DNA of 49,889 bases from Rariglobus sp. GTDB lineage: Bacteria > Verrucomicrobiota > Verrucomicrobiia > Opitutales > Opitutaceae. Under the pieces are notes generated by a model. It was given only the letters and a program-made list of their open reading frames with translations. It ran no database searches and was not told the DNA's origin. Position numbers and translations under genes: made by a program. Every line of letters begins with the position of its first letter. Position 1 is the first letter of the stretch. The stretch is taken from the NCBI GenBank assembly GCA_029266495.1, contig JAQSWS010000016.1:1-49889 (forward strand). Direction: 5' to 3'. Of the stretch, positions 1-49,889 are shown piece after piece.

Positions 1-2
1 AA

Positions 3-215
3 GAACGCACGTTCCTCGACGACAGCACCGGCCGGACGAATGCCAGCTTCACCGGCTTCGTGAAAGGCCGCCGCGGTGCCGTCGCCGATTCCACCATGCA
101 AGGCCAATGGTTCGACGGCGAGCAGGCCGCCGAGTTGCTCCTGGTCGATCGTATTGTCACCGGCCTGCCCGAAGTCCTCCGCGAAATCATCGCGGCCAAG
201 TCTGTCGAGACGTGA
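3..215 (+). CDS. S49-family (SppA/protein C-like) phage head maturation protease, C-terminal end
   Basis: The frame is open from the window edge and ends at TGA 213-215, giving about 70 residues. The segment VKGRRGAVADSTMQGQWF followed by an A-A-E-L-x-L-V-D pattern matches the C-terminal signature of SppA-type peptidases, where a G-x-x-F/W substrate-side strand is followed by an (A)xxxGLVD motif. In phages these enzymes cleave scaffold or head proteins during capsid assembly, and the position just upstream of a scaffold-like gene and the capsid gene fits. The catalytic serine and lysine lie outside the window. The next gene starts inside the stop codon (GTGA overlap), which suggests translational coupling. 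Confidence 0.6.
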   Translation, partial: ERTFLDDSTGRTNASFTGFVKGRRGAVADSTMQGQWFDGEQAAELLLVDRIVTGLPEVLREIIAAKSVET

Positions 216-676
216 GCACTCGCGCCGAAGTCGAAGCATCGATCCGCGAACAATACGAATTGGCGCGGGCCGGCGAGCTGGTCGATCACATCGCCAAGGA
301 AATCATGATCAAGCACGCGACCGAGCGTGTCATGTCCGGCGAGATCGCCGCATTCGAAAAACGGGGCGACTGGATCAGCGTCACGTTTTCGAAGCCCAAA
401 CACTTTCGCAATCACGCGGAAAACGAACCCATAAAAAACATGAGAGCAAAACTGCAAGTTGCGTCCGTCACCCCATGCGGTGACGGCGAGATCGTGAAAT
501 TCCACGCCGTCGCAAAAAACGAAGGCTATCCCGAATCCGGCGCCGACGAGGACAACACCTACGCGAAGTTTTCACCGTCGGCGGATTTGACCATCAACAT
601 TCAGAATCCCGCACTGGTTGGCAAACACGTCCCTGGACAGAAGTTCTATGTGGACTTCACGCCCGCGGCCGCCTGA
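212..676 (+). CDS. Phage head-region protein of unknown function (possible two-part protein)
   Basis: The start is taken as GTG at 212, overlapping the protease stop, and gives 154 residues; upstream in-frame starts would lie inside the protease gene. The second half, from an in-frame ATG at 440, reads like an independent small phage protein of about 78 residues (MRAKLQVASVTP..., with GYPESGADEDNTYAKFSPSA and a final FYVDFTPAAA). I recall short phage proteins of this pattern between the protease and capsid genes. The first half is helical and charged. No stop separates the two parts, so this may be a fusion or a gene with an internal start; the A-rich stretch before ATG 440 resembles the leader of the capsid gene. 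Function unknown. Confidence 0.6.
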   Translation: MSTRAEVEASIREQYELARAGELVDHIAKEIMIKHATERVMSGEIAAFEKRGDWISVTFSKPKHFRNHAENEPIKNMRAKLQVASVTPCGDGEIVKFHAVAKNEGYPESGADEDNTYAKFSPSADLTINIQNPALVGKHVPGQKFYVDFTPAAA

Positions 677-710
677 TCGATCGGCAAAAACCTTAGTCAT
701 TATTTCACAG

Positions 711-738
711 CCCGCAGCTTCACCGCTGCGGGCTTTTT
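711..738 (+). terminator. Rho-independent terminator after the 212-676 gene
   Basis: Perfect 7-bp stem CCCGCAG/CTGCGGG (711-717 and 726-732) with an 8-base loop, followed by CTTTTTC. It lies 35 bases after the stop codon and directly before the next start region. Confidence 0.85.
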
Positions 739-758
739 CATGTCCACCGTTTGACATG
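739..758 (+). promoter_or_regulatory. TTTGACA hairpin, copy 1
   Basis: Inverted repeat CATGTC/GACATG with an 8-base spacer that contains GTTT, so the right arm reads GTTTGACATG. It sits between the terminator and the start codon at 778. Three other prophage genes have a comparable TTTGACA hairpin just upstream. TTGACA equals a sigma-70 -35 box, but no convincing -10 box follows, so the role (promoter, operator or mRNA structure) is open. Confidence 0.4.
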
Positions 759-777
759 GCGCGAAACGCATTCGCCC

Positions 778-1488
778 ATGAAAAAATCAAAACGTCTCCG
801 TTTCTACGCTCTCATCCAAAAGCAGTCCAAGGGTGAGCTCACTGCCGCCGAGCAGACCGAACTCAACGAACTCTCGAAGCTGGCCTCCCAGCATCCCAAC
901 GCCGCGACCGACGAAGACGACACCGGCGAAGGCGACGACAAAAAGAAGAAGGACGGAGACGGCAAAGACGACGACGGCGAAAAGAAAAACGACGACGACA
1001 AGAAGGACGACGACAAGGACAAGTCGAAGGCCAAGACCAAGACGACCTTGGCCGCCGTGATCGGCGCCGCGTTCGCCTCCGCCAAGGCCGGCACCGGCAC
1101 CGCCGTCAGTCTCGCCGAGGCCAACAAGAATCTCGCCACCGTCACCGGTGAACGTGACCAGGCCCGCACCGATCTGGCCACCGCCCAGTCCGGCCTCAAG
1201 ACCGCCAACGAACAGCTGTCGCTTATCACCGGTTACCTGGGACTCGACGCCAAAGCCTTCGCCGGCAAGGACGCCGAAGCCGTCACCGGCCTGATCGGCA
1301 CCGCCGTCAACGGCCTCGTGACCGAGCAGCTCGGCACACTCGGCTTCCCCGCCGCTGAACTGCCGCCCTCCACGGGCAGCGACAAGGCCGACTCCAAGGA
1401 AGATCTGCACCGCCAGTTCAACGCCATCACCGATCCGAACAAACGCGCAGCCTTCTACGCCAAACACTCCGCCCAGCTGCTCGGGTGA
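778..1488 (+). CDS. Acidic/lysine-rich phage head protein, probable scaffold
   Basis: 237 residues from ATG 778; nine further codons upstream are in frame but begin inside the hairpin. A basic N-terminus (MKKSKRLRF) is followed by a helical segment, then at about residues 43-85 an extremely charged low-complexity tract of Asp, Lys and Glu. An alanine-rich helical part with the pattern of a coiled coil follows (roughly 110-150). The C-terminus is rich in helix formers and ends FYAKHSAQLLG. Position directly before the major capsid gene, high helix content and charge are typical of scaffolding proteins that guide procapsid assembly. No family motif is recognised, so scaffold is inferred from place and composition. 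Confidence 0.6.
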   Translation: MKKSKRLRFYALIQKQSKGELTAAEQTELNELSKLASQHPNAATDEDDTGEGDDKKKKDGDGKDDDGEKKNDDDKKDDDKDKSKAKTKTTLAAVIGAAFASAKAGTGTAVSLAEANKNLATVTGERDQARTDLATAQSGLKTANEQLSLITGYLGLDAKAFAGKDAEAVTGLIGTAVNGLVTEQLGTLGFPAAELPPSTGSDKADSKEDLHRQFNAITDPNKRAAFYAKHSAQLLG

Positions 1489-1498
1489 TTTGACACCC
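1483..1498 (+). promoter_or_regulatory. TTTGACA hairpin, copy 2 (overlaps stop of scaffold gene)
   Basis: GGGTG (1483-1487) and CACCC (1494-1498) flank ATTTGA, so TTTGACAC lies in the loop and right arm. It precedes the capsid gene by about 40 bases and overlaps the TGA of the scaffold-like gene. Confidence 0.35.
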
Positions 1499-1536
1499 AC
1501 GCAAAGTTTTAACCCGCCGCTCTCCGCTACAAAAAA

Positions 1537-2925
1537 ATGAAAATTATTCGCTCTCTCCGCCTGATCATGTCCGCCGTGTTTTTCCTCGGCGTTTTCCTCG
1601 GTTGCGCCTCCGCCATGTCTGCCGCCGACTTCGGTCTGCGCGTCTATCAGGCCGGCGCGCAGCTTGGCCTTCTGTCGCCGCTTGTGCTTTGCGCCGTCAA
1701 CAGCCCCGGCACACTCGCCGGCACGCTGGTCCTCCAGCGCGCGCTCGAGCTGACGTTCACGCTCTTCCCTGAGCTGAAACAGTTCGGCCTCGGCTTCAAA
1801 GACGTCGATCCCATGGCCGCCGGCGCGCTTCTCGGCCAACCTGTCGTGTCGCGTATCCAGGCGCTCTCTACGGTGAGCAACTTCGACACGGCCGCCACCA
1901 GCTACTCGACGACGGACGTCCCGGGCATCCTGTCGAACTTCCGCCAGATCTATCACAAGTTCACGGTGGGCGAGATCAACGCCACCAACCGCGCCCTGAT
2001 CGACGAGGCCGCCTATCCCATGGCCGTCTCGCTCGCCAAGGCCATCGTGGACAACCTCGCCAGCCTCGTGTCCCGTGCCAACTTCGGCACCACGGTCAAC
2101 GGTCAGCTCCCCACGGTTACCGTCGCCAGCGACTGGGGCTATGCCAACACGCTCCTGCCCCTCATGGGCGCTCTCGACGAACGCGGCGTGCCCGACAACG
2201 GCAAGCGCTACTTCCTCGCCCGCGGCACGGTCAACCAGTCGCTCCTCGACGATCCCCTGATCGTCGCCGGCATCAACAATCCGATGAACGCGAATGCCAT
2301 CGCGACCGGCAAGCTGCCGGAGATCACGTCGGGCCTGCGCTACGGCAAATATGTCGGCATGCCGAATCCCGATGGCAACTTGCTCGGCTTCGCCGGCACG
2401 CCGGACGCGCTGATGTATATCGCCCGCGCTCCCCGCACCCCTGACGAGGTGTTTGCCGGCGCCGCCTCCCGCGTCAATTTCGTCTATGGCATCGTCACCG
2501 ATCCGAACTCCGGCTTCTCGGTGATGGTCCAGCAGTGGATCGAAACCAACCTCAGCTGCCACACCCGCCTTGCCTGGATGGACGGCCTTGCGGTCGGCAA
2601 CCCGAACAACCTGGTGCGCCTCGTTTCCGGCGTGGTCGCCGGCACCGCGGGTGTCGCCAGCGCGATCAAGGTCACCAACCCGGGCTACGGCTACCGCGAC
2701 AGCACGGGCGCCTATGCGGCCCCCACGGTATCCTTCAGCGGTGGCGCCGGCGCGAGCCTCGCCGCCACGGCCGCGATCGATGCGGTCGGCGCGGTCACCG
2801 GCATCACCATCACCAACGCCGGCACCGGTTACACCTCGGTGCCCACGGTGATCCTCACCAAGCCCGCCGGCGGTTCCTACGAAGGTCCGGCTAGTGCGGT
2901 CGCGGTGATTTCCGGCCTGCTCTAA
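1537..2925 (+). CDS. Major capsid protein (P22 coat-like) with C-terminal beta domain
   Basis: 462 residues. The body resembles P22-type coat proteins of the HK97 fold: the segment around FRQIYHKFTVGEINATNRALIDEA and the later SRVNFVYGIVTDPNSGF region fit a long helical/beta shell protein, and the place after a scaffold-like gene fits. From about residue 364 a separate domain begins, with two GxGY units (NPGYGYRDS and NAGTGYTSVP) spaced by small-residue strands, a pattern seen in Ig-like or decoration domains of phage structural proteins. The first 27 residues are strikingly hydrophobic (MSAVFFLGVFLGCASA), like a signal peptide. ATG 1615 (MSAADFGLRVYQ) could be the true start, but the A-rich leader before 1537 supports the long form. 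A strong terminator follows. Confidence 0.75.
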   Translation: MKIIRSLRLIMSAVFFLGVFLGCASAMSAADFGLRVYQAGAQLGLLSPLVLCAVNSPGTLAGTLVLQRALELTFTLFPELKQFGLGFKDVDPMAAGALLGQPVVSRIQALSTVSNFDTAATSYSTTDVPGILSNFRQIYHKFTVGEINATNRALIDEAAYPMAVSLAKAIVDNLASLVSRANFGTTVNGQLPTVTVASDWGYANTLLPLMGALDERGVPDNGKRYFLARGTVNQSLLDDPLIVAGINNPMNANAIATGKLPEITSGLRYGKYVGMPNPDGNLLGFAGTPDALMYIARAPRTPDEVFAGAASRVNFVYGIVTDPNSGFSVMVQQWIETNLSCHTRLAWMDGLAVGNPNNLVRLVSGVVAGTAGVASAIKVTNPGYGYRDSTGAYAAPTVSFSGGAGASLAATAAIDAVGAVTGITITNAGTGYTSVPTVILTKPAGGSYEGPASAVAVISGLL

Positions 2926-2933
2926 GGCCCTCC

Positions 2934-2965
2934 GGCCCGCGCCTTTACCGGCGCGGGCCTTTCTC
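2934..2965 (+). terminator. Terminator after the capsid gene
   Basis: Perfect 10-bp stem GGCCCGCGCC/GGCGCGGGCC with loop TTTACC, followed by TTTCTCGTTTTC. Isolating the most highly expressed head gene with its own terminator is common in phages. Confidence 0.9.
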
Positions 2966-2989
2966 GTTTTCACCTACTCACTTTTCACC

Positions 2990-3559
2990 ATGTCACTTCA
3001 TATTGTCCTCGGTTTCTCCGGTCCTTACCGCGAATCCACGCCGGATCTTCTCTACATGGGCCTCGACGGCGTCGTTGCGGAGAAAACCCGCAAGGCGAGC
3101 CCGCACCCGCGCTTCCTGGTCCTCCGCGACCCCATCGGTCATCGCCGCGAAAACCCGACGCCTGGCGTCGTCGATATCGACACGCTCCGTGCTCTCCAAT
3201 CCTCCGAGGAAAAAGAGATCACCACGCAGGCCGAATCTGATCTGCAGACCGCCTACACTACCGGCGGCAACGCCGCGGCGAAGCATTACACCGAGCAGGT
3301 CGCCGCCCTCGAGGCGCGTATCAAAGAGCTGACTGACGCCTTGGCGCTTTCCGAAAAAGGCCGCCAGGAACTCACCGACGCGCTCGCCGCCGCTGAATCC
3401 CAGATCGCCGTCCCGCCCGTTGTCGTCACGCCGGCGCCGGTCCTTACGCCTGAGCCCGCCCCGCTGGCCCTCACGTCCGATGCGCCGGCACCGGCCGCGC
3501 CGCCCGCTGCAGCGCCGGCGGCCGACGCCAAGCCGCCGAAAGCGGCCAAGCCGAAGTGA
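2990..3559 (+). CDS. Phage protein with coiled coil and Pro/Ala-rich tail
   Basis: 189 residues from ATG 2990. The N-terminal 60 residues are globular (GFSGPYRESTPDLLYMGLDG...), residues about 75-135 form a predicted coiled coil with AALEARIKELTDALALSEK-type heptads, and the remainder is a proline, alanine and valine-rich linker ending KPPKAAKPK. It stands alone between two strong terminators, just after the capsid gene, where minor capsid, vertex or head-decoration proteins often sit. No family is recognised; structural role is inferred only from position. Confidence 0.6.
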   Translation: MSLHIVLGFSGPYRESTPDLLYMGLDGVVAEKTRKASPHPRFLVLRDPIGHRRENPTPGVVDIDTLRALQSSEEKEITTQAESDLQTAYTTGGNAAAKHYTEQVAALEARIKELTDALALSEKGRQELTDALAAAESQIAVPPVVVTPAPVLTPEPAPLALTSDAPAPAAPPAAAPAADAKPPKAAKPK

Positions 3560-3565
3560 TCCCCG

Positions 3566-3598
3566 GGCCGCCCCTCACCGGGCGGCCTGTTTTGTTTC
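3566..3598 (+). terminator. Terminator
   Basis: Perfect 8-bp stem GGCCGCCC/GGGCGGCC with loop CTCACC followed by a T-rich tract (TGTTTTGTTTCT). Confidence 0.88.
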
Positions 3599-3642
3599 TG
3601 TGGTCACGTGACCACAGCACCGTTCCCCCTCGCATTCCTCCC

Positions 3643-3972
3643 ATGTCGCTCCGCTCACAAGCCAACGCACTCGCAACCCAAGGCGCCGCCTTCCGTCAGG
3701 AAATCTCCGGCAGTCCCTTCACGTATGACGGCAAGTCCTACTGCGGCTCTTTCTCCGCCATCACGACGACGCGTGACCAGGAGCGCGGCGGTTGGCATGC
3801 GGATGTGAACTGCACGGTGCGTGTCGCCCGTTGCGCCTATCCCGGCTTCATCCCTGTCGATGGCAAGCCGCTCACCCTCACCGAGACCGGCGTCAGTTAC
3901 CGCATCACCGAAATCCGCGACAACCCCCGCGCGCCCGAATGGGTCATCGGCCTGTCCGCGTTGGAAGCCTGA
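3643..3972 (+). CDS. Small phage head-tail joining-like protein
   Basis: 109 residues from ATG 3643; a longer in-frame opening to 3556 runs through the terminator and is not credible. The protein starts with a short helix (MSLRSQANALATQGAAF) followed by strands, with a central TTTRDQERGGWHADVNC stretch and a final strand pair (YRITEIRDNPRAPEWVIGL). That small beta shape and the place after the capsid block suit head-tail connector or stopper proteins, but no motif is diagnostic. It is followed 3 bases later by the next gene, so the two are one transcript. Confidence 0.6.
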   Translation: MSLRSQANALATQGAAFRQEISGSPFTYDGKSYCGSFSAITTTRDQERGGWHADVNCTVRVARCAYPGFIPVDGKPLTLTETGVSYRITEIRDNPRAPEWVIGLSALEA

Positions 3973-3975
3973 GCC

Positions 3976-4677
3976 ATGTCCGGCCTCGCGCTAGAAATCG
4001 ACACAAGCGCCTTGGTGCGCAGCGCCGCGCGATTCTCAGGCGTGGCCAACACCACGCTGGAATACGCCTGGCTCCGCGGCCTGCGCGGTCTGGCCCGTCG
4101 CGTGGTCGGTATCACCCCGCCGGCCAATAGCGCTTCCGGCCGTGGCCCGGGCGGCGCCATCACGACGGCCGACAAAGCCCGCGGCGAGAACGCCCTGGCC
4201 CGCGACCTCGGCTATATCTTTGAACCCGTGCTCGAGGGCGGCGCGCGGGATCTCGCCGGCATTCACCGCCGCCTCTTTCTTGCCAACAAGAAACCCGGCA
4301 AGCCCCTCCGTTCCGATTTGTCCGAGGGCAACCGCTACTCGGCCAATGTCGCCGATCTGGAAAAAGTCTATAGGGATCTCCGTCGCAAAGTCGGACGCCT
4401 TGCCGGCCAATGGAATTCCGGCGTCGAGGCCCTTGGCATCCGTTCGCCTGGCTGGGTGGCGCGCCACGGTTCAGCCGACGGCCGCCATCGCATCGTGTTC
4501 GGTCTGCTCAAATACCATTTCGAGATGGCAGCGACCGACGTCCCTGAAGACGTCCGTGCGGAGATGATCCGTCGCATCGCCTACGCCGAGCGCTACGCGG
4601 CCGCCTCCCTCGAGCGCGAGATGGAAGCCATGATCCTGAAGGCCGCCGGACAGTCAGGCTTCGAAACCCGCCAGTAA
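3976..4677 (+). CDS. Phage head-tail/minor tail protein, unknown family
   Basis: 233 residues. The N-terminus (MSGLALEIDTSALVRSAARF...) with a helix that pairs small and aromatic residues, then RRVVGITPPA, recalls tail-completion or gp10-like proteins, which commonly begin with a helix and carry an R-x-x-P element. A C-terminal long helix (ERYAAASLEREMEAMILKAA) ends the protein. The gene follows its neighbour by three bases and precedes a tiny membrane ORF. Assignment to the connector or tail-completion group is inference from location. Confidence 0.6.
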   Translation: MSGLALEIDTSALVRSAARFSGVANTTLEYAWLRGLRGLARRVVGITPPANSASGRGPGGAITTADKARGENALARDLGYIFEPVLEGGARDLAGIHRRLFLANKKPGKPLRSDLSEGNRYSANVADLEKVYRDLRRKVGRLAGQWNSGVEALGIRSPGWVARHGSADGRHRIVFGLLKYHFEMAATDVPEDVRAEMIRRIAYAERYAAASLEREMEAMILKAAGQSGFETRQ

Positions 4678-4681
4678 TTGT

Positions 4682-4768
4682 ATGGCCCTTTTTTTCATCT
4701 TCCTGGCCTTTTGTTTTTGTAGCGCGCTTTGGGCCTACGAACTCGGTCGGCGCCGTGCGGATCGCTGA
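4682..4768 (+). CDS. 28-residue single-span membrane peptide
   Basis: ATG 4682 to TGA 4766-4768 encodes 28 residues: a run of 18 mostly hydrophobic residues (ALFFIFLAFCFCSALWAY) followed by a basic tail (ELGRRRADR). It begins four bases after the previous stop, which is typical operon spacing. The hydrophobic span with positive charges at the cytoplasmic end suggests a one-pass inner membrane peptide. Whether it is translated is uncertain; such peptides between head-tail genes could be holin-like or chance. Confidence 0.4.
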   Translation: MALFFIFLAFCFCSALWAYELGRRRADR

Positions 4769-4804
4769 TCACCTATTAACTACCCACTACTTTTCCACCT
4801 TCCC

Positions 4805-5455
4805 ATGTCTGAAACAACCACTTCACTGGCAATCCGCGATAAATCCGAAGCCTGCGCCCTGGCGTGGCTCACCTTTCGAAAGCCTGTCGACCTCGTTTGG
4901 GATCCCGTCGAATTCAAGCGCCGCAAAGAACAGACCAACCGTAAATACCCCCGTGTCGTTTTCGACGCGGCCCGCGCTCCCGAGGATGAAGCGGTGGACG
5001 CCCTGTATCGGGTGGAGCTGGGTATTTACCTCGGCACCTCGGCCGACGAAGTCGTGACGGGTAGCACGCCCCAGGTTGCGCACACCCAGCGCTCCGGTTG
5101 GATTGCCGAAAGTTTCGGCTACGGCTATAAAAAAGCCTTCGTTCACTTCTGCACGCTTTCACTTACCGATTTTGTTTCCGCTCCCGATATCGCTGCCGGC
5201 ATGATCTACGAGATCGTCACCATCGGGACCACCGACTTCACTGCGATCGGCGCGGCCGCCAACACGGTCGGGACGATCTTCACCGCAACGGCGACAGGGC
5301 AGGGGACCGGCACGGTGAAGCGCGGCAACCCCGTCCCCGTCCCGGGCATCGCCGTTTATGATCTCTTCGTGGAAGAAGAGATTGGCGAGCAGACGGAGCG
5401 CAACTGGTTCGACCAGTTCACCTACAGCGTCGTCGCAGCCTTGCGTGACGAGTGA
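4805..5455 (+). CDS. Phage tail-joining protein with inserted TDFTAIGA domain
   Basis: 216 residues. Residues 1-125 and 172-216 look like one structural protein; the latter part ends with an acidic and aromatic strand (YDLFVEEEIGEQTERNWFDQF). Residues 131-171 are a self-contained insertion, YEIVTIGTTDFTAIGA then N-T-V-G-T-I-F-T-A-T and GQGTGTV, a module I recognise from many unrelated phage structural proteins. The position, before the probable tail-tube gene, suggests a tail terminator or completion protein. The module's function is not known to me; exposure on the virion surface is plausible. Confidence 0.6.
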   Translation: MSETTTSLAIRDKSEACALAWLTFRKPVDLVWDPVEFKRRKEQTNRKYPRVVFDAARAPEDEAVDALYRVELGIYLGTSADEVVTGSTPQVAHTQRSGWIAESFGYGYKKAFVHFCTLSLTDFVSAPDIAAGMIYEIVTIGTTDFTAIGAAANTVGTIFTATATGQGTGTVKRGNPVPVPGIAVYDLFVEEEIGEQTERNWFDQFTYSVVAALRDE

Positions 5456-5475
5456 TGCTTTGCTAGCAGATCGGC

Positions 5476-5796
5476 ATGAAAAAGTTCCTCGCCTTTCTGC
5501 TGCTGCCGTTGGCCCTGTTTGCTGCCGCTCCTGAAGCGCCCCCAATCAAGCCGATCGAGCTGTGGGGGACCGTTGCCCAGGTGCTGCCGGAAGGCTTGTT
5601 GGTTCAGGCCAAGACGAACTCCATGCAATGCCTGGTAACTGGTCACCCTGACCAGGCCGCGCTTGTTGATAATGCCGAAATTCTCATCTGGGCCACTGAG
5701 GCCGGCCGCTATCAATACACCGATACCGCTGGTGTCACGCGCACGGTTCAGAAATACCAGTTCAAGGAGAAATCCAAAAACGATTACCGGCGATAA
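5476..5796 (+). CDS. Small exported protein of unknown function
   Basis: 106 residues with a clear signal peptide (MKKFLAFLLLPLALFAAAPEA, cleavage probably after ALFAA or AAA). The mature part has alternating hydrophobic strands and resembles a small beta barrel (WGTVAQVLPEGLLVQA..., ILIWATEAGRYQYTD). Export from the cell is odd for a gene inside a tail operon. It may be a moron expressed in the lysogen, although it has no promoter of its own that I can recognise and the gene is followed by a terminator shared with the tail genes. Function not recognised. Confidence 0.65.
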   Translation: MKKFLAFLLLPLALFAAAPEAPPIKPIELWGTVAQVLPEGLLVQAKTNSMQCLVTGHPDQAALVDNAEILIWATEAGRYQYTDTAGVTRTVQKYQFKEKSKNDYRR

Positions 5797-5812
5797 CCGC
5801 CGCCGTCGCCCA

Positions 5813-5841
5813 GCCCCGAGCCGCCCCGCTCGGGGCTTTTT
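5813..5841 (+). terminator. Terminator
   Basis: Perfect 8-bp stem GCCCCGAG/CTCGGGGC (5813-5820 and 5829-5836) followed by TTTTTCG. Confidence 0.85.
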
Positions 5842-5842
5842 C

Positions 5843-5860
5843 GTGTCCGTGTTTTGACAC
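5843..5860 (+). promoter_or_regulatory. TTTGACA hairpin, copy 3
   Basis: GTGTC (5843-5847) and GACAC (5856-5860) flank CGTGTTTT, giving TTTTGACAC. As in copy 1, it follows directly after a terminator T-tract and a TGTCC stretch, and lies 15 bases before the ATG of the next gene. Confidence 0.4.
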
Positions 5861-5874
5861 CGGTCGCTGCCTAT

Positions 5875-6219
5875 ATGGCAACGACCACGCGCGGCACCGC
5901 GATCCTCAAGTTTGGCACCTACACCATCGCCTCTCGTATTGTCAGCGACAGCGACACCGGTATCTCCGGCCAGAAAACGCTCGTTGATGACGAGAGCGGC
6001 CAGAACGTCACCCACATCTCCGGCTTCGGTCTCGAGGGGCAGCATACTATCACCGTTATTCCGTTGGCAGCCGCGGTGGCTCCCGAGATCGACACGGTCA
6101 TCAGCTACAACGGCCAGGCCGGAGTGTTGCTCTCGCTCAACAAGGTCAACGTCCGGCGCCAGGTGGAGGCATGGCGCATGGTCATCGATTTCATCCCCGG
6201 CATCACCTACGCCGCGTAA
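5875..6219 (+). CDS. Phage tail protein, probable tail tube
   Basis: 114 residues from ATG 5875 (an in-frame TTG at 5854 lies in the hairpin and is less likely). The protein is nearly all beta strand: ILKFGTYTIASRIVSDSDTGISG, HTITVIPLA, TVISYNGQAGVLLSLN, with a final VEAWRMVIDFIPGITYAA. Its size is short for a tail tube protein, but its place two genes before the probable assembly chaperone and before the tape-measure gene is the usual one for a tube subunit. No specific family recognised. Confidence 0.55.
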   Translation: MATTTRGTAILKFGTYTIASRIVSDSDTGISGQKTLVDDESGQNVTHISGFGLEGQHTITVIPLAAAVAPEIDTVISYNGQAGVLLSLNKVNVRRQVEAWRMVIDFIPGITYAA

Positions 6220-6225
6220 TTTCCC

Positions 6226-6396
6226 ATGCAAAACGTCACAATTCTCAAAACGTTTCAGGAGGGCGGAATGACCTACCTCAAAGGCAGTGTCATCCGCCTC
6301 ACCCCGGAGGCCGTCGCCGAATGGTCAAAGCTTGGCCGCTGTGAGGCTCCCGCTCCTGCAACTCCGCCCGTCGCTCCCGCCCCTGGCGATGTCTGA
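6226..6396 (+). CDS. 56-residue phage protein (YLKGS-type)
   Basis: ATG 6226 to TGA 6394-6396. The sequence (KTFQEGGMTYLKGSVIRLTP, then EAVAEWSKLGRCEA) matches a widespread pattern of tiny phage proteins in head-tail regions, in which a GxxYxxGxxxxLxxxxAxxLxxxGxA core forms a small beta-helix fold. The last 15 residues are Ala/Pro repeats. The start codon follows the previous stop by six bases, and its stop overlaps the start of the next gene, so the three genes are probably translated together. Confidence 0.6.
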   Translation: MQNVTILKTFQEGGMTYLKGSVIRLTPEAVAEWSKLGRCEAPAPATPPVAPAPGDV

Positions 6397-7180
6397 CGCG
6401 CAACCCACGCCCTCCGTTCCCTCTGCCGGAGCCCCGGCCAATACCGCCCCGGACGCTCCCGGGGCGGCTTCGTCTCCGCCTGCCGGCGAGGAGCGCCGTG
6501 CTGATCTTGATCGCCGCTTTCTCGAGGCGTGGCTCAATCGTGACGACCACCGCTCCTGTGGCCAGCGTCTGCGACCGTATTGCTTCCAATACGCGCTCAC
6601 CCTTCAGCTGCTGAAGAACCCCTTTGTCGTCGGTGCCGAGCTGATCGGCTGGGCGGATCTCTTCCGCGCGATCGCCGTATGCCGTGCCCCGTTTGAGAAG
6701 CTCCCGCGCTTCCCGTCCGATATCCGCCTGGCGTGGTATGTCACCTCGCGTCGTTTCCTCTGGTGGCTATCCCGCGGCCGGTTCGGCACCACCTTTGCCC
6801 GTGAGGCCGCCGCATTCCGCGCCTACCAAAACGACTACCAGTCCAATCCCGATCTCTTTTTTGAGAACGAGGGTAGGGAACTCACCGCTCCGATCATGCT
6901 TGCTCGCGCCGTCTACCTCATGCGGGTGTGCGGTCTGCCCGAGGAGCGCGTCTGGATGATGCCGATCGGGAAGGCGCTCTGGACTTACGCCGCCGCCCTC
7001 GAACAAGACCAGTCCGGAGTCTCCCTGCTGGATGAGGAAGAGGGCGATCTGATGGAGATCATTCGTAAGCTGCAGAGCGGCGAGATGCCGCTGCCTCCCG
7101 AGCTTCAACCTGAGGCGCTCAACACCAAGGGCGCTCCGACCCGGATTAACGCCAGTGTCTTCGGACCGGACGGCACCTGA
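6389..7180 (+). CDS. Phage protein upstream of tape measure, possible tail assembly chaperone
   Basis: 263 residues from ATG 6389, which overlaps the stop of the preceding gene; longer in-frame starts would be inside that gene. The first 30 residues are Pro/Ala-rich, then a mostly helical globular part (FLEAWLNRDDHRSCGQRLRPYCFQYALTLQLL..., AGCRAPFEKLPRF-like segment around residue 90, long helix SRRFLWWLSRGRFG). In tailed phages the gene between the tube and the tape measure normally encodes tail assembly chaperones, often made by a frameshift. No slippery site is obvious. Role inferred from position. Confidence 0.55.
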   Translation: MSDAQPTPSVPSAGAPANTAPDAPGAASSPPAGEERRADLDRRFLEAWLNRDDHRSCGQRLRPYCFQYALTLQLLKNPFVVGAELIGWADLFRAIAVCRAPFEKLPRFPSDIRLAWYVTSRRFLWWLSRGRFGTTFAREAAAFRAYQNDYQSNPDLFFENEGRELTAPIMLARAVYLMRVCGLPEERVWMMPIGKALWTYAAALEQDQSGVSLLDEEEGDLMEIIRKLQSGEMPLPPELQPEALNTKGAPTRINASVFGPDGT

Positions 7181-7183
7181 GCC

Positions 7184-8164
7184 ATGGGTTTCATCAGTAT
7201 CAAGGCCCTCTTCGACGGCAAAGCCGTTCAGACCGGACTCGAGCGAGTCTCCGGCCAGGCGAAGCGCGTCGGAGCCGAACTGGACAAAAGCTTTTCGATT
7301 ACCTCGATGGGCAAATCCTTCTTTGGCGCCTTCGCCGGTCTCAAGGTTGCCGAGATCCTCGTCAACCCGCTCAAGGAAGGGCTCGCCTACCTGGAGAAGA
7401 TGGCGGCCGCCAGTCGCAACCTCGCCGATGTCCAGGCGCGCGGCTTCATATCCCGCAACTCCACGGAGCGGAATATTCCCATTCTCCAGAAGATGCAGCG
7501 CGATCGCACCACCCAATTCGGGCGCGTGACGAGAGAGCTGGAGGGCATGCCTGATTTTGCCAACAGCGGTTACGCGCAGGCCATGGCAAAGGTCTCCGAG
7601 ACGATGGGCCTTTCGGGTGTGCCTGGTTCGGTAGCCTTTCAAAAAAATCGCTTCGATTCGTTGACTGAGGAGCGCAACCAGCTCGCTGCGGAACTCACCC
7701 AGCTCGGCAATGAAATTATCAACACGACTCGCGAGCTTGAGCAGTCTCAGCGGCGTGTGGGCTACGACCGAGACGCCATCCTGGATCAGCGCCGCGTGCG
7801 CCGTGGCGAAATGAGTGGTGTCCAGGCGGCGGAGAATGCCGCGATGCGTGCTGCTGCAGAGCATGGCGAGATCCGGAGTATTCGCGGTGCCGGCGTCGAG
7901 GCTGATGCAGCCATGAACGCATTGAGGCAGGCCCAGGATGTGGCCGAGATCGCGCGCGTCGCGTTTGAGAAAGATCGTGTCCAGGGCGTGCTGCCCCAGC
8001 TCGCCGCCAGTTCGCTGGCTCAGCTCGGCGGCGGAGGCAACGTGAACGTCTTCGGCGGCCGCGAAGGCGAGGGGGTCACCCAGCTTCGCGAGCAGACCCG
8101 CTTGCTTCGCTCCATTGATGGCAAGATCGCCGCCCGTAACTCCATCACCCTTGACGTAAAATAA
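7184..8164 (+). CDS. Short tape-measure-like tail protein
   Basis: 326 residues, mostly helical. The N-terminus is helical with a small hydrophobic stretch (FFGAFAGLKVAEILVNPL), the middle is a long coiled coil (about 155-215, LTEERNQLAAELTQLGNEI...), and the end carries LAASSLAQLGGGGNVNVFGG then QLREQTRLLRSIDGKI. The 'AASSLAxxGGGG ... LLxxI' ending is characteristic of phage tape-measure C-termini. These proteins set tail length and pass through the tube during infection; 326 residues would give a short tail, or the gene may be one of a split pair. The gene lies three bases after its upstream neighbour. Confidence 0.65.
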   Translation: MGFISIKALFDGKAVQTGLERVSGQAKRVGAELDKSFSITSMGKSFFGAFAGLKVAEILVNPLKEGLAYLEKMAAASRNLADVQARGFISRNSTERNIPILQKMQRDRTTQFGRVTRELEGMPDFANSGYAQAMAKVSETMGLSGVPGSVAFQKNRFDSLTEERNQLAAELTQLGNEIINTTRELEQSQRRVGYDRDAILDQRRVRRGEMSGVQAAENAAMRAAAEHGEIRSIRGAGVEADAAMNALRQAQDVAEIARVAFEKDRVQGVLPQLAASSLAQLGGGGNVNVFGGREGEGVTQLREQTRLLRSIDGKIAARNSITLDVK

Positions 8165-8166
8165 CC

Positions 8167-8976
8167 ATGGCTATCACCACCAGCCGAGGACTTAGCCTCG
8201 CGACCAAGAAGCTAGTCAAGTATTTGGATGGCGAATACAGCTTGGATGGAACGCAAGTGGCCTCCGTCCTGTATGCCGTCACGGCGGCCGGGCTCATCTC
8301 GAGCTTTCCCAACGTCGGCCCGACAGGTGACTCTCATCCGCTCTTCGGTTCGTCATGGAAAGCCTTTCGCTATCGCTGGAGGCATCACGACCGCGTCAGC
8401 AAAGAGCTGGTGTTTCTCCAGGTGGATTTTCTGAGTCTCAACGTGGCTTCCGTTCAGGAAGAGGAGGCCGACAGCGTTGTCGGCGAGGAGCCGATTACCT
8501 CGCACCCGGAGTTTCTCACCGCCGTGGGTGGTGGTCCCGGTATTGCTGGCACGTTTCCCCTTGGTGTGACCGTGGATCCTGCGACGGGATACTTCGCCGG
8601 CACGCCGCGCGATGGCGCGATCTTTGATCGTTTCGGCCAGAACAAGGTCCAGACCGCGGTCGACTATAACCCCGACGTGGGCAAGTTCCTCTATTTCGCG
8701 CCAGGCTTTCAGCTCGGCGGCGTTTCCGCCACCGGCCTCGAGCGCTACTTTGTCCCCCGCGGCACTTATGCCCGCAGCTATTCCGATACCGTAAAGCCTT
8801 CCCTGGCGAATGTGGGCAAGGCCATGTCCACCGCCCCGACCGGAGCCCCGACGCTGGCCACGGGTTTTATCTGGCTCTTTATGCGCATCGGCTACCGCAA
8901 GCTCGGCTTTATCTATCGGATTACAGAGGGCTACCAGGCCGGCCGCTGGAACCCGGTCATCTACCCCGCGGTCTAA
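8167..8976 (+). CDS. Phage tail tip protein, unknown family
   Basis: 269 residues, starting two bases after the tape-measure gene. The content is mixed beta, with aromatic-rich strands (WKAFRYRWRHHDRVSKELVF, FGQNKVQTAVDYNPDVGKFLYF, LATGFIWLFMRIGYRKLGFIY). A central GGGPGIAGTFPLGVTVDPAT resembles the putative-Ig pattern T-G-x-P-x-A-G found in many extracellular structural domains. Position after the tape measure is that of distal tail or baseplate hub proteins. No motif settles it. Confidence 0.55.
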   Translation: MAITTSRGLSLATKKLVKYLDGEYSLDGTQVASVLYAVTAAGLISSFPNVGPTGDSHPLFGSSWKAFRYRWRHHDRVSKELVFLQVDFLSLNVASVQEEEADSVVGEEPITSHPEFLTAVGGGPGIAGTFPLGVTVDPATGYFAGTPRDGAIFDRFGQNKVQTAVDYNPDVGKFLYFAPGFQLGGVSATGLERYFVPRGTYARSYSDTVKPSLANVGKAMSTAPTGAPTLATGFIWLFMRIGYRKLGFIYRITEGYQAGRWNPVIYPAV

Positions 8977-8979
8977 GTC

Positions 8980-9600
8980 ATGGCCAAGACGCGCAACAGC
9001 TTTGGCATCCTTTTCCTCACGATCGGCCCTCCGGGCCTCGTGAAGGTGATCAACCAGATCCTGGCCGCCCTTGATGCTCTACGTGTCCAGCGGAGCCTGG
9101 ATATTGATCCCCTGGTCACGGTTGAAGGCACGCTTCTCACGATCCGAAACCCTGCCACGGGGGGAGGGCGCGTTCGCACCACCACGACGTATCCGCTCGA
9201 TCTTTCGCTTACCGATGCCGGCGCTACCTTTACCGGTGTCTTCCGTCCTGGCACGCTCAACGGCAAGCTCCCTTCGAATTACAACGCGCTCCCGGGCATC
9301 GCGAAAACCGGCGTCGTTTTTGTGGTCCTGACTGGCACGATGAACAACGGGCAGCCCACCTCCTGTGTGTTCACCACCGCAGCGAGCGCGCCGGCCGGCT
9401 ACCCGGTGCAGATCGACCTTCCCCCGAACACACTGCCGATCCTCACGCATGTTATTGCCGACGGCATTGTCTTCCGGGTGATCGGTCCCACCAGTATCAC
9501 TGCGACGGTCGTGGAATCGTTTCGGACGGCGAAGACGACGACCGGCCCAGGGCAACGCACCTTCAACTCTTATTACACCTACGAGGTGGATTCCGGCTGA
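8980..9600 (+). CDS. Phage tail/baseplate protein, unknown family
   Basis: 206 residues with an N-terminal hydrophobic helix (FGILFLTIGPPGLVKVINQILAAL) and then beta-rich content with many Thr, Gly and Pro residues. The stop codon overlaps the start of the next gene (CTGATG), which indicates coupled translation. It is in the tail-tip block, but the protein itself carries nothing recognised. Confidence 0.5.
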   Translation: MAKTRNSFGILFLTIGPPGLVKVINQILAALDALRVQRSLDIDPLVTVEGTLLTIRNPATGGGRVRTTTTYPLDLSLTDAGATFTGVFRPGTLNGKLPSNYNALPGIAKTGVVFVVLTGTMNNGQPTSCVFTTAASAPAGYPVQIDLPPNTLPILTHVIADGIVFRVIGPTSITATVVESFRTAKTTTGPGQRTFNSYYTYEVDSG

Positions 9601-11825
9601 TGCCCCTCACGTGGCACAACTTGGCTGCCGGGGGCGCGAGCCTTTGGGAAAGCGTCCGCTCCACGTCTGCGGAATCGTGGACCGGCTTTCAGGAGCAAAC
9701 GAGCGCAGGGGCGAATTTCGCAGAGCGGTTTATTTCCTCAACAGCGTATGCCGGCTCGACGTGGGATGCGGGGACTTCGTGGACCATGCACGATGAAACC
9801 TCCAACACCCGTTCGGCTTCCGACACCTACGCCTTCGGAAATACAGGTCAGAGCTCCGCCTCTTGGACGGGCAAATCGTCCGCCTCGGTTAATGCCTCCA
9901 TGAATTACTTCAGCGAAGGAGATTCACTGGTCGGGGGATATACGAACAATCTGGTGGATTCTGATGGGGTTGCAGTAGGCGGGCACGGCTCGTGGTCCTC
10001 GATGACGCAGCAGATCACTTCCAGGACATACGAAACCGGCGCCTCTGGGATTTCGTGGACCGATTTCGTGACCTACGCGTATGGCACCGCGAACGGGTTC
10101 ACCGACACGCAGCGCACCGGGATGGCTGCGACGGATCTTGGCGTTACCATCGTCACCACCGGCATGACTGACGGGGGCACGACGACGACGTCTTCGTCGA
10201 GCTCGATCACTTATTCCGCTCCACGCTCCACCGCAACGACGGGGTGGGGCACGACGACTTCTGGAGTTGGTTTCGTGGAGACGAGCACGACGGTCACCGA
10301 AACGTCCGAACAAGTCACGGCCGTCCAGGTCACCACTACGGCAGGAACCGTCACCGGATCGTATTGGGAAACACAATACACGGAGGTTACCGCAACTCTC
10401 ACTGTGCATACCGTGGTGACGGCGGTTGGCACGACACTCTCTGCGCAGACCACCACCTACGATCCGGCCAGCCAGCATGTAAATACGGTGATCTCCCGCA
10501 CCAGCCCCGCCGAGTGGCTGTTCATCTACGGCAGTCTGTGGGCTGGCGTGTCGGCACTCACCGCGGTGGCTGATGCCTTTGACCTGACGACCAGTTCCGC
10601 CCGTGCCGACTCCACGATCACCCATACGCTGCGCGAGGTCACCAACACTGCGACGGTCACCAAGACGACCACCGGCTTCGTCAATGCCGCTAGCACGGTC
10701 ACCCGCAGCACGCTCTCCAATGTCACCAGCACGGCCGCCTCATGGTCGGGGGGCTTCCCGATGGCCACGCACACCGCTTTCCGGGCGCTCGCGACCACCA
10801 CGACGGCTGTGAGCTTTGTGCCCGTTACCACTTCGGGAACGGTCACCTACGCCCCTGCCGGTAACCTCCAGACGCTTACGGTGACTCTCGCCTATTCGCC
10901 GCTCACCACGCGGGCAGCCATCGTCCACAACGCGACCGGGGGATCCGTCGCCTTTGCTGAGCCCGTGCAGGTGGCCTCCACCTACACCCGGGAAAGCTAT
11001 CAAGCCTCGGCGGGGATCACCTCCGCCTGGACCACGTTCAGCACCGCTACAAGCCTTACAGCCTTCGGACTCTCAGGAAACAACGGGCGGACGGTGGGCA
11101 GCACCTCATTGCAGACGGCCAATCGCCGTTTCGGCTCTACTGCATCGTCTACCCCGGCCGGCACCCCGTATCAGACGATTGCGCGGGCGCACGGCTGGCA
11201 GGCCGGTATCTCCGCCGGCCCGGCCGATTCGATGGGCACGCAGATCACTGCCGATCGCACGGTCTTCCTGGGCGGCATCGTCGCCGCCTTCGCCGCGGCT
11301 TCGCCCACCTGCCTGCAGGAGCAAAATTACCATGCCTCCACGGTAACGAGCGACACGACGATCAGTGCCTATGTAGGCACCGCCGGCTCGTGGCATGTGA
11401 CCACCGCCAAGCGCACGACACTCACGGCCGGCACCGCCACTTACACGGCTCAGACTGCATCGGAAGCGTTCACCCTCAGTCTGGGGTTGGCGGGCGGCGG
11501 TGATCAATTCACGTGTGGCTCTGCCGGCGCCTTGGGTGTTTCCGGGGCCTCCTTTACCGGGATCGCTGCGGGTTATTCGCGGTTCTCCGGCGAGTCGACA
11601 TTCGTCTCGTTCGCGCCAGGCGCCTACTTGGCAACCGGTCTGGACTCTGCCGGGGCGAGCACCACGGCCGCGACGACCGTGGCTTTGCCCGGGACCACTG
11701 CTGCCTACGCCAATACGGCTGTGGCGATCGAGCCCGGTGTTGCACTGGTTTCCAACTCCCTCACGGCCGCCGGCCCGGGCGCCAAGGCGCTGCTCGTCGT
11801 TTCCTCTTTTGATCCCGAATCCTGA
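9600..11825 (+). CDS. Large Ser/Thr-rich tail tip or fibre protein
   Basis: 741 residues, overwhelmingly Thr, Ser, Ala, Gly and Val with almost no Lys; strands of alternating small and branched residues continue through the whole length (TTTSSSSSITYSAPRSTATT, VTETSEQVTAVQVTTTAGTV). Such composition is usual for extended beta fibres or for tail-tip proteins that contact the cell surface. The N-terminus (MPLTWHNLAAGGASLWESVRS) is Trp-rich and different, which could be its virion anchor. It starts inside the stop codon of its upstream neighbour and ends two bases before a glycosyltransferase gene. No catalytic motif is visible. Confidence 0.65.
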   Translation: MPLTWHNLAAGGASLWESVRSTSAESWTGFQEQTSAGANFAERFISSTAYAGSTWDAGTSWTMHDETSNTRSASDTYAFGNTGQSSASWTGKSSASVNASMNYFSEGDSLVGGYTNNLVDSDGVAVGGHGSWSSMTQQITSRTYETGASGISWTDFVTYAYGTANGFTDTQRTGMAATDLGVTIVTTGMTDGGTTTTSSSSSITYSAPRSTATTGWGTTTSGVGFVETSTTVTETSEQVTAVQVTTTAGTVTGSYWETQYTEVTATLTVHTVVTAVGTTLSAQTTTYDPASQHVNTVISRTSPAEWLFIYGSLWAGVSALTAVADAFDLTTSSARADSTITHTLREVTNTATVTKTTTGFVNAASTVTRSTLSNVTSTAASWSGGFPMATHTAFRALATTTTAVSFVPVTTSGTVTYAPAGNLQTLTVTLAYSPLTTRAAIVHNATGGSVAFAEPVQVASTYTRESYQASAGITSAWTTFSTATSLTAFGLSGNNGRTVGSTSLQTANRRFGSTASSTPAGTPYQTIARAHGWQAGISAGPADSMGTQITADRTVFLGGIVAAFAAASPTCLQEQNYHASTVTSDTTISAYVGTAGSWHVTTAKRTTLTAGTATYTAQTASEAFTLSLGLAGGGDQFTCGSAGALGVSGASFTGIAAGYSRFSGESTFVSFAPGAYLATGLDSAGASTTAATTVALPGTTAAYANTAVAIEPGVALVSNSLTAAGPGAKALLVVSSFDPES

Positions 11826-11827
11826 CC

Positions 11828-12853
11828 ATGAAACTCTCCATCATCGTTTGCGCCACCAAGTCCTACACCTACGCGATGCGCGCCCAGGCGCGCCGCGTAG
11901 CCAGCGCCCTCCGCCTCGCCGGCATTGACAAGGCACACGTTGCGATCGTCGGCGACACCTCCAATGAACTCGCCGCCGTAGCAGCCTACTGGAAAGCAGA
12001 ATTGGGTTGTGAGATCGATCTGATCGCCGACAAGCGTTTCGTCGAAGGCACCAGCGAGAATTACAAGGCCGGCGCGCAGCTCCTCATTGCCGACATGCGC
12101 ACGGCCGCGCACGCCGCCGCCCGCCGTGCCGATGCCGACTGGTGCTGGTCCCTGGACAGCGACACCCTCCCGCAACCCAACGCTCTCCGCACGCTCCTGG
12201 ACACGTGCCGTTTCGATGGCGGCTTTTATTCGGTGGCGATGTGTCCGTATCCCAACACCGCTTTCCTTGGGGGCTTTGGCACGCCGCAAAATCCGATCGC
12301 CGAAGACTTCCTGCCTTATGAAAGGGTGTTGCCCGATGATTTGAAAAAGACGTGGGAAGAGAATGATGCCGCGCTAAAGGCATGGACGGCCAAAGAGCGC
12401 CCCGCCGATTTGCTGGCGATCCGCGACGAGCTGCAGAAACAGATCAAAGCCTGTCCGCCTGACGGGAATGTTTTCCAGGTAAACGGCAAGCACGGCTGGC
12501 GTCGGCGTGGCTGGCTCGACAGTGCGTATCCCGGCATCGGGCATGGTTCGATGGTCCCGACCGATTGGGTGGGCTTTGGCTGCACGCTCATGAATCGCCA
12601 GGCGCTCGCCCTCGCGCACTTCGAAGGTTATGAAGGGCAGGGGACGGAAGATCTCTTCATCGGCTGGCACCGGTGGATTCCGGCGGGCCTGCGCATGGCA
12701 GTCCTTCCGCATTGTCCGGCCGATCACGTCATCTGGGAAAAGAAGAAGGGTGGGGCGGACGGCGTCTACACGCTCCACCACGTCTATCACGAGCAGCTCG
12801 GCGAGTGCCAAGGCCATCTCCGGGTCAAGCAGCTGCCCTGGCGCGCCGAGTAG
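11828..12853 (+). CDS. Phage-encoded GT-A glycosyltransferase-like protein
   Basis: 341 residues. The fold begins with a nucleotide-sugar-type beta strand (MKLSIIVCATKSYTYAMRAQ), and residues 108-114 read SLDSDTL, with D110-S-D112 as the DxD metal-binding motif of GT-A enzymes. A later GFGCTLMNRQAL followed by EGQGTEDLFIGWHRW resembles the 'G...ED' region of GT-A catalytic domains that holds the catalytic acidic residue. It is set in the tail operon, two bases after the Ser/Thr-rich tail protein, so the acceptor could be that virion protein or a host surface glycan. Donor and acceptor cannot be deduced. Confidence 0.7.
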   Translation: MKLSIIVCATKSYTYAMRAQARRVASALRLAGIDKAHVAIVGDTSNELAAVAAYWKAELGCEIDLIADKRFVEGTSENYKAGAQLLIADMRTAAHAAARRADADWCWSLDSDTLPQPNALRTLLDTCRFDGGFYSVAMCPYPNTAFLGGFGTPQNPIAEDFLPYERVLPDDLKKTWEENDAALKAWTAKERPADLLAIRDELQKQIKACPPDGNVFQVNGKHGWRRRGWLDSAYPGIGHGSMVPTDWVGFGCTLMNRQALALAHFEGYEGQGTEDLFIGWHRWIPAGLRMAVLPHCPADHVIWEKKKGGADGVYTLHHVYHEQLGECQGHLRVKQLPWRAE

Positions 12854-12869
12854 TCCCATCAATCATTCC

Positions 12870-12896
12870 AAACCCGCGCGTTTGACACGCGGGTTT
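12870..12896 (+). promoter_or_regulatory. TTTGACA hairpin, copy 4
   Basis: AAACCCGCG and CGCGGGTTT form a perfect 9-bp stem around loop CGTTTGACA. It starts 16 bases after the stop of the glycosyltransferase gene and ends four bases before ATG 12901, so it may also act as a terminator-like mRNA hairpin, although no T-tract longer than three follows. Confidence 0.45.
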
Positions 12897-12900
12897 GGTG

Positions 12901-13266
12901 ATGTCCTGCGCCTGCACGATTAACGCCCTGCTGCCCTTCACCCTCGATTACTTCGCGGGCGATACCGTCGGCATCAAAGCCACGATCACCGATCCCGCGG
13001 ATGCACCTTATCCTCTCACCGATTGCGGCCTGGCATTCTTCCTTACCGATCCGACGGCGACCGATCCGACCGCCCGTCTCTGGGATATGACGATCGGAAG
13101 CGGCATCGCCATCCTGAGTCTGTCCGGCGGCACGGCTATGATCACGCCCACGCTTGCGCAGAGCCAGGCACTCACCGCCGGCAAGACTTACACCGCCCGC
13201 TGCATCCTCACCGATGCGGCCGGCGCCATCATCACCGCTGCCACCGGTTACATCGAAACCCTCTGA
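12901..13266 (+). CDS. Phage baseplate-type beta protein (BppU-like)
   Basis: 121 residues from ATG 12901; in-frame TTG and GTG just upstream belong to the hairpin. The order of strands (DYFAGDTVGIKATITDPAD, LAFFLTDPTATDP, TAMITPTLAQSQALTAGKTYTARCILTD) fits the N-terminal beta-sandwich of phage BppU-type baseplate proteins, in which a 'GD' loop is followed by paired strands. No further domain is present. It opens a block of small tail-fibre genes, separated from the glycosyltransferase by the copy-4 hairpin. Confidence 0.55.
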   Translation: MSCACTINALLPFTLDYFAGDTVGIKATITDPADAPYPLTDCGLAFFLTDPTATDPTARLWDMTIGSGIAILSLSGGTAMITPTLAQSQALTAGKTYTARCILTDAAGAIITAATGYIETL

Positions 13267-13276
13267 TTTTTCACCC

Positions 13277-13684
13277 ATGAGCCTCAATACCGCTACTCTC
13301 AACAGCCTCGCCGGCTCCCTCCTCGGTCGCACCGCCTACACCGCCCCCGCGACCCTTTACGCCGCCCTCATTATCGGCGCAGTCGATGCCCTCACCGGCG
13401 GCACCGAAGCCACGGGTGGCAGTTATGCCCGCGCCTCGGTGACCAACAACACGACGAACTTCCCGGCACCCGCCGCGGGTGTCGTCACGAGCGCCACGCC
13501 CCTCACCTGGCCTACGTCGACGGCCGCCTGGGGCACGGTCAACGCCGTCCGCCTCTACGACGCGGCGAGCGGTGGCAACCTGATCGCCGGCGCGCTCCTC
13601 ACCCCGGCCGCCACCGTCGACGCCACTGGCATCACGGTGAGCATCCCGGCCGGCAACCTCACCCTCACGCTCGCCAACGTCTGA
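13277..13684 (+). CDS. Phage tail fibre-like small protein
   Basis: 135 residues from ATG 13277. I recognise the pattern of a common small tail-fibre family: an N-terminal L-A-L-I unit (TLYAALIIG), G-G-T-E-A-T-G-G-S-Y-A-R-A, a WPTSTAAWGTVNAVRLYDA block and GGNLIAGALLTPA near the end. Members are usually adjacent to receptor-binding proteins or their chaperones. The next gene starts after four bases. The family's exact function is not known to me; fibre or collar association is likely. Confidence 0.65.
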   Translation: MSLNTATLNSLAGSLLGRTAYTAPATLYAALIIGAVDALTGGTEATGGSYARASVTNNTTNFPAPAAGVVTSATPLTWPTSTAAWGTVNAVRLYDAASGGNLIAGALLTPAATVDATGITVSIPAGNLTLTLANV

Positions 13685-13688
13685 CCCC

Positions 13689-14147
13689 GTGGCCCGCCCG
13701 CTCCTGAGCCTCGCCGTGCAACGCGTTACCGCCGTCTTTGACGTCGGCGGCGTGCGCCTCCAATCGCTCGGCTCGGCGGCCTTCGCAGTCAGCGCCAGCC
13801 TGGTGGCGTCCATCCGCAAGGCCATTGCCACCGCGGCTCCGCTTGAGGCCGCTGCCACGCTCGCCGCGGCCGTCGCCCTTCGGCGGGAAGTCGCGGCGCC
13901 CCTGAGCGCTCGCGCCACACTTTCCGCCCAAGTCGCCAAAGCCACCGCCGGGACTGCGACGATCGCCGCGACTTCCGAGCTTTCGGCGAGTATCGTGAAA
14001 TCAACTACACACACGCTGGCGACTGCCGGCACAACGTCGCTGCGCATTCGACTTCAGCGCACGGGCTATACTCGTGTCACCTCGAGCGGCGATCGCCGCG
14101 TAACCAGCACGGGCGACGTGCGCGTCGTTGTGCAACTCACTGCTTAA
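13689..14147 (+). CDS. Alanine-rich phage tail protein, unknown
   Basis: 152 residues with GTG start at 13689. Two-thirds is an Ala-rich alternation of AATLAAAVALRREVAAPLSARA type, which might form helices or a fibrous coil; the end changes to basic strands (RIRLQRTGYTRVTSSGDRRV). The gene lies four bases after the previous stop and six bases before the tail fibre gene. No domain recognised; likely a fibre component. Confidence 0.5.
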   Translation: MARPLLSLAVQRVTAVFDVGGVRLQSLGSAAFAVSASLVASIRKAIATAAPLEAAATLAAAVALRREVAAPLSARATLSAQVAKATAGTATIAATSELSASIVKSTTHTLATAGTTSLRIRLQRTGYTRVTSSGDRRVTSTGDVRVVVQLTA

Positions 14148-14153
14148 TTTTCC

Positions 14154-15752
14154 ATGGCCGATATCCGCATAAAAGACCTTACGACCACCGCGCTGTCTCC
14201 CGCCGCCGATGACTACGACGAGATGGACGGCGCTACAAACGGCAGCCGCAAGATCCTCACGCGTCTTAAATACGCCGCGGAATTCGCTCAGCGCGTCGGC
14301 TCCGGCCAGGTAATCAGCGACGGTGCCACGACGAATCGTGCGCTGATACAAACTCCCGGTGCGCGTGGAAATCTTGCGGGCGGGGTATCAGCAACGTGGA
14401 GGGGGCTGGTTACGGTGCCGACAAGCAACCCAGTAACCACCCTCGGATTGTTCGCAGTCCAATCGTCGGCGACCGTCCTAGGAGGCATATTCAGCTTGTG
14501 TTGTTTTATTGGCACCACGGGTGCGATCTCGATCGAGCAACAGGGGACGCCAGTAAACACTCATATCAATAAGATAATTTACCCGGCGTTTCGTGCCACC
14601 TACTCAGGGCAGACGGGAATTCTTGAGGTATATATCACGCCTTCGGCGGTCGTGGTGCGTTGGAATGACGTCGATATTTCTAGCGCATTTTCATCGGCCA
14701 ATATTGGCACGCCTCCGCCATGGTTGGATCCGACGCTGGTCGGCACCTTCCAGCTGACCGGCTACAACTGGCCCGCCGGTCCCGCTCCCCTCGGGTGCTG
14801 GATCAACGGGGCACTCACGACTGCCGACCGTGAATATTGGCGAGCGACGGGCAACGCTCCTTATTGGGTAGCAGCGGGCGGGAGCCAGGCACTCGCAATC
14901 TCTTCGGACTTCTCGGCCGGTGTGGATGGCTTTGGCGCGGCTCAAGGTGCGGTCGTGGGCAACGTCGATGGAATCGGTGGCGTGGACAATGTGCTGGAAT
15001 TGAATACCGCCGGCGGCACCGGCGCAGCGACGAGCCGTGATATTGGATTGGGCAACTTGGTTGGACGAACGATCCGCCTTCGCTTCGATGTGTATCGTCC
15101 GTCTGCCAATACGACCGGCACTCACATCAATATTCGAGACGGTGGTTCGGGTTTGCTGACGCCTACGTTGGATTTCGTCCCCGTGGCCGACACATGGACA
15201 TCTTACGACGTTGTCTTGCCTATGTCGAATTCGACATCGGCCCTCCAATTTCGGCTAGCAATTGGCGCGACTACGGGCGGCGCCTTGGGCACAGGCGACA
15301 AGGCATATTTCAAAAACGTTCGGGTAAATCTGATGGGGGCACTCTCCCTCCCTGGCGTGCAGCCCATCCCAGTCATCGATGACTGGACTGGCCTCGGTGG
15401 CAACGCCGCCCGCCTCGTCGGAATGACTCCGGTGACGGATAATCGCTATTTTAGAATCAGCGCAGACACGGCGAGCAGTGCGGCCGGCGGCGTCGCCCTC
15501 CTCGGTGGTGACATCCTCGACTCGACCAGGGACGTGATAGACACGATGGAGCAATCCACGACGGGCACGCCAACGGTCAGCGTCGGCCATCTCACGGGTT
15601 CTCTCACGACCTACAAGGCCAGCGCCGCTCTGGTTGCCGGCATCAACCCCACGACCCTCGTCACGCGTAAGCTCGCAGGGAACCAGGTGTGGGTTGCGTC
15701 CAGCACGACTGACACCGTCCGCACCACCATTACCGGCCATCGAACCAACTGA
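14154..15752 (+). CDS. Tail fibre / receptor-binding protein with carbohydrate-binding-like domain
   Basis: 532 residues. The N-terminus MADIRIKDLTTTALSPA then DDYDEMDGATNGSRKI is the typical attachment motif of phage fibres (DL...P..DD...DG...G.RKI). Residues roughly 245-395 form a jelly-roll-like segment: SDFSAGVDGF, LELNTAGGTGAATSRDIGL, IRLRFDVYRP, DTWTSYDVVLPM and KAYFKNVRVNL, matching the strand order of carbohydrate-binding modules in which a final K/Y-x-K-N-V strand ends the fold. The remaining middle part is beta-rich. It probably recognises a cell-surface glycan; the DUF4376 gene directly follows. Confidence 0.72.
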   Translation: MADIRIKDLTTTALSPAADDYDEMDGATNGSRKILTRLKYAAEFAQRVGSGQVISDGATTNRALIQTPGARGNLAGGVSATWRGLVTVPTSNPVTTLGLFAVQSSATVLGGIFSLCCFIGTTGAISIEQQGTPVNTHINKIIYPAFRATYSGQTGILEVYITPSAVVVRWNDVDISSAFSSANIGTPPPWLDPTLVGTFQLTGYNWPAGPAPLGCWINGALTTADREYWRATGNAPYWVAAGGSQALAISSDFSAGVDGFGAAQGAVVGNVDGIGGVDNVLELNTAGGTGAATSRDIGLGNLVGRTIRLRFDVYRPSANTTGTHINIRDGGSGLLTPTLDFVPVADTWTSYDVVLPMSNSTSALQFRLAIGATTGGALGTGDKAYFKNVRVNLMGALSLPGVQPIPVIDDWTGLGGNAARLVGMTPVTDNRYFRISADTASSAAGGVALLGGDILDSTRDVIDTMEQSTTGTPTVSVGHLTGSLTTYKASAALVAGINPTTLVTRKLAGNQVWVASSTTDTVRTTITGHRTN

Positions 15753-15754
15753 AC

Positions 15755-16300
15755 ATGAGTGAAGAAATCACACCTCCTGAGTTCGAGTCCTACCCGTGCC
15801 CGCTTGGCATGGTGATCGGCTATTCCGGCAACAGCTACCTGATCAACACGAACGCTGGCGAACTGATCGGATTGCCAGCCGTCGGCGAGCCGAGCGTTGA
15901 AAATATAGAAGCCGACATCATCGCCGCGTCTCAGCCAAACCTCCCCGCGATCCGCGTCCGCCTCAAAGCCAGCGCCACCGAGAGGCGCTGGCAGGTGGAA
16001 ACCGCCGGCATCTCGGTCGGCGGCGTGCAGGTGGCAACCGACGACCGCGCCAAGACCCTGCTCACCGGCGCCGATCGCAAGGCTCGTCGCGATTCGGGAT
16101 TTTCCACCAGGTGGAAGGGAGAGGACGGCACCTGGGCGGAGGTCAACGCCGCCACCATCATCGCCATCGCCGACGCCGTTTTTGAGCACGTCAACGCTTG
16201 CTTCGCTCGCGAGGAAGAGTTGCACGCGGCGATCGATGCCGCCGCCGACCTCGCCGCGCTCAATGCGCTACAGCCAATCATCGAAACATTCGCCCTATGA
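15755..16300 (+). CDS. DUF4376-domain phage protein
   Basis: 181 residues. The region from about 85 to the end (RRWQVETAGISVGGVQVATD, then TLLTGADRKARRD and W-K-G-E-D-G-T-W) matches the DUF4376 pattern: a GI-x-V-x-G-x-x-V-x-T-D hairpin followed by a helical bundle ending in C-x-x-x-E-x-x-L. Proteins with this domain commonly lie next to fibre genes and may be fibre tips or fibre-assembly proteins. It starts two bases after the fibre gene, and its TGA overlaps the next start (ATGA). Confidence 0.72.
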   Translation: MSEEITPPEFESYPCPLGMVIGYSGNSYLINTNAGELIGLPAVGEPSVENIEADIIAASQPNLPAIRVRLKASATERRWQVETAGISVGGVQVATDDRAKTLLTGADRKARRDSGFSTRWKGEDGTWAEVNAATIIAIADAVFEHVNACFAREEELHAAIDAAADLAALNALQPIIETFAL

Positions 16301-17058
16301 AAACAACCTCCCAGCGTGGCGAAATCACCCTCGCCACCATCCTTGTCATGGCCTGCGTCGGTGGCGCCCTGGTGTGGCTCGCCAAGCCCCGAAAACTCGA
16401 CGGTGAAAGCCGCCGGGCTGATGCGTCCCTTGAGGCCACCGCGGCCCTCCAGGCAGCGCACAAGGCCGAACTCGCGGCCGCTGATGCCAAAGCCGCTACC
16501 GTGGCCGCCAGCGTGCAGCAGATCGGCGTTGCGGCGGCCGCCGCGCCGGCCAACTCGGCAACCGACTACATTGGCCGCGAAGTCACCTGGCTCTCACCGC
16601 TCCTCCCCGCACCCGATGCTCGCGCCCTCCTCGCTGCCGAACGCCGTCGCATTGCCGTGATGGAAGGCCGCCTTGACGAAGCCCAACGTCTCTACGCCAC
16701 CGCGGACAAAGAACGCGCCATGCTCCTCGCACGTGCCAGCCAGGCCGAGGCCGCGCGAGACGTCGCACAACTCGCCAGGGAAACCGCCGATCGCAAGATC
16801 AGCGAAGCGGCGGCGGCCAACCTCGCCCTCGAGCGCCGCAGTCGCCTGCAATGGGCCGGCCTTACGATCGCCGTGGTGGTCCTCGGTGGCGGCTGGCTCT
16901 ACGCCAAGATCTACGGCATTGGCCCTGCAACTCTCGGTAACATCGCCGCCGACATCCGCGCCGGCATGCCGGGCATTCAGGCGATAGATACCCACCTCGC
17001 CCCCCGCTTGCACCGCTCCGTGCAACGAGCCGCCAAGCTCGCGACCGAAATATCGTAA
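16297..17058 (+). CDS. Phage membrane protein with coiled coil (lysis region)
   Basis: 253 residues from ATG 16297, overlapping the previous stop as ATGA; longer in-frame starts lie inside DUF4376. One hydrophobic span near the N-terminus (residues about 10-24, LATILVMACVGGALVWLA), an alanine-rich coiled coil (about 30-175) and a second span near residues 190-207 (LTIAVVVLGGGWLYAKI) can be seen. Position next to a small holin-like gene and before the late terminator suggests a lysis or spanin-like function, but no lipobox is present and no enzyme motif is visible. Confidence 0.55.
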   Translation: MKTTSQRGEITLATILVMACVGGALVWLAKPRKLDGESRRADASLEATAALQAAHKAELAAADAKAATVAASVQQIGVAAAAAPANSATDYIGREVTWLSPLLPAPDARALLAAERRRIAVMEGRLDEAQRLYATADKERAMLLARASQAEAARDVAQLARETADRKISEAAAANLALERRSRLQWAGLTIAVVVLGGGWLYAKIYGIGPATLGNIAADIRAGMPGIQAIDTHLAPRLHRSVQRAAKLATEIS

Positions 17059-17073
17059 CCTCACTCCGCCTCC

Positions 17074-17244
17074 ATGTCCCAGAACGACATCAAAGATATT
17101 TACGACAAGCTCAACGCGATGGCCGAAGAGATGGCCGTCATCCGGGCTATGAGCCGCCTGGTGCTCTGGCTGGCTGGTGGGGCCATCTCCGGCATGTTCG
17201 CCGTGGGGATGGCAGTCTTCGTCTGGTGGCTCGGGAAGCACTGA
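17074..17244 (+). CDS. 56-residue holin-like protein (XhlA-type)
   Basis: ATG 17074 to TGA 17242-17244. The N-terminal half is an amphipathic helix (DIKDIYDKLNAMAEEMAVIR), followed by one transmembrane span (LVLWLAGGAISGMFAVGMAV) and a short basic tail (GKH). This arrangement is that of XhlA-type hemolysin/holin proteins. It is the last gene of the late operon, directly before the bidirectional terminator. No endolysin is recognised in the window, so lysis by this gene is inference. Confidence 0.55.
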   Translation: MSQNDIKDIYDKLNAMAEEMAVIRAMSRLVLWLAGGAISGMFAVGMAVFVWWLGKH

Positions 17245-17251
17245 GCTAACC

Positions 17252-17286
17252 AAAAAAGCCCCGACCATTTCGGTCGGGGCTTTTTT
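17252..17286. terminator. Bidirectional terminator between late genes and leftward genes
   Basis: AAAAAAGCCCCGACC / GGTCGGGGCTTTTTT with loop ATTTC: a 9-bp GC stem flanked by A6 on the left and T6 on the right, so it works on both strands and separates the + strand late operon from the - strand genes that end at 17301. Confidence 0.92.
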
Positions 17287-17300
17287 GTTCTGAAGTCGCG

Positions 17301-17693
17301 TCAGGGTTTGTCGATCCACCATTTGGGATGCTCATCCTTCTGAGTGCCTTTTTCTCGCTGCCATACGCCGGCCCCAGCGTCTTCGCGATCGCCCCAAAAA
17401 TATGCGAGCACTTTAACATTCCCCAGGTTGGTCACAACGATCACGCGCCGCGTCCAGTGCCCAGGAGTGCCCGGTGGTGGTTCATCGGCAGGTTTCCAGT
17501 TGGGTTTCGTGTCCAGTGTGGGCGCATTGACCCTTCTTATCATCTCTTTGGTCGCCTGAAGAACGCGGTCATGGTCCACGTCATCGTAGGCGACGAAGAT
17601 TTGGAGAGCGCCCCAATGGCCTGCGTCCTCTTCGGTTATGACGAGTCTTTTATCTCCTGGGCTCGGCTTTGTTAATTTCAGTTTTATATTCAT
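17301..17693 (-). CDS. Phage protein with DUF551-like segment
   Basis: 130 residues from ATG 17693; an in-frame start at 17702 is possible. The stretch W-K-P-A-D-E-P-P-P then GHWTRRVIVVTNLGNVKVLAYFWG has the layout of DUF551, a small domain common in phage early regions (WxxxxxxxP...V-V-V-T...V...YxxG). The gene follows the repressor-like gene by 12 bases in the same transcript, suggesting it is expressed in the lysogen. Molecular function unknown. Confidence 0.5.
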   Translation of the reverse strand: MNIKLKLTKPSPGDKRLVITEEDAGHWGALQIFVAYDDVDHDRVLQATKEMIRRVNAPTLDTKPNWKPADEPPPGTPGHWTRRVIVVTNLGNVKVLAYFWGDREDAGAGVWQREKGTQKDEHPKWWIDKP

Positions 17694-17705
17694 TCTTCGC
17701 ATTTT

Positions 17706-18131
17706 TTATTCTGCCGCTCGGAGATCGGATTCATTCGCCTCGGGATAGCGTTTTTTGTGCGCTCGGATCATCTTGGCGAAATCGTGAAGGATGGCAGCCA
17801 ATTCAGGGTCATGCCGGGCTTCGCGGGCGAGCAGATGGATGTCGTCGGTTTCGTCGATCGTTGACGCGGTGACCTCGATTTCCGCCTGGTTGCGGCCGGC
17901 TCGGTCTATCTCGTCCCGGAGATGGGCAACCAAGAGGCCAAGGGAGGCGCGGGAGTCAGGCCACTTCGTGCTCATTGTGTGGAGTGTGTCCACGGCTGGA
18001 CGATCTCCCGATAGAAGGCGCGAGATCGTCGCAGCCGATAGACCAATTGTTCGCGCGTAATCCCCACCGGTCGTCTTCTGGAGGGGAAGAAAGGCCGCGA
18101 GCGCGGCCGCTAAGTGGTTTTTCTTAGGCAT
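17706..18131 (-). CDS. Prophage HTH repressor (CI-like)
   Basis: 141 residues. Residues about 24-50 (DYARTIGLSAATISRLLSGD) form a helix-turn-helix of Cro/CI type, with the G-L-S-x-x-T-I-S-R-L-L-x-G pattern of XRE proteins. The rest is helical (HLLAREARHDPELAAILHDF) and may mediate dimerisation; there is no S24 autocleavage domain, so induction would not use RecA-stimulated self-cleavage in the lambda way. It faces the early operon, with CACAAACTG palindromes between them, and so probably represses both promoters. It is a short form of repressor; other possibilities are a Cro-like regulator. Confidence 0.72.
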   Translation of the reverse strand: MPKKNHLAAALAAFLPLQKTTGGDYARTIGLSAATISRLLSGDRPAVDTLHTMSTKWPDSRASLGLLVAHLRDEIDRAGRNQAEIEVTASTIDETDDIHLLAREARHDPELAAILHDFAKMIRAHKKRYPEANESDLRAAE

Positions 18132-18135
18132 ATTT

Positions 18136-18207
18136 CACAAACTGAAATTAAATTCAGATAAGGCAATAATTAACTTGAAGCACAAACTGAAAGAATTACA
18201 GTTTGTG
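18136..18207. promoter_or_regulatory. Divergent operator/promoter region with CACAAACTG palindromes
   Basis: Three half-sites: CACAAACTG at 18136-18144 and 18181-18189, and its complement CAGTTTGTG at 18199-18207. The last two form a perfect palindrome with a 9-base spacer, ending two bases before the ATG at 18210. A further copy lies at 18423-18431, just inside the second early gene. The stretch between the arms is AT-rich, unlike the surrounding prophage, which suits two divergent promoters. Binding by the repressor-like gene is inferred. Confidence 0.75.
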
Positions 18208-18209
18208 AC

Positions 18210-18410
18210 ATGGAATACGCACCCTTCCTCCGGAAACAGCTCCAATGGGCGAAGCGCCACAGCGACTCCGCCGCTGATGAAGAGCGGGCCGCTTGGTGGC
18301 TCGCAGAGATCAAGAAACTCGAAGCCAAAGAAGCCAAGGCATTCCCCCCGGAGCCCGCTCCCGAGCAGGCCGCCACCCCCGAACACACCGCCCACCCCCA
18401 CGCCGCCTGA
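18210..18410 (+). CDS. Small early phage protein
   Basis: 66 residues starting at ATG 18210, inside the early promoter region. The first 40 residues are helical and basic (MEYAPFLRKQLQWAKRHSDS..., AAWWLAEIKKLEAKEAKA), then a Pro/Ala/His tail. It is the first gene after the operator, as expected for a Cro or anti-repressor-like product, but no HTH is evident and its function cannot be read. The next gene starts five bases after the stop. Confidence 0.5.
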   Translation: MEYAPFLRKQLQWAKRHSDSAADEERAAWWLAEIKKLEAKEAKAFPPEPAPEQAATPEHTAHPHAA

Positions 18411-18415
18411 TCGCC

Positions 18416-18982
18416 ATGAGCACACAAACTGAAGCGCAGCACCCCCAAGACGCGATCAACGCGGCCGCGCCCGCTTTCTCGCCACTCGCCGAAAAACTAC
18501 TCAAGGCCCTGCAGGCGCTCACACGGAATAATACGCCCCATCCCTGCGGCGGCTTCACCACGTGCGACATGCAGTGGATGATGGCATCCATCACCGACAC
18601 GCGCTCCGAACTGCTCGAGGCGCTGTCCGAGCTCGAGGATGCGAAGCTGATTCGCTACGCAGGCGACGACGAAGAGGCCGCGCATGGATCTTGTTGGGAG
18701 CTGCGCATCCCCGGGCCCGCCGTTGGCGCGCAACCGGCCATTCCGAAGACGGTAGCGTCGGTGACTTCGGTGCCGGTCGATCTCTATGCGACCATCAAGA
18801 AGTCGTCCAAATACTACGGCCAGGACCACGCCCGCGCCACCGGCAAGCCTAGCCCATGGCTTGTCCGATTCGTCGATAGCCGCGACAGCTACGGCTTCCA
18901 CGGCAACGGCAATCAATACCGCCGAGAGGACCTCACCTTCTGGGTGAAGGCAACGGACGGCACCCTCGTGAAGCTGTCCTGA
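18416..18982 (+). CDS. Phage early protein with winged-helix-like part
   Basis: 188 residues from ATG 18416. Residues about 48-90 (TCDMQWMMASITDTRSELLEALSELEDAKLIRYAGDD) read like a winged helix, with a S-E-L-L-x-A-L-x-x-L-x-x-x-x-L-I-R recognition/wing pattern. The last 60 residues are beta-like (LVRFVDSRDSYGFHGNG, LTFWVKATDGTLVKL). It lies next to the operator; a copy of the CACAAACTG motif sits inside its first codons, so the repressor may act there too. Function unknown. Confidence 0.5.
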   Translation: MSTQTEAQHPQDAINAAAPAFSPLAEKLLKALQALTRNNTPHPCGGFTTCDMQWMMASITDTRSELLEALSELEDAKLIRYAGDDEEAAHGSCWELRIPGPAVGAQPAIPKTVASVTSVPVDLYATIKKSSKYYGQDHARATGKPSPWLVRFVDSRDSYGFHGNGNQYRREDLTFWVKATDGTLVKLS

Positions 18983-18985
18983 GGG

Positions 18986-19021
18986 AGAGCCCTTTTTTTC
19001 TTCGCGCCTCTAGGGCTTTTT
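18986..19021 (+). terminator. Probable terminator after the early operon
   Basis: AGCCCT/AGGGCT stem with a long loop rich in T and C, followed by TTTTTAGG. It is a weaker structure than the other terminators here, but sits 4 bases after the stop of the second early gene. Confidence 0.4.
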
Positions 19022-19063
19022 AGGTGGGGGCGTATCAGTAAAATAACTACAGAAATCCGACCC

Positions 19064-19423
19064 ATGAATGACAACGACCTACTCCCCACCGTGGCTAAAG
19101 CCGCCGAGGCGATGGGCCTTTCTGAATTCGCGATCGCGGCGATGAAGAAAGCCGGCATTCATTGCGGCGACTCCGCCTGGTCCGGCCGCTACACCACCCG
19201 CAAGAAAATGCGCGACTGGATCGATCGTCACTCCGAGTTCGTGGCCTCTCACCAATACCCTAAGAAGGAGAAGGAGGAGCAGTCAGGGAAGCCAGAGCCG
19301 ACGTGCACGCCGAAAGGTCGTCGCTCTTCAGCTTCTGGTAAATCGCGTGCACCTGCTCGGAAGAGTGCCCCACGAACCGCATCGCCTGCTGGATCGGCAC
19401 ACCCGCCCGCGCTAGCCGCGTGA
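19064..19423 (+). CDS. Small phage DNA-binding-like protein (possible excisionase)
   Basis: 119 residues. The first 60 residues form a small HTH-like domain (VAKAAEAMGLSEFAIAAMKKAGI, RYTTRKKMRDWIDRHSEFV), a pattern near that of AlpA/excisionase proteins; the C-terminal half is Lys, Arg, Ser and Pro. Its last 164 bases run on the opposite strand through the 3' end of the integrase gene, a long convergent overlap. Next to an integrase an Xis function is plausible but not proven, and translation might end earlier in a shorter form. Confidence 0.45.
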   Translation: MNDNDLLPTVAKAAEAMGLSEFAIAAMKKAGIHCGDSAWSGRYTTRKKMRDWIDRHSEFVASHQYPKKEKEEQSGKPEPTCTPKGRRSSASGKSRAPARKSAPRTASPAGSAHPPALAA

Positions 19424-20348
19424 TCACCGTCACTCGCGTGCAATGAAAACACAGATGACCAAGCCCGATTTCATTCAAGAACTTGAACCAGTGAACACTG
19501 GACATCTTGGGGTGGGTGCACGTCACGACGGCGCCGGCGTCGACCAGCTGCAGCATCAGCGGCCGCAAGCCCGGGTGGAGAGCTGTGGTGAACACCTTCG
19601 GGACGCCATTGCGGCCCTTGCCCGTGAAGCGAATCGTATTCGCCCGCAGATCGACGGAGGTGAGCGGAAGCTGGGTCTCGGTCAATCTGCAGCCCTGGTG
19701 CACGGCGATCTCAAACGTGATCGTCATCCAGCGTCCGAGCAGGGGCAGGGCGCCCTCACGTTTAGCGATCTCCTGGCGAATGGTGGCAATCTCCGTGTCG
19801 GTCATCTCGGCCTTTTCCTTAGCCGGATCCCGTCGCAGTCCGAGCTTCGTGGCGGGGTTGACGGCGATAAATCCACGGCGCACGGCTTCGGCCAGGATGC
19901 CGGAAAGCACTTTTACCTCAAAAATCGCGGTGTTTCGGCTGACGGGACGCCCGCAGTGGCGCTCGGTCTTGGACAGGCGCCAAGTCACGTAATCTATGCA
20001 ATGCTGGTAGCTGACGGCCGCGGGCACGGCTACCTTCTTTTCGTCAAGATAGACGCGCAGCTGGTCCCATGCGTTAAGGTAGCGTTTGAGGGTGAGCGGC
20101 TGTTTACGGAATTTATCGGCCAGGTGTTTCTCAACCCAGACGTTCCAGACCTCGAGCTTGCGAACGCCGCGAAACGCGCTGGCCTCTTGGGATTTTGCGG
20201 CGGCGTAGCGCAACGCGTGCTTTTTGCCGGCGGGATCATCGATGCGCCACGGGGTAGCCTCGTGGGTTCGCTTCATGTTCTTCACGCACCAGTAGGAGAC
20301 ATACCACATGGGGCGGCCGCTGCGCGCGTAGACGGAAGTATCTTTCAT
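19260..20348 (-). CDS. int: Tyrosine recombinase (phage integrase)
   Basis: 362 residues from ATG 20348 (a 10-residue longer form is possible). The C-terminal catalytic domain has R221 in GCRLTE, K244 in TGKGRNG, H302 and R305 in FHCTRV, H328 in VGHSSEQ and Y337 in HAIYQK, which is the full set of the family. The N-terminal part (about 1-120) is the arm/core-binding region. It lies 92 bases from the tRNA 3' end, transcribed away from it, as usual for integrases that recombine at tRNA ends. The gene ends inside a convergent small ORF. Confidence 0.93.
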   Translation of the reverse strand: MKDTSVYARSGRPMWYVSYWCVKNMKRTHEATPWRIDDPAGKKHALRYAAAKSQEASAFRGVRKLEVWNVWVEKHLADKFRKQPLTLKRYLNAWDQLRVYLDEKKVAVPAAVSYQHCIDYVTWRLSKTERHCGRPVSRNTAIFEVKVLSGILAEAVRRGFIAVNPATKLGLRRDPAKEKAEMTDTEIATIRQEIAKREGALPLLGRWMTITFEIAVHQGCRLTETQLPLTSVDLRANTIRFTGKGRNGVPKVFTTALHPGLRPLMLQLVDAGAVVTCTHPKMSSVHWFKFLNEIGLGHLCFHCTRVTVITRLARAGVPIQQAMRFVGHSSEQVHAIYQKLKSDDLSACTSALASLTAPPSPS

Positions 20349-20439
20349 CGTGGCAGCAACTGGCAGCAGACGAACCAAATGGAATCAAGCGTTTCCCTCG
20401 CTGAGTCAGGCCAAACCCAAAGACTTTTTACGGGAGTGT

Positions 20440-20473
20440 TGAATCCTCGGTTCGATTCCGAGTTTTGCCACCA
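20440..20473 (+). other. Attachment site: tRNA 3'-end fragment
   Basis: T-arm stem CTCGG/CCGAG around loop TTCGATT (20446-20462), then TTTTGCC, discriminator A and CCA, matches the 3' quarter of a tRNA. There is no 5' acceptor partner (GGCAAAA) within 100 bases upstream, and no D or anticodon arm, so the tRNA is not complete here. This is the usual duplicated end left by integrase recombination at a tRNA gene; the intact tRNA should be at the left end of the prophage. A terminator follows at once. Amino-acid identity is not clear from the fragment. Confidence 0.7.
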
Positions 20474-20485
20474 CCTTTAAGGAAG

Positions 20486-20512
20486 CCGCGCTTTTTCGAG
20501 CGCGGTTTTTTT
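20486..20512 (+). terminator. Terminator (tRNA) shared between att and bat operon end
   Basis: Stem CCGCGCT/AGCGCGG with loop TTTTCG followed by T7. It serves the tRNA transcript on the + strand; the bat operon ends from the opposite direction at 20536. Confidence 0.85.
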
Positions 20513-20535
20513 ATGCGTGTTTCCGGACCCGCAGG

Positions 20536-23298
20536 CTATTTCCACAGCGGCACCAGGGTTTCGACGCGGACCCAGCCGGTCTGGCCGTCCGGGAAAACGA
20601 GGCGGCGCCAGCCGAGAAAAGCTTTGTCGGTCGCGGCGACCACGCCGGTGGAGAGCGGGGTCGATTTCTGTGTCTCGAGCTCGGTCGGGATCGACCGGAG
20701 GGTGGTCGGGGTGACCACGACCACCGCGCGGGCATCCGAGAGCGGGCCGTAGGTGTGGAGGCTCGCGCCGGAAGCGGCGGCAAGGAGGAGGGCCGCCGCG
20801 CCCAGCGCGCAGCGGAATGACCCATGAGCAATGACCCGTGACCAACGACTGACGGCAGAGGTGGTCGTGGATTTGCGATGGGCCGCCCATATGCCGAGGG
20901 AGAGGGCCAGGGCGGCGAGCCAGGCGGAGGCAATCAGGAAGGTCTGCCAGCGGGTGGGTGAGGCGAGGCGGGCAAGCGAGGCAACGGGCGTTGCGGTGAG
21001 GAATGGCCTGAGTTCCGCGGGGGTGACGCCGGCGGATTTGAAGGCGTAGTCGAGGTGCCAGCGCACCGAGGGGTTTTGCGGTTGTTGCACGAAGGCGGCC
21101 AGCGCATGGCCGGCAGCTTCGCCGGGGCGGTTTTGCTGGATGAGCGCGAGGGCGAGGTTGTGGTGTGCGCTCCAGTCGGTGGGGGCGGTTTTGAGGGCGT
21201 TGGTCCACGCGGTCTCGGCGGCGGGGAAGTTACCCTGGGCGTAGGAGTTGGCTCCGTCGGTTGCGGCCAGGGACGAGTGGCTGATAACGAGTGACGAAAA
21301 TAGAATGACGAGCGGGAGGAGATTGCGGGGGAGAAACAGTTGGAAGGCGTTGAAGGCCGGGGCGCGGCGAGCGGCGAGGGCTTGAGTGGCGCGGGCGGTC
21401 CAGTCGGCGGGGAGCGGAGCGGCACCGTAGAGGGTGCGGTCGGCTTCGGCCCAGAGGGTGGACCAGGCGGCGGAGCCGCTGGAATGACCAATGGCGGAGT
21501 CGGGTCGCTCACCCTCCCCGCTACGATGGGGAAGGGGGAGGAAGCTGGCGGGCGTGGGGACGGCTTGGGGGAGGTTCCAGAGGATCGCGGTGTCGCGTTG
21601 CCAGGATTGAAGCAGGGAGGAAACCGGAGGTTTGGAATCTGAAGCCTGAGAACTGAAGCTTGAAACCTGAGGGTGAAGACCGCCGGACGGAACGGCGGAG
21701 GATTCGTTTTCAGTTTTCAGGTTTCCTGCTTCAGGTCTCGTCGTGCTGGCGAGCTGGCGAAGCGTATTCGAAAGACGGATATGCGCCTCGCGCTGCGGCA
21801 GGGAGGGGTCGGTGACGCGGGCACGACGAAGGGCGAGCGCGAGCCAGAGGAACAGCGGGCAGAGGACGGAAGACAGCAGGCCGGTGACCAGGAGCGGGCG
21901 GGAGAGCGGCGCGACCACGGTGCCGGAGGTCGGAAGCGGGTCGCGGGGAATGGCGCCGACGGTGGAGCTGTCGGAATGACGAGTGTCTGGTGACGAATGA
22001 CCCATGGGGTCCGAGGGGGCGGAGGTTTCGGAGGCGGGTCGCGGGTGCGCTCCGCCATGGTCGGAGGCGGACGTGACGGCGGGGGCAACCTGGATCGTCA
22101 CGGGTTTCGTCGTGAGGGTTTCGTAGGCGCCGGTGGCCGGATTGAAGACGGCGAAGGTGACGGGGCCGAGCGTGTAGGAACCGGGTTTGGTGGGGATGAG
22201 CACGATGTCCTCGGTGATGCTGGCGTCGAAGAGGGCATTGTCCTTGTTCGTCCGCTTGGCCTGGGGCTGGACGATACGGAAGTCCTTTGACACGGAACGG
22301 GAGGGAAGGCCGGGGACGTCGGGCCAGTTGCCATGGCCGTCGAGGGTGAGTGTCCAGGTGATGGGTTCGCCGACGGCGGCGGTGGCGGGGACGACCTTGG
22401 AATCGAGGGTGAACTTGCCGACGGCGCCGTTGAAACCGGCGGGCGCGGGCGCGGGCAGCGGTTTTACGGTGAGGTCGACGCGAGGGCTGGTGACGGCGAG
22501 TTGAGTGAGGTTGGTGCGGGCGAACATGCCGAACGGCGTGGAGCCCGTGCTGATGTTGACGAGCTGGGTGGCGGGATGGAGCGCGTAGTCGCCGGGGGTT
22601 TTGACGAGGGCGCGGGTTTTGTAGACGATCGAGACGCGCGGGTCGTTGTTGAGGACGGCGTCGATCTGCTCGGGGTTTGGCCAGGGTTCGATGGAGAGCG
22701 GGGCGGAGTTCCACTCGAAATCCTTGTTGAGGTTGTAGAGATAGCGCTTGGAGGCGTTGAGGGTGTAGGTGAGCGGGAAGACCTCGCCGGCCCAGACGGA
22801 AGCGGAGGGCAGGGTGAAAGCGCTGCGGGCGACGTCCTCGGCGGAAAGGCCGCTCTGGCCGATGGTGGCGTCACCGACTTCGAAGGTGGCGGAGGCGACG
22901 CGCTGGCGGCCTTTGTCGGTTTCGACGTTGAAGGCGGGAAGGATGAGGGTGGTGCGTTCGGTGGGGCGCACACGATAGGTGAGCGTGACGGTGCGCACGC
23001 TGGTGGCCTTGAAATTGACGACGTTGAACGAGGTGCTTTCGGAGCGGTTGGGCGAACCGATGAAGGAGAGGCCGGTGACCGAGGGAGGCGCGACGGTGCC
23101 GGAAGGCTCGCATTGGTCGAAGACGAGGCTGAGTTCGCTAATCTGGTTGAGCGCGAGCGTGCCGGAGCCGGGCTCCCAGCGCACGGATTGGGCGTGAACG
23201 AAGGTGGCCGCGGTGAAGAGAGCGGCAAAGAGGGCGATGAGTGGACGGAGGGTTTTAAACACGGAATACACGGAGGAATCGGAAGGGACGGGACTCAC
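20536..23298 (-). CDS. BatD-BatE-like fusion (aerotolerance)
   Basis: 920 residues from GTG 23298, overlapping the batB-like stop (GTGA). A signal peptide (LIALFAALFTAATFVHA), BatD-type Ig-like domains (about 40-400), a first transmembrane span (about residues 470-490), a linker, a second span, then TPR helices (about 695-760, GNFPAAETAWTNALKTAPTDW) and, at the end, an SH3-like domain (PTTLRSIPTELETQKS..., GWRRLVFPDGQTGWVRVETL). BatD and BatE are usually separate; here they are one chain. Several short linkers are encoded by 7-bp repeats (see repeat entries). Role in oxygen tolerance or envelope stress is family knowledge; the mechanism is not settled. Confidence 0.82.
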   Translation of the reverse strand: MSPVPSDSSVYSVFKTLRPLIALFAALFTAATFVHAQSVRWEPGSGTLALNQISELSLVFDQCEPSGTVAPPSVTGLSFIGSPNRSESTSFNVVNFKATSVRTVTLTYRVRPTERTTLILPAFNVETDKGRQRVASATFEVGDATIGQSGLSAEDVARSAFTLPSASVWAGEVFPLTYTLNASKRYLYNLNKDFEWNSAPLSIEPWPNPEQIDAVLNNDPRVSIVYKTRALVKTPGDYALHPATQLVNISTGSTPFGMFARTNLTQLAVTSPRVDLTVKPLPAPAPAGFNGAVGKFTLDSKVVPATAAVGEPITWTLTLDGHGNWPDVPGLPSRSVSKDFRIVQPQAKRTNKDNALFDASITEDIVLIPTKPGSYTLGPVTFAVFNPATGAYETLTTKPVTIQVAPAVTSASDHGGAHPRPASETSAPSDPMGHSSPDTRHSDSSTVGAIPRDPLPTSGTVVAPLSRPLLVTGLLSSVLCPLFLWLALALRRARVTDPSLPQREAHIRLSNTLRQLASTTRPEAGNLKTENESSAVPSGGLHPQVSSFSSQASDSKPPVSSLLQSWQRDTAILWNLPQAVPTPASFLPLPHRSGEGERPDSAIGHSSGSAAWSTLWAEADRTLYGAAPLPADWTARATQALAARRAPAFNAFQLFLPRNLLPLVILFSSLVISHSSLAATDGANSYAQGNFPAAETAWTNALKTAPTDWSAHHNLALALIQQNRPGEAAGHALAAFVQQPQNPSVRWHLDYAFKSAGVTPAELRPFLTATPVASLARLASPTRWQTFLIASAWLAALALSLGIWAAHRKSTTTSAVSRWSRVIAHGSFRCALGAAALLLAAASGASLHTYGPLSDARAVVVVTPTTLRSIPTELETQKSTPLSTGVVAATDKAFLGWRRLVFPDGQTGWVRVETLVPLWK
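20814..20855 (-). repeat. Heptanucleotide repeat inside batD-like gene (family CCAATGA)
   Basis: Six diverged 7-bp units, GGAATGA CCCATGA / GCAATGA CCCGTGA / CCAACGA CTGACGG. Together they encode part of SAVSRWSRVIAHGSFR in the fusion protein. The reading frame stays open because 21 bases equal seven codons. Confidence 0.75.
21272..21313 (-). repeat. Heptanucleotide repeat inside batD-like gene
   Basis: Six units of the same family (GACGAGT, GGCTGAT, AACGAGT, GACGAAA, ATAGAAT, GACGAGC). On the gene's strand they read LVILFSSLVISHSSLAATD, where SLVISHS is the typical heptapeptide of this family. It adds or forms part of the second membrane span. Confidence 0.7.
21634..21742 (-). repeat. Two inverted arrays of a second heptanucleotide family inside batD-like gene
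   Basis: Right-hand copy (21701-21742) has units such as TTTCAGT, TTTCAGG, TTTCCTG, CTTCAGG; left-hand copy (21634-21675) has GGAATCT GAAGCCT GAGAACT GAAGCTT GAAACCT. The left copy in reverse complement matches the right one: CAGGTTTCxxGCTTCAG shared with two mismatches, so the pair can form a long hairpin. Encoded peptides: VSSFSSQASDSK and RPEAGNLKTENESS. Confidence 0.7.
21973..22007 (-). repeat. Heptanucleotide repeat inside batD-like gene
   Basis: Five units GGAATGA CGAGTGT CTGGTGA CGAATGA CCCATGG (CCAATGA family). They encode the SDPMGHSSPDTRHSDSS linker. Confidence 0.7.
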
Positions 23299-25196
23299 CA
23301 GTCCTGGCCCTTGGTGGCGGGCTGGGCGGAGGGAGGGCCTTGGAGGAGTTGGAAGAGTTGGGCGGGGGAGTCGCCTTGTTTGACCTGGTCGAGCTTCTGC
23401 AAGGGGATCGACAGGTTCGGGTCGAGGCGCGCGGGATCGGTCGAAGCCTCGGCGGTGGCGCCGCCGACCTGCTGCATTTCGGAGGGCTGGGGCGCGGGCT
23501 GTTCGAACCCGGCTTGCGGGCGCTCGCCGCTGCGTTCGGCGGTGGACGGCGGGGGCTGGTCCTTCATGTCGCCAAAGGCGGACTGGCCCGGGGTGTCGGA
23601 CTTTTTTTGCGAATCGGAACCCTGGGGGTTTTCGTCGGAGGGTTTGTCGCCACCGGCGGACTGCTGGTCCTCCCCGGACTTCGATGAGTCGGATTTGGAG
23701 TCTTCTTTCTTTTTCTCCTTGTCGTCGGATTGCGAGGAGTCGCCCTGCTCGCCCTTTTCATTTTTGTTTTCGGGCTGATCCTTTTTATTTTGCTCCGGTT
23801 TTTTTTCGTCGGGCTTGGGTTTGTCCTGCTTGGGGGGCGGAGGATCTTTCTTGGGAAGGAGGGCTTCCAGTTGTTCACGAAGGGCGGTCCAGTCCGCGGC
23901 CTTGGGATCAAGGGACTGGCCGGCGGCGACGGCGGCCAGGGCGTCGCGCACGACACCCTCGGGCACCGGCTCCTGGGACGAACGGGTGCGTTCCCCGTAG
24001 GTCACGGTGGCGCGGGCGAGCTCGGCATAATCCCTGGCGGTGGTCTGTTCGCGTGTGGCGAGACGGCCGACGATCTGGGTGAGGGGAGCGGACACCGGGG
24101 CGCCGCCCTCGGCGGCGAAAGACGAATGAGCAATGAGCAATGACCAATGGAGGATGCAGAGGAGGGCGAGGGCAGATTTAATGGGAGAGGCGAGTTGGAG
24201 CGGGCGGGGTTTGGGGCGGACGGGAAACTCTCGCCAGAAGCTGAGGAGGAGAAATGCAAGGGCGGCGGCGAGGGGCCATTGGAAACGCTCGGCGAGGCGG
24301 ACGCGATTGGTCTCGGTGAACTCGCCGCGACGACCTTGTTCGACGGTGTTTTGGATGAGTTGCGAGAGGTCGACCCAGGAGCTGGCGTCGGAGTAGAGGC
24401 CCTCGGTTTTTTCGGAGAGTTCGCGCAAGGTGGCGCTGTTGAGCTTGGAGAGGACGACGGCGCCGCGCTCGTCTTTCATGAACGCGCCGGAGCCATCGGG
24501 AATCATCGCGCCTTCGCCGGTGCCGATGCCGAGGCCGAGCACGCGGATGCCTTTGGTTTTAAGATCGTCGATGTGCTTGCGCCAGGTATCGCCCTGGGCT
24601 TCACCGTCGCTGAGCACGATGAGAAAACGGTCGGCGGAACCGGAGGCGCCGAAGGCGGAGAGCGTGGTGTCGAGCAGCGCGTCGTAGTTGGTGCCGCCCT
24701 CGGGCAGGTAGCCGGGTTCGAGCAGCGGGAGAAATTCCCGGAGAATCTCGTAGTCGGCGCTGAGGGGGCTTTGGAGAAAGGCGGTGCCGGAGAAAACCAC
24801 CAGGCCCACGCGTTCGCCTTTGAGACGTTCGAGCAGGCTGGTGATGAGCAGGCGTGCGCGTTCGAGCCGGGTGGGTTTGACGTCTTGCGCCAGCATGCTG
24901 CGGGACAAATCGAGCGCGATGATGATCTCGCGAGCCTGGTCGAAGACCGGTTCTTCGAGGCGACCCCATTGCGGACGGGCGAGGGCGACTGTGGCAGCGG
25001 CGAGACCGAGGTAGAGGAACCAGCGGCTGTGCCGCTGGAATGACCAATGACCAATGACCAATGACGAATGGGAGGCCTGCGCCCGTGTGATTTTAGGGTG
25101 GGCGTCGGGCGTGATGCGACGTCGACGAAGGTCACGCAGGAGGAACGCAAGCGGGAGGAGCAGGAGCCAGAAGGCGTGGGGCCAGTGGAAGGTCAT
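23295..25196 (-). CDS. batB: BatB-BatC-like fusion: VWA-domain membrane protein with charged tail
   Basis: 633 residues. Two N-terminal membrane spans (about 8-21 and 58-75) precede a von Willebrand A domain with the MIDAS D96-L-S-R-S100 and later IVLSDGEAQGDTW. A third span (about 310-325) is followed by a cytoplasmic or periplasmic part: helices of BatC/TPR type, then a Lys/Asp/Glu/Gln/Ser low-complexity region (about 450-550) and a final helix. BatB and BatC are joined here. Residues 42-53 (SHSSLVIGHWSF) come from a 7-bp repeat insertion. Follows BatA, with a repeat between. Confidence 0.82.
   Translation of the reverse strand: MTFHWPHAFWLLLLPLAFLLRDLRRRRITPDAHPKITRAQASHSSLVIGHWSFQRHSRWFLYLGLAAATVALARPQWGRLEEPVFDQAREIIIALDLSRSMLAQDVKPTRLERARLLITSLLERLKGERVGLVVFSGTAFLQSPLSADYEILREFLPLLEPGYLPEGGTNYDALLDTTLSAFGASGSADRFLIVLSDGEAQGDTWRKHIDDLKTKGIRVLGLGIGTGEGAMIPDGSGAFMKDERGAVVLSKLNSATLRELSEKTEGLYSDASSWVDLSQLIQNTVEQGRRGEFTETNRVRLAERFQWPLAAALAFLLLSFWREFPVRPKPRPLQLASPIKSALALLCILHWSLLIAHSSFAAEGGAPVSAPLTQIVGRLATREQTTARDYAELARATVTYGERTRSSQEPVPEGVVRDALAAVAAGQSLDPKAADWTALREQLEALLPKKDPPPPKQDKPKPDEKKPEQNKKDQPENKNEKGEQGDSSQSDDKEKKKEDSKSDSSKSGEDQQSAGGDKPSDENPQGSDSQKKSDTPGQSAFGDMKDQPPPSTAERSGERPQAGFEQPAPQPSEMQQVGGATAEASTDPARLDPNLSIPLQKLDQVKQGDSPAQLFQLLQGPPSAQPATKGQDW
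24121..24155 (-). repeat. Heptanucleotide repeat inside batB-like gene
   Basis: Units GACGAAT GAGCAAT GAGCAAT GACCAAT GGAGGAT. On the gene's strand they read ILHWSLLIAHSSFA, within the membrane span. Confidence 0.75.
25038..25072 (-). repeat. Heptanucleotide repeat inside batB-like gene
   Basis: GGAATGA followed by three exact CCAATGA units and CGAATGG. It encodes SHSSLVIGHWSFQRHS between the first and second membrane spans. Confidence 0.8.
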
Positions 25197-25201
25197 GGGA
25201 G

Positions 25202-25236
25202 GAAATGACCAATGACGAATGACGAATGACCAGTGT
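25202..25236. repeat. Heptanucleotide repeat between batA and batB
   Basis: GAAATGA CCAATGA CGAATGA CGAATGA CCAGTGT in the 52-base gap between the two genes, the same family as those inside batB. Confidence 0.75.
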
Positions 25237-25248
25237 GGAGGGGGGATG

Positions 25249-26256
25249 TCATTGCCGGGTGGTGCGTGCGGTCAAGAGGCCCGCAAGGAGGATGCAGGCG
25301 AGGCCGGGGGCGGCGAGCCAGGCGAAGAGTTCGGTGGTGAGCAGGTAGCTCTTGGATTGGAATTCGATTTTTTGGGCGCGGTCGATGGCCTTGAAGGCGG
25401 ACTCGATGGCTTTGCCGTCGTCGGCGCGGTAGGCTTTTCCTCCGGTGAGGTTGGCGATTTCGATCAAGGTGCTTTGATCGAGATCGGAGGCGACCCGACG
25501 ATAGCCGATGGTGTTGCCCGACTGGTCAAAAACCGGATAGGGGACGAGGCCGTCCCGGCCGGCTCCGATCGTGTAGACCGGAATTCCGCGGCTCTTCGCG
25601 ACGGCGGCGGATTGCAGGGGCGTGAGCGTGCCGCGGTTGCTGGCGCCGTCGGTGAGGAGGACGGCAAAGGCGCCCTGGCGGCGTCCGCCCTGTTCACGCG
25701 CGGCTTGTTCGAGGCGGGTGAGGGCGAGTCCGAGGCCGTCACCGATGGCAGTGCCGTCTTCGATGAGGCCGGTCTTGAGACGTTCGACCTGCCGGCCGAG
25801 CCAGTCGTGGTCGAAAGTGAGAGGGGCGAGCGTGTAGGCGCGTCCGGAAAACACCACGACGCCGATGCGATCATTGGGGCGCTGGGTGATAAACGCCTGG
25901 ATGACGGGCTTGACGGCCTGGAGGCGGTTGATGCGGACGTCGCCCTTTTCATAATCTTCGGCGAGCATCGAGGTGGAGAGATCGATCGCGAGGATGATGT
26001 CATAACCTTCGGTGCGGATTTCGCGTTTGTCCTCGACGCGTTGGGGGCGGGCGAGGGCGACGATGAGGAGGGCGATCCCAAGGAGCGCGAGACCGGCGGG
26101 CCAGCGCGAGAACGAAGTGAGTGACGGGCGGTGCCAGGCGGCGGCAAACGGCACGAGCAGGACGGGGACCGGGCGGCGTCCGCGCAGCCACAGGACCGGC
26201 GGAATCAGCAGGAGGGCGAGGAGCCAGAGAGGGGAATGCAGGACGAGATTCTTCAC
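25249..26256 (-). CDS. batA: BatA-like VWA-domain membrane protein
   Basis: 335 residues from GTG 26256. Typical BatA: a first membrane span (LWLLALLLIPPVLWL), a second (about 54-69, AGLALLGIALLIVALA), the VWA domain with MIDAS D92-L-S-T-S96 and later LLTDGASNRG, and a C-terminal span (AWLAAPGLACILLAGLL). It follows the DUF58 gene by 37 bases and precedes BatB, so the order MoxR-DUF58-BatA-BatB-BatD is the usual one. Interaction between VWA proteins and the MoxR ATPase is expected from other MoxR systems. Confidence 0.9.
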   Translation of the reverse strand: MKNLVLHSPLWLLALLLIPPVLWLRGRRPVPVLLVPFAAAWHRPSLTSFSRWPAGLALLGIALLIVALARPQRVEDKREIRTEGYDIILAIDLSTSMLAEDYEKGDVRINRLQAVKPVIQAFITQRPNDRIGVVVFSGRAYTLAPLTFDHDWLGRQVERLKTGLIEDGTAIGDGLGLALTRLEQAAREQGGRRQGAFAVLLTDGASNRGTLTPLQSAAVAKSRGIPVYTIGAGRDGLVPYPVFDQSGNTIGYRRVASDLDQSTLIEIANLTGGKAYRADDGKAIESAFKAIDRAQKIEFQSKSYLLTTELFAWLAAPGLACILLAGLLTARTTRQ

Positions 26257-26293
26257 TGGCGTGAAATCCTGAATGCGGGACGCGGCATGCGGG

Positions 26294-27220
26294 TCATCGG
26301 GATTGGCGGGCGCGGAAGAAGCGCACGAGGGCGTCGAGGCGGTCTTCGTCGGTGCCGACGACGAGGCGGGTCAGTGTATCCGGAAAAAGGTTACGCCAGG
26401 CGTTGTCGCGTTCCTCCCGCCAGCGGGCGTGGGCGGTGCGTTCGGCGGTGGAGTTTTCGAGCGTGACGAGGCGCCCGGCGAGGGGATCGTAGGCGGCGAA
26501 GCTTTCGCCCTCGGGGAGGGTGCGGTCCCAGGGATCGTCGACCCGGAAGCCCATCGGTTGATAGCGTTTGCGGACGACGGCCCAGCCCTCGGGTTCCGGA
26601 CGCGAGGGGAAGTCGCCCAGCCAGATGAGCACGCTGTGTTTGGGCGCGGCGCGGGCGAGGAGCCGCCAGGGAATGGCTGAGAGCTGGGAATTGAGAGCCG
26701 AGGGCCCGGACGTGAGGGACGGGGCGGGGGCGCCAAGGAGGCTGGCGGCGGCGTGGAGGATGGGACCGCGTCCGCGGACGGGTTCGCGGAGGGTGTAGCC
26801 GTCGGGTTTCACATGGACGAAGCCGACGCGGTCGCGGTTGACCGCGCCGAGGAGGAGGACAAGGCCGGCGAGTTCAAGGAGGGCTTCGCGTTTCGATTGG
26901 GCGCCGGAGCCGAACTGGAGACTGGGGGTGTCTTCGAAGACGAGCATCACGGTGACCTCGCGCTCCTCGACGAATTTTTTGCGGTAGGGTTCGCCGAGGC
27001 GGGCGGTGACGTTCCAGTCGATGTCGCGAACGTCGTCGCCAAACTCGTATTTGACAACCTGGTCGAACTCCATGCCGCGTCCGCGGAAGGCGGAGCGGTA
27101 TTCGCCGCTCAGCACGTTTTCGACGGCGTGGCGCACGCGCCATTCGAGCTTGCGCAGGAGGGCGAGGGGCGACGCGGCAGCGTCGGACGAGGGCGAGGTG
27201 ACTGGAAGCGGGGGGGGCAC
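26294..27220 (-). CDS. DUF58 protein of the bat operon
   Basis: 308 residues from GTG 27220. The signature YRSAFRGRGMEFDQVVKYEF then GDDVRDIDWNVTARLGEPYRK is that of DUF58 proteins, which accompany MoxR ATPases and carry a degenerate VWA fold. The peptide SALNSQLSAIPWR near residue 180 comes from a CTCAACT-type 7-bp repeat insertion. The usual DUF4381 gene that often follows DUF58 in bat operons is absent: BatA begins 37 bases downstream. Confidence 0.88.
   Translation of the reverse strand: MPPPLPVTSPSSDAAASPLALLRKLEWRVRHAVENVLSGEYRSAFRGRGMEFDQVVKYEFGDDVRDIDWNVTARLGEPYRKKFVEEREVTVMLVFEDTPSLQFGSGAQSKREALLELAGLVLLLGAVNRDRVGFVHVKPDGYTLREPVRGRGPILHAAASLLGAPAPSLTSGPSALNSQLSAIPWRLLARAAPKHSVLIWLGDFPSRPEPEGWAVVRKRYQPMGFRVDDPWDRTLPEGESFAAYDPLAGRLVTLENSTAERTAHARWREERDNAWRNLFPDTLTRLVVGTDEDRLDALVRFFRARQSR
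26675..26702 (-). repeat. Heptanucleotide repeat (family CTCAACT) inside the DUF58 gene
   Basis: Units GGCTGAG AGCTGGG AATTGAG AGCCGAG on the + strand; on the gene's strand they read ALNSQLSA, close to the LNSQLST heptapeptide seen in rmuC and mutS. Confidence 0.65.
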
Positions 27221-27236
27221 GGGTTTGAAATCGTTC

Positions 27237-27298
27237 TCGTTCTCCTACTCGTTCTCCCGGATCGAGTGATTCGGAATGGAGAACGAGTAAGAGAACGA
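27237..27298. repeat. Inverted repeat of GTTCTC type between MoxR and DUF58 genes
   Basis: TCGTTCTCCTACTCGTTCTC (27237-27256) pairs with 27279-27298 (GAGAACGAGTAAGAGAACGA) with one mismatch in 20. The arms are built from GTTCTC/TACTC units and extend partly further (to 27313). A related single arm lies at 29545-29564. It may fold into a hairpin in the bat mRNA. Confidence 0.75.
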
Positions 27299-27320
27299 AG
27301 AATGAGAACGAGGTCGGAGG

Positions 27321-28283
27321 TCAGGCTTCGGGGACCGGAGTTTTTTCGATCACCTGGGCGATGAGTTGATCCGAGGTGATTTCCTCGGCTTCGGCTTCAT
27401 AGGTGAGGCCGACGCGGTGCCGGAGGACGTCCGGGGCGATCTCCTGCACGAGGGCGGGCGAGACGTAGTCGAGTCCGCGCAGCCAGGCGAGGGATTTGGC
27501 GGCCTGGTAGAGCGCGAGCGAGGCGCGGGGCGAGGCGCCGAAACTCAGGTAGCGTTTTTTGCCGGCGGAGGGCGTGGCGAGGGCGCGGGTCGCGCGCACG
27601 AGGGCGAGGATGTAACCCTGGACGGCGGGCGAGAGGTGGACTTTGTCGACCTCGGTGCGGAGTTCGAGGAGTTCGTCGCCGTTGGCAACGGCGGAGAGGG
27701 CGGGCTGGCGGGTGACCTGGCCCCAGCGTTGCATCATCGTGGATTCTTCGTCGATCGACGGATAATCGACGATGAGTTTGAAGAGGAAGCGGTCGGTCTG
27801 GGCCTCGGGAAGCGGGTAGGTGCCCTCCTGCTCGACGGGGTTTTGCGTCGCCATCACAAAGAAGGGGCGGGGCAGCACGTGGGTGTGTCCGCCGATGGTG
27901 ACTTGGCGTTCCTGCATGGCTTCGAGGAGGGCGCTCTGGACCTTGGCGGGGGCGCGATTGATTTCGTCGGCGAGAACGAGGTTGGCGAAGATGGGACCGC
28001 GGTGAGGGGTGAAGGCGCCGTCCTTCGGTGAGAACACCATGGTGCCGACGACGTCGCTGGGGAGGAGGTCGGGGGTGAACTGGATGCGTTCGAACTGGAC
28101 GCCGAGGGCGGTTCCGAGGGACTTGATGAGAAGGGTCTTGGCGAGACCGGGCATGCCCTCAAGGAGGACGTGGCCGTTGGCGAGGAGGGCGACGAGCAGA
28201 CGCTCGATAATGGCATCCTGGCCGATGACGGCCTTGCCGATTTCGTCGCGGAGTTTCTGGGACCAAGTGGGACCGGTGATCAT
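27321..28283 (-). CDS. MoxR-family AAA+ ATPase
   Basis: 320 residues from ATG 28283. Walker A GMPGLAKTL (residues 43-51), Walker B LVLADEIN (D106, E107), the sensor region and the FVMATQNPVEQEGTYPLPEAQ stretch are all MoxR signatures. It begins the bat operon, with DUF58, BatA, BatB and BatD/E downstream; the ATPase probably remodels the VWA proteins. The promoter should lie in the 60-base divergent gap with the release-factor-like gene, but no consensus is evident there. Confidence 0.93.
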   Translation of the reverse strand: MITGPTWSQKLRDEIGKAVIGQDAIIERLLVALLANGHVLLEGMPGLAKTLLIKSLGTALGVQFERIQFTPDLLPSDVVGTMVFSPKDGAFTPHRGPIFANLVLADEINRAPAKVQSALLEAMQERQVTIGGHTHVLPRPFFVMATQNPVEQEGTYPLPEAQTDRFLFKLIVDYPSIDEESTMMQRWGQVTRQPALSAVANGDELLELRTEVDKVHLSPAVQGYILALVRATRALATPSAGKKRYLSFGASPRASLALYQAAKSLAWLRGLDYVSPALVQEIAPDVLRHRVGLTYEAEAEEITSDQLIAQVIEKTPVPEA

Positions 28284-28344
28284 GAGTTGAACTAGGGCTG
28301 GTGACGCAGGAAGCAGGGGTGAATGGGACTCGCTTGCGCCAAAA

Positions 28345-28767
28345 GTGTTTCGTGGAGAAAATGGGGCCGGCGTGGATTTACCAACTCAAATTCAAGAGCG
28401 GCTGGATGCCCTCGGCGTATTGGCGGCCGATGTGGAGGAGCGGTTTGTGCGCGGATCGGGGCCGGGCGGGCAGAAAATCAACAAGACCAGCAGCACGGTA
28501 TGCGTGAAACATCGTCCCACGGGGGTCGAGGTGCGTTGCCAGCGCGAGCGTTCCCAGTCGGCCAATCGCGAGACGGCGTGGGCCGAGTTATGTGGCAAGC
28601 TGGAGGAACGGTTGCGAGCGGCGGAGCAGCAACGTCAGCAGGCGATGGCGAAGGCGCGGCGGCAGAATCGCAAACGCAGCTCGCGTCAGAAGGCGATCTC
28701 GGTGGCGGGGAAGCGGCGCCGTGCCGAGGTCAAGAGCGGACGGCGTGGAATGACCAATGACCAATGA
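28345..28767 (+). CDS. Peptide-chain-release-factor-like protein (ArfB/RF-1 domain)
   Basis: 140 residues from GTG 28345. VRGSGPGGQKINKTSS contains the GGQ motif (residues 41-43) that triggers peptidyl-tRNA hydrolysis in release factors, and the following CVKHRPTGVEVRCQRERSQ is the family's beta-domain core. No codon-recognition domain is present, so it resembles ArfB/ICT1-type rescue hydrolases or the short RF homologue. The C-terminus is basic (RRQNRKRSSRQKA), as in rescue hydrolases that enter the mRNA channel. The last residues GMTNDQ and the stop codon come from a heptad repeat. Confidence 0.85.
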   Translation: MFRGENGAGVDLPTQIQERLDALGVLAADVEERFVRGSGPGGQKINKTSSTVCVKHRPTGVEVRCQRERSQSANRETAWAELCGKLEERLRAAEQQRQQAMAKARRQNRKRSSRQKAISVAGKRRRAEVKSGRRGMTNDQ

Positions 28768-28788
28768 CCAATGACCAATGACCAATGA
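28747..28788. repeat. Heptanucleotide repeat at the end of the release-factor-like gene
   Basis: GGAATGA then five exact CCAATGA units, followed by CCCGTTG. The gene's last six codons and its TGA (28765-28767) are part of the array, so the stop codon is supplied by the repeat itself. Confidence 0.85.
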
Positions 28789-28803
28789 CCCGTTGGCGGC
28801 GGG

Positions 28804-29073
28804 TTATTTGGTGCGGCGTTTGATGCGCCAGATCACGAGGGGCGTGGCGATGGCGGCGAGAAGGCCGGCGTAGACGCCGAAGGGCGAGTCGAGGGAGTGA
28901 ACGTCGCGAACGAAGAGGCGGGTGAGATTGTTGACCGCGCCCCAGGCAAAGAAAAAGGCAACGAAGGTGACCGCGAGGACGACACGCAGGGGCATTTCGT
29001 CGACGATGTGCACGAAGAGGCTGTCGGATGCGGGACGGGCCGGACGGTCTTTTTCTACGTTGGATGAGTCCAT
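28804..29073 (-). CDS. Small two-span membrane protein
   Basis: 89 residues from ATG 29073 (a start at 29121 would add 16 residues). Two hydrophobic spans, about residues 33-48 (VVLAVTFVAFFFAWGAV) and 66-80 (GVYAGLLAAIATPLVIW), with a basic end (RIKRRTK). No family is recognised. It lies alone, convergent to the release-factor-like gene, with the repeat array between. Function unknown. Confidence 0.55.
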   Translation of the reverse strand: MDSSNVEKDRPARPASDSLFVHIVDEMPLRVVLAVTFVAFFFAWGAVNNLTRLFVRDVHSLDSPFGVYAGLLAAIATPLVIWRIKRRTK

Positions 29074-29174
29074 GTTCTTGGATCCGTTACTAAACATGCC
29101 GGGCACGCAGGCAGAAAGCATTTTAAAGCCGCAGGCCGGGAAGTTGGATTTTTTTTAGCTCCGATTCCGCGAGG

Positions 29175-29534
29175 TTATTGAACGTCTTGAGCCGGTTGGC
29201 GGCGATAGGTTACGAGGTAGCGCCGGCTGCCGGTGCTGGTTTGAAACGCGGTGGGTGCGGTTCCGTCCATGCCGTAACAGATGCGCAGGCGGTCGCCGGC
29301 AAGTTGATAGATCGCCGGTATCACCCGGCCGGTATTCGGGCCGTGGTGCGCGGTGAGGACGAGCGCGGATGCCGTCTGGATAAACGTGCCGCGATCATGA
29401 ACCATGCCGGCAAAACTGACGCTGTAGGCGTCGGATTGAAGAATGAGCTCCATGCGTTCAAGTGCGAGCGCAGGGGCGGCTTCGCCGTCGAGTTCGGCGC
29501 GGATCGGATGCCAGGTGCCGTGGAGGGTGGACAT
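29175..29534 (-). CDS. TIGR03067-like protein
   Basis: 119 residues. The pattern fits the TIGR03067 domain typical of Planctomycetes and Verrucomicrobia: an initial L-x-G-T-W (here LHGTWHPIRAEL), G-T-F-I-Q-T-A, GPNTGRVIPAIYQLAGDRLRICYG and an end with F-x-x-x-x-x-x-R-x-L-V-T-Y. There is no signal peptide, unlike many members. The domain is lipocalin-like; ligand unknown. It is preceded by an intergenic GTTCTC repeat. Confidence 0.7.
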   Translation of the reverse strand: MSTLHGTWHPIRAELDGEAAPALALERMELILQSDAYSVSFAGMVHDRGTFIQTASALVLTAHHGPNTGRVIPAIYQLAGDRLRICYGMDGTAPTAFQTSTGSRRYLVTYRRQPAQDVQ

Positions 29535-29544
29535 GATTCTAAAG

Positions 29545-29564
29545 TCGTTCTCTTACTCGCTCTC
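29545..29564. repeat. Single copy of the GTTCTC repeat arm
   Basis: TCGTTCTCTTACTCGCTCTC matches the 20-bp arm found between the MoxR and DUF58 genes with two differences; it lies in the 65-base gap between the TIGR03067-like gene and rmuC. Confidence 0.6.
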
Positions 29565-29599
29565 TTTCCGGTCTCGCGGATCGAGGACGAGCGCCGGAG

Positions 29600-30910
29600 T
29601 CAGTTTTCGTCGATGGTGGGAGCGGGCAGCGTTTTTTTGGCTTTGGCGCCGAGTTTTTTGAGGTCTTCAACCTGGGCGAGGAGATTGCCTTTGCCGGTTT
29701 TGAGTTTGTTCATCGCGGCGTCGTAGCTTTCGCGGGTGCGACCGAGCTGGAGGCCGATGCCTTCGAGGTCGTCGATCAGGCCGGCGAACTTGTCGTAGAG
29801 CGCGCCGCCGCGGTCGGCGATGGCCTGCACGTTTTTCGTCTGCCGGTCCTGTTTCCAGAGGCTGGCGACGGTTTTCAAGGTGACCAGCAAGGTGGGTGCG
29901 GTGCAGAGGATCACGCGGCGGTCGAAAGCCCATTCGTAGAGTTGATGGTCGGTTTCGAGCGCGAGGGTGAAGGCGGACTCGAGCGGCACGAACATGAGCA
30001 CGTAGTCGGGGGTGACGAGTTTGCCGGTGTCTTCGTAGCGCTTGGCGCTGAGTTGGTCGACGTGCGTGCGGACGGCGCGGGCGTGTTCGGTGACGGCCGC
30101 GGCGCGGAGGGTGTCGTCGGTGGCGTTGACGGCACGCTCGTAGGCGATGAGGGAGACCTTCGAATCGATCACGAGGTGGCGGGCGTCGGGAAGGCGGAGG
30201 ATGACGTCGGGCCGCAGGCGGCGTCCGTCCTCGGTGGTGAGCGACTCCTGCGTGAGGTAGTCCTGGCCCTTGATGAGCCCGGCGGAGTCCAGCAGGCGTT
30301 CGAGGATGAGTTCGCCCCAGGCGCCGCGGGCCTGCGACTGGCCCTTCAACGCGGTCGTGAGGGCGCGGGCTTCGTCGGTGATGCGAACGTTGAGCTGCCG
30401 GAGCTGCTCGATCTGGGTCTTGAGCGCGGTGCGGTCTTCGCCGTCGGTTTTATAGACGAGATCGACGCGCTGGCGGAAATCGGCGAGCTGCTGGCGGAGC
30501 GGATGAAGGAGTGCCTCGACCTGGGTTTTATTGTGATCGGTGAACTTGGCGGATTTCTCGTCGAGGATTTTGGCGGCGACGGCCTGGAACTCGGTTTGAA
30601 GCGAGGCCTTCAATTTTTCGGCATCGGCGAGGTAGCGGGCGGCGAGTTGCTCGCGTTCGGCGAGGCGCTGTTCACCGGCGGCGAGTTGTGCGGCGAAGGT
30701 GGCGCGGTCGGCGGCGAGGGCGGCGGACAACTGGCTGTTGAGGGTGGAGAGCTGGGCCGCGGAGGCCTCGGCGCCCGTGAGCGCGCCGGCCAGGCGGGAG
30801 AGTTCGGTTTCGCGGGCGCGGAGACGTTCGCCGAGCTTGGCCTGGAGGAAAAACCACGCGGCGAGGGCGCCGGCGAACGCGGCGGCGAGGGCGATCAGAA
30901 AGGTGTCCAC
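29600..30910 (-). CDS. rmuC: RmuC-family DNA recombination protein
   Basis: 436 residues from GTG 30910. N-terminal membrane anchor (FLIALAAAFAGALAAWFFL), a long coiled coil (about 25-170) and the RmuC domain with GQSQARGAWGELILERLLDSAG, RPDVILRLPDARHLVIDSKVSL and DYVLMFVPLESAF, which are the recognised motifs of the family, related to nuclease folds. RmuC limits inversion at short inverted repeats in E. coli, of interest given the repeat-rich setting. An LSTLNSQLS heptad peptide lies at about residues 56-64, encoded by 7-bp repeats. Confidence 0.92.
   Translation of the reverse strand: MDTFLIALAAAFAGALAAWFFLQAKLGERLRARETELSRLAGALTGAEASAAQLSTLNSQLSAALAADRATFAAQLAAGEQRLAEREQLAARYLADAEKLKASLQTEFQAVAAKILDEKSAKFTDHNKTQVEALLHPLRQQLADFRQRVDLVYKTDGEDRTALKTQIEQLRQLNVRITDEARALTTALKGQSQARGAWGELILERLLDSAGLIKGQDYLTQESLTTEDGRRLRPDVILRLPDARHLVIDSKVSLIAYERAVNATDDTLRAAAVTEHARAVRTHVDQLSAKRYEDTGKLVTPDYVLMFVPLESAFTLALETDHQLYEWAFDRRVILCTAPTLLVTLKTVASLWKQDRQTKNVQAIADRGGALYDKFAGLIDDLEGIGLQLGRTRESYDAAMNKLKTGKGNLLAQVEDLKKLGAKAKKTLPAPTIDEN
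30729..30756 (-). repeat. Heptanucleotide repeat (family CTCAACT) inside rmuC
   Basis: Units AACTGGC TGTTGAG GGTGGAG AGCTGGG; on the coding strand they yield QLSTLNSQL within the coiled coil. Confidence 0.65.
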
Positions 30911-30944
30911 GCGCGTAGCGTGCGAGGTCGCGTCAATGCGTCAA

Positions 30945-32198
30945 TCAGTCCTGCCGCGGCAGGTAGAGGGTCACGGTGGTGCCTTCGCTGAGGCGGGTCT
31001 TGAGATGGAGCAGGGCGCCGTGCGTCTGGACGAGGCGGGCGACGATGGCGAGACCGAGCCCGGTGCCGCGTTCGGCCTTCGTGGTGAAGTAAGGTTCGAA
31101 CATGCGCGCGAGGACCTCGGGGGGGATGCCCGCGCCCTGATCGAGCACGCTGATGCTGACGACGGGGCCGGTGTGTTTGAAATTTTCGCGACCGACAAAC
31201 AATTCGCTGGCCGGATCGGCGGGAAGGGTGAAGTCCGGCGCCTTCTCCAGGGAGTCGGCAACGACCCACACGGTTTGTTTGTGCTCGGTGCTTTGGAAGG
31301 CGTTGATCGCCAGGTTGAGCAGGATCTGGATCAGGTCCGTGGCGTCGATGAGCGGCACGATGTCGATATCGAGCGGCTTGGTGCAGAGCCGGTTGAAACG
31401 AACCTCCGGGTGGGCTTTGAGGAGGGACTGCAGGTCGACGAGGATCTGGTTGACCGAGAGCTGGCGGCCCGGTGCATCCTGGTGGTGAATGAAGCGGAGG
31501 TAGCGCGAGGCGATGGCGGTGCAGGTGCTGACCTGGCGGCCGATGTATTCGAGGCTGGAGCGGACCTTGTCGAGGTCGTTGCCGTGGAGGAAGGCGACGT
31601 TTTTCAGACGTTCCTCAAGAAGTTGAACATAGCCGCTGATGACGGTGAGCGGGTTGTTGATGTCGTGGATGACGCCGGCGTAAATCTCGTTGGTCGTGCG
31701 CGCCATCTCCTCGCGAAGCGCGATGTCGCTGAGGCGCAGGTTGAGGTCCTGGAGCCGTTCCGCGGTGCTGGCAAGGGTGTCGGAGATCGAGCGCAAATGG
31801 AGTGCGCGGGCGGCGGCGGCCCGGATCGTCGAGAGGTCGAAGGGCTTGCTCAGGTAATCGCAGGCGCCGAGGCGAAGGGCCTGGCGCGCGGTGTCGAGCG
31901 TCTCGTAGGCCGTGAGCATGATGACCTCGATGCGGGAGTCGATCTGCTTGAGGTTCTGGAGGACCTCGATGCCGGTGCTTCCCGACATGCGGATGTCGAG
32001 GATGGCAACGTGGATGGTGTGTTCGCGCGCGTAGGCCAGGGCTTTTTCGCCGCTCTCCACGGTGTGCACGTTGAACTCGTTGCGGAACACCATGCGGAGG
32101 GACTGGCGCGGGCCCTCCTCGTCATCGACCACCAGCAGGGTGAATTTACGGGGTTCAGCCACGGAAGGAACACGGGTGGAGGCAGTCTCAGAGGTCAT
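30945..32198 (-). CDS. Receiver-histidine kinase hybrid (REC-HK)
   Basis: 417 residues. The N-terminal receiver has D25-D26 (VVDDEE), phospho-acceptor D68 (AILDIR) and K118 (LSKPF). After a coiled coil comes a kinase with H178 in VIHDINNPLTVISGY, and ATP-binding boxes NLAINAF (N box), VLDQGAGIPPE (G1) and RGTGLGLAIV (G2). No membrane part, so it is cytoplasmic. A REC domain at the N-terminus of a kinase suggests it is controlled by another kinase, possibly one of the two encoded upstream in the same direction. Its promoter or readthrough from the FadL-type gene (69 bases away) is uncertain. Confidence 0.9.
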   Translation of the reverse strand: MTSETASTRVPSVAEPRKFTLLVVDDEEGPRQSLRMVFRNEFNVHTVESGEKALAYAREHTIHVAILDIRMSGSTGIEVLQNLKQIDSRIEVIMLTAYETLDTARQALRLGACDYLSKPFDLSTIRAAAARALHLRSISDTLASTAERLQDLNLRLSDIALREEMARTTNEIYAGVIHDINNPLTVISGYVQLLEERLKNVAFLHGNDLDKVRSSLEYIGRQVSTCTAIASRYLRFIHHQDAPGRQLSVNQILVDLQSLLKAHPEVRFNRLCTKPLDIDIVPLIDATDLIQILLNLAINAFQSTEHKQTVWVVADSLEKAPDFTLPADPASELFVGRENFKHTGPVVSISVLDQGAGIPPEVLARMFEPYFTTKAERGTGLGLAIVARLVQTHGALLHLKTRLSEGTTVTLYLPRQD

Positions 32199-32267
32199 AT
32201 GCGATCGGTATTGAGAGGGCGTGGTGAGGGTGGTGACAAATGCCGGCGGGAGGGCGGGGGCGACCGG

Positions 32268-33515
32268 TCAGAATGAGTAACGGCCGGAGAGGCTGATGGC
32301 GTCGAGGGTGCTTTCGTAACGACCGTCGGGTGATTCGCCAAACGGAACGCTGGACGGTGCGCCCTGGACGGTGCGGGAGGCTTTGAATCCGTGCTGGTAG
32401 GTGAAGTAGCAGGACAGGGAGCCGAAGGTGCGGCCGATGCCGACGCTGGCGAGATGACGGGACATGTCGGGCACGGCGGGGTTGAAGGTGGAGGACGGCA
32501 CGGAGTTTTCGCTGTAGCAATAGCCCGCACTGACGCGCCAGCCATCGGGCAGGTGACGGGTCACGCCGAAGAGGTAGTAATAGCTCGCCTTCCACTCGAA
32601 GGGGATGTCCGTGGTGACGAGCGTGGAGCGCAGGGTGGTGGTGTTGAGGAGATCCCAGTTGGTGCGGTCGACGGCGATTTCGAGGTTCCAGTCGGGAGTG
32701 GGGCGCCAGGAGTATCCGAGGGTGATGACGTCGGGGAAGGGGAGATCGACGGATGCGGAGGAGCTGAGCCCGAAAGGAGAAAGTTCGACGGAGCCTTCGA
32801 AATGGCTGGTCGAGCGGCTTTGGTAGTTAAGACCGAATACATGGCGGTCGTTGAGCCGCCACATGATGCCGAGATTGTAGCCGAAGGAGGTGTCGTCGCC
32901 CTCGAAGCGAAATTCATCGCCGGGTGCCGGGGAGAGTCCCCTGCGGAGGTCGGCCTCCACTTGGTTGACCTGAAGGCCGGCGCCGATGGAGAGGTGATCC
33001 GATACCTTCCACGCGAGGGTCGGGGCAATCGTGATGAAGATGATTTCGTTGCGGGTGGCGATGGTGCGGAAGCCGGAATCGTCGGGCCATTCGGTGGCCT
33101 GGCCGAAGGGGGAGTAAACGCCGAGGCCGTAACTCAGGCGGGAGTTTTGAGGAGTGTAGGACGCGTAAAGCTGGGGGATGATCGCGATGTCGCGCTCCGC
33201 CTCGACCCTGCTGCCGCCGGCCGGGATATAATCGTAGCGTGAGCTGATGACATAGCTGCCACCCTGCACCTGAAGGCCGGAAAGCTGGGTCAGGCCGGCG
33301 GGGTTGTAGTAGATGGCGGACGGATTGTCGGCGGTGGCCACGAAGGCATTGCCGCGGGCGGTGGCCTCGGCGTCCTGGTTGGGCAGGCGGGTGCCGTTTG
33401 CGAGGGCGGCCGAGGGAGCGAGGAGGGCTCCGAAGGCCAGCGAGGAAAGTGCCAGTGAGAACGGGAAACGGGCACGGTGATGAGGGGTGGACATCGTCGG
33501 AGTGGGGTTATTCAT
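32268..33515 (-). CDS. FadL/OmpP1-type outer membrane protein
   Basis: 415 residues from ATG 33515; GTG 33530 and ATG 33494 are alternatives, and all retain the signal peptide (LALSSLAFGALLAPSAALA). The mature start is NGTRLPNQDAEATARGNAF and the following NPSAIYYNPAGLTQLSG is the hallmark of FadL-type barrels. The end is a barrel strand (ISLSGRYSF) with terminal Phe, as recognised by the BAM complex. It transports hydrophobic molecules such as fatty acids across the outer membrane. The start lies eight bases after the stop of the upstream kinase. Confidence 0.9.
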   Translation of the reverse strand: MNNPTPTMSTPHHRARFPFSLALSSLAFGALLAPSAALANGTRLPNQDAEATARGNAFVATADNPSAIYYNPAGLTQLSGLQVQGGSYVISSRYDYIPAGGSRVEAERDIAIIPQLYASYTPQNSRLSYGLGVYSPFGQATEWPDDSGFRTIATRNEIIFITIAPTLAWKVSDHLSIGAGLQVNQVEADLRRGLSPAPGDEFRFEGDDTSFGYNLGIMWRLNDRHVFGLNYQSRSTSHFEGSVELSPFGLSSSASVDLPFPDVITLGYSWRPTPDWNLEIAVDRTNWDLLNTTTLRSTLVTTDIPFEWKASYYYLFGVTRHLPDGWRVSAGYCYSENSVPSSTFNPAVPDMSRHLASVGIGRTFGSLSCYFTYQHGFKASRTVQGAPSSVPFGESPDGRYESTLDAISLSGRYSF

Positions 33516-33522
33516 CGAAAGA

Positions 33523-35544
33523 CTATTCACCGGCGGGTTTGGTGGTCACTTGAACCGGAAGCGTGATCACAATGTCGCCGATGGCCCCGTGGGGGCGAGC
33601 GAAAATCTCGGCGTTGCCGCCATGATCTTGTAGTATCTTTTTCGTTACGGCCAGGCCGAGGCCGAGGCCGACGCTCCGGGTGGTGTAGAAGGGCTCGAAC
33701 GCGCGCGTGGCGGCCTCGGGGGAAAAACCCTGGACCGGGTTGACGACGCCGATGCGGCAGCGACGGACGCCGTCGGAGACGACGGTCTCGGTGCGAATGG
33801 TGATCTCGGCCGGGCCGTTGGCGGACTGCGCGGCATTGAGGATCACTTCTCCCAAGGCATGCCGAAGGCTGCGCGGCTCGCATAAAATGCGCAGGTCGGC
33901 CGGGGTGTTTACCTGCTTGAGCGTGACGGGCGTGGGCAGGTGGGCGGTGGCATAGTCGCCCGCCTGGCGAAGCAGGTCGCCCAGCAGATGAGTTTCCACG
34001 GGCTCGTTCAAGGGACGGGCGAGGAAGGCGAGCTGGTCGGCGCAGCGCAGGATGCGGACCGTTTCCCGGGCGAGCGAAGCCTCGAGGGACACGCGGAAAT
34101 CCTCACGCGCATACTCGGTGGGAAGGAGCTGGCGATGCGTCTCGAGGGAAAGGAGGGCGTTGCGGATTTCGTGGGAGAATTTCTCCGCGATGAGCGCGAT
34201 CAAGCGGGCGTGCTCCTTGCCGACCTCTGCGCGGCGGGCCGCTTCGATCGCGGTGTGGTCCTCGATGGTGACAAGGATGGCGGAGGTGGCGGCCTGGTCG
34301 TTGAGATGGAAGGCGGTCACCGTGACGAGCAGGGTGCGTGTCTCGTGAAGATAATGAGCGCAGGCGGATTCGCGGCCGCCGTTGAGCACCTCAAAGAGCA
34401 TGCTTGCGAGGCGTTGGGGAAGGTCGGCGAACCCGAGGGCGCGACCGGCGGGGACGGCGAGGTTGAGCACACGACTGAGCGCGGGGTTGGCCTGCAGGAT
34501 ACTGAGATCCCGGGCGACGACGAGGCAGCCGGCGCCCATTTGCCCGAGGATGTTGGCGAGCAGGCGATGGTTGGTGGCGAGCTGGTCGTGAAGCCAGCTG
34601 TTCTTGATCGCGAGGCCGAGTTCCTCGAGGAGGTGAAACAGGAGTTGCAACTCCTGGTCGTTGAGGCGCAGGCCGGTGAGACGTCCGCCCAGAACGGCGA
34701 TGCCGAGAAGGCGTTCACGGTCGAGGATGGGAATGGCGATGTGGCCGCCGAGAATTTCAAACTCGCGGCGGGCGTCGGTCGTAAGCCCGGGGCCGACGTC
34801 GGCTTGAAGGATGCGGCCGTCGGTGGCGATGGCCGCGCCGATTCCCCCGTCGAGGGAGAGTTCGAAGAAGCGATAGAGATCGGCGGCGATGCCGGCGGAG
34901 CAGGCGCAGGGCAGCCGGCGGGAGGCCGCGACGGGGCCGGGGAGAAACGGATTCTGTGGCGGTTGCAGGAAAATGGCGATGCGGTTGACGCTGATGACCT
35001 CGCGAAGCTTGAGCACAAACTCCTGGAGGAGGGTGCGCACATTCAACGAGTGGCTGAAGAGCCGCGAAAAATCGCGGAGGATTTCCAGGTTGGACGGCAC
35101 GCCCGCGAGGCTCGTGCGGATTTCCGGAACGATGCGGGGCGGGATTTCGAGCGGACCCGACTGGCGCGAGGCCAGGCCTCCCGAGCCGGTGGCGAGGAGG
35201 CGGTCGAACACCGTGATGGCGAGCGCGCTGCGCAGGGGCTTTTTCAGGACGAAGGAGACACCGTGGAGGATGGCATCCTCCTCCCACTCGCGAATGGAGT
35301 TGGCCGCGGCGGCAACCAAGGGCACGTCGGGCAGGTGGCGGCGGACCTCGTCAACCAGGCGGATCGCGCCGGCGTCGGTGAGGTCGGTATCGATCACGCA
35401 CAGATCGATGCAGGCGGGCGGCAGCGACTCGCGGATGAGTTCGGCGCGGGGTAAATGGACGATGCTGAAACGATCGGCCGGGACGAGGGTCTTGAGCGAC
35501 TCGGCGGTATGGGCGTGGGCTGCGATGACAAGTATCCGGTTCAT
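33523..35544 (-). CDS. Hybrid sensor kinase: degenerate receiver, GAF, PAS and kinase
   Basis: 673 residues from ATG 35544, overlapping the upstream kinase's stop (ATGA). Residues 1-110 have receiver folding with an acidic D52-x-D54 and a LKKPLRSA lysine, but the usual acidic pair after strand 1 is missing (VIAAHAHT), so phosphorylation may be impaired. Then a GAF-like domain (about 155-330), a PAS-like part (about 335-430), and a kinase with FSHEIRNALLSLE as H box, and later VGLGLGLAVTKKIL as G2 box. There is no membrane span. It probably integrates a small-molecule signal, inferred from GAF and PAS. Confidence 0.87.
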   Translation of the reverse strand: MNRILVIAAHAHTAESLKTLVPADRFSIVHLPRAELIRESLPPACIDLCVIDTDLTDAGAIRLVDEVRRHLPDVPLVAAAANSIREWEEDAILHGVSFVLKKPLRSALAITVFDRLLATGSGGLASRQSGPLEIPPRIVPEIRTSLAGVPSNLEILRDFSRLFSHSLNVRTLLQEFVLKLREVISVNRIAIFLQPPQNPFLPGPVAASRRLPCACSAGIAADLYRFFELSLDGGIGAAIATDGRILQADVGPGLTTDARREFEILGGHIAIPILDRERLLGIAVLGGRLTGLRLNDQELQLLFHLLEELGLAIKNSWLHDQLATNHRLLANILGQMGAGCLVVARDLSILQANPALSRVLNLAVPAGRALGFADLPQRLASMLFEVLNGGRESACAHYLHETRTLLVTVTAFHLNDQAATSAILVTIEDHTAIEAARRAEVGKEHARLIALIAEKFSHEIRNALLSLETHRQLLPTEYAREDFRVSLEASLARETVRILRCADQLAFLARPLNEPVETHLLGDLLRQAGDYATAHLPTPVTLKQVNTPADLRILCEPRSLRHALGEVILNAAQSANGPAEITIRTETVVSDGVRRCRIGVVNPVQGFSPEAATRAFEPFYTTRSVGLGLGLAVTKKILQDHGGNAEIFARPHGAIGDIVITLPVQVTTKPAGE

Positions 35545-37685
35545 GAAGGGAGGGATGTGGCGGGGGGCTCGACGGGATCGGTCGGGAGGTCGATTTGAAC
35601 GGTGGTCCCCTGTCCTTCGATGCTATGCAACGTGATCGTGCCGCGATGAAGGTGAACAATCTTCTGGCAGATGGTCAGGCCCAGGCCGAAGCCTCGCGTC
35701 TGGTCCCCGAGATCCTTGGTGGTGAAGTAAGGGGCGAAAACCCGGTTCAGGTTTTCGCGCGAGATGCCGGCGCCGCGGTCGATGACCTGCAGGCGCATCC
35801 ACGGGGGGCGTCCGGGCACGCGGGGAAGTTGAACGGCGCGCACGACGATCAAGGAGCCGGGAGGGGACGCGTCGACGGCGTTGAAGACGAGGTTGGAGAG
35901 CAGGCGCTGGAGCAGAATGCTGTCCGCGTAAAAATCGAAGGGCACCGGGAGATCGCACACCAGGCTCATGTTGCGCTTGGCCAGTTGATGCTGGCAGACG
36001 GAGAGCAGGCTGGCGAAGAGCTCCCGGGCCGAGAGCGGGCCAATCTTGGGCGTCAGGGTGTTCGAAAAAAACACGGCCTCGCGGATATAGGCGCGAATCG
36101 TCTCCATGTTCCTCGTCGCGATTTCGAGAAACTCCTCCTCATCGGGGTCGCCCTTCACCTTGGCTTTGACCAGCTGCAAGCAGGTGTGGATCGGGGTCAG
36201 CAGGTTGTTCAAATCATGGGCCAGTCCGCGGGACATCACCGCAAGCGACTCCAGTTGCTCGGTCAGTTCGACACGTTTCTTGAGGCGGATCTGGTCGAGC
36301 ACCAGGCTCAGGCTTTTGGCGAGGGTGACGAGCAGTTCCAGATCGTGGGACGTGTAGGTGGTTTCAGACTGTTTTTTGCCCAGCAGCAGGAAACCAAACG
36401 GCTCCTGGTTTGAATAAAGAGGCAGGCATAACTCGGGTTGCAATTTGGTCAGCAGGGAGAGCGCCTCCTTTTCCTGGTGGGTGGTGGGGTTGAACGGCCG
36501 GTGAAGGCGGAAGTCCACGGACTCGACGGGGTTGGTCCGGAAAAACTCCATCATCGGCGCGCACAGGTTGATATCCATCGGGGTGGCGGAGGCGGGGTTC
36601 TCCCGCTGCACGACCAGCTGGTTGGTTTGCGGGTCGAGGACGGCCACATGAAGGGAGCTGATTCGCATCGTCTTCAGCAACAGGCCCTCCACGTCATCAA
36701 GCAGGCGGCTGGCGTCGGTGTAGAAATGAATGGATTCCGTGAACCCGCTGATTTGCTCCTGATATTCGAAGCGATCGCCCAGGATGCGTCGTTCAAGCGC
36801 CTCCGCCCCTCCGCCCAGGAGCTTTGGGAAGAACAGGGAGCTGATGCAGCCGCTGATCACCATCGCGACGAGGCAGGAGGCAAAGGAGAACAGGGTGAAG
36901 CTTCCGGGTATGACCAGTGCGGAAATAAACATCAGGCCGAACCCGATGGCGGAGAAAAACAGCAGCCGGACCAGCATGGCGGCGAGCCGTCCCAGCGCGA
37001 AGCGGATGTCGAGCAACTGGTTTTGGAGCACGCTGTAGGACACGACGACGGGGAACATGAACGCCGCCAGCGTTCCTAATGGATACACCACCACCGACGT
37101 GCCCGGATAATGGTAGAAACCCAGGACCGGCAGAAGGTCGTGGGCGCCGAGAATCATCAGCAATGCGAGCGCTGAAATCATCGCGGATACGCGCCGGCGA
37201 TGCAGGACGCCGAGGCTCCGGCGCCGCTTGAACATCAACCACACGCTGAGCGAGCCCAGGATCGTGACCATGTTCGACAGCACCCAGTAGAGCGGCCCGG
37301 CGATGGCGTAATAAACGACGTCCACCCGGCGGATGCCCGAGATGAAGTAGTCGGTGAAATTGGAGAAGGCCAGCAGGACGCTGATTGCGTAGGCCCAGGG
37401 CAGCACCCGGTTCATCCGTATCCCCGTCACCAATACAGCGAGGTGGGTGTAAAGGACGGGCAGGAAGATCACCCCGAAGTGAAGCATCCGCGCGATGGCC
37501 AGGGCGGTGGTCTCGTCCTGCACGCGGAACAGCGAAAAGGCGCCCAGTGTCCAGATCGTCAGGGACAGGCCCCAGTAGCAGAAGATGCGGTTGGTGAGGG
37601 ATCGAAAGTCGCGGCTGACCACGAAGAGGGACAGCAGCAGATTGCCGATGCCCGCCACCAGTGGTGCTAGCTGGAAAAAGTCCAT
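35541..37685 (-). CDS. Membrane histidine kinase with N-terminal multi-span domain and GAF
   Basis: 714 residues from ATG 37685; the longer open frame above it is inside the ketosynthase gene. About eight membrane spans fill residues 1-290 (for example FFQLAPLVAGIGNLLLSLFVV, VLPWAYAISVLLAF, SALVIPGSFTLFSFASC), then a GAF-like domain (about 300-470), and a kinase with SRGLAHDLNNLLTPIHT as H box (H-D-L-N-N, a variant of the usual H-E-x-x-N/R) and FGLGLTICQKIVHLH as G2. The layout resembles PrsK-type kinases. Start overlaps the FabF stop (TGATG), stop overlaps the next kinase start. Confidence 0.88.
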   Translation of the reverse strand: MDFFQLAPLVAGIGNLLLSLFVVSRDFRSLTNRIFCYWGLSLTIWTLGAFSLFRVQDETTALAIARMLHFGVIFLPVLYTHLAVLVTGIRMNRVLPWAYAISVLLAFSNFTDYFISGIRRVDVVYYAIAGPLYWVLSNMVTILGSLSVWLMFKRRRSLGVLHRRRVSAMISALALLMILGAHDLLPVLGFYHYPGTSVVVYPLGTLAAFMFPVVVSYSVLQNQLLDIRFALGRLAAMLVRLLFFSAIGFGLMFISALVIPGSFTLFSFASCLVAMVISGCISSLFFPKLLGGGAEALERRILGDRFEYQEQISGFTESIHFYTDASRLLDDVEGLLLKTMRISSLHVAVLDPQTNQLVVQRENPASATPMDINLCAPMMEFFRTNPVESVDFRLHRPFNPTTHQEKEALSLLTKLQPELCLPLYSNQEPFGFLLLGKKQSETTYTSHDLELLVTLAKSLSLVLDQIRLKKRVELTEQLESLAVMSRGLAHDLNNLLTPIHTCLQLVKAKVKGDPDEEEFLEIATRNMETIRAYIREAVFFSNTLTPKIGPLSARELFASLLSVCQHQLAKRNMSLVCDLPVPFDFYADSILLQRLLSNLVFNAVDASPPGSLIVVRAVQLPRVPGRPPWMRLQVIDRGAGISRENLNRVFAPYFTTKDLGDQTRGFGLGLTICQKIVHLHRGTITLHSIEGQGTTVQIDLPTDPVEPPATSLPS

Positions 37686-38935
37686 CAACCGTTGAACGCT
37701 CTGAAGATCAGGCAGGAGTTTTTCCCGCCGAAACCTGCGTTTAGATTGATGGCGGTTTTTACGGGAAAATGGCGTGCGGTGCCGGGAACGTAGTCGAGGT
37801 CGCAGCCGTCCTCGGGGTCGGTGAGATTGATCGTCGGGGGAATGACCTTGCGATCGATGGACAGGACGCAAATGGCCGCCTCCAGCGCGGCGGCGGCGCC
37901 GGCCAGATGGCCGGTGACCGGCTTGGTTCCGCTCACCTGCACCCGCTTGGCGTGGTCCTTGAAAATCTGCTTGATGACGCGGGTTTCATTGAGGTCGTTG
38001 GTCTGCGTGGCGGTCGCGTGGGCGTTGATGTAGTCGACCTCGGAGGGAAGCAGGCGCGCGCGGTAAAACGCCTTTTCCATCGCCTGCCGGATGCCGATGC
38101 CCTCCGGGTGTTGCGCGACCGAGTGATAGGCCTCCGAACTGCTTCCGTGGCTGAGCACCTCGGCATAGATGCGGGCATTGCGGGCGAGCGCGTGGGACAG
38201 TTCCTCCAAAACGAGAAAGGCGGCGCCTTCACCCAGCAGAAAGCCGTCGCGCTGGCGGTCGAAGGGACGCATGGACGTCGCGGGCGCCTCGTTGCGTTTG
38301 GTGAGTGATTTCGAGGCGCAAAACGTGCCGACGTAGGCATCCACGATCGGCGCCTCGGTGGCCCCGGCCACCATGATGTCGGCATCGTCGTTGCGGATGG
38401 CGTTGAGCGCGTAGCCGATGGCGTCGTTGCCGGAAGAGCAGGCGGTGCAAATGGTGAGGGCCTGGCAGGGGACGCCCAGGTCGAGCGCGATTTCCGAACT
38501 GCCGCCGCCGCAGTAGGCGTTCATCAGGGAAAACGTGTTCAGTCCCTTGACTCCCTTGGCGATGAAGGAGCGATGGCTGTCGAAGGTATGCTGCATGCCC
38601 GACACGGAGGTGCCCTCGACGATGCCCATGCGCCCGGGGTTGATGTTGGCCAGATCCACGCCGCAATCCTTCATCGCCTCCCGGGCCGCGATGATTCCGA
38701 ATTGCAGGGAGCGATCGAGCCGGCGCGCCTTTTTGAAATCGATGTAGTCCTCGGCGACGTAGTTGTGCAGCTGGCAGGCGATCCTTGTCGGGAAGCTGCT
38801 GCAATCAAAGTGGGTGATCGGTCCCGCGGCGCTGCGACCGGCGCAGAGGCTCTCCCAAAACGTGTCCACGGTGAGACCGTTGGGCGCGAGCAGGCCGATA
38901 CCGGTTACAACGACTCTGCGGTCTGGATAATCCAT
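37685..38935 (-). CDS. fabF: Beta-ketoacyl-ACP synthase II-like ketosynthase
   Basis: 416 residues from ATG 38935. Complete Cys-His-His catalytic triad: C166 in TACSSGND, H306 in INAHATAT, H343 in TGHLAG, with K338 nearby. The N-terminal VVVTGIGLLAPNGL and the C-terminal NLNAGFGGKNSCLIF are family features. It elongates acyl-ACP chains in the cytoplasm. Not part of a normal fatty-acid cluster: neither an ACP nor other fab genes are near; it sits between an ICMT-like gene and two kinases, so a specialised lipid or polyketide-type product is possible (inference). Confidence 0.9.
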   Translation of the reverse strand: MDYPDRRVVVTGIGLLAPNGLTVDTFWESLCAGRSAAGPITHFDCSSFPTRIACQLHNYVAEDYIDFKKARRLDRSLQFGIIAAREAMKDCGVDLANINPGRMGIVEGTSVSGMQHTFDSHRSFIAKGVKGLNTFSLMNAYCGGGSSEIALDLGVPCQALTICTACSSGNDAIGYALNAIRNDDADIMVAGATEAPIVDAYVGTFCASKSLTKRNEAPATSMRPFDRQRDGFLLGEGAAFLVLEELSHALARNARIYAEVLSHGSSSEAYHSVAQHPEGIGIRQAMEKAFYRARLLPSEVDYINAHATATQTNDLNETRVIKQIFKDHAKRVQVSGTKPVTGHLAGAAAALEAAICVLSIDRKVIPPTINLTDPEDGCDLDYVPGTARHFPVKTAINLNAGFGGKNSCLIFRAFNG

Positions 38936-38946
38936 GGGGGAGGGAA

Positions 38947-39525
38947 TCAGCAGGTGGGGCCGCGCCAGGGGAGAACGGCGGGAGTGGTCTTGCGAAAACG
39001 CAGGTAGTCGTCGCCGAACTGGACGATCATCGCGCGTTCCTCCAGGCGAATGCGGGCGACCAGGCTGGGGACAAAGAAGAACACGAAGACGATCCACGTG
39101 TAGACGGAGTTCATGAACAACATCGCGCCGACCAGCTCCAGGATGGCCGCGAGATAGATCGGGTGCCGCACCCAGCGGAAGGGGCCGCTGCGGACCAGCT
39201 CGTGTTCGCGGCGGATCTCGATGTGGACGCTCCACATGCGACCGAGCGCGCGCACGGCGGCGGCGCGCACGACGAAGGAGAGACCGGCGACGATCAGGCC
39301 GGCGATGAAGTTGACCGTGTGGAACCCGGTGTCCCGCACCAGATATTCGACGAGGGCGAGCGTGACCACCAAGGTGCCGCTGATGAGCAACGCGAGAAAG
39401 GTGGCGCGTTCGTTGACCTGACCCGTGACGACGTTGCGTTTGACGAAGAACTCCCGGATGCGGGCTGCGTAGAGCGCAATCGCGCAAAAAACCGGTAAAA
39501 GATCCAAGGTGGATTGCATGGACAT
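38947..39525 (-). CDS. Isoprenylcysteine carboxyl methyltransferase-like membrane protein
   Basis: 192 residues, beginning ATG 39525 (or ATG 39519). Four to five spans and the diagnostic cofactor-binding motif RSGPFRWVRHPIYLAAILEL followed by ARIRLEERAMIVQFGDDYLRF, which match the ICMT/PEMT family. Such enzymes methylate lipidic substrates in the membrane; bacterial members have been linked to polyketide-type lipids, but the substrate here is unknown. First gene of the leftward operon; 11 bases precede the FabF start. Confidence 0.85.
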   Translation of the reverse strand: MSMQSTLDLLPVFCAIALYAARIREFFVKRNVVTGQVNERATFLALLISGTLVVTLALVEYLVRDTGFHTVNFIAGLIVAGLSFVVRAAAVRALGRMWSVHIEIRREHELVRSGPFRWVRHPIYLAAILELVGAMLFMNSVYTWIVFVFFFVPSLVARIRLEERAMIVQFGDDYLRFRKTTPAVLPWRGPTC

Positions 39526-40037
39526 AAGGTCAGCTTGAAAGCGAGCCCGTCGAAGAATTGCGAACTCTATCCTCCGGCGGATTCCAATTTTTGACCTTTA
39601 ATTAACGCGGTCGAATTGCAGCCGCGTCCGTCGGGTCGCGCTCCGGCTTCGGCATCCGTGTGCGGATCGTAATGAGCACGTGGCATGGCGCTAATAATTG
39701 AACGTGCAATCATCCGTCACATCGCCAGTCGGAGCGCCGCCGGTGCGATGCCGCGCAGCCGGGTTGCACTCCTCGCTCTTGTGAACGAAAGCGGCGGCGC
39801 CCGGATGCGCCGGACGTTTCGCGTGACTTCGTTTCCGCAGTAGAAAGAGGGGTGATTTCAGGTAGTGTTCAGTCCCTACTTTTTCTTTCCGGATACACTA
39901 CGGGAGGGCGCGTCCTTGTTTCGCGCTTTGCCTGGCGAGGCCGGGGAGGTGGATGGGGTGACGCGCCCGCTCGCCGGTGGTGACCGGCGGTTCGCCCTAC
40001 CATCGAACGGGTGGCCCGCGCCCCGCGTTGGAGACCA
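39526..40037. other. Intergenic region, no gene seen
   Basis: About 510 bases between the ICMT-like gene and the ThuA-like gene. The 39566-39605 stretch is AT-rich and could hold the promoter of the leftward operon, but no clear -35/-10 pair. An inverted repeat GGGCGCGTC (39906-39914) / GACGCGCCC (39960-39968) and a second, GTAGTG...CACTAC just before it, form palindrome-rich sequence of the interspersed type. Open frames here lack start context and family signals. Confidence 0.5.
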
Positions 40038-40685
40038 TCAGAGCGCGTGGGCGACCCAGCGGACGCCTTGCATCGTGAGGGTGTGCGCGGCGGGGAATTG
40101 CGTGAACTCGGACGGCGCGTGACCGAGCGAATGATAGAACACGCGGCCTTTGCCCCAGTGTTTTGTCCATGCGATGGGCATGGTGCCGGTGCGGCCTTCA
40201 TGCGTGTAAGCGCTGTCGGCAAGCACGTGCACGCCGGGGTCGACCAACATGTAATACTGTTCGGATTTATAAGCGAAGGAGGCGGGCAGGCCGGCGGTGA
40301 TCGGATGGGCCTGATCCGTGACACGGACCGTGTAATCGCCGACATGCGGATGTCCGACGAAATGTCCGCCGACCATCCATTCGTAGTCGGTGTTGCCGCG
40401 GAAGGCGTCGCCCATGCCACCGTGGATGCCGGCGAGGCCGACGCCCGAGCGCACGGCTTCGAGGAGACCCTTGGTTTGTTCCGGTGTGAGGGCGCCCATC
40501 GTCCAGCACGGGAAAATGACGTCGTAGGTTTTGAGTTCGTCGGCCTCGGCGAGGTGTTCGAGCGATTCCTCGATACGGGTTTCAAAGCCGCTGGCTTGAA
40601 GTTCGCCGGAGAAAATCCGGACGATGTCGAGCGGGGCGTGGCCGGACCAGCCGCCGGCGAGGAAGAGAGCGCGTTTGGACTTCAT
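40038..40685 (-). CDS. ThuA-like domain protein
   Basis: 215 residues from ATG 40685. The fold is of the class I amidotransferase-like type: ALFLAGGWSGHAPLDIVRIF, a YDVIFPCWTMG strand, VGLAGIHGGMGDAFRGN, and the conserved H-P-I-T-A-G and Y-H-S-L-G-H segments typical of ThuA proteins. These have been linked to carbohydrate (trehalose) use, but activity is not proven. It stands divergent to an AraC-type regulator with a 51-base gap, so the regulator may control it. Confidence 0.87.
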   Translation of the reverse strand: MKSKRALFLAGGWSGHAPLDIVRIFSGELQASGFETRIEESLEHLAEADELKTYDVIFPCWTMGALTPEQTKGLLEAVRSGVGLAGIHGGMGDAFRGNTDYEWMVGGHFVGHPHVGDYTVRVTDQAHPITAGLPASFAYKSEQYYMLVDPGVHVLADSAYTHEGRTGTMPIAWTKHWGKGRVFYHSLGHAPSEFTQFPAAHTLTMQGVRWVAHAL

Positions 40686-40736
40686 GAATGCGGGGGAAGG
40701 GGAGACCGACTATAACCGACTCGCTTTTTGATACGA

Positions 40737-41591
40737 ATGGACAGGCTGTTCAACCACATGGATTTTTTGGTCAAGCATTGGGGCGGCTACCTCCGGCACT
40801 TTCCGTCGAATCTGCCGGTGACGACGGTCAACTACATCGATAAGAAAAACCGGTGGGACCGAAAGCGGTTCGAGGTGTGTGCATTTTCGCTGATCCTGCG
40901 CGGACGGGGATCATTTCACCGGATGGGCCGGATGTGGACGGTGAAAGCGCCGTGTGTGATCACGCAGTGGCCGGGGGAATACCTCGAATATGGTCCGGCC
41001 GAGGGTGAGTCGTGGGACGAATGTTACATTGTCTATGATCCGGCGCTGATGCCCCGGCTCCATGCCTGCAAGCTGGTGGATCAGGCGAAACCGGTGTGGC
41101 CGATTCATGATATCGACGCGGTGTGGACGCAGCTTGATGAATTGGTGCGCCTGTCCAACTCGCCGCAAACGGACGGCGTGGCTGACCGGGTGGACCGCGT
41201 CTGCGAGCGGCTGGTGTTGGAAACATGGATGACGTCGTCGTTGGTTTCGACGGAGATGTCGGTGTTGCAAACGGTGCTGGCCAACCTGCGCAAGAACCCG
41301 GGACAGGATGTGGACTTCGACGCGCTGGCGGCGCGCCACGGGTTGTCGCCTTCGACGTTCCGGCGGCGCTGGCTGGAAGCGGTGGGCAAGCCGCCCGCGC
41401 GTTATTTGCAGGAGTTGCGCATGCGCGAGGCGTGTCGGTTGCTGGTCGAGACGAACCGGCCGATTCACGAGATCGCCGGCGTGGTGGGCTTTGTCGACGA
41501 ACTGTATTTCTCGCGACGCTTCCGGCAGGAACTGCGACAGGCGCCGCGTGATTATCGCAAGGCGTATCAGATCGGGCGCGGACGACGGTGA
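40737..41591 (+). CDS. AraC-family transcriptional regulator
   Basis: 284 residues from ATG 40737 (an in-frame TTG at 40728 is less likely). An N-terminal cupin-like sensing domain (VCAFSLILRGRGSFHRMGR, ITQWPGEYLEYGPAEG) and a C-terminal double HTH: ARHGLSPSTFRRRWLEAVGKPP then YLQELRMREACRLLVETNRPI followed by IAGVVGFVDELYFSRRFRQE, the full AraC signature. The gene is divergent from the ThuA-like gene, which suggests a sugar-related ligand (inference). Confidence 0.93.
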   Translation: MDRLFNHMDFLVKHWGGYLRHFPSNLPVTTVNYIDKKNRWDRKRFEVCAFSLILRGRGSFHRMGRMWTVKAPCVITQWPGEYLEYGPAEGESWDECYIVYDPALMPRLHACKLVDQAKPVWPIHDIDAVWTQLDELVRLSNSPQTDGVADRVDRVCERLVLETWMTSSLVSTEMSVLQTVLANLRKNPGQDVDFDALAARHGLSPSTFRRRWLEAVGKPPARYLQELRMREACRLLVETNRPIHEIAGVVGFVDELYFSRRFRQELRQAPRDYRKAYQIGRGRR

Positions 41592-41665
41592 GTGAGGCCT
41601 GCTGGCGGAGTGGTTGCCTACAGAATAATGAAGGAGCGCGATCGCCAGGAGGAGATCAGGCGGAA

Positions 41666-41927
41666 TTAAACGCAAAGACGCGAAGGCGCTAAGAGTGATC
41701 CATTCAGTCAAGGTGGAACGCATTGTCCCCAACGCATTGCGGCGCAGCCGTTCCGGAGAAGCGCGTTAGGAGCAACGCGCTCCACCCTCCCGGATCTCAT
41801 TTGAGAGGAGTGTCTGTCTGACTGCATGAACACGGCTAAGACGGAGCGATCCACGGTTCAGAGTAAGCCTGCGGTTTAAGTTCAGCTGCAGGCTCGGAAC
41901 TTAGCGCCTTGGCGTCTTTGCGTTTAA
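41666..41927. mobile_element. MITE-like element with 28-bp terminal inverted repeats
   Basis: Left arm 41666-41693 begins TTAAACGCAAAGACGCG and continues AAGGCGCTAAG; the right arm at 41900-41927 is its reverse complement with one mismatch in 28. The arms consist of 8-bp units (ACGCAAAG, ACGCGAAG, GCGCTAAG). Inside is a further inverted pair, GGTGGAACGCATTG near 41713 and CAACGCGCTCCACC near 41776. No ORF of note is inside. It fills the gap between the AraC regulator and the VOC protein. Confidence 0.7.
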
Positions 41928-41942
41928 GATCGGGTGAACACA

Positions 41943-42428
41943 TCAGCCGCGGCGGGCGGCTTCGATTTTGGCGATGTCGATTTTGCCCATCTCCATCATC
42001 GCTTCGAAGGCGCGTTTGGCTTCCGCACCTCCTGCGGCCATGGCCTCGGTGAGGGTGCGCGGGGTGATCTGCCAGTTGAGGCCCCACTTGTCTTTGCACC
42101 AGCCGCAGGCGCTTTCCTGTCCGCCGTTGCCGACGATGGCGTTCCAATAGCGGTCGGTTTCCTCCTGGGTGTCCGTCGCGATTTGGAAGGAGAAGGCTTC
42201 GCTGTGCGGGAAGATGGGCCCGCCGTTGAGGCCGATGCAGGGAATGCCGAGCACGGTGAATTCGACGGTGAGGACGTCACCCGCCTTGCCCGAGGGATAG
42301 TCGCTCGGGGCCTTGTGCACGCCGGTCACTTTGCTGTCGGGAAAGGTCGCCGCGTAAAACCGCGCGGCCGCTTCGGCGTCTTTGTCGAACCAGAGGCAGA
42401 TTGTGTTTTTGGGAATGGGTTTGTTCAT
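41943..42428 (-). CDS. VOC-superfamily (PhnB-like) protein
   Basis: 161 residues from ATG 42428. ICLWFDKDAEAAARFYAATF, DVLTVEFTVLGIPCIGLNGG and CGWCKDKWGLNWQITPRTL are typical of the PhnB-like '3-demethylubiquinone-9 3-methyltransferase' domain. The usual metal-ligand positions of glyoxalases are not all evident, so it need not be an enzyme. The end (KIDIAKIEAARRG) is also common to this family. It borders a MITE-like element. Confidence 0.85.
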   Translation of the reverse strand: MNKPIPKNTICLWFDKDAEAAARFYAATFPDSKVTGVHKAPSDYPSGKAGDVLTVEFTVLGIPCIGLNGGPIFPHSEAFSFQIATDTQEETDRYWNAIVGNGGQESACGWCKDKWGLNWQITPRTLTEAMAAGGAEAKRAFEAMMEMGKIDIAKIEAARRG

Positions 42429-42509
42429 CGGAATACAACGAACGAGACAGGCGATCTCGGACAGGGTTCGCGCGGGGTTTTAACCACTGATGACGGAGGG
42501 GAACTTTAA

Positions 42510-42544
42510 AGTAGCGAGTAGCGGGTAGTGAGTAACGAGTAGAT
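42510..42544. repeat. Heptanucleotide repeat (family AGTAGCG)
   Basis: Five tandem units AGTAGCG AGTAGCG / GGTAGTG AGTAACG / AGTAGAT in the intergenic region upstream of the VOC gene: a third heptad family in this window. Confidence 0.8.
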
Positions 42545-42567
42545 GGATGGCTTGAGCCAAGTTCGTA

Positions 42568-42870
42568 GGGACTTCAGTCGGCATTAAAAACGTTCAAGTA
42601 AACCGAGCGCAGACTTAAGTCGGGAGAGCATCGGCTTAAGGCGGAGCTGCCGGGACTGAAGTCCGGAGAGGAAAGACTTGAGCCCATTTAACAGGGACTT
42701 GAGGCGGTATTAAAAACGTTCAAGGGAATGGAGGAGCGGCTTAAGTCGGGGGAGCGTTTGCTTAAGGAGAAGTCCCCGGCACTTGAGTGCGGAGAGCAAG
42801 CACTTGAATGATTTTAATGGGGACTTAAGCCGGTATGAACTGGGTTCAAGTCAATGGAGGGTTGGATTCA
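42568..42870. repeat. 126-bp tandem repeat built of 21-bp subunits
   Basis: The sequence at 42568 (GGGACTTCAGTCGG), at 42694 (GGGACTTGAGGCGG) and at 42820 (GGGACTTAAGCCGG) begins successive copies exactly 126 bases apart, about 2.4 copies. The first two copies also share GTATTAAAAACGTTCAAG-like sequence after it, and each copy divides into six 21-base subunits centred on CTTAAG, CTTGAG or TTCAAG. Translated in one frame these give heptapeptides such as LKSGEER and LKSGEHR, with stops once per copy. No matching gene is recognised. Confidence 0.8.
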
Positions 42871-43131
42871 ACTCATCTTGTTCGGGCTCCGGCGGCGGTC
42901 GCCGCGCTCAAGACCGCGCGCGACGAGTATCTGGCCGTGCAGACCGCGCAATCGGGCGACCAGTCGGGCGCGACCACGAGCCGCAGTCAGTTGGAGGCAA
43001 AGGTGAAGGAAGTGACCGAGAAACGCCGCCAGCTCCAATACGCCGCCGACGCCACCTGGCCGGCGACGAAGAAGGTCAACGCGGGCGTGCGCACGGAGTT
43101 CAAGATCCCGCCCAACCGCGCGCTTAAGTAA
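42835..43131 (+). pseudogene. C-terminal remnant or small gene with coiled coil
   Basis: 98 residues if started at ATG 42835, which lies inside the 21-bp repeat, so the N-terminus is doubtful. The real body begins at about residue 15 (RAPAAVAALKTARDEYLAV) and is a coiled coil with SRSQLEAKVKEVTEKRRQLQYAADATWPATK and end VNAGVRTEFKIPPNRALK. It looks like the end of a longer protein whose start was replaced by repeat sequence; equally it may be a small intact gene with an upstream start lost. A terminator follows. Confidence 0.5.
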
Positions 43132-43151
43132 GCGGGAATCCGAATAAAATC

Positions 43152-43202
43152 ACGCCCGTGGGTGCAGGTAGGTTAAGCCTGCCAGTGCTCACGGGCGTTT
43201 TT
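43152..43202 (+). terminator. Terminator before the Gabija-like pair
   Basis: ACGCCCGTG (43152-43160) and CACGGGCGT (43190-43198) form a 9-bp stem with an inner GCAGG/CCTGC stem and a T5 tail. Confidence 0.8.
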
Positions 43203-43376
43203 GTGAATGGGTGAATGGCGGATGCCGCCGTGGACCGAACCTTCGTTCCTGATGAAATCTCTGCTTCCTTATCCAAAATCCATCGCACTGCTTCCTATCG
43301 GATCGCTAAAGGCCAAATGCTTGATCTAGTGGCGCCTGTGCATCCCCAGCACGTCTAACCCCTTCTGCTGATCCGC

Positions 43377-45104
43377 ATGCAAATTCGTCAACTCACAGTC
43401 GCAAACTTTAGAGGAATCGCCTCCCTGAATTGGAAGCCAGGTCTTTCATTTTGCTGCCTAATTGGAGCGGGGGATTCGGGCAAATCCACTGTTCTTGATG
43501 CCGTTGAAGCTGCGTTGTCATCACGTTGGTTTTCTTTCACCGAGCCTGACTTCCTTGGCTGCGATACCACTAACTCCATCGTTATCGAGGTTACTATAGG
43601 TGAGCTCTCGAAAGCTTTGAAGTCCGATGAGCGCATGGGTCTTTATGTTCGTGGATGGACGGTAGCGGGCGAATTGCGCGATGAACCCGAAGATAACGAC
43701 GAACCAGTGCTCACTGTCCGGCTCACCGTTGACGCCACGATGGAGCCAGTTTGGGAGTTGGTGTGCGACCGAGTGGACGATCCACGCACTATGTCGAACC
43801 GAGATCGCGCCCTCTTTGGTCTTGTGCGGTTGGCAGGTGAGGATGCACGACACCTAGCGTGGGGCCAAGGCTCTGTCCTCTCTCGACTGACCGGCGACAA
43901 CACGGAGGCAACCGCGCGACTTGCCGAAGCCTATCGAGCCGCTCGGGCAAGCGCCAAACTCGACGAGATTGAATCATTGTCTAATGCCGCCGATCTTGCA
44001 GAGGGTTACGCAAAGGGACTGGGAGCATATGTTGAAGGTGCTTACGAGCCGGGTTTGGAGCTTGGCCGCTCGGGACTGTCTTCGGGCTCTATTGCTTTGC
44101 ATGACAATGGCGTGCCGTTGCGACTGGCCGGTTTAGGCACACGTAGACTCGCGACACTGGCTATTCAAAAATCGGCCATTGCTGAGGGCGCGATCGTGTT
44201 GGTCGATGAAATTGAGCATGGGCTGGAACCTCATCGTATCATCGGTGCAATCGCGCAGCTCAAAGCTGGTCAGAATCAAGCAGCCGCAGAGCAAAAGCCG
44301 GTAGGGCAAATCCTGATGACTACGCATTCGGATGTCGCACTTGGTGAAGCTGGTGCCGATTGCCTTCATGTGGTCAAAGTCATCCGCCCAAGCCGCGAGA
44401 TGACTATCGCACGTCCCGCCTCAATCGAGGAAATACGCGTTTTGATGCGCTTTACCCCTCGAGCGTTGTTTGCCCGTCGTATACTTGTGACCGAGGGCAA
44501 CACTGAAGTCGGTATGCTGCTGGGCCTACGAGAGAATTGGCCGCCCCGGCATGGTAACAAACCCATTGAGCAATTGGGGGTGGCGATCGCTGACGGCAAC
44601 GGCGCGCAGGCGTGTGCCATGGCGCTGACTCTGTCCGGTCTAGGATATTTAACGGCTATATATCGCGATTCCGACGACGCACTTTCAGTCGAAAATCTGG
44701 CGGCACTTCTTGCAGCTGGCATTCCGGTTTTTGAATACGGAGGAGGGCTCAATATCGAACAAGCCATCTTCTCGATCGCTTCTGATGAGCTTGTTCAAGA
44801 ATTGCTGGTGTATGCGCGGGCTGAACGCGGCGTTGAAGCCATCGACAACAATCTCGCCATCAAGATACCCGACCTGACTATCGATAATATCCAAGGCGAT
44901 TTCATCGCTTGGGAGATACTAGGCGCGTTAAATGGTCAGCAACTTCGCGAGGCCATTGCGGAGTTGGCGGTTCGCAAAAAGTGGTTCAAAGACCAGCGTA
45001 TTGGCCGAGGTCTGGCTCCGTTTGTGTGGCGCATCGTTACCGCTACTCCTACGTCACCTCTTGCCACCGCACTCAACCAAGCCGAGCAATGGCTTTATGC
45101 CTGA
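43377..45104 (+). CDS. gajA: Gabija GajA-like OLD-family ATPase/TOPRIM nuclease
   Basis: 575 residues (GajA is 578). N-terminal ABC-type ATPase: Walker A GAGDSGKST (30-38), Walker B IVLVDEIE (D277, E278), and a switch TTHSDVALG. A C-terminal TOPRIM domain follows, with E373 in VTEGNTEVG, D406 in IADGNGA and D431/D433 in YRDSDD, so both active sites look intact. GajA is a DNA endonuclease that recognises phage DNA and is inhibited by nucleotides. The downstream gene overlaps by eight bases and codes for a UvrD-like helicase, as in Gabija systems. Base composition appears lower in GC than the neighbours, which fits recent transfer. Confidence 0.87.
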   Translation: MQIRQLTVANFRGIASLNWKPGLSFCCLIGAGDSGKSTVLDAVEAALSSRWFSFTEPDFLGCDTTNSIVIEVTIGELSKALKSDERMGLYVRGWTVAGELRDEPEDNDEPVLTVRLTVDATMEPVWELVCDRVDDPRTMSNRDRALFGLVRLAGEDARHLAWGQGSVLSRLTGDNTEATARLAEAYRAARASAKLDEIESLSNAADLAEGYAKGLGAYVEGAYEPGLELGRSGLSSGSIALHDNGVPLRLAGLGTRRLATLAIQKSAIAEGAIVLVDEIEHGLEPHRIIGAIAQLKAGQNQAAAEQKPVGQILMTTHSDVALGEAGADCLHVVKVIRPSREMTIARPASIEEIRVLMRFTPRALFARRILVTEGNTEVGMLLGLRENWPPRHGNKPIEQLGVAIADGNGAQACAMALTLSGLGYLTAIYRDSDDALSVENLAALLAAGIPVFEYGGGLNIEQAIFSIASDELVQELLVYARAERGVEAIDNNLAIKIPDLTIDNIQGDFIAWEILGALNGQQLREAIAELAVRKKWFKDQRIGRGLAPFVWRIVTATPTSPLATALNQAEQWLYA

Positions 45105-46491
45105 AGCCGCAGACCTTTTTGCTCTGGGCAATGCAGCCGTTGTGGCTCCAGCGGGTCACGGAAAAACCGAGATCATTGCTAAAGTTGCTGCGCTAGGACA
45201 CCGAGCATTGATCCTGACACACACGCATGCGGGCGTTCACGCCATTCGTGCGCGGCTAAAGCGTTTGGGCGTGCCTCATGCGCGGGCCTCCGTCGACACC
45301 ATTGCCGGGTGGTCCATGCGATACGCGCATGCTTTTCCGGGTGTTGCCCAACCCCCTAAAGGCACGCCGCAAGGTGCGCAGTGGGATCAGCTTTATCGAG
45401 GCGCAACGCTGGCGCTCGGAGTCAAAGCAGTCCGAGAAGTAGTTGCTGCTTCTTATGACCGTATCCTGATCGATGAGTATCAAGATTGCGGGGGGCTTCA
45501 ACACGAGCTTGCCGTCGCGCTCTCTGCTATCGTGCCGACATTGATTTTCGGTGACTCGATGCAAGGGATCTTTGAATTTGCTGGAGCAACATTAAGTTGG
45601 GACCACCAAATCCACGTCCGCTTCCCATTTGCTGGAACGCTTGCGACACCGCATCGCTGGGCAGGCAAGAATCCCGGACTCGGGCAATGGGTTGCGGAAA
45701 CGCGCGAAAAGCTCATGCGAGGCGAAGACATCGATCTGGTTGATCCAAGAATTACCTATCGCGAATCAACTAATGCCTTCGACATGGAAACCTTGTTTGA
45801 AGGCATTGACGGCAAAGAGGGCAGTTTCGCGGCCATACATTGCCACAAAAGTATCTGCTATAGCCTAGCAAAGGCGGCCCGCGGGGGATACCAAGCTATT
45901 GAGGAAATCGCAGCCAACCGGCTTCGCGAGTTTGCTACAACTTGGGACCAAGCGACTGACGCCCAAGGCAGATTCGATACGATTACCAAGCTGGTCGACG
46001 ACTGCTTCCACAAAAAAAAGTTTGTCGAAGGTGAAGCTATCGATCCTGAAGACGCGTCTATCGTGGCAGCACTTCGAAAATTAATACCCGGTCTTTCCAT
46101 TGGAAACGGTGCCGAAGCCGCCGTTCATTTTATTGCAATGTCTCGCAAGCGTCCAAACTGGAAATTATTTCGTAGCGAGTTATGGCGAGACGTGGAGCGT
46201 GCAGCAATTGAGGTTGCTGCAGGGCGTGCGGAAAACATGGAAATTGCAGCCGGCAGCGTGAGACAGCGGGTCAGCAACTCAGGTCGCAAGCTTCCCAAGC
46301 GGACCGTGTCTACGCCGCTTCTGTTAAAGGGACTGGAATTCGACCATGTAGTCATTCCAGACGCGACCCACTTCGCCAATGAACGGCTAGCCCAAGCCAA
46401 ACTGTTTTATGTAGCGATCTCGCGCGCCACTCGATCGCTTACGATATCGTCTTCTCAGCGTATCCTACGGTTTCCCATCCCCAACGCATAA
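45097..46491 (+). CDS. gajB: Gabija GajB-like UvrD-family helicase
   Basis: 464 residues from ATG 45097, overlapping GajA's end; longer open frames start inside GajA. Walker A APAGHGKTE (18-26), Walker B RILIDEYQDC (122-131), the motif-III-like FGDSMQGIFEF, motif V STPLLLKGLEFDHVVIPDA and motif VI KLFYVAISRATRSLTI show an SF1A helicase. GajB is about 494 residues in the described system and binds GajA to form the active complex. The ATPase or helicase acts after nicking; how is not fully known. Confidence in Gabija type is high because of order and motifs together. Confidence 0.87.
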   Translation: MPEAADLFALGNAAVVAPAGHGKTEIIAKVAALGHRALILTHTHAGVHAIRARLKRLGVPHARASVDTIAGWSMRYAHAFPGVAQPPKGTPQGAQWDQLYRGATLALGVKAVREVVAASYDRILIDEYQDCGGLQHELAVALSAIVPTLIFGDSMQGIFEFAGATLSWDHQIHVRFPFAGTLATPHRWAGKNPGLGQWVAETREKLMRGEDIDLVDPRITYRESTNAFDMETLFEGIDGKEGSFAAIHCHKSICYSLAKAARGGYQAIEEIAANRLREFATTWDQATDAQGRFDTITKLVDDCFHKKKFVEGEAIDPEDASIVAALRKLIPGLSIGNGAEAAVHFIAMSRKRPNWKLFRSELWRDVERAAIEVAAGRAENMEIAAGSVRQRVSNSGRKLPKRTVSTPLLLKGLEFDHVVIPDATHFANERLAQAKLFYVAISRATRSLTISSSQRILRFPIPNA

Positions 46492-46501
46492 GTGATCGCG
46501 A

Positions 46502-47320
46502 TTAAAAAGGCGGCCAACTTTTCCAGAAGAGAGGAAAAGATGCGTTATATGTATGGCTGTGCGCGTAATGATAAGCGACTTTGTAGCCATGACTTGATGC
46601 CGATTTTCGAGCAATTAAATCTTGTAACGAGCTGCTAATATGCCCCGGCAGGATATCGCGATACGCCAAATGAGGATCGGCATCACAGCGTCCACAAGTA
46701 TCAAGGAAGGAGGCCGCAGAGCGAAGCTCACTCGCGATATAATCGTAGCCGGCGCTATGCTCGGAGATATGACTGAGAATATACTCACGGGCTTCGTTGA
46801 ATCTTTTTTCCCCCACGGCTAGGCGCTCCGCCCACTTATCGAGCTCTTTTACTCCCGCTTCATTGACTGCAATCTCACGCGAAAAGGTTTCCGGAGAACT
46901 GGGTCTTGCAGAAATGGCCAAGGCTGAAGACACCCAGACAGGAATATCCTCATACAAATTGCTCCACGTCTGCCTGCCCAGCGAGTCAAAGATCAAATTG
47001 GAAGCAGCAGCGAGATGGGCCGTGAGTGCTTCGCTTCGATATCCGTCGGTGGGCACCGGATTAACAGGCATCTCTACGCGTATCCAGATTCCAAACTCCT
47101 GTTTGCGCCACTTCAGGATAGCCGGGCAGAATAAATGAATCCTTCCATATTGGTGCCAGCTATAGACAGGCACGTCCTTTGTTATCCAGCGCTTGCCGCG
47201 CCGCACACGTTCTGTGTGAAAAGTTTCAAAGCGTTTTTGTGTAGATTCATCAGTCCGTAGCTCAACCACGACTTTTGCACTCACAGATTGCTCGCCAGAT
47301 TTAGCTGTGGACTCACTCAT
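46502..47320 (-). CDS. Hypothetical protein next to the Gabija-like pair
   Basis: 272 residues from ATG 47320. No domain recognised. The N-terminus (ESTAKSGEQSVSAKVVVELRTD) is followed by mixed beta strands (RWITKDVPVYSWHQYGRIHLF), and the second half is helical with a Cys pair and His (SFLDTCGRCDADPHLAYRD), which could bind metal, and an unusual end (HYAHSHTYNASFPLFWKSWPPF). The codon use and base composition match the Gabija genes rather than mutS. It is convergent to gajB with 10 bases between and follows mutS by 31 bases. It may be an accessory defence gene, or unrelated. Confidence 0.6.
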   Translation of the reverse strand: MSESTAKSGEQSVSAKVVVELRTDESTQKRFETFHTERVRRGKRWITKDVPVYSWHQYGRIHLFCPAILKWRKQEFGIWIRVEMPVNPVPTDGYRSEALTAHLAAASNLIFDSLGRQTWSNLYEDIPVWVSSALAISARPSSPETFSREIAVNEAGVKELDKWAERLAVGEKRFNEAREYILSHISEHSAGYDYIASELRSAASFLDTCGRCDADPHLAYRDILPGHISSSLQDLIARKSASSHGYKVAYHYAHSHTYNASFPLFWKSWPPF

Positions 47321-47351
47321 TGGATTTCAAGGGGCATATGAGCTGGTTTTA

Positions 47352-49889
47352 CTACAGTAGGCTGAGCTGGGCGTCGTCGGAGTCGGCGACGGTGATTTTT
47401 TTCTTGGGTTTGGCTTTGGGGGCGCTCGTGGCGGTCGCGGGGAGTTCGACGCTGGTGTCGTCGGATTCGAGTTTTTGCAGGATTACTTTGGCGCGGTCGA
47501 TCACGGTGATGGGCAGGCCGGCTAGGCGGGCCACTTGAATGCCGTAGCTGCGGTCGGCGGCGCCGGGGATCACGCGGCGGACGAAGACGATTTCGTCGTT
47601 CCACTCTTTCACCGCCACGGAAAAATTGCGGAGGCGGGCGAGGTGTTTTTCGAGTTGGGTCAGCTCTTGGTAATGCGTCGCGAAGAGCGTGCGGGGGCCG
47701 CGTTCGGTGTCGCGGTGCAGGTGCTCGACCACCGCCCAGGCGATGGAGAGGCCGTCGTAGGTCGAGGTGCCGCGGCCGATCTCGTCCAGGATGATGAGGG
47801 AGCGGTCGGTGGCGTTGTTGAGGATGTTGGCGGTTTCGTTCATCTCGACCATGAAGGTCGAGTTGCCGCGGGCGAGGTCGTCGCTGGCGCCGACGCGGGA
47901 GAAGATGCGGTCCACGAGGCCGACGCGGCAGGTCTTGGCGGGGGTCCAGCAGCCGACTTGGGCGAGGAGGGTGATGAGCGCGACCTGGCGGATGTAGGTC
48001 GATTTACCGGCCATGTTGGGGCCGGTGATGAGCGCGAGTTGGGCGTCGGTCGAGGAGAGGAGGGTGTCGTTGGGGACGAAGCTCGTGGTGCCGCGGCCAG
48101 CGGCGACGGCGGGATCTTTGAGCATCTGCTCCACGACGGGGTGGCGGCCTTCGATGATTTCGAGGGTGTCGCCTTCGTCGAGGGCGGGTTGGCAGTAGTC
48201 CCACTCGCGGGCGAGGACGGACCAGCCGGCGAGGACGTCGAGTTCGGCGAGGGTGTCGGCGGTTTTGGAGAGGGCGATGGATTCGTCGAGGACGGCGGCG
48301 ACGAGGGCGGCGAAGAGGGCTTGCTCGCGGGCGAGGGCGTTTTCCTCGGCGTGGAAGATTTCCTTTTCCTTGGTGCGGAGATCTTCGGTGACGTAGCGCT
48401 CGCCGTTCACGGTGGTCTGGCGGCGGATGTAGTCGGGCGGGACGAGGTGGAGGTTGGCCTTGGTGATCTCGATGTAGTAGCCGAAATTGTTCGTGAATTT
48501 GATCTTCAGGCTGCGGATGCCGGTGCGCTCCTGTTCGCCGCGTTCGAGGTCGGAGAGCCAGGTTTTGTTGTCGGTCGTGAGCGAGCGGAGGCGGTCGAGC
48601 TCGGGGCAGTGGCCGGCGCGGATGTAGTTGCCGTCGGCGAGGTCGTTCGGGAGGGCGTCGGCGAGGGCGGAGGAGAGGAGCTGCAGGAGGGAAGGCAGCT
48701 CCTCTAGTTGAGAGTTGAGAGATGAGAGTTGAGAGTTCGGACCGAAGGCACTGAGGGTGGCGCGGATCGCGGGGAGCTGGCTGAGGGTGTCGCGGATGCC
48801 GCCGAGTTCGCGGGGGTTGCGGAGGCGGTTTTGGAGGCGGCCGAGGATGCGCGGGATGTCGCGGACGTTATCGAGCCATTCGCGGAGTTCGCCGAGGTGC
48901 ATCGGGTCACCGAGCAGTTCGCCGACGAGGGCGGAGCGGCGCTGGATCTCGGCGAGGTCGAGCGTGGGGGCGGCGAGCCAGCGTTCCAAGAGGCGGGCGC
49001 CGGCGGCGGTGCCGGTGCGGTTGATGGCGGAGAGGAGCGAGCCGTCGCGGGTGCCGCGGGAGGATTGGAAGATCTCGAGGTTGCGGAGGGTGGCGGGGTC
49101 GAGGAGGAGCGTGCGGGCGCTGCGGTATTCCTGGAGCGAGCGGAGGTTTTCCGGTTTGGCGCAGAGGTTTTCGGTGGCGTAGTGGACGAGCGCGCCGGCG
49201 GGGCCGAGGGCGGGGTGGTCGTGGGCGAGGCCGAAGCCTTGGAGGTTGAGGACGCCGAGGGTGGTCGTGACGGTGCGGAGGCCTTCGGCGGTTTCGAAGT
49301 GGTAGCCGGGGAGGTCGGTGCAGAGGCGCGGCTCGCAAAAGGCGTGGAGCGCGTGGACGGCGGTCTGGTCGTGCGGGGCGGTTTTCCAGCGCTCGAGGTC
49401 GCCTTCGATGACGATCAACTCGGCGGGGTCGAGGGCGGTGAGGACGGGGAGGAGATTTTCGGGGCGGGCGTCAGTGGCGACGCGGAATTCGCCGGTGGAG
49501 AGGTCGAGCCAGGCGGCGTGGAGGCCGGCTTTGTCGAGCGTGAGGGCGCAGAGGTAGTGGTTGCGCTGGGCGTCGAGCTGGTTGGCGGCGAGGGTGGTGC
49601 CGGGGGAGAGAATGCGGGTGACGGCGCGGCGGACGAGTTTGCCGGCTTTGGCGGGCTCGGCCTGGTCGCAGATGGCGATCTTTTTGCCGGCGGCGAGGAG
49701 CTTGGTGATGTAATTGTCGGCCGCGTGGTGGGGGATGCCCGCCATGGGAGTCTCGCCGCGCTTGGTGAGGGTGAGTCCGCAGAGTTTCGACGCGGTGGCG
49801 GCGTCATCATGGAACATCTCGTAGAAGTCACCGAGGCGGAAGAGCAGGATGGTGTCCTTGGGGAGTCCGCGCTTCACCTCGAAGTATTG
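47352..49889 (-). CDS. mutS: DNA mismatch repair protein MutS, N-terminus outside window
   Basis: About 846 residues visible; the frame is open to the window edge (QYFEVKRGLPK). The mismatch-binding Phe-Tyr-Glu is in LGDFYEMF near the visible start, followed by SKLCGLTLTKRGETPMAGIPH. The ATPase has Walker A GPNMAGKST, Walker B LIILDEIGRGTSTYDG, and a final TGA near 47352. In the lever/clamp region an SQLSSLNSQLEEL stretch comes from the CTCAACT-type 7-bp repeat (48706-48740). Central to mutation avoidance, including slippage at short tandem repeats, so its own repeat insertion is of interest. Confidence 0.95.
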   Translation of the reverse strand, partial: QYFEVKRGLPKDTILLFRLGDFYEMFHDDAATASKLCGLTLTKRGETPMAGIPHHAADNYITKLLAAGKKIAICDQAEPAKAGKLVRRAVTRILSPGTTLAANQLDAQRNHYLCALTLDKAGLHAAWLDLSTGEFRVATDARPENLLPVLTALDPAELIVIEGDLERWKTAPHDQTAVHALHAFCEPRLCTDLPGYHFETAEGLRTVTTTLGVLNLQGFGLAHDHPALGPAGALVHYATENLCAKPENLRSLQEYRSARTLLLDPATLRNLEIFQSSRGTRDGSLLSAINRTGTAAGARLLERWLAAPTLDLAEIQRRSALVGELLGDPMHLGELREWLDNVRDIPRILGRLQNRLRNPRELGGIRDTLSQLPAIRATLSAFGPNSQLSSLNSQLEELPSLLQLLSSALADALPNDLADGNYIRAGHCPELDRLRSLTTDNKTWLSDLERGEQERTGIRSLKIKFTNNFGYYIEITKANLHLVPPDYIRRQTTVNGERYVTEDLRTKEKEIFHAEENALAREQALFAALVAAVLDESIALSKTADTLAELDVLAGWSVLAREWDYCQPALDEGDTLEIIEGRHPVVEQMLKDPAVAAGRGTTSFVPNDTLLSSTDAQLALITGPNMAGKSTYIRQVALITLLAQVGCWTPAKTCRVGLVDRIFSRVGASDDLARGNSTFMVEMNETANILNNATDRSLIILDEIGRGTSTYDGLSIAWAVVEHLHRDTERGPRTLFATHYQELTQLEKHLARLRNFSVAVKEWNDEIVFVRRVIPGAADRSYGIQVARLAGLPITVIDRAKVILQKLESDDTSVELPATATSAPKAKPKKKITVADSDDAQLSLL
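48706..48740 (-). repeat. Heptanucleotide repeat (family CTCAACT) inside mutS
   Basis: AGTTGAG AGTTGAG AGATGAG AGTTGAG AGTTCGG on the + strand, that is five units. In the gene they encode NSQLSSLNSQL within the clamp/lever part. Confidence 0.8.

What the first reader, a model, noticed from the sequence alone, without database searches (positions are those of the whole stretch)
43377..47320. Gabija-type defence pair with a possible third gene
The OLD nuclease and UvrD-like helicase match Gabija in size, order and motifs, with an 8-base overlap. The convergent 272-residue gene (46502-47320) has similar base composition and lies between the pair and mutS, so it may have been acquired together and could be an accessory gene with a Cys/His cluster.
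Basis: partly seen in the sequence, partly recalled or inferred. Interest (0 to 1): 0.6.

Follow-up and report, generated by a model that had tools for sequence, protein, structure and literature searches.

The report
Ordinary two-gene Gabija phage-defence pair
A bacterium acquired a standard two-gene anti-phage system (Gabija) from a distant bacterial group, at a chromosomal spot where a sister species carries a different defence gene; the small gene beside it looks like an unrelated orphan.

Summary
The pair is real: gajA 43377-45104, gajB 45097-46491, 8-nt overlap. It matches known Gabija models nearly end to end (PADLOC PDLC04168 E 1.8e-154; PDLC04173 E 5.8e-112). Nuclease and helicase motifs are intact, and the GajA model matches solved GajA and OLD nucleases. 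The 8-nt overlap holds in 34 of 34 measured relatives with GajA 51% identical or more.

The third gene is not supported. No relative of the 272-aa ORF was found in any search made. It is beside none of 80 related genome loci (68 with 1 kb or more read beyond gajB) and none of 6 plasmid-collection loci. No DNA match to relatives passes gajB's stop. The ORF lies 31 nt behind mutS, on mutS's strand: probably an orphan of doubtful function.

The pair came by horizontal transfer: GajA is 81% identical to a betaproteobacterial one, whereas MutS is 81-82% identical to two Opitutae and 39-43% to four betaproteobacteria.

Unexpectedly, the same slot beside mutS holds Avs2 in the sister species, and a methylase plus HNH nuclease lie downstream of mutS in a third species: a likely defence hotspot.

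The parts
43377..45104 (+). gajA: OLD-family ABC-ATPase/TOPRIM nuclease, 575 aa
   Evidence: PADLOC GajA PDLC04168 E 1.8e-154 over 1-574; P-loop GAGDSGKS from G30, VDE at 276-278, TOPRIM E373, E377, D431, D433 and K538, all but V276 and parts of the P-loop invariant in 57 aligned rows; AF2 pLDDT 88.1; matches to solved GajA and TsOLD
45097..46491 (+). gajB: SF1/UvrD-like helicase, 464 aa, start overlaps gajA by 8 nt
   Evidence: PADLOC GajB PDLC04173 E 5.8e-112 over 4-458; motifs GHGKT from 20, DEYQD from 126, GDSMQ from 152, KGLEFDHV from 411, YVAISR from 438; best PDB profile hits are GajB chains; overlap conserved
46502..47320 (-). 272-aa orphan ORF, convergent with gajB (10 nt away), 31 nt behind mutS on the same strand; judged not part of the Gabija system
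   Evidence: no family or homologue found; absent beside gajAB elsewhere
42436..47351 (.). variable slot between a 3-dmu-9_3-mt (VOC-like) gene and mutS; holds Avs2 in the sister species
   Evidence: DNA identity with sister locus L121 ends at 42435 and begins again at 47352; Avs2 E 2.7e-298
47352..49877 (-). mutS, conserved right flank
   Evidence: 96% DNA identity in G045
41943..42428 (-). 3-dmu-9_3-mt (VOC-like) gene, conserved left flank in the sister species
   Evidence: PF06983 E 4.3e-48; 94% DNA and 98% protein identity in L121

Best explanation
A standard two-gene Gabija system. GajA (ABC-ATPase plus TOPRIM nuclease) and GajB (SF1 helicase), probably translationally coupled through an 8-nt gene overlap, most likely form one nuclease-helicase complex that cuts or nicks invading phage DNA. 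The pair entered this lineage by horizontal transfer from a proteobacterial-type source and sits in a slot behind mutS where a sister species carries Avs2. The 272-aa ORF is a separate orphan in or at the edge of the same slot, not a Gabija component. Shown here: gene pair, families, motifs, predicted fold of GajA, conserved overlap, transfer pattern, absence of the ORF in the relatives examined. Inferred from published Gabija work: complex formation, nuclease activity and trigger (nucleotide depletion, or linear DNA not occupied by RecBCD).
For: Near full-length PADLOC GajA/GajB hits; gajB directly downstream on the same strand in 76 of 80 relatives; 8-nt overlap, with the gajB start placed by homology, in 34 of 34 measured loci with GajA 51% identical or more; catalytic positions invariant in 57 rows and E373, E377, D431, D433 aligned with E379, E383, D432, D434 of solved GajA; GajA model matches 8x5i_D, Z 19.1 over 421 residues, and 8sm3_A, Z 18.6 over 404; GajA groups with Pseudomonadota, 98/87 and 100/98, while MutS goes with Opitutae at 81-82%; ORF272 absent from the comparisons.
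Against: No activity can be tested here. Against the PDB the GajA profile scores a stand-alone OLD nuclease (6p74, 6.7e-22) slightly above GajA (1.7e-18), and Foldseek TM-scores to GajA chains are only 0.40-0.50 by the query, so the clade is distant from the Bacillus type. The ORF272 shares the low GC of the pair and lies in the same slot, so joint arrival is not excluded. Empty answers had no positive control in the set searched.
Confidence: 0.87

Rival explanations
1. The 272-aa ORF is an accessory or regulatory Gabija gene (for example a silencer or antitoxin-like partner) acquired with gajAB.
For: Similar low GC and GC3; lies inside the slot bounded by sister synteny; convergent and only 10 nt from gajB.
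Against: Absent beside gajAB in 80 of 80 and 6 of 6 related loci, and no neighbour gene recurs consistently there; not found in the 50 gajAB-bearing genomes searched, of the 80 on hand; no DNA match to relatives passes gajB's stop; it follows mutS on mutS's strand, opposite to gajAB.
Confidence: 0.06
2. The 272-aa ORF is an independent cargo gene of the slot: an unrecognised stand-alone defence, anti-defence or mobile-element gene unrelated to Gabija.
For: The slot carries Avs2 in the sister species, and a methylase plus HNH nuclease lie 2.0-4.3 kb downstream of mutS in G484.
Against: No homologue and no usable fold prediction (pLDDT 39.0); coding signal weak.
Confidence: 0.3
3. The 272-aa ORF is decayed or non-functional sequence, or not translated at all.
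For: No relative found; codon score 0.020 bits per codon; no clear ribosome-binding site to my eye upstream of 47320 (sequence).
Against: ORF length reached in only 2 of 400 simulations of 5 kb; frame best of six.
Confidence: 0.35
4. The pair is another OLD-helicase system, not Gabija (for example a stand-alone OLD nuclease with a chance helicase neighbour, or PARIS).
For: Old (PDLC02358, 1.3e-10) and AriA (2.5e-16) models also hit parts of the protein; TsOLD is the top PDB profile hit.
Against: The GajA model beats those by more than 130 orders of magnitude and covers the protein; the helicase partner is directly downstream in 76 of 80 loci.
Confidence: 0.06

Closest known systems
Gabija (GajAB), PADLOC models PDLC04168 and PDLC04173
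   Same: Gene order, sizes, domain content and motifs; both models match almost end to end
   Different: No difference was found, but the two models are the only members of that subfamily compared directly; the close clade is otherwise mostly proteobacterial here
Gabija of Bacillus cereus VD045 (8sm3, 8jqb; PMC10781630, PMC10822852)
   Same: ABC-ATPase plus TOPRIM with E, DxD; SF1 helicase with Walker A and DExQD; similar lengths; fold match over the whole model
   Different: 13-19% identity in structure alignments with GajA chains; near the second metal site the clade keeps one invariant E461, where VD045 is reported to have D511 and D513 (the correspondence, like K538 with K541, is my inference)
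OLD nuclease of Thermus scotoductus (6p74)
   Same: Same two-domain architecture; Z 20.0 over 409 residues; top PDB profile hit
   Different: Recalled as a stand-alone protein; here a helicase partner is conserved
Avs2 (antiviral STAND)
   Same: Occupies the same chromosomal slot in the sister species
   Different: Unrelated protein; mechanism not compared here

Membership tests
Gabija | gajA followed by gajB as an adjacent pair on one strand | tested here: met
   Window; 76 of 80 genome loci and 6 of 6 plasmid-collection loci
Gabija | GajA: N-terminal ABC-type ATPase plus C-terminal TOPRIM active site (E, G, DxD, K) | tested here: met
   Invariant K36, E278, H317, E373, E377, G401, D431, D433, E461, K538 in 57 rows; E373, E377, D431, D433 align with published E379, E383, D432, D434. 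The matches of G401 and K538 are inferred; the alignment ends before K541
Gabija | GajB: SF1/UvrD-like helicase with Walker A and DExQD | tested here: met
   GHGKT, DEYQD and motifs III, V, VI; UvrD-helicase PF00580 above cut-off
Gabija | Match to Gabija profile models over nearly the whole proteins | tested here: met
   PDLC04168 1.8e-154, residues 1-574; PDLC04173 5.8e-112, residues 4-458
Gabija | Fold of GajA | tested here: met
   Model pLDDT 88.1, pTM 0.82; 8x5i_D Z 19.1 over 421 residues, 8sm3_A Z 18.6 over 404. Not specific to Gabija: TsOLD (409 residues) and retron Eco8 OLD (459 residues, Z 17.9) also match end to end, and SMC/Rad50 heads reach Z 18-20 over the ATPase part
Gabija | GajA4GajB4 complex, DNA nicking or cleavage, anti-phage activity | not testable with these tools
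   Published for B. cereus VD045 (abstracts of PMC10822852, and PMC8136825)
PARIS (AriA/AriB) | AriA-type ATPase with a separate AriB TOPRIM protein (definition recalled) | tested here: not met
   AriA models hit only parts (best 2.5e-16), far below GajA; the TOPRIM lies inside the 575-aa protein (OLD-like TOPRIM at 364-433, 21.7 bits, just under Pfam's 23.2 cut-off; invariant residues)
   The ORF is beside 0 of 80 plus 0 of 6 loci; neighbour clusters are scattered, the largest in 13 of 89 loci and on both sides

The most novel reading that the evidence does not exclude
The 272-aa ORF is a young, fast-evolving or lineage-specific gene with a defence-related role (a Gabija regulator, or a stand-alone defence or anti-defence protein) housed in a mutS-adjacent defence hotspot that swaps Gabija, Avs2 and restriction genes between species of one genus.
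Probability: 0.1. Interest if true: 0.45.

Novelty: new member of a known kind. Interest (0 to 1): 0.2.

Why it matters
It settles that this is a two-gene Gabija and removes a proposed third component. It also shows a betaproteobacterial-type Gabija clade moving across phyla, and marks the side downstream of mutS as a likely defence hotspot in this genus, which can be mined for new systems.

Tried and rejected
Third-gene hypothesis: tested by tblastn of the ORF on the related loci and by phmmer --max of the ORF against 936 neighbour ORFs from 89 loci, the window's own included (best non-self E 1.7), plus clustering of those neighbours; no support. Recurring neighbours do exist in small numbers: the largest cluster touches 13 of 89 loci, on both sides of the pair; I did not identify its family.

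Homologue hunt for the ORF: four profile libraries, nothing at E 1; PDB sequences, only 2lj4 at E 0.037 and 5lnk at E 1.2; plasmids and phages, nothing at E 1; 240 phylum genomes, self plus one 24% match at E 0.005 inside a 1323-aa frame; genome contigs and viral contigs by exact-peptide patterns, which reach close relatives only (31 and 3 pattern matches, none confirmed); 250 family genomes, self plus one 26% match at E 0.006 with a stop inside; 50 genomes with gajAB relatives, given 50 of the 80 loci, and 369 genomes of the class of G602, both empty. The tool warns that the last two had no positive control. The weak matches were judged chance. The samples are a part of what exists, so an unseen relative is possible. 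A fold of the ORF without alignment failed (pLDDT 39.0) and was not searched.

Stand-alone OLD and PARIS were considered and rejected. No phage record matches the GajA at E 1e-5. In 387 genomes of the window's phylum only the window and one 36% partial match reach E 1e-30. No direct or inverted repeat of 9 to 14 bases links the two slot edges tested, 42380-42560 and 47200-47420, and none of the slot's ORFs looked like an integrase, so the mode of insertion is unknown. Promoter and terminator scans gave no clear excess over shuffles (3 against 2.8; 8 against 6.1).

Literature: 'Gabija'+'third gene'+'GajA' gave 0 papers; 'mutS', 'antiphage', 'insertion hotspot', 'Verrucomicrobia', at least 3 of 4, gave 0; other searches are. 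They cover one open-access library only.
Full report
Observation. gajA is 43377-45104 and gajB 45097-46491, overlapping by 8 nt. The 272-aa ORF is 46502-47320 on the other strand, 10 nt from gajB's stop. All three have lower GC and GC3 than the neighbouring mutS and VOC-like genes.

Identity of the pair. PADLOC's GajA model PDLC04168 covers residues 1-574 (E 1.8e-154) and its GajB model PDLC04173 covers 4-458 (E 5.8e-112). Pfam sees AAA_21, AAA_15, an OLD-like TOPRIM just below its cut-off, UvrD-helicase and UvrD_C_2. I aligned 57 GajA sequences: the window and 56 of the 76 loci with a clean near full-length ORF. K36, E278, H317 and TOPRIM E373, E377, G401, D431, D433, E461, K538 are invariant. 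The profile aligns E373, E377, D431 and D433 with E379, E383, D432 and D434 of solved GajA (roles as given in passages of PMC10781630, and section 9 of PMC10822852). GajB keeps SF1 motifs I, II, III, V and VI, and the best PDB hits of its profile are GajB chains. The AlphaFold2 model of GajA (pLDDT 88.1) matches solved GajA and TsOLD from end to end at similar Z (19.1 and 20.0). Foldseek TM-scores to GajA chains are 0.40-0.50 by the query, the retron Eco8 OLD protein matches about as well, and the ATPase part resembles SMC and Rad50 heads, so the fold shows the OLD family rather than Gabija alone. The clade is Gabija by gene pair and profile, but distant from the Bacillus type in sequence.

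Conservation of the pair. gajB follows directly on the same strand in 76 of 80. The four exceptions are L036 (a gajB piece upstream of gajA), L044 (no gajB match), L050 (gajA in two pieces more than 6 kb apart, gajB behind the second) and L088 (a gajB match further on that fails my distance rule because it begins at residue 53). In 34 of 34 measured loci with GajA 51% identical or more the gajA-gajB overlap is exactly 8 nt, taking the gajB start by homology; at 32-39% identity it varies. The plasmid collection has 302 records with a GajA match; I opened six loci, five from the GajA list and one from the GajB list, and all six have the pair. The phage collection has none at E 1e-5. Passages of PMC13304284 report the same compact or overlapping gajA-gajB layout in lactic acid bacteria.

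The third gene. The ORF is beside none of the 80 loci (68 with at least 1 kb read beyond gajB) and none of the six, even at tblastn E 1. phmmer without filters against 936 neighbour ORFs gives no relative (best non-self E 1.7). Neighbour clusters are scattered, the largest in 13 of 89 loci and lying on either side, so I see no consistent third component. No DNA match to the relatives passes gajB's stop at 46491. The ORF has no credible homologue in the other searches, which sample only part of known genomes. Its frame is probably coding, but the statistics are modest. I conclude that it is not a Gabija gene. Whether it is a working gene at all is open.

Origin. The window's GajA groups with Betaproteobacteria and other Pseudomonadota (98/87 for a set of 4 rows, 100/98 for 8 rows; the nearest, L011, is 81% identical, though the fork with it alone is weak at 96/45), far from the Opitutus GajA L056 at 36%. 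MutS shows the opposite: 82% and 81% with the genomes of L056 and L057 (titled Opitutus and Opitutae) and 39-43% with the four betaproteobacterial genomes searched. The host is thus an Opitutae-type bacterium (my inference; the tools leave it unnamed), and gajAB came by horizontal transfer.

The slot. In the sister species G045 (mutS 96% identical), DNA identity with the window stops at 42435 and resumes at 47352. In between, G045 has one long ORF of 1455 aa that is Avs2 (PDLC02164, E 2.7e-298). mutS was found in 11 of 13 genus genomes, the window's included. Besides the window I read DNA downstream of mutS in G045 and eight others; G470's contig ends at mutS and was not fetched. G484 has a C5 methylase and an HNH nuclease 2.0-4.3 kb downstream. 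G528 has a HepT-like protein 147 nt downstream and a PIN-domain gene about 2.9 kb downstream, neither of which PADLOC names. G514 has phosphoglucose isomerase, G500 a DUF3108 gene, and G454 a TPR ORF before its contig ends. G540, G551 and G569 offer only 0.3-1.7 kb and their ORFs were not scanned. So PADLOC-recognised defence genes follow mutS in 3 of 10 genomes (window, G045, G484). The strict slot with the VOC-like neighbour is shared by two. The hotspot is a reasonable inference, not a statistic.

Mechanism. Published work describes GajA as a nucleotide-sensitive nicking endonuclease (PMC8136825, abstract seen) and GajAB as a 4:4 complex activated by nucleotide depletion (PMC10822852, abstract and sections 8, 9 and 11 seen). 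A 2025 preprint instead argues that Gabija blocks circularisation of linear phage DNA not occupied by RecBCD (PMC12407980, abstract and discussion seen). The sequence here supports an intact nuclease-helicase machine but cannot choose between these triggers.

Noticed in passing
L121:3748-8115 (-), sister genome G045: Avs2 gene between mutS and the VOC-like gene, in the slot where the window has gajAB and the orphan ORF.
   Followed up: yes
L153:834-3118 (G484) and L152:2097-2513, 4826-5248 (G528): C5 methylase plus HNH nuclease, and a HepT-like gene plus a PIN-domain gene, downstream of mutS in other species of the genus.
   Followed up: partly
window 42486-42551: A short repeat that matches at least 39 other places in the same genome, at 79-100% identity.
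   Followed up: no
window 42541-42792: Two tandem copies of a 126-nt unit, 73% identical, in the left part of the slot.
   Followed up: no
window 42835-43207: A 98-aa ORF with host-like GC3 and an inverted repeat behind it; 42994-43207 matches G045 at another place (71% DNA over 215 columns), and the ORF was found in only 2 of 80 family genomes, its own included.
   Followed up: partly
L036, L044, L050: Relatives where gajAB looks rearranged, lacks gajB, or is split more than 6 kb apart.
   Followed up: no
window 43377-45104, residue E461: This GajA clade keeps a single invariant E near the second metal site, where B. cereus GajA is reported to have D511 and D513; it may resemble OLD_Bp (T506, E508) there (correspondence inferred).
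   Followed up: no
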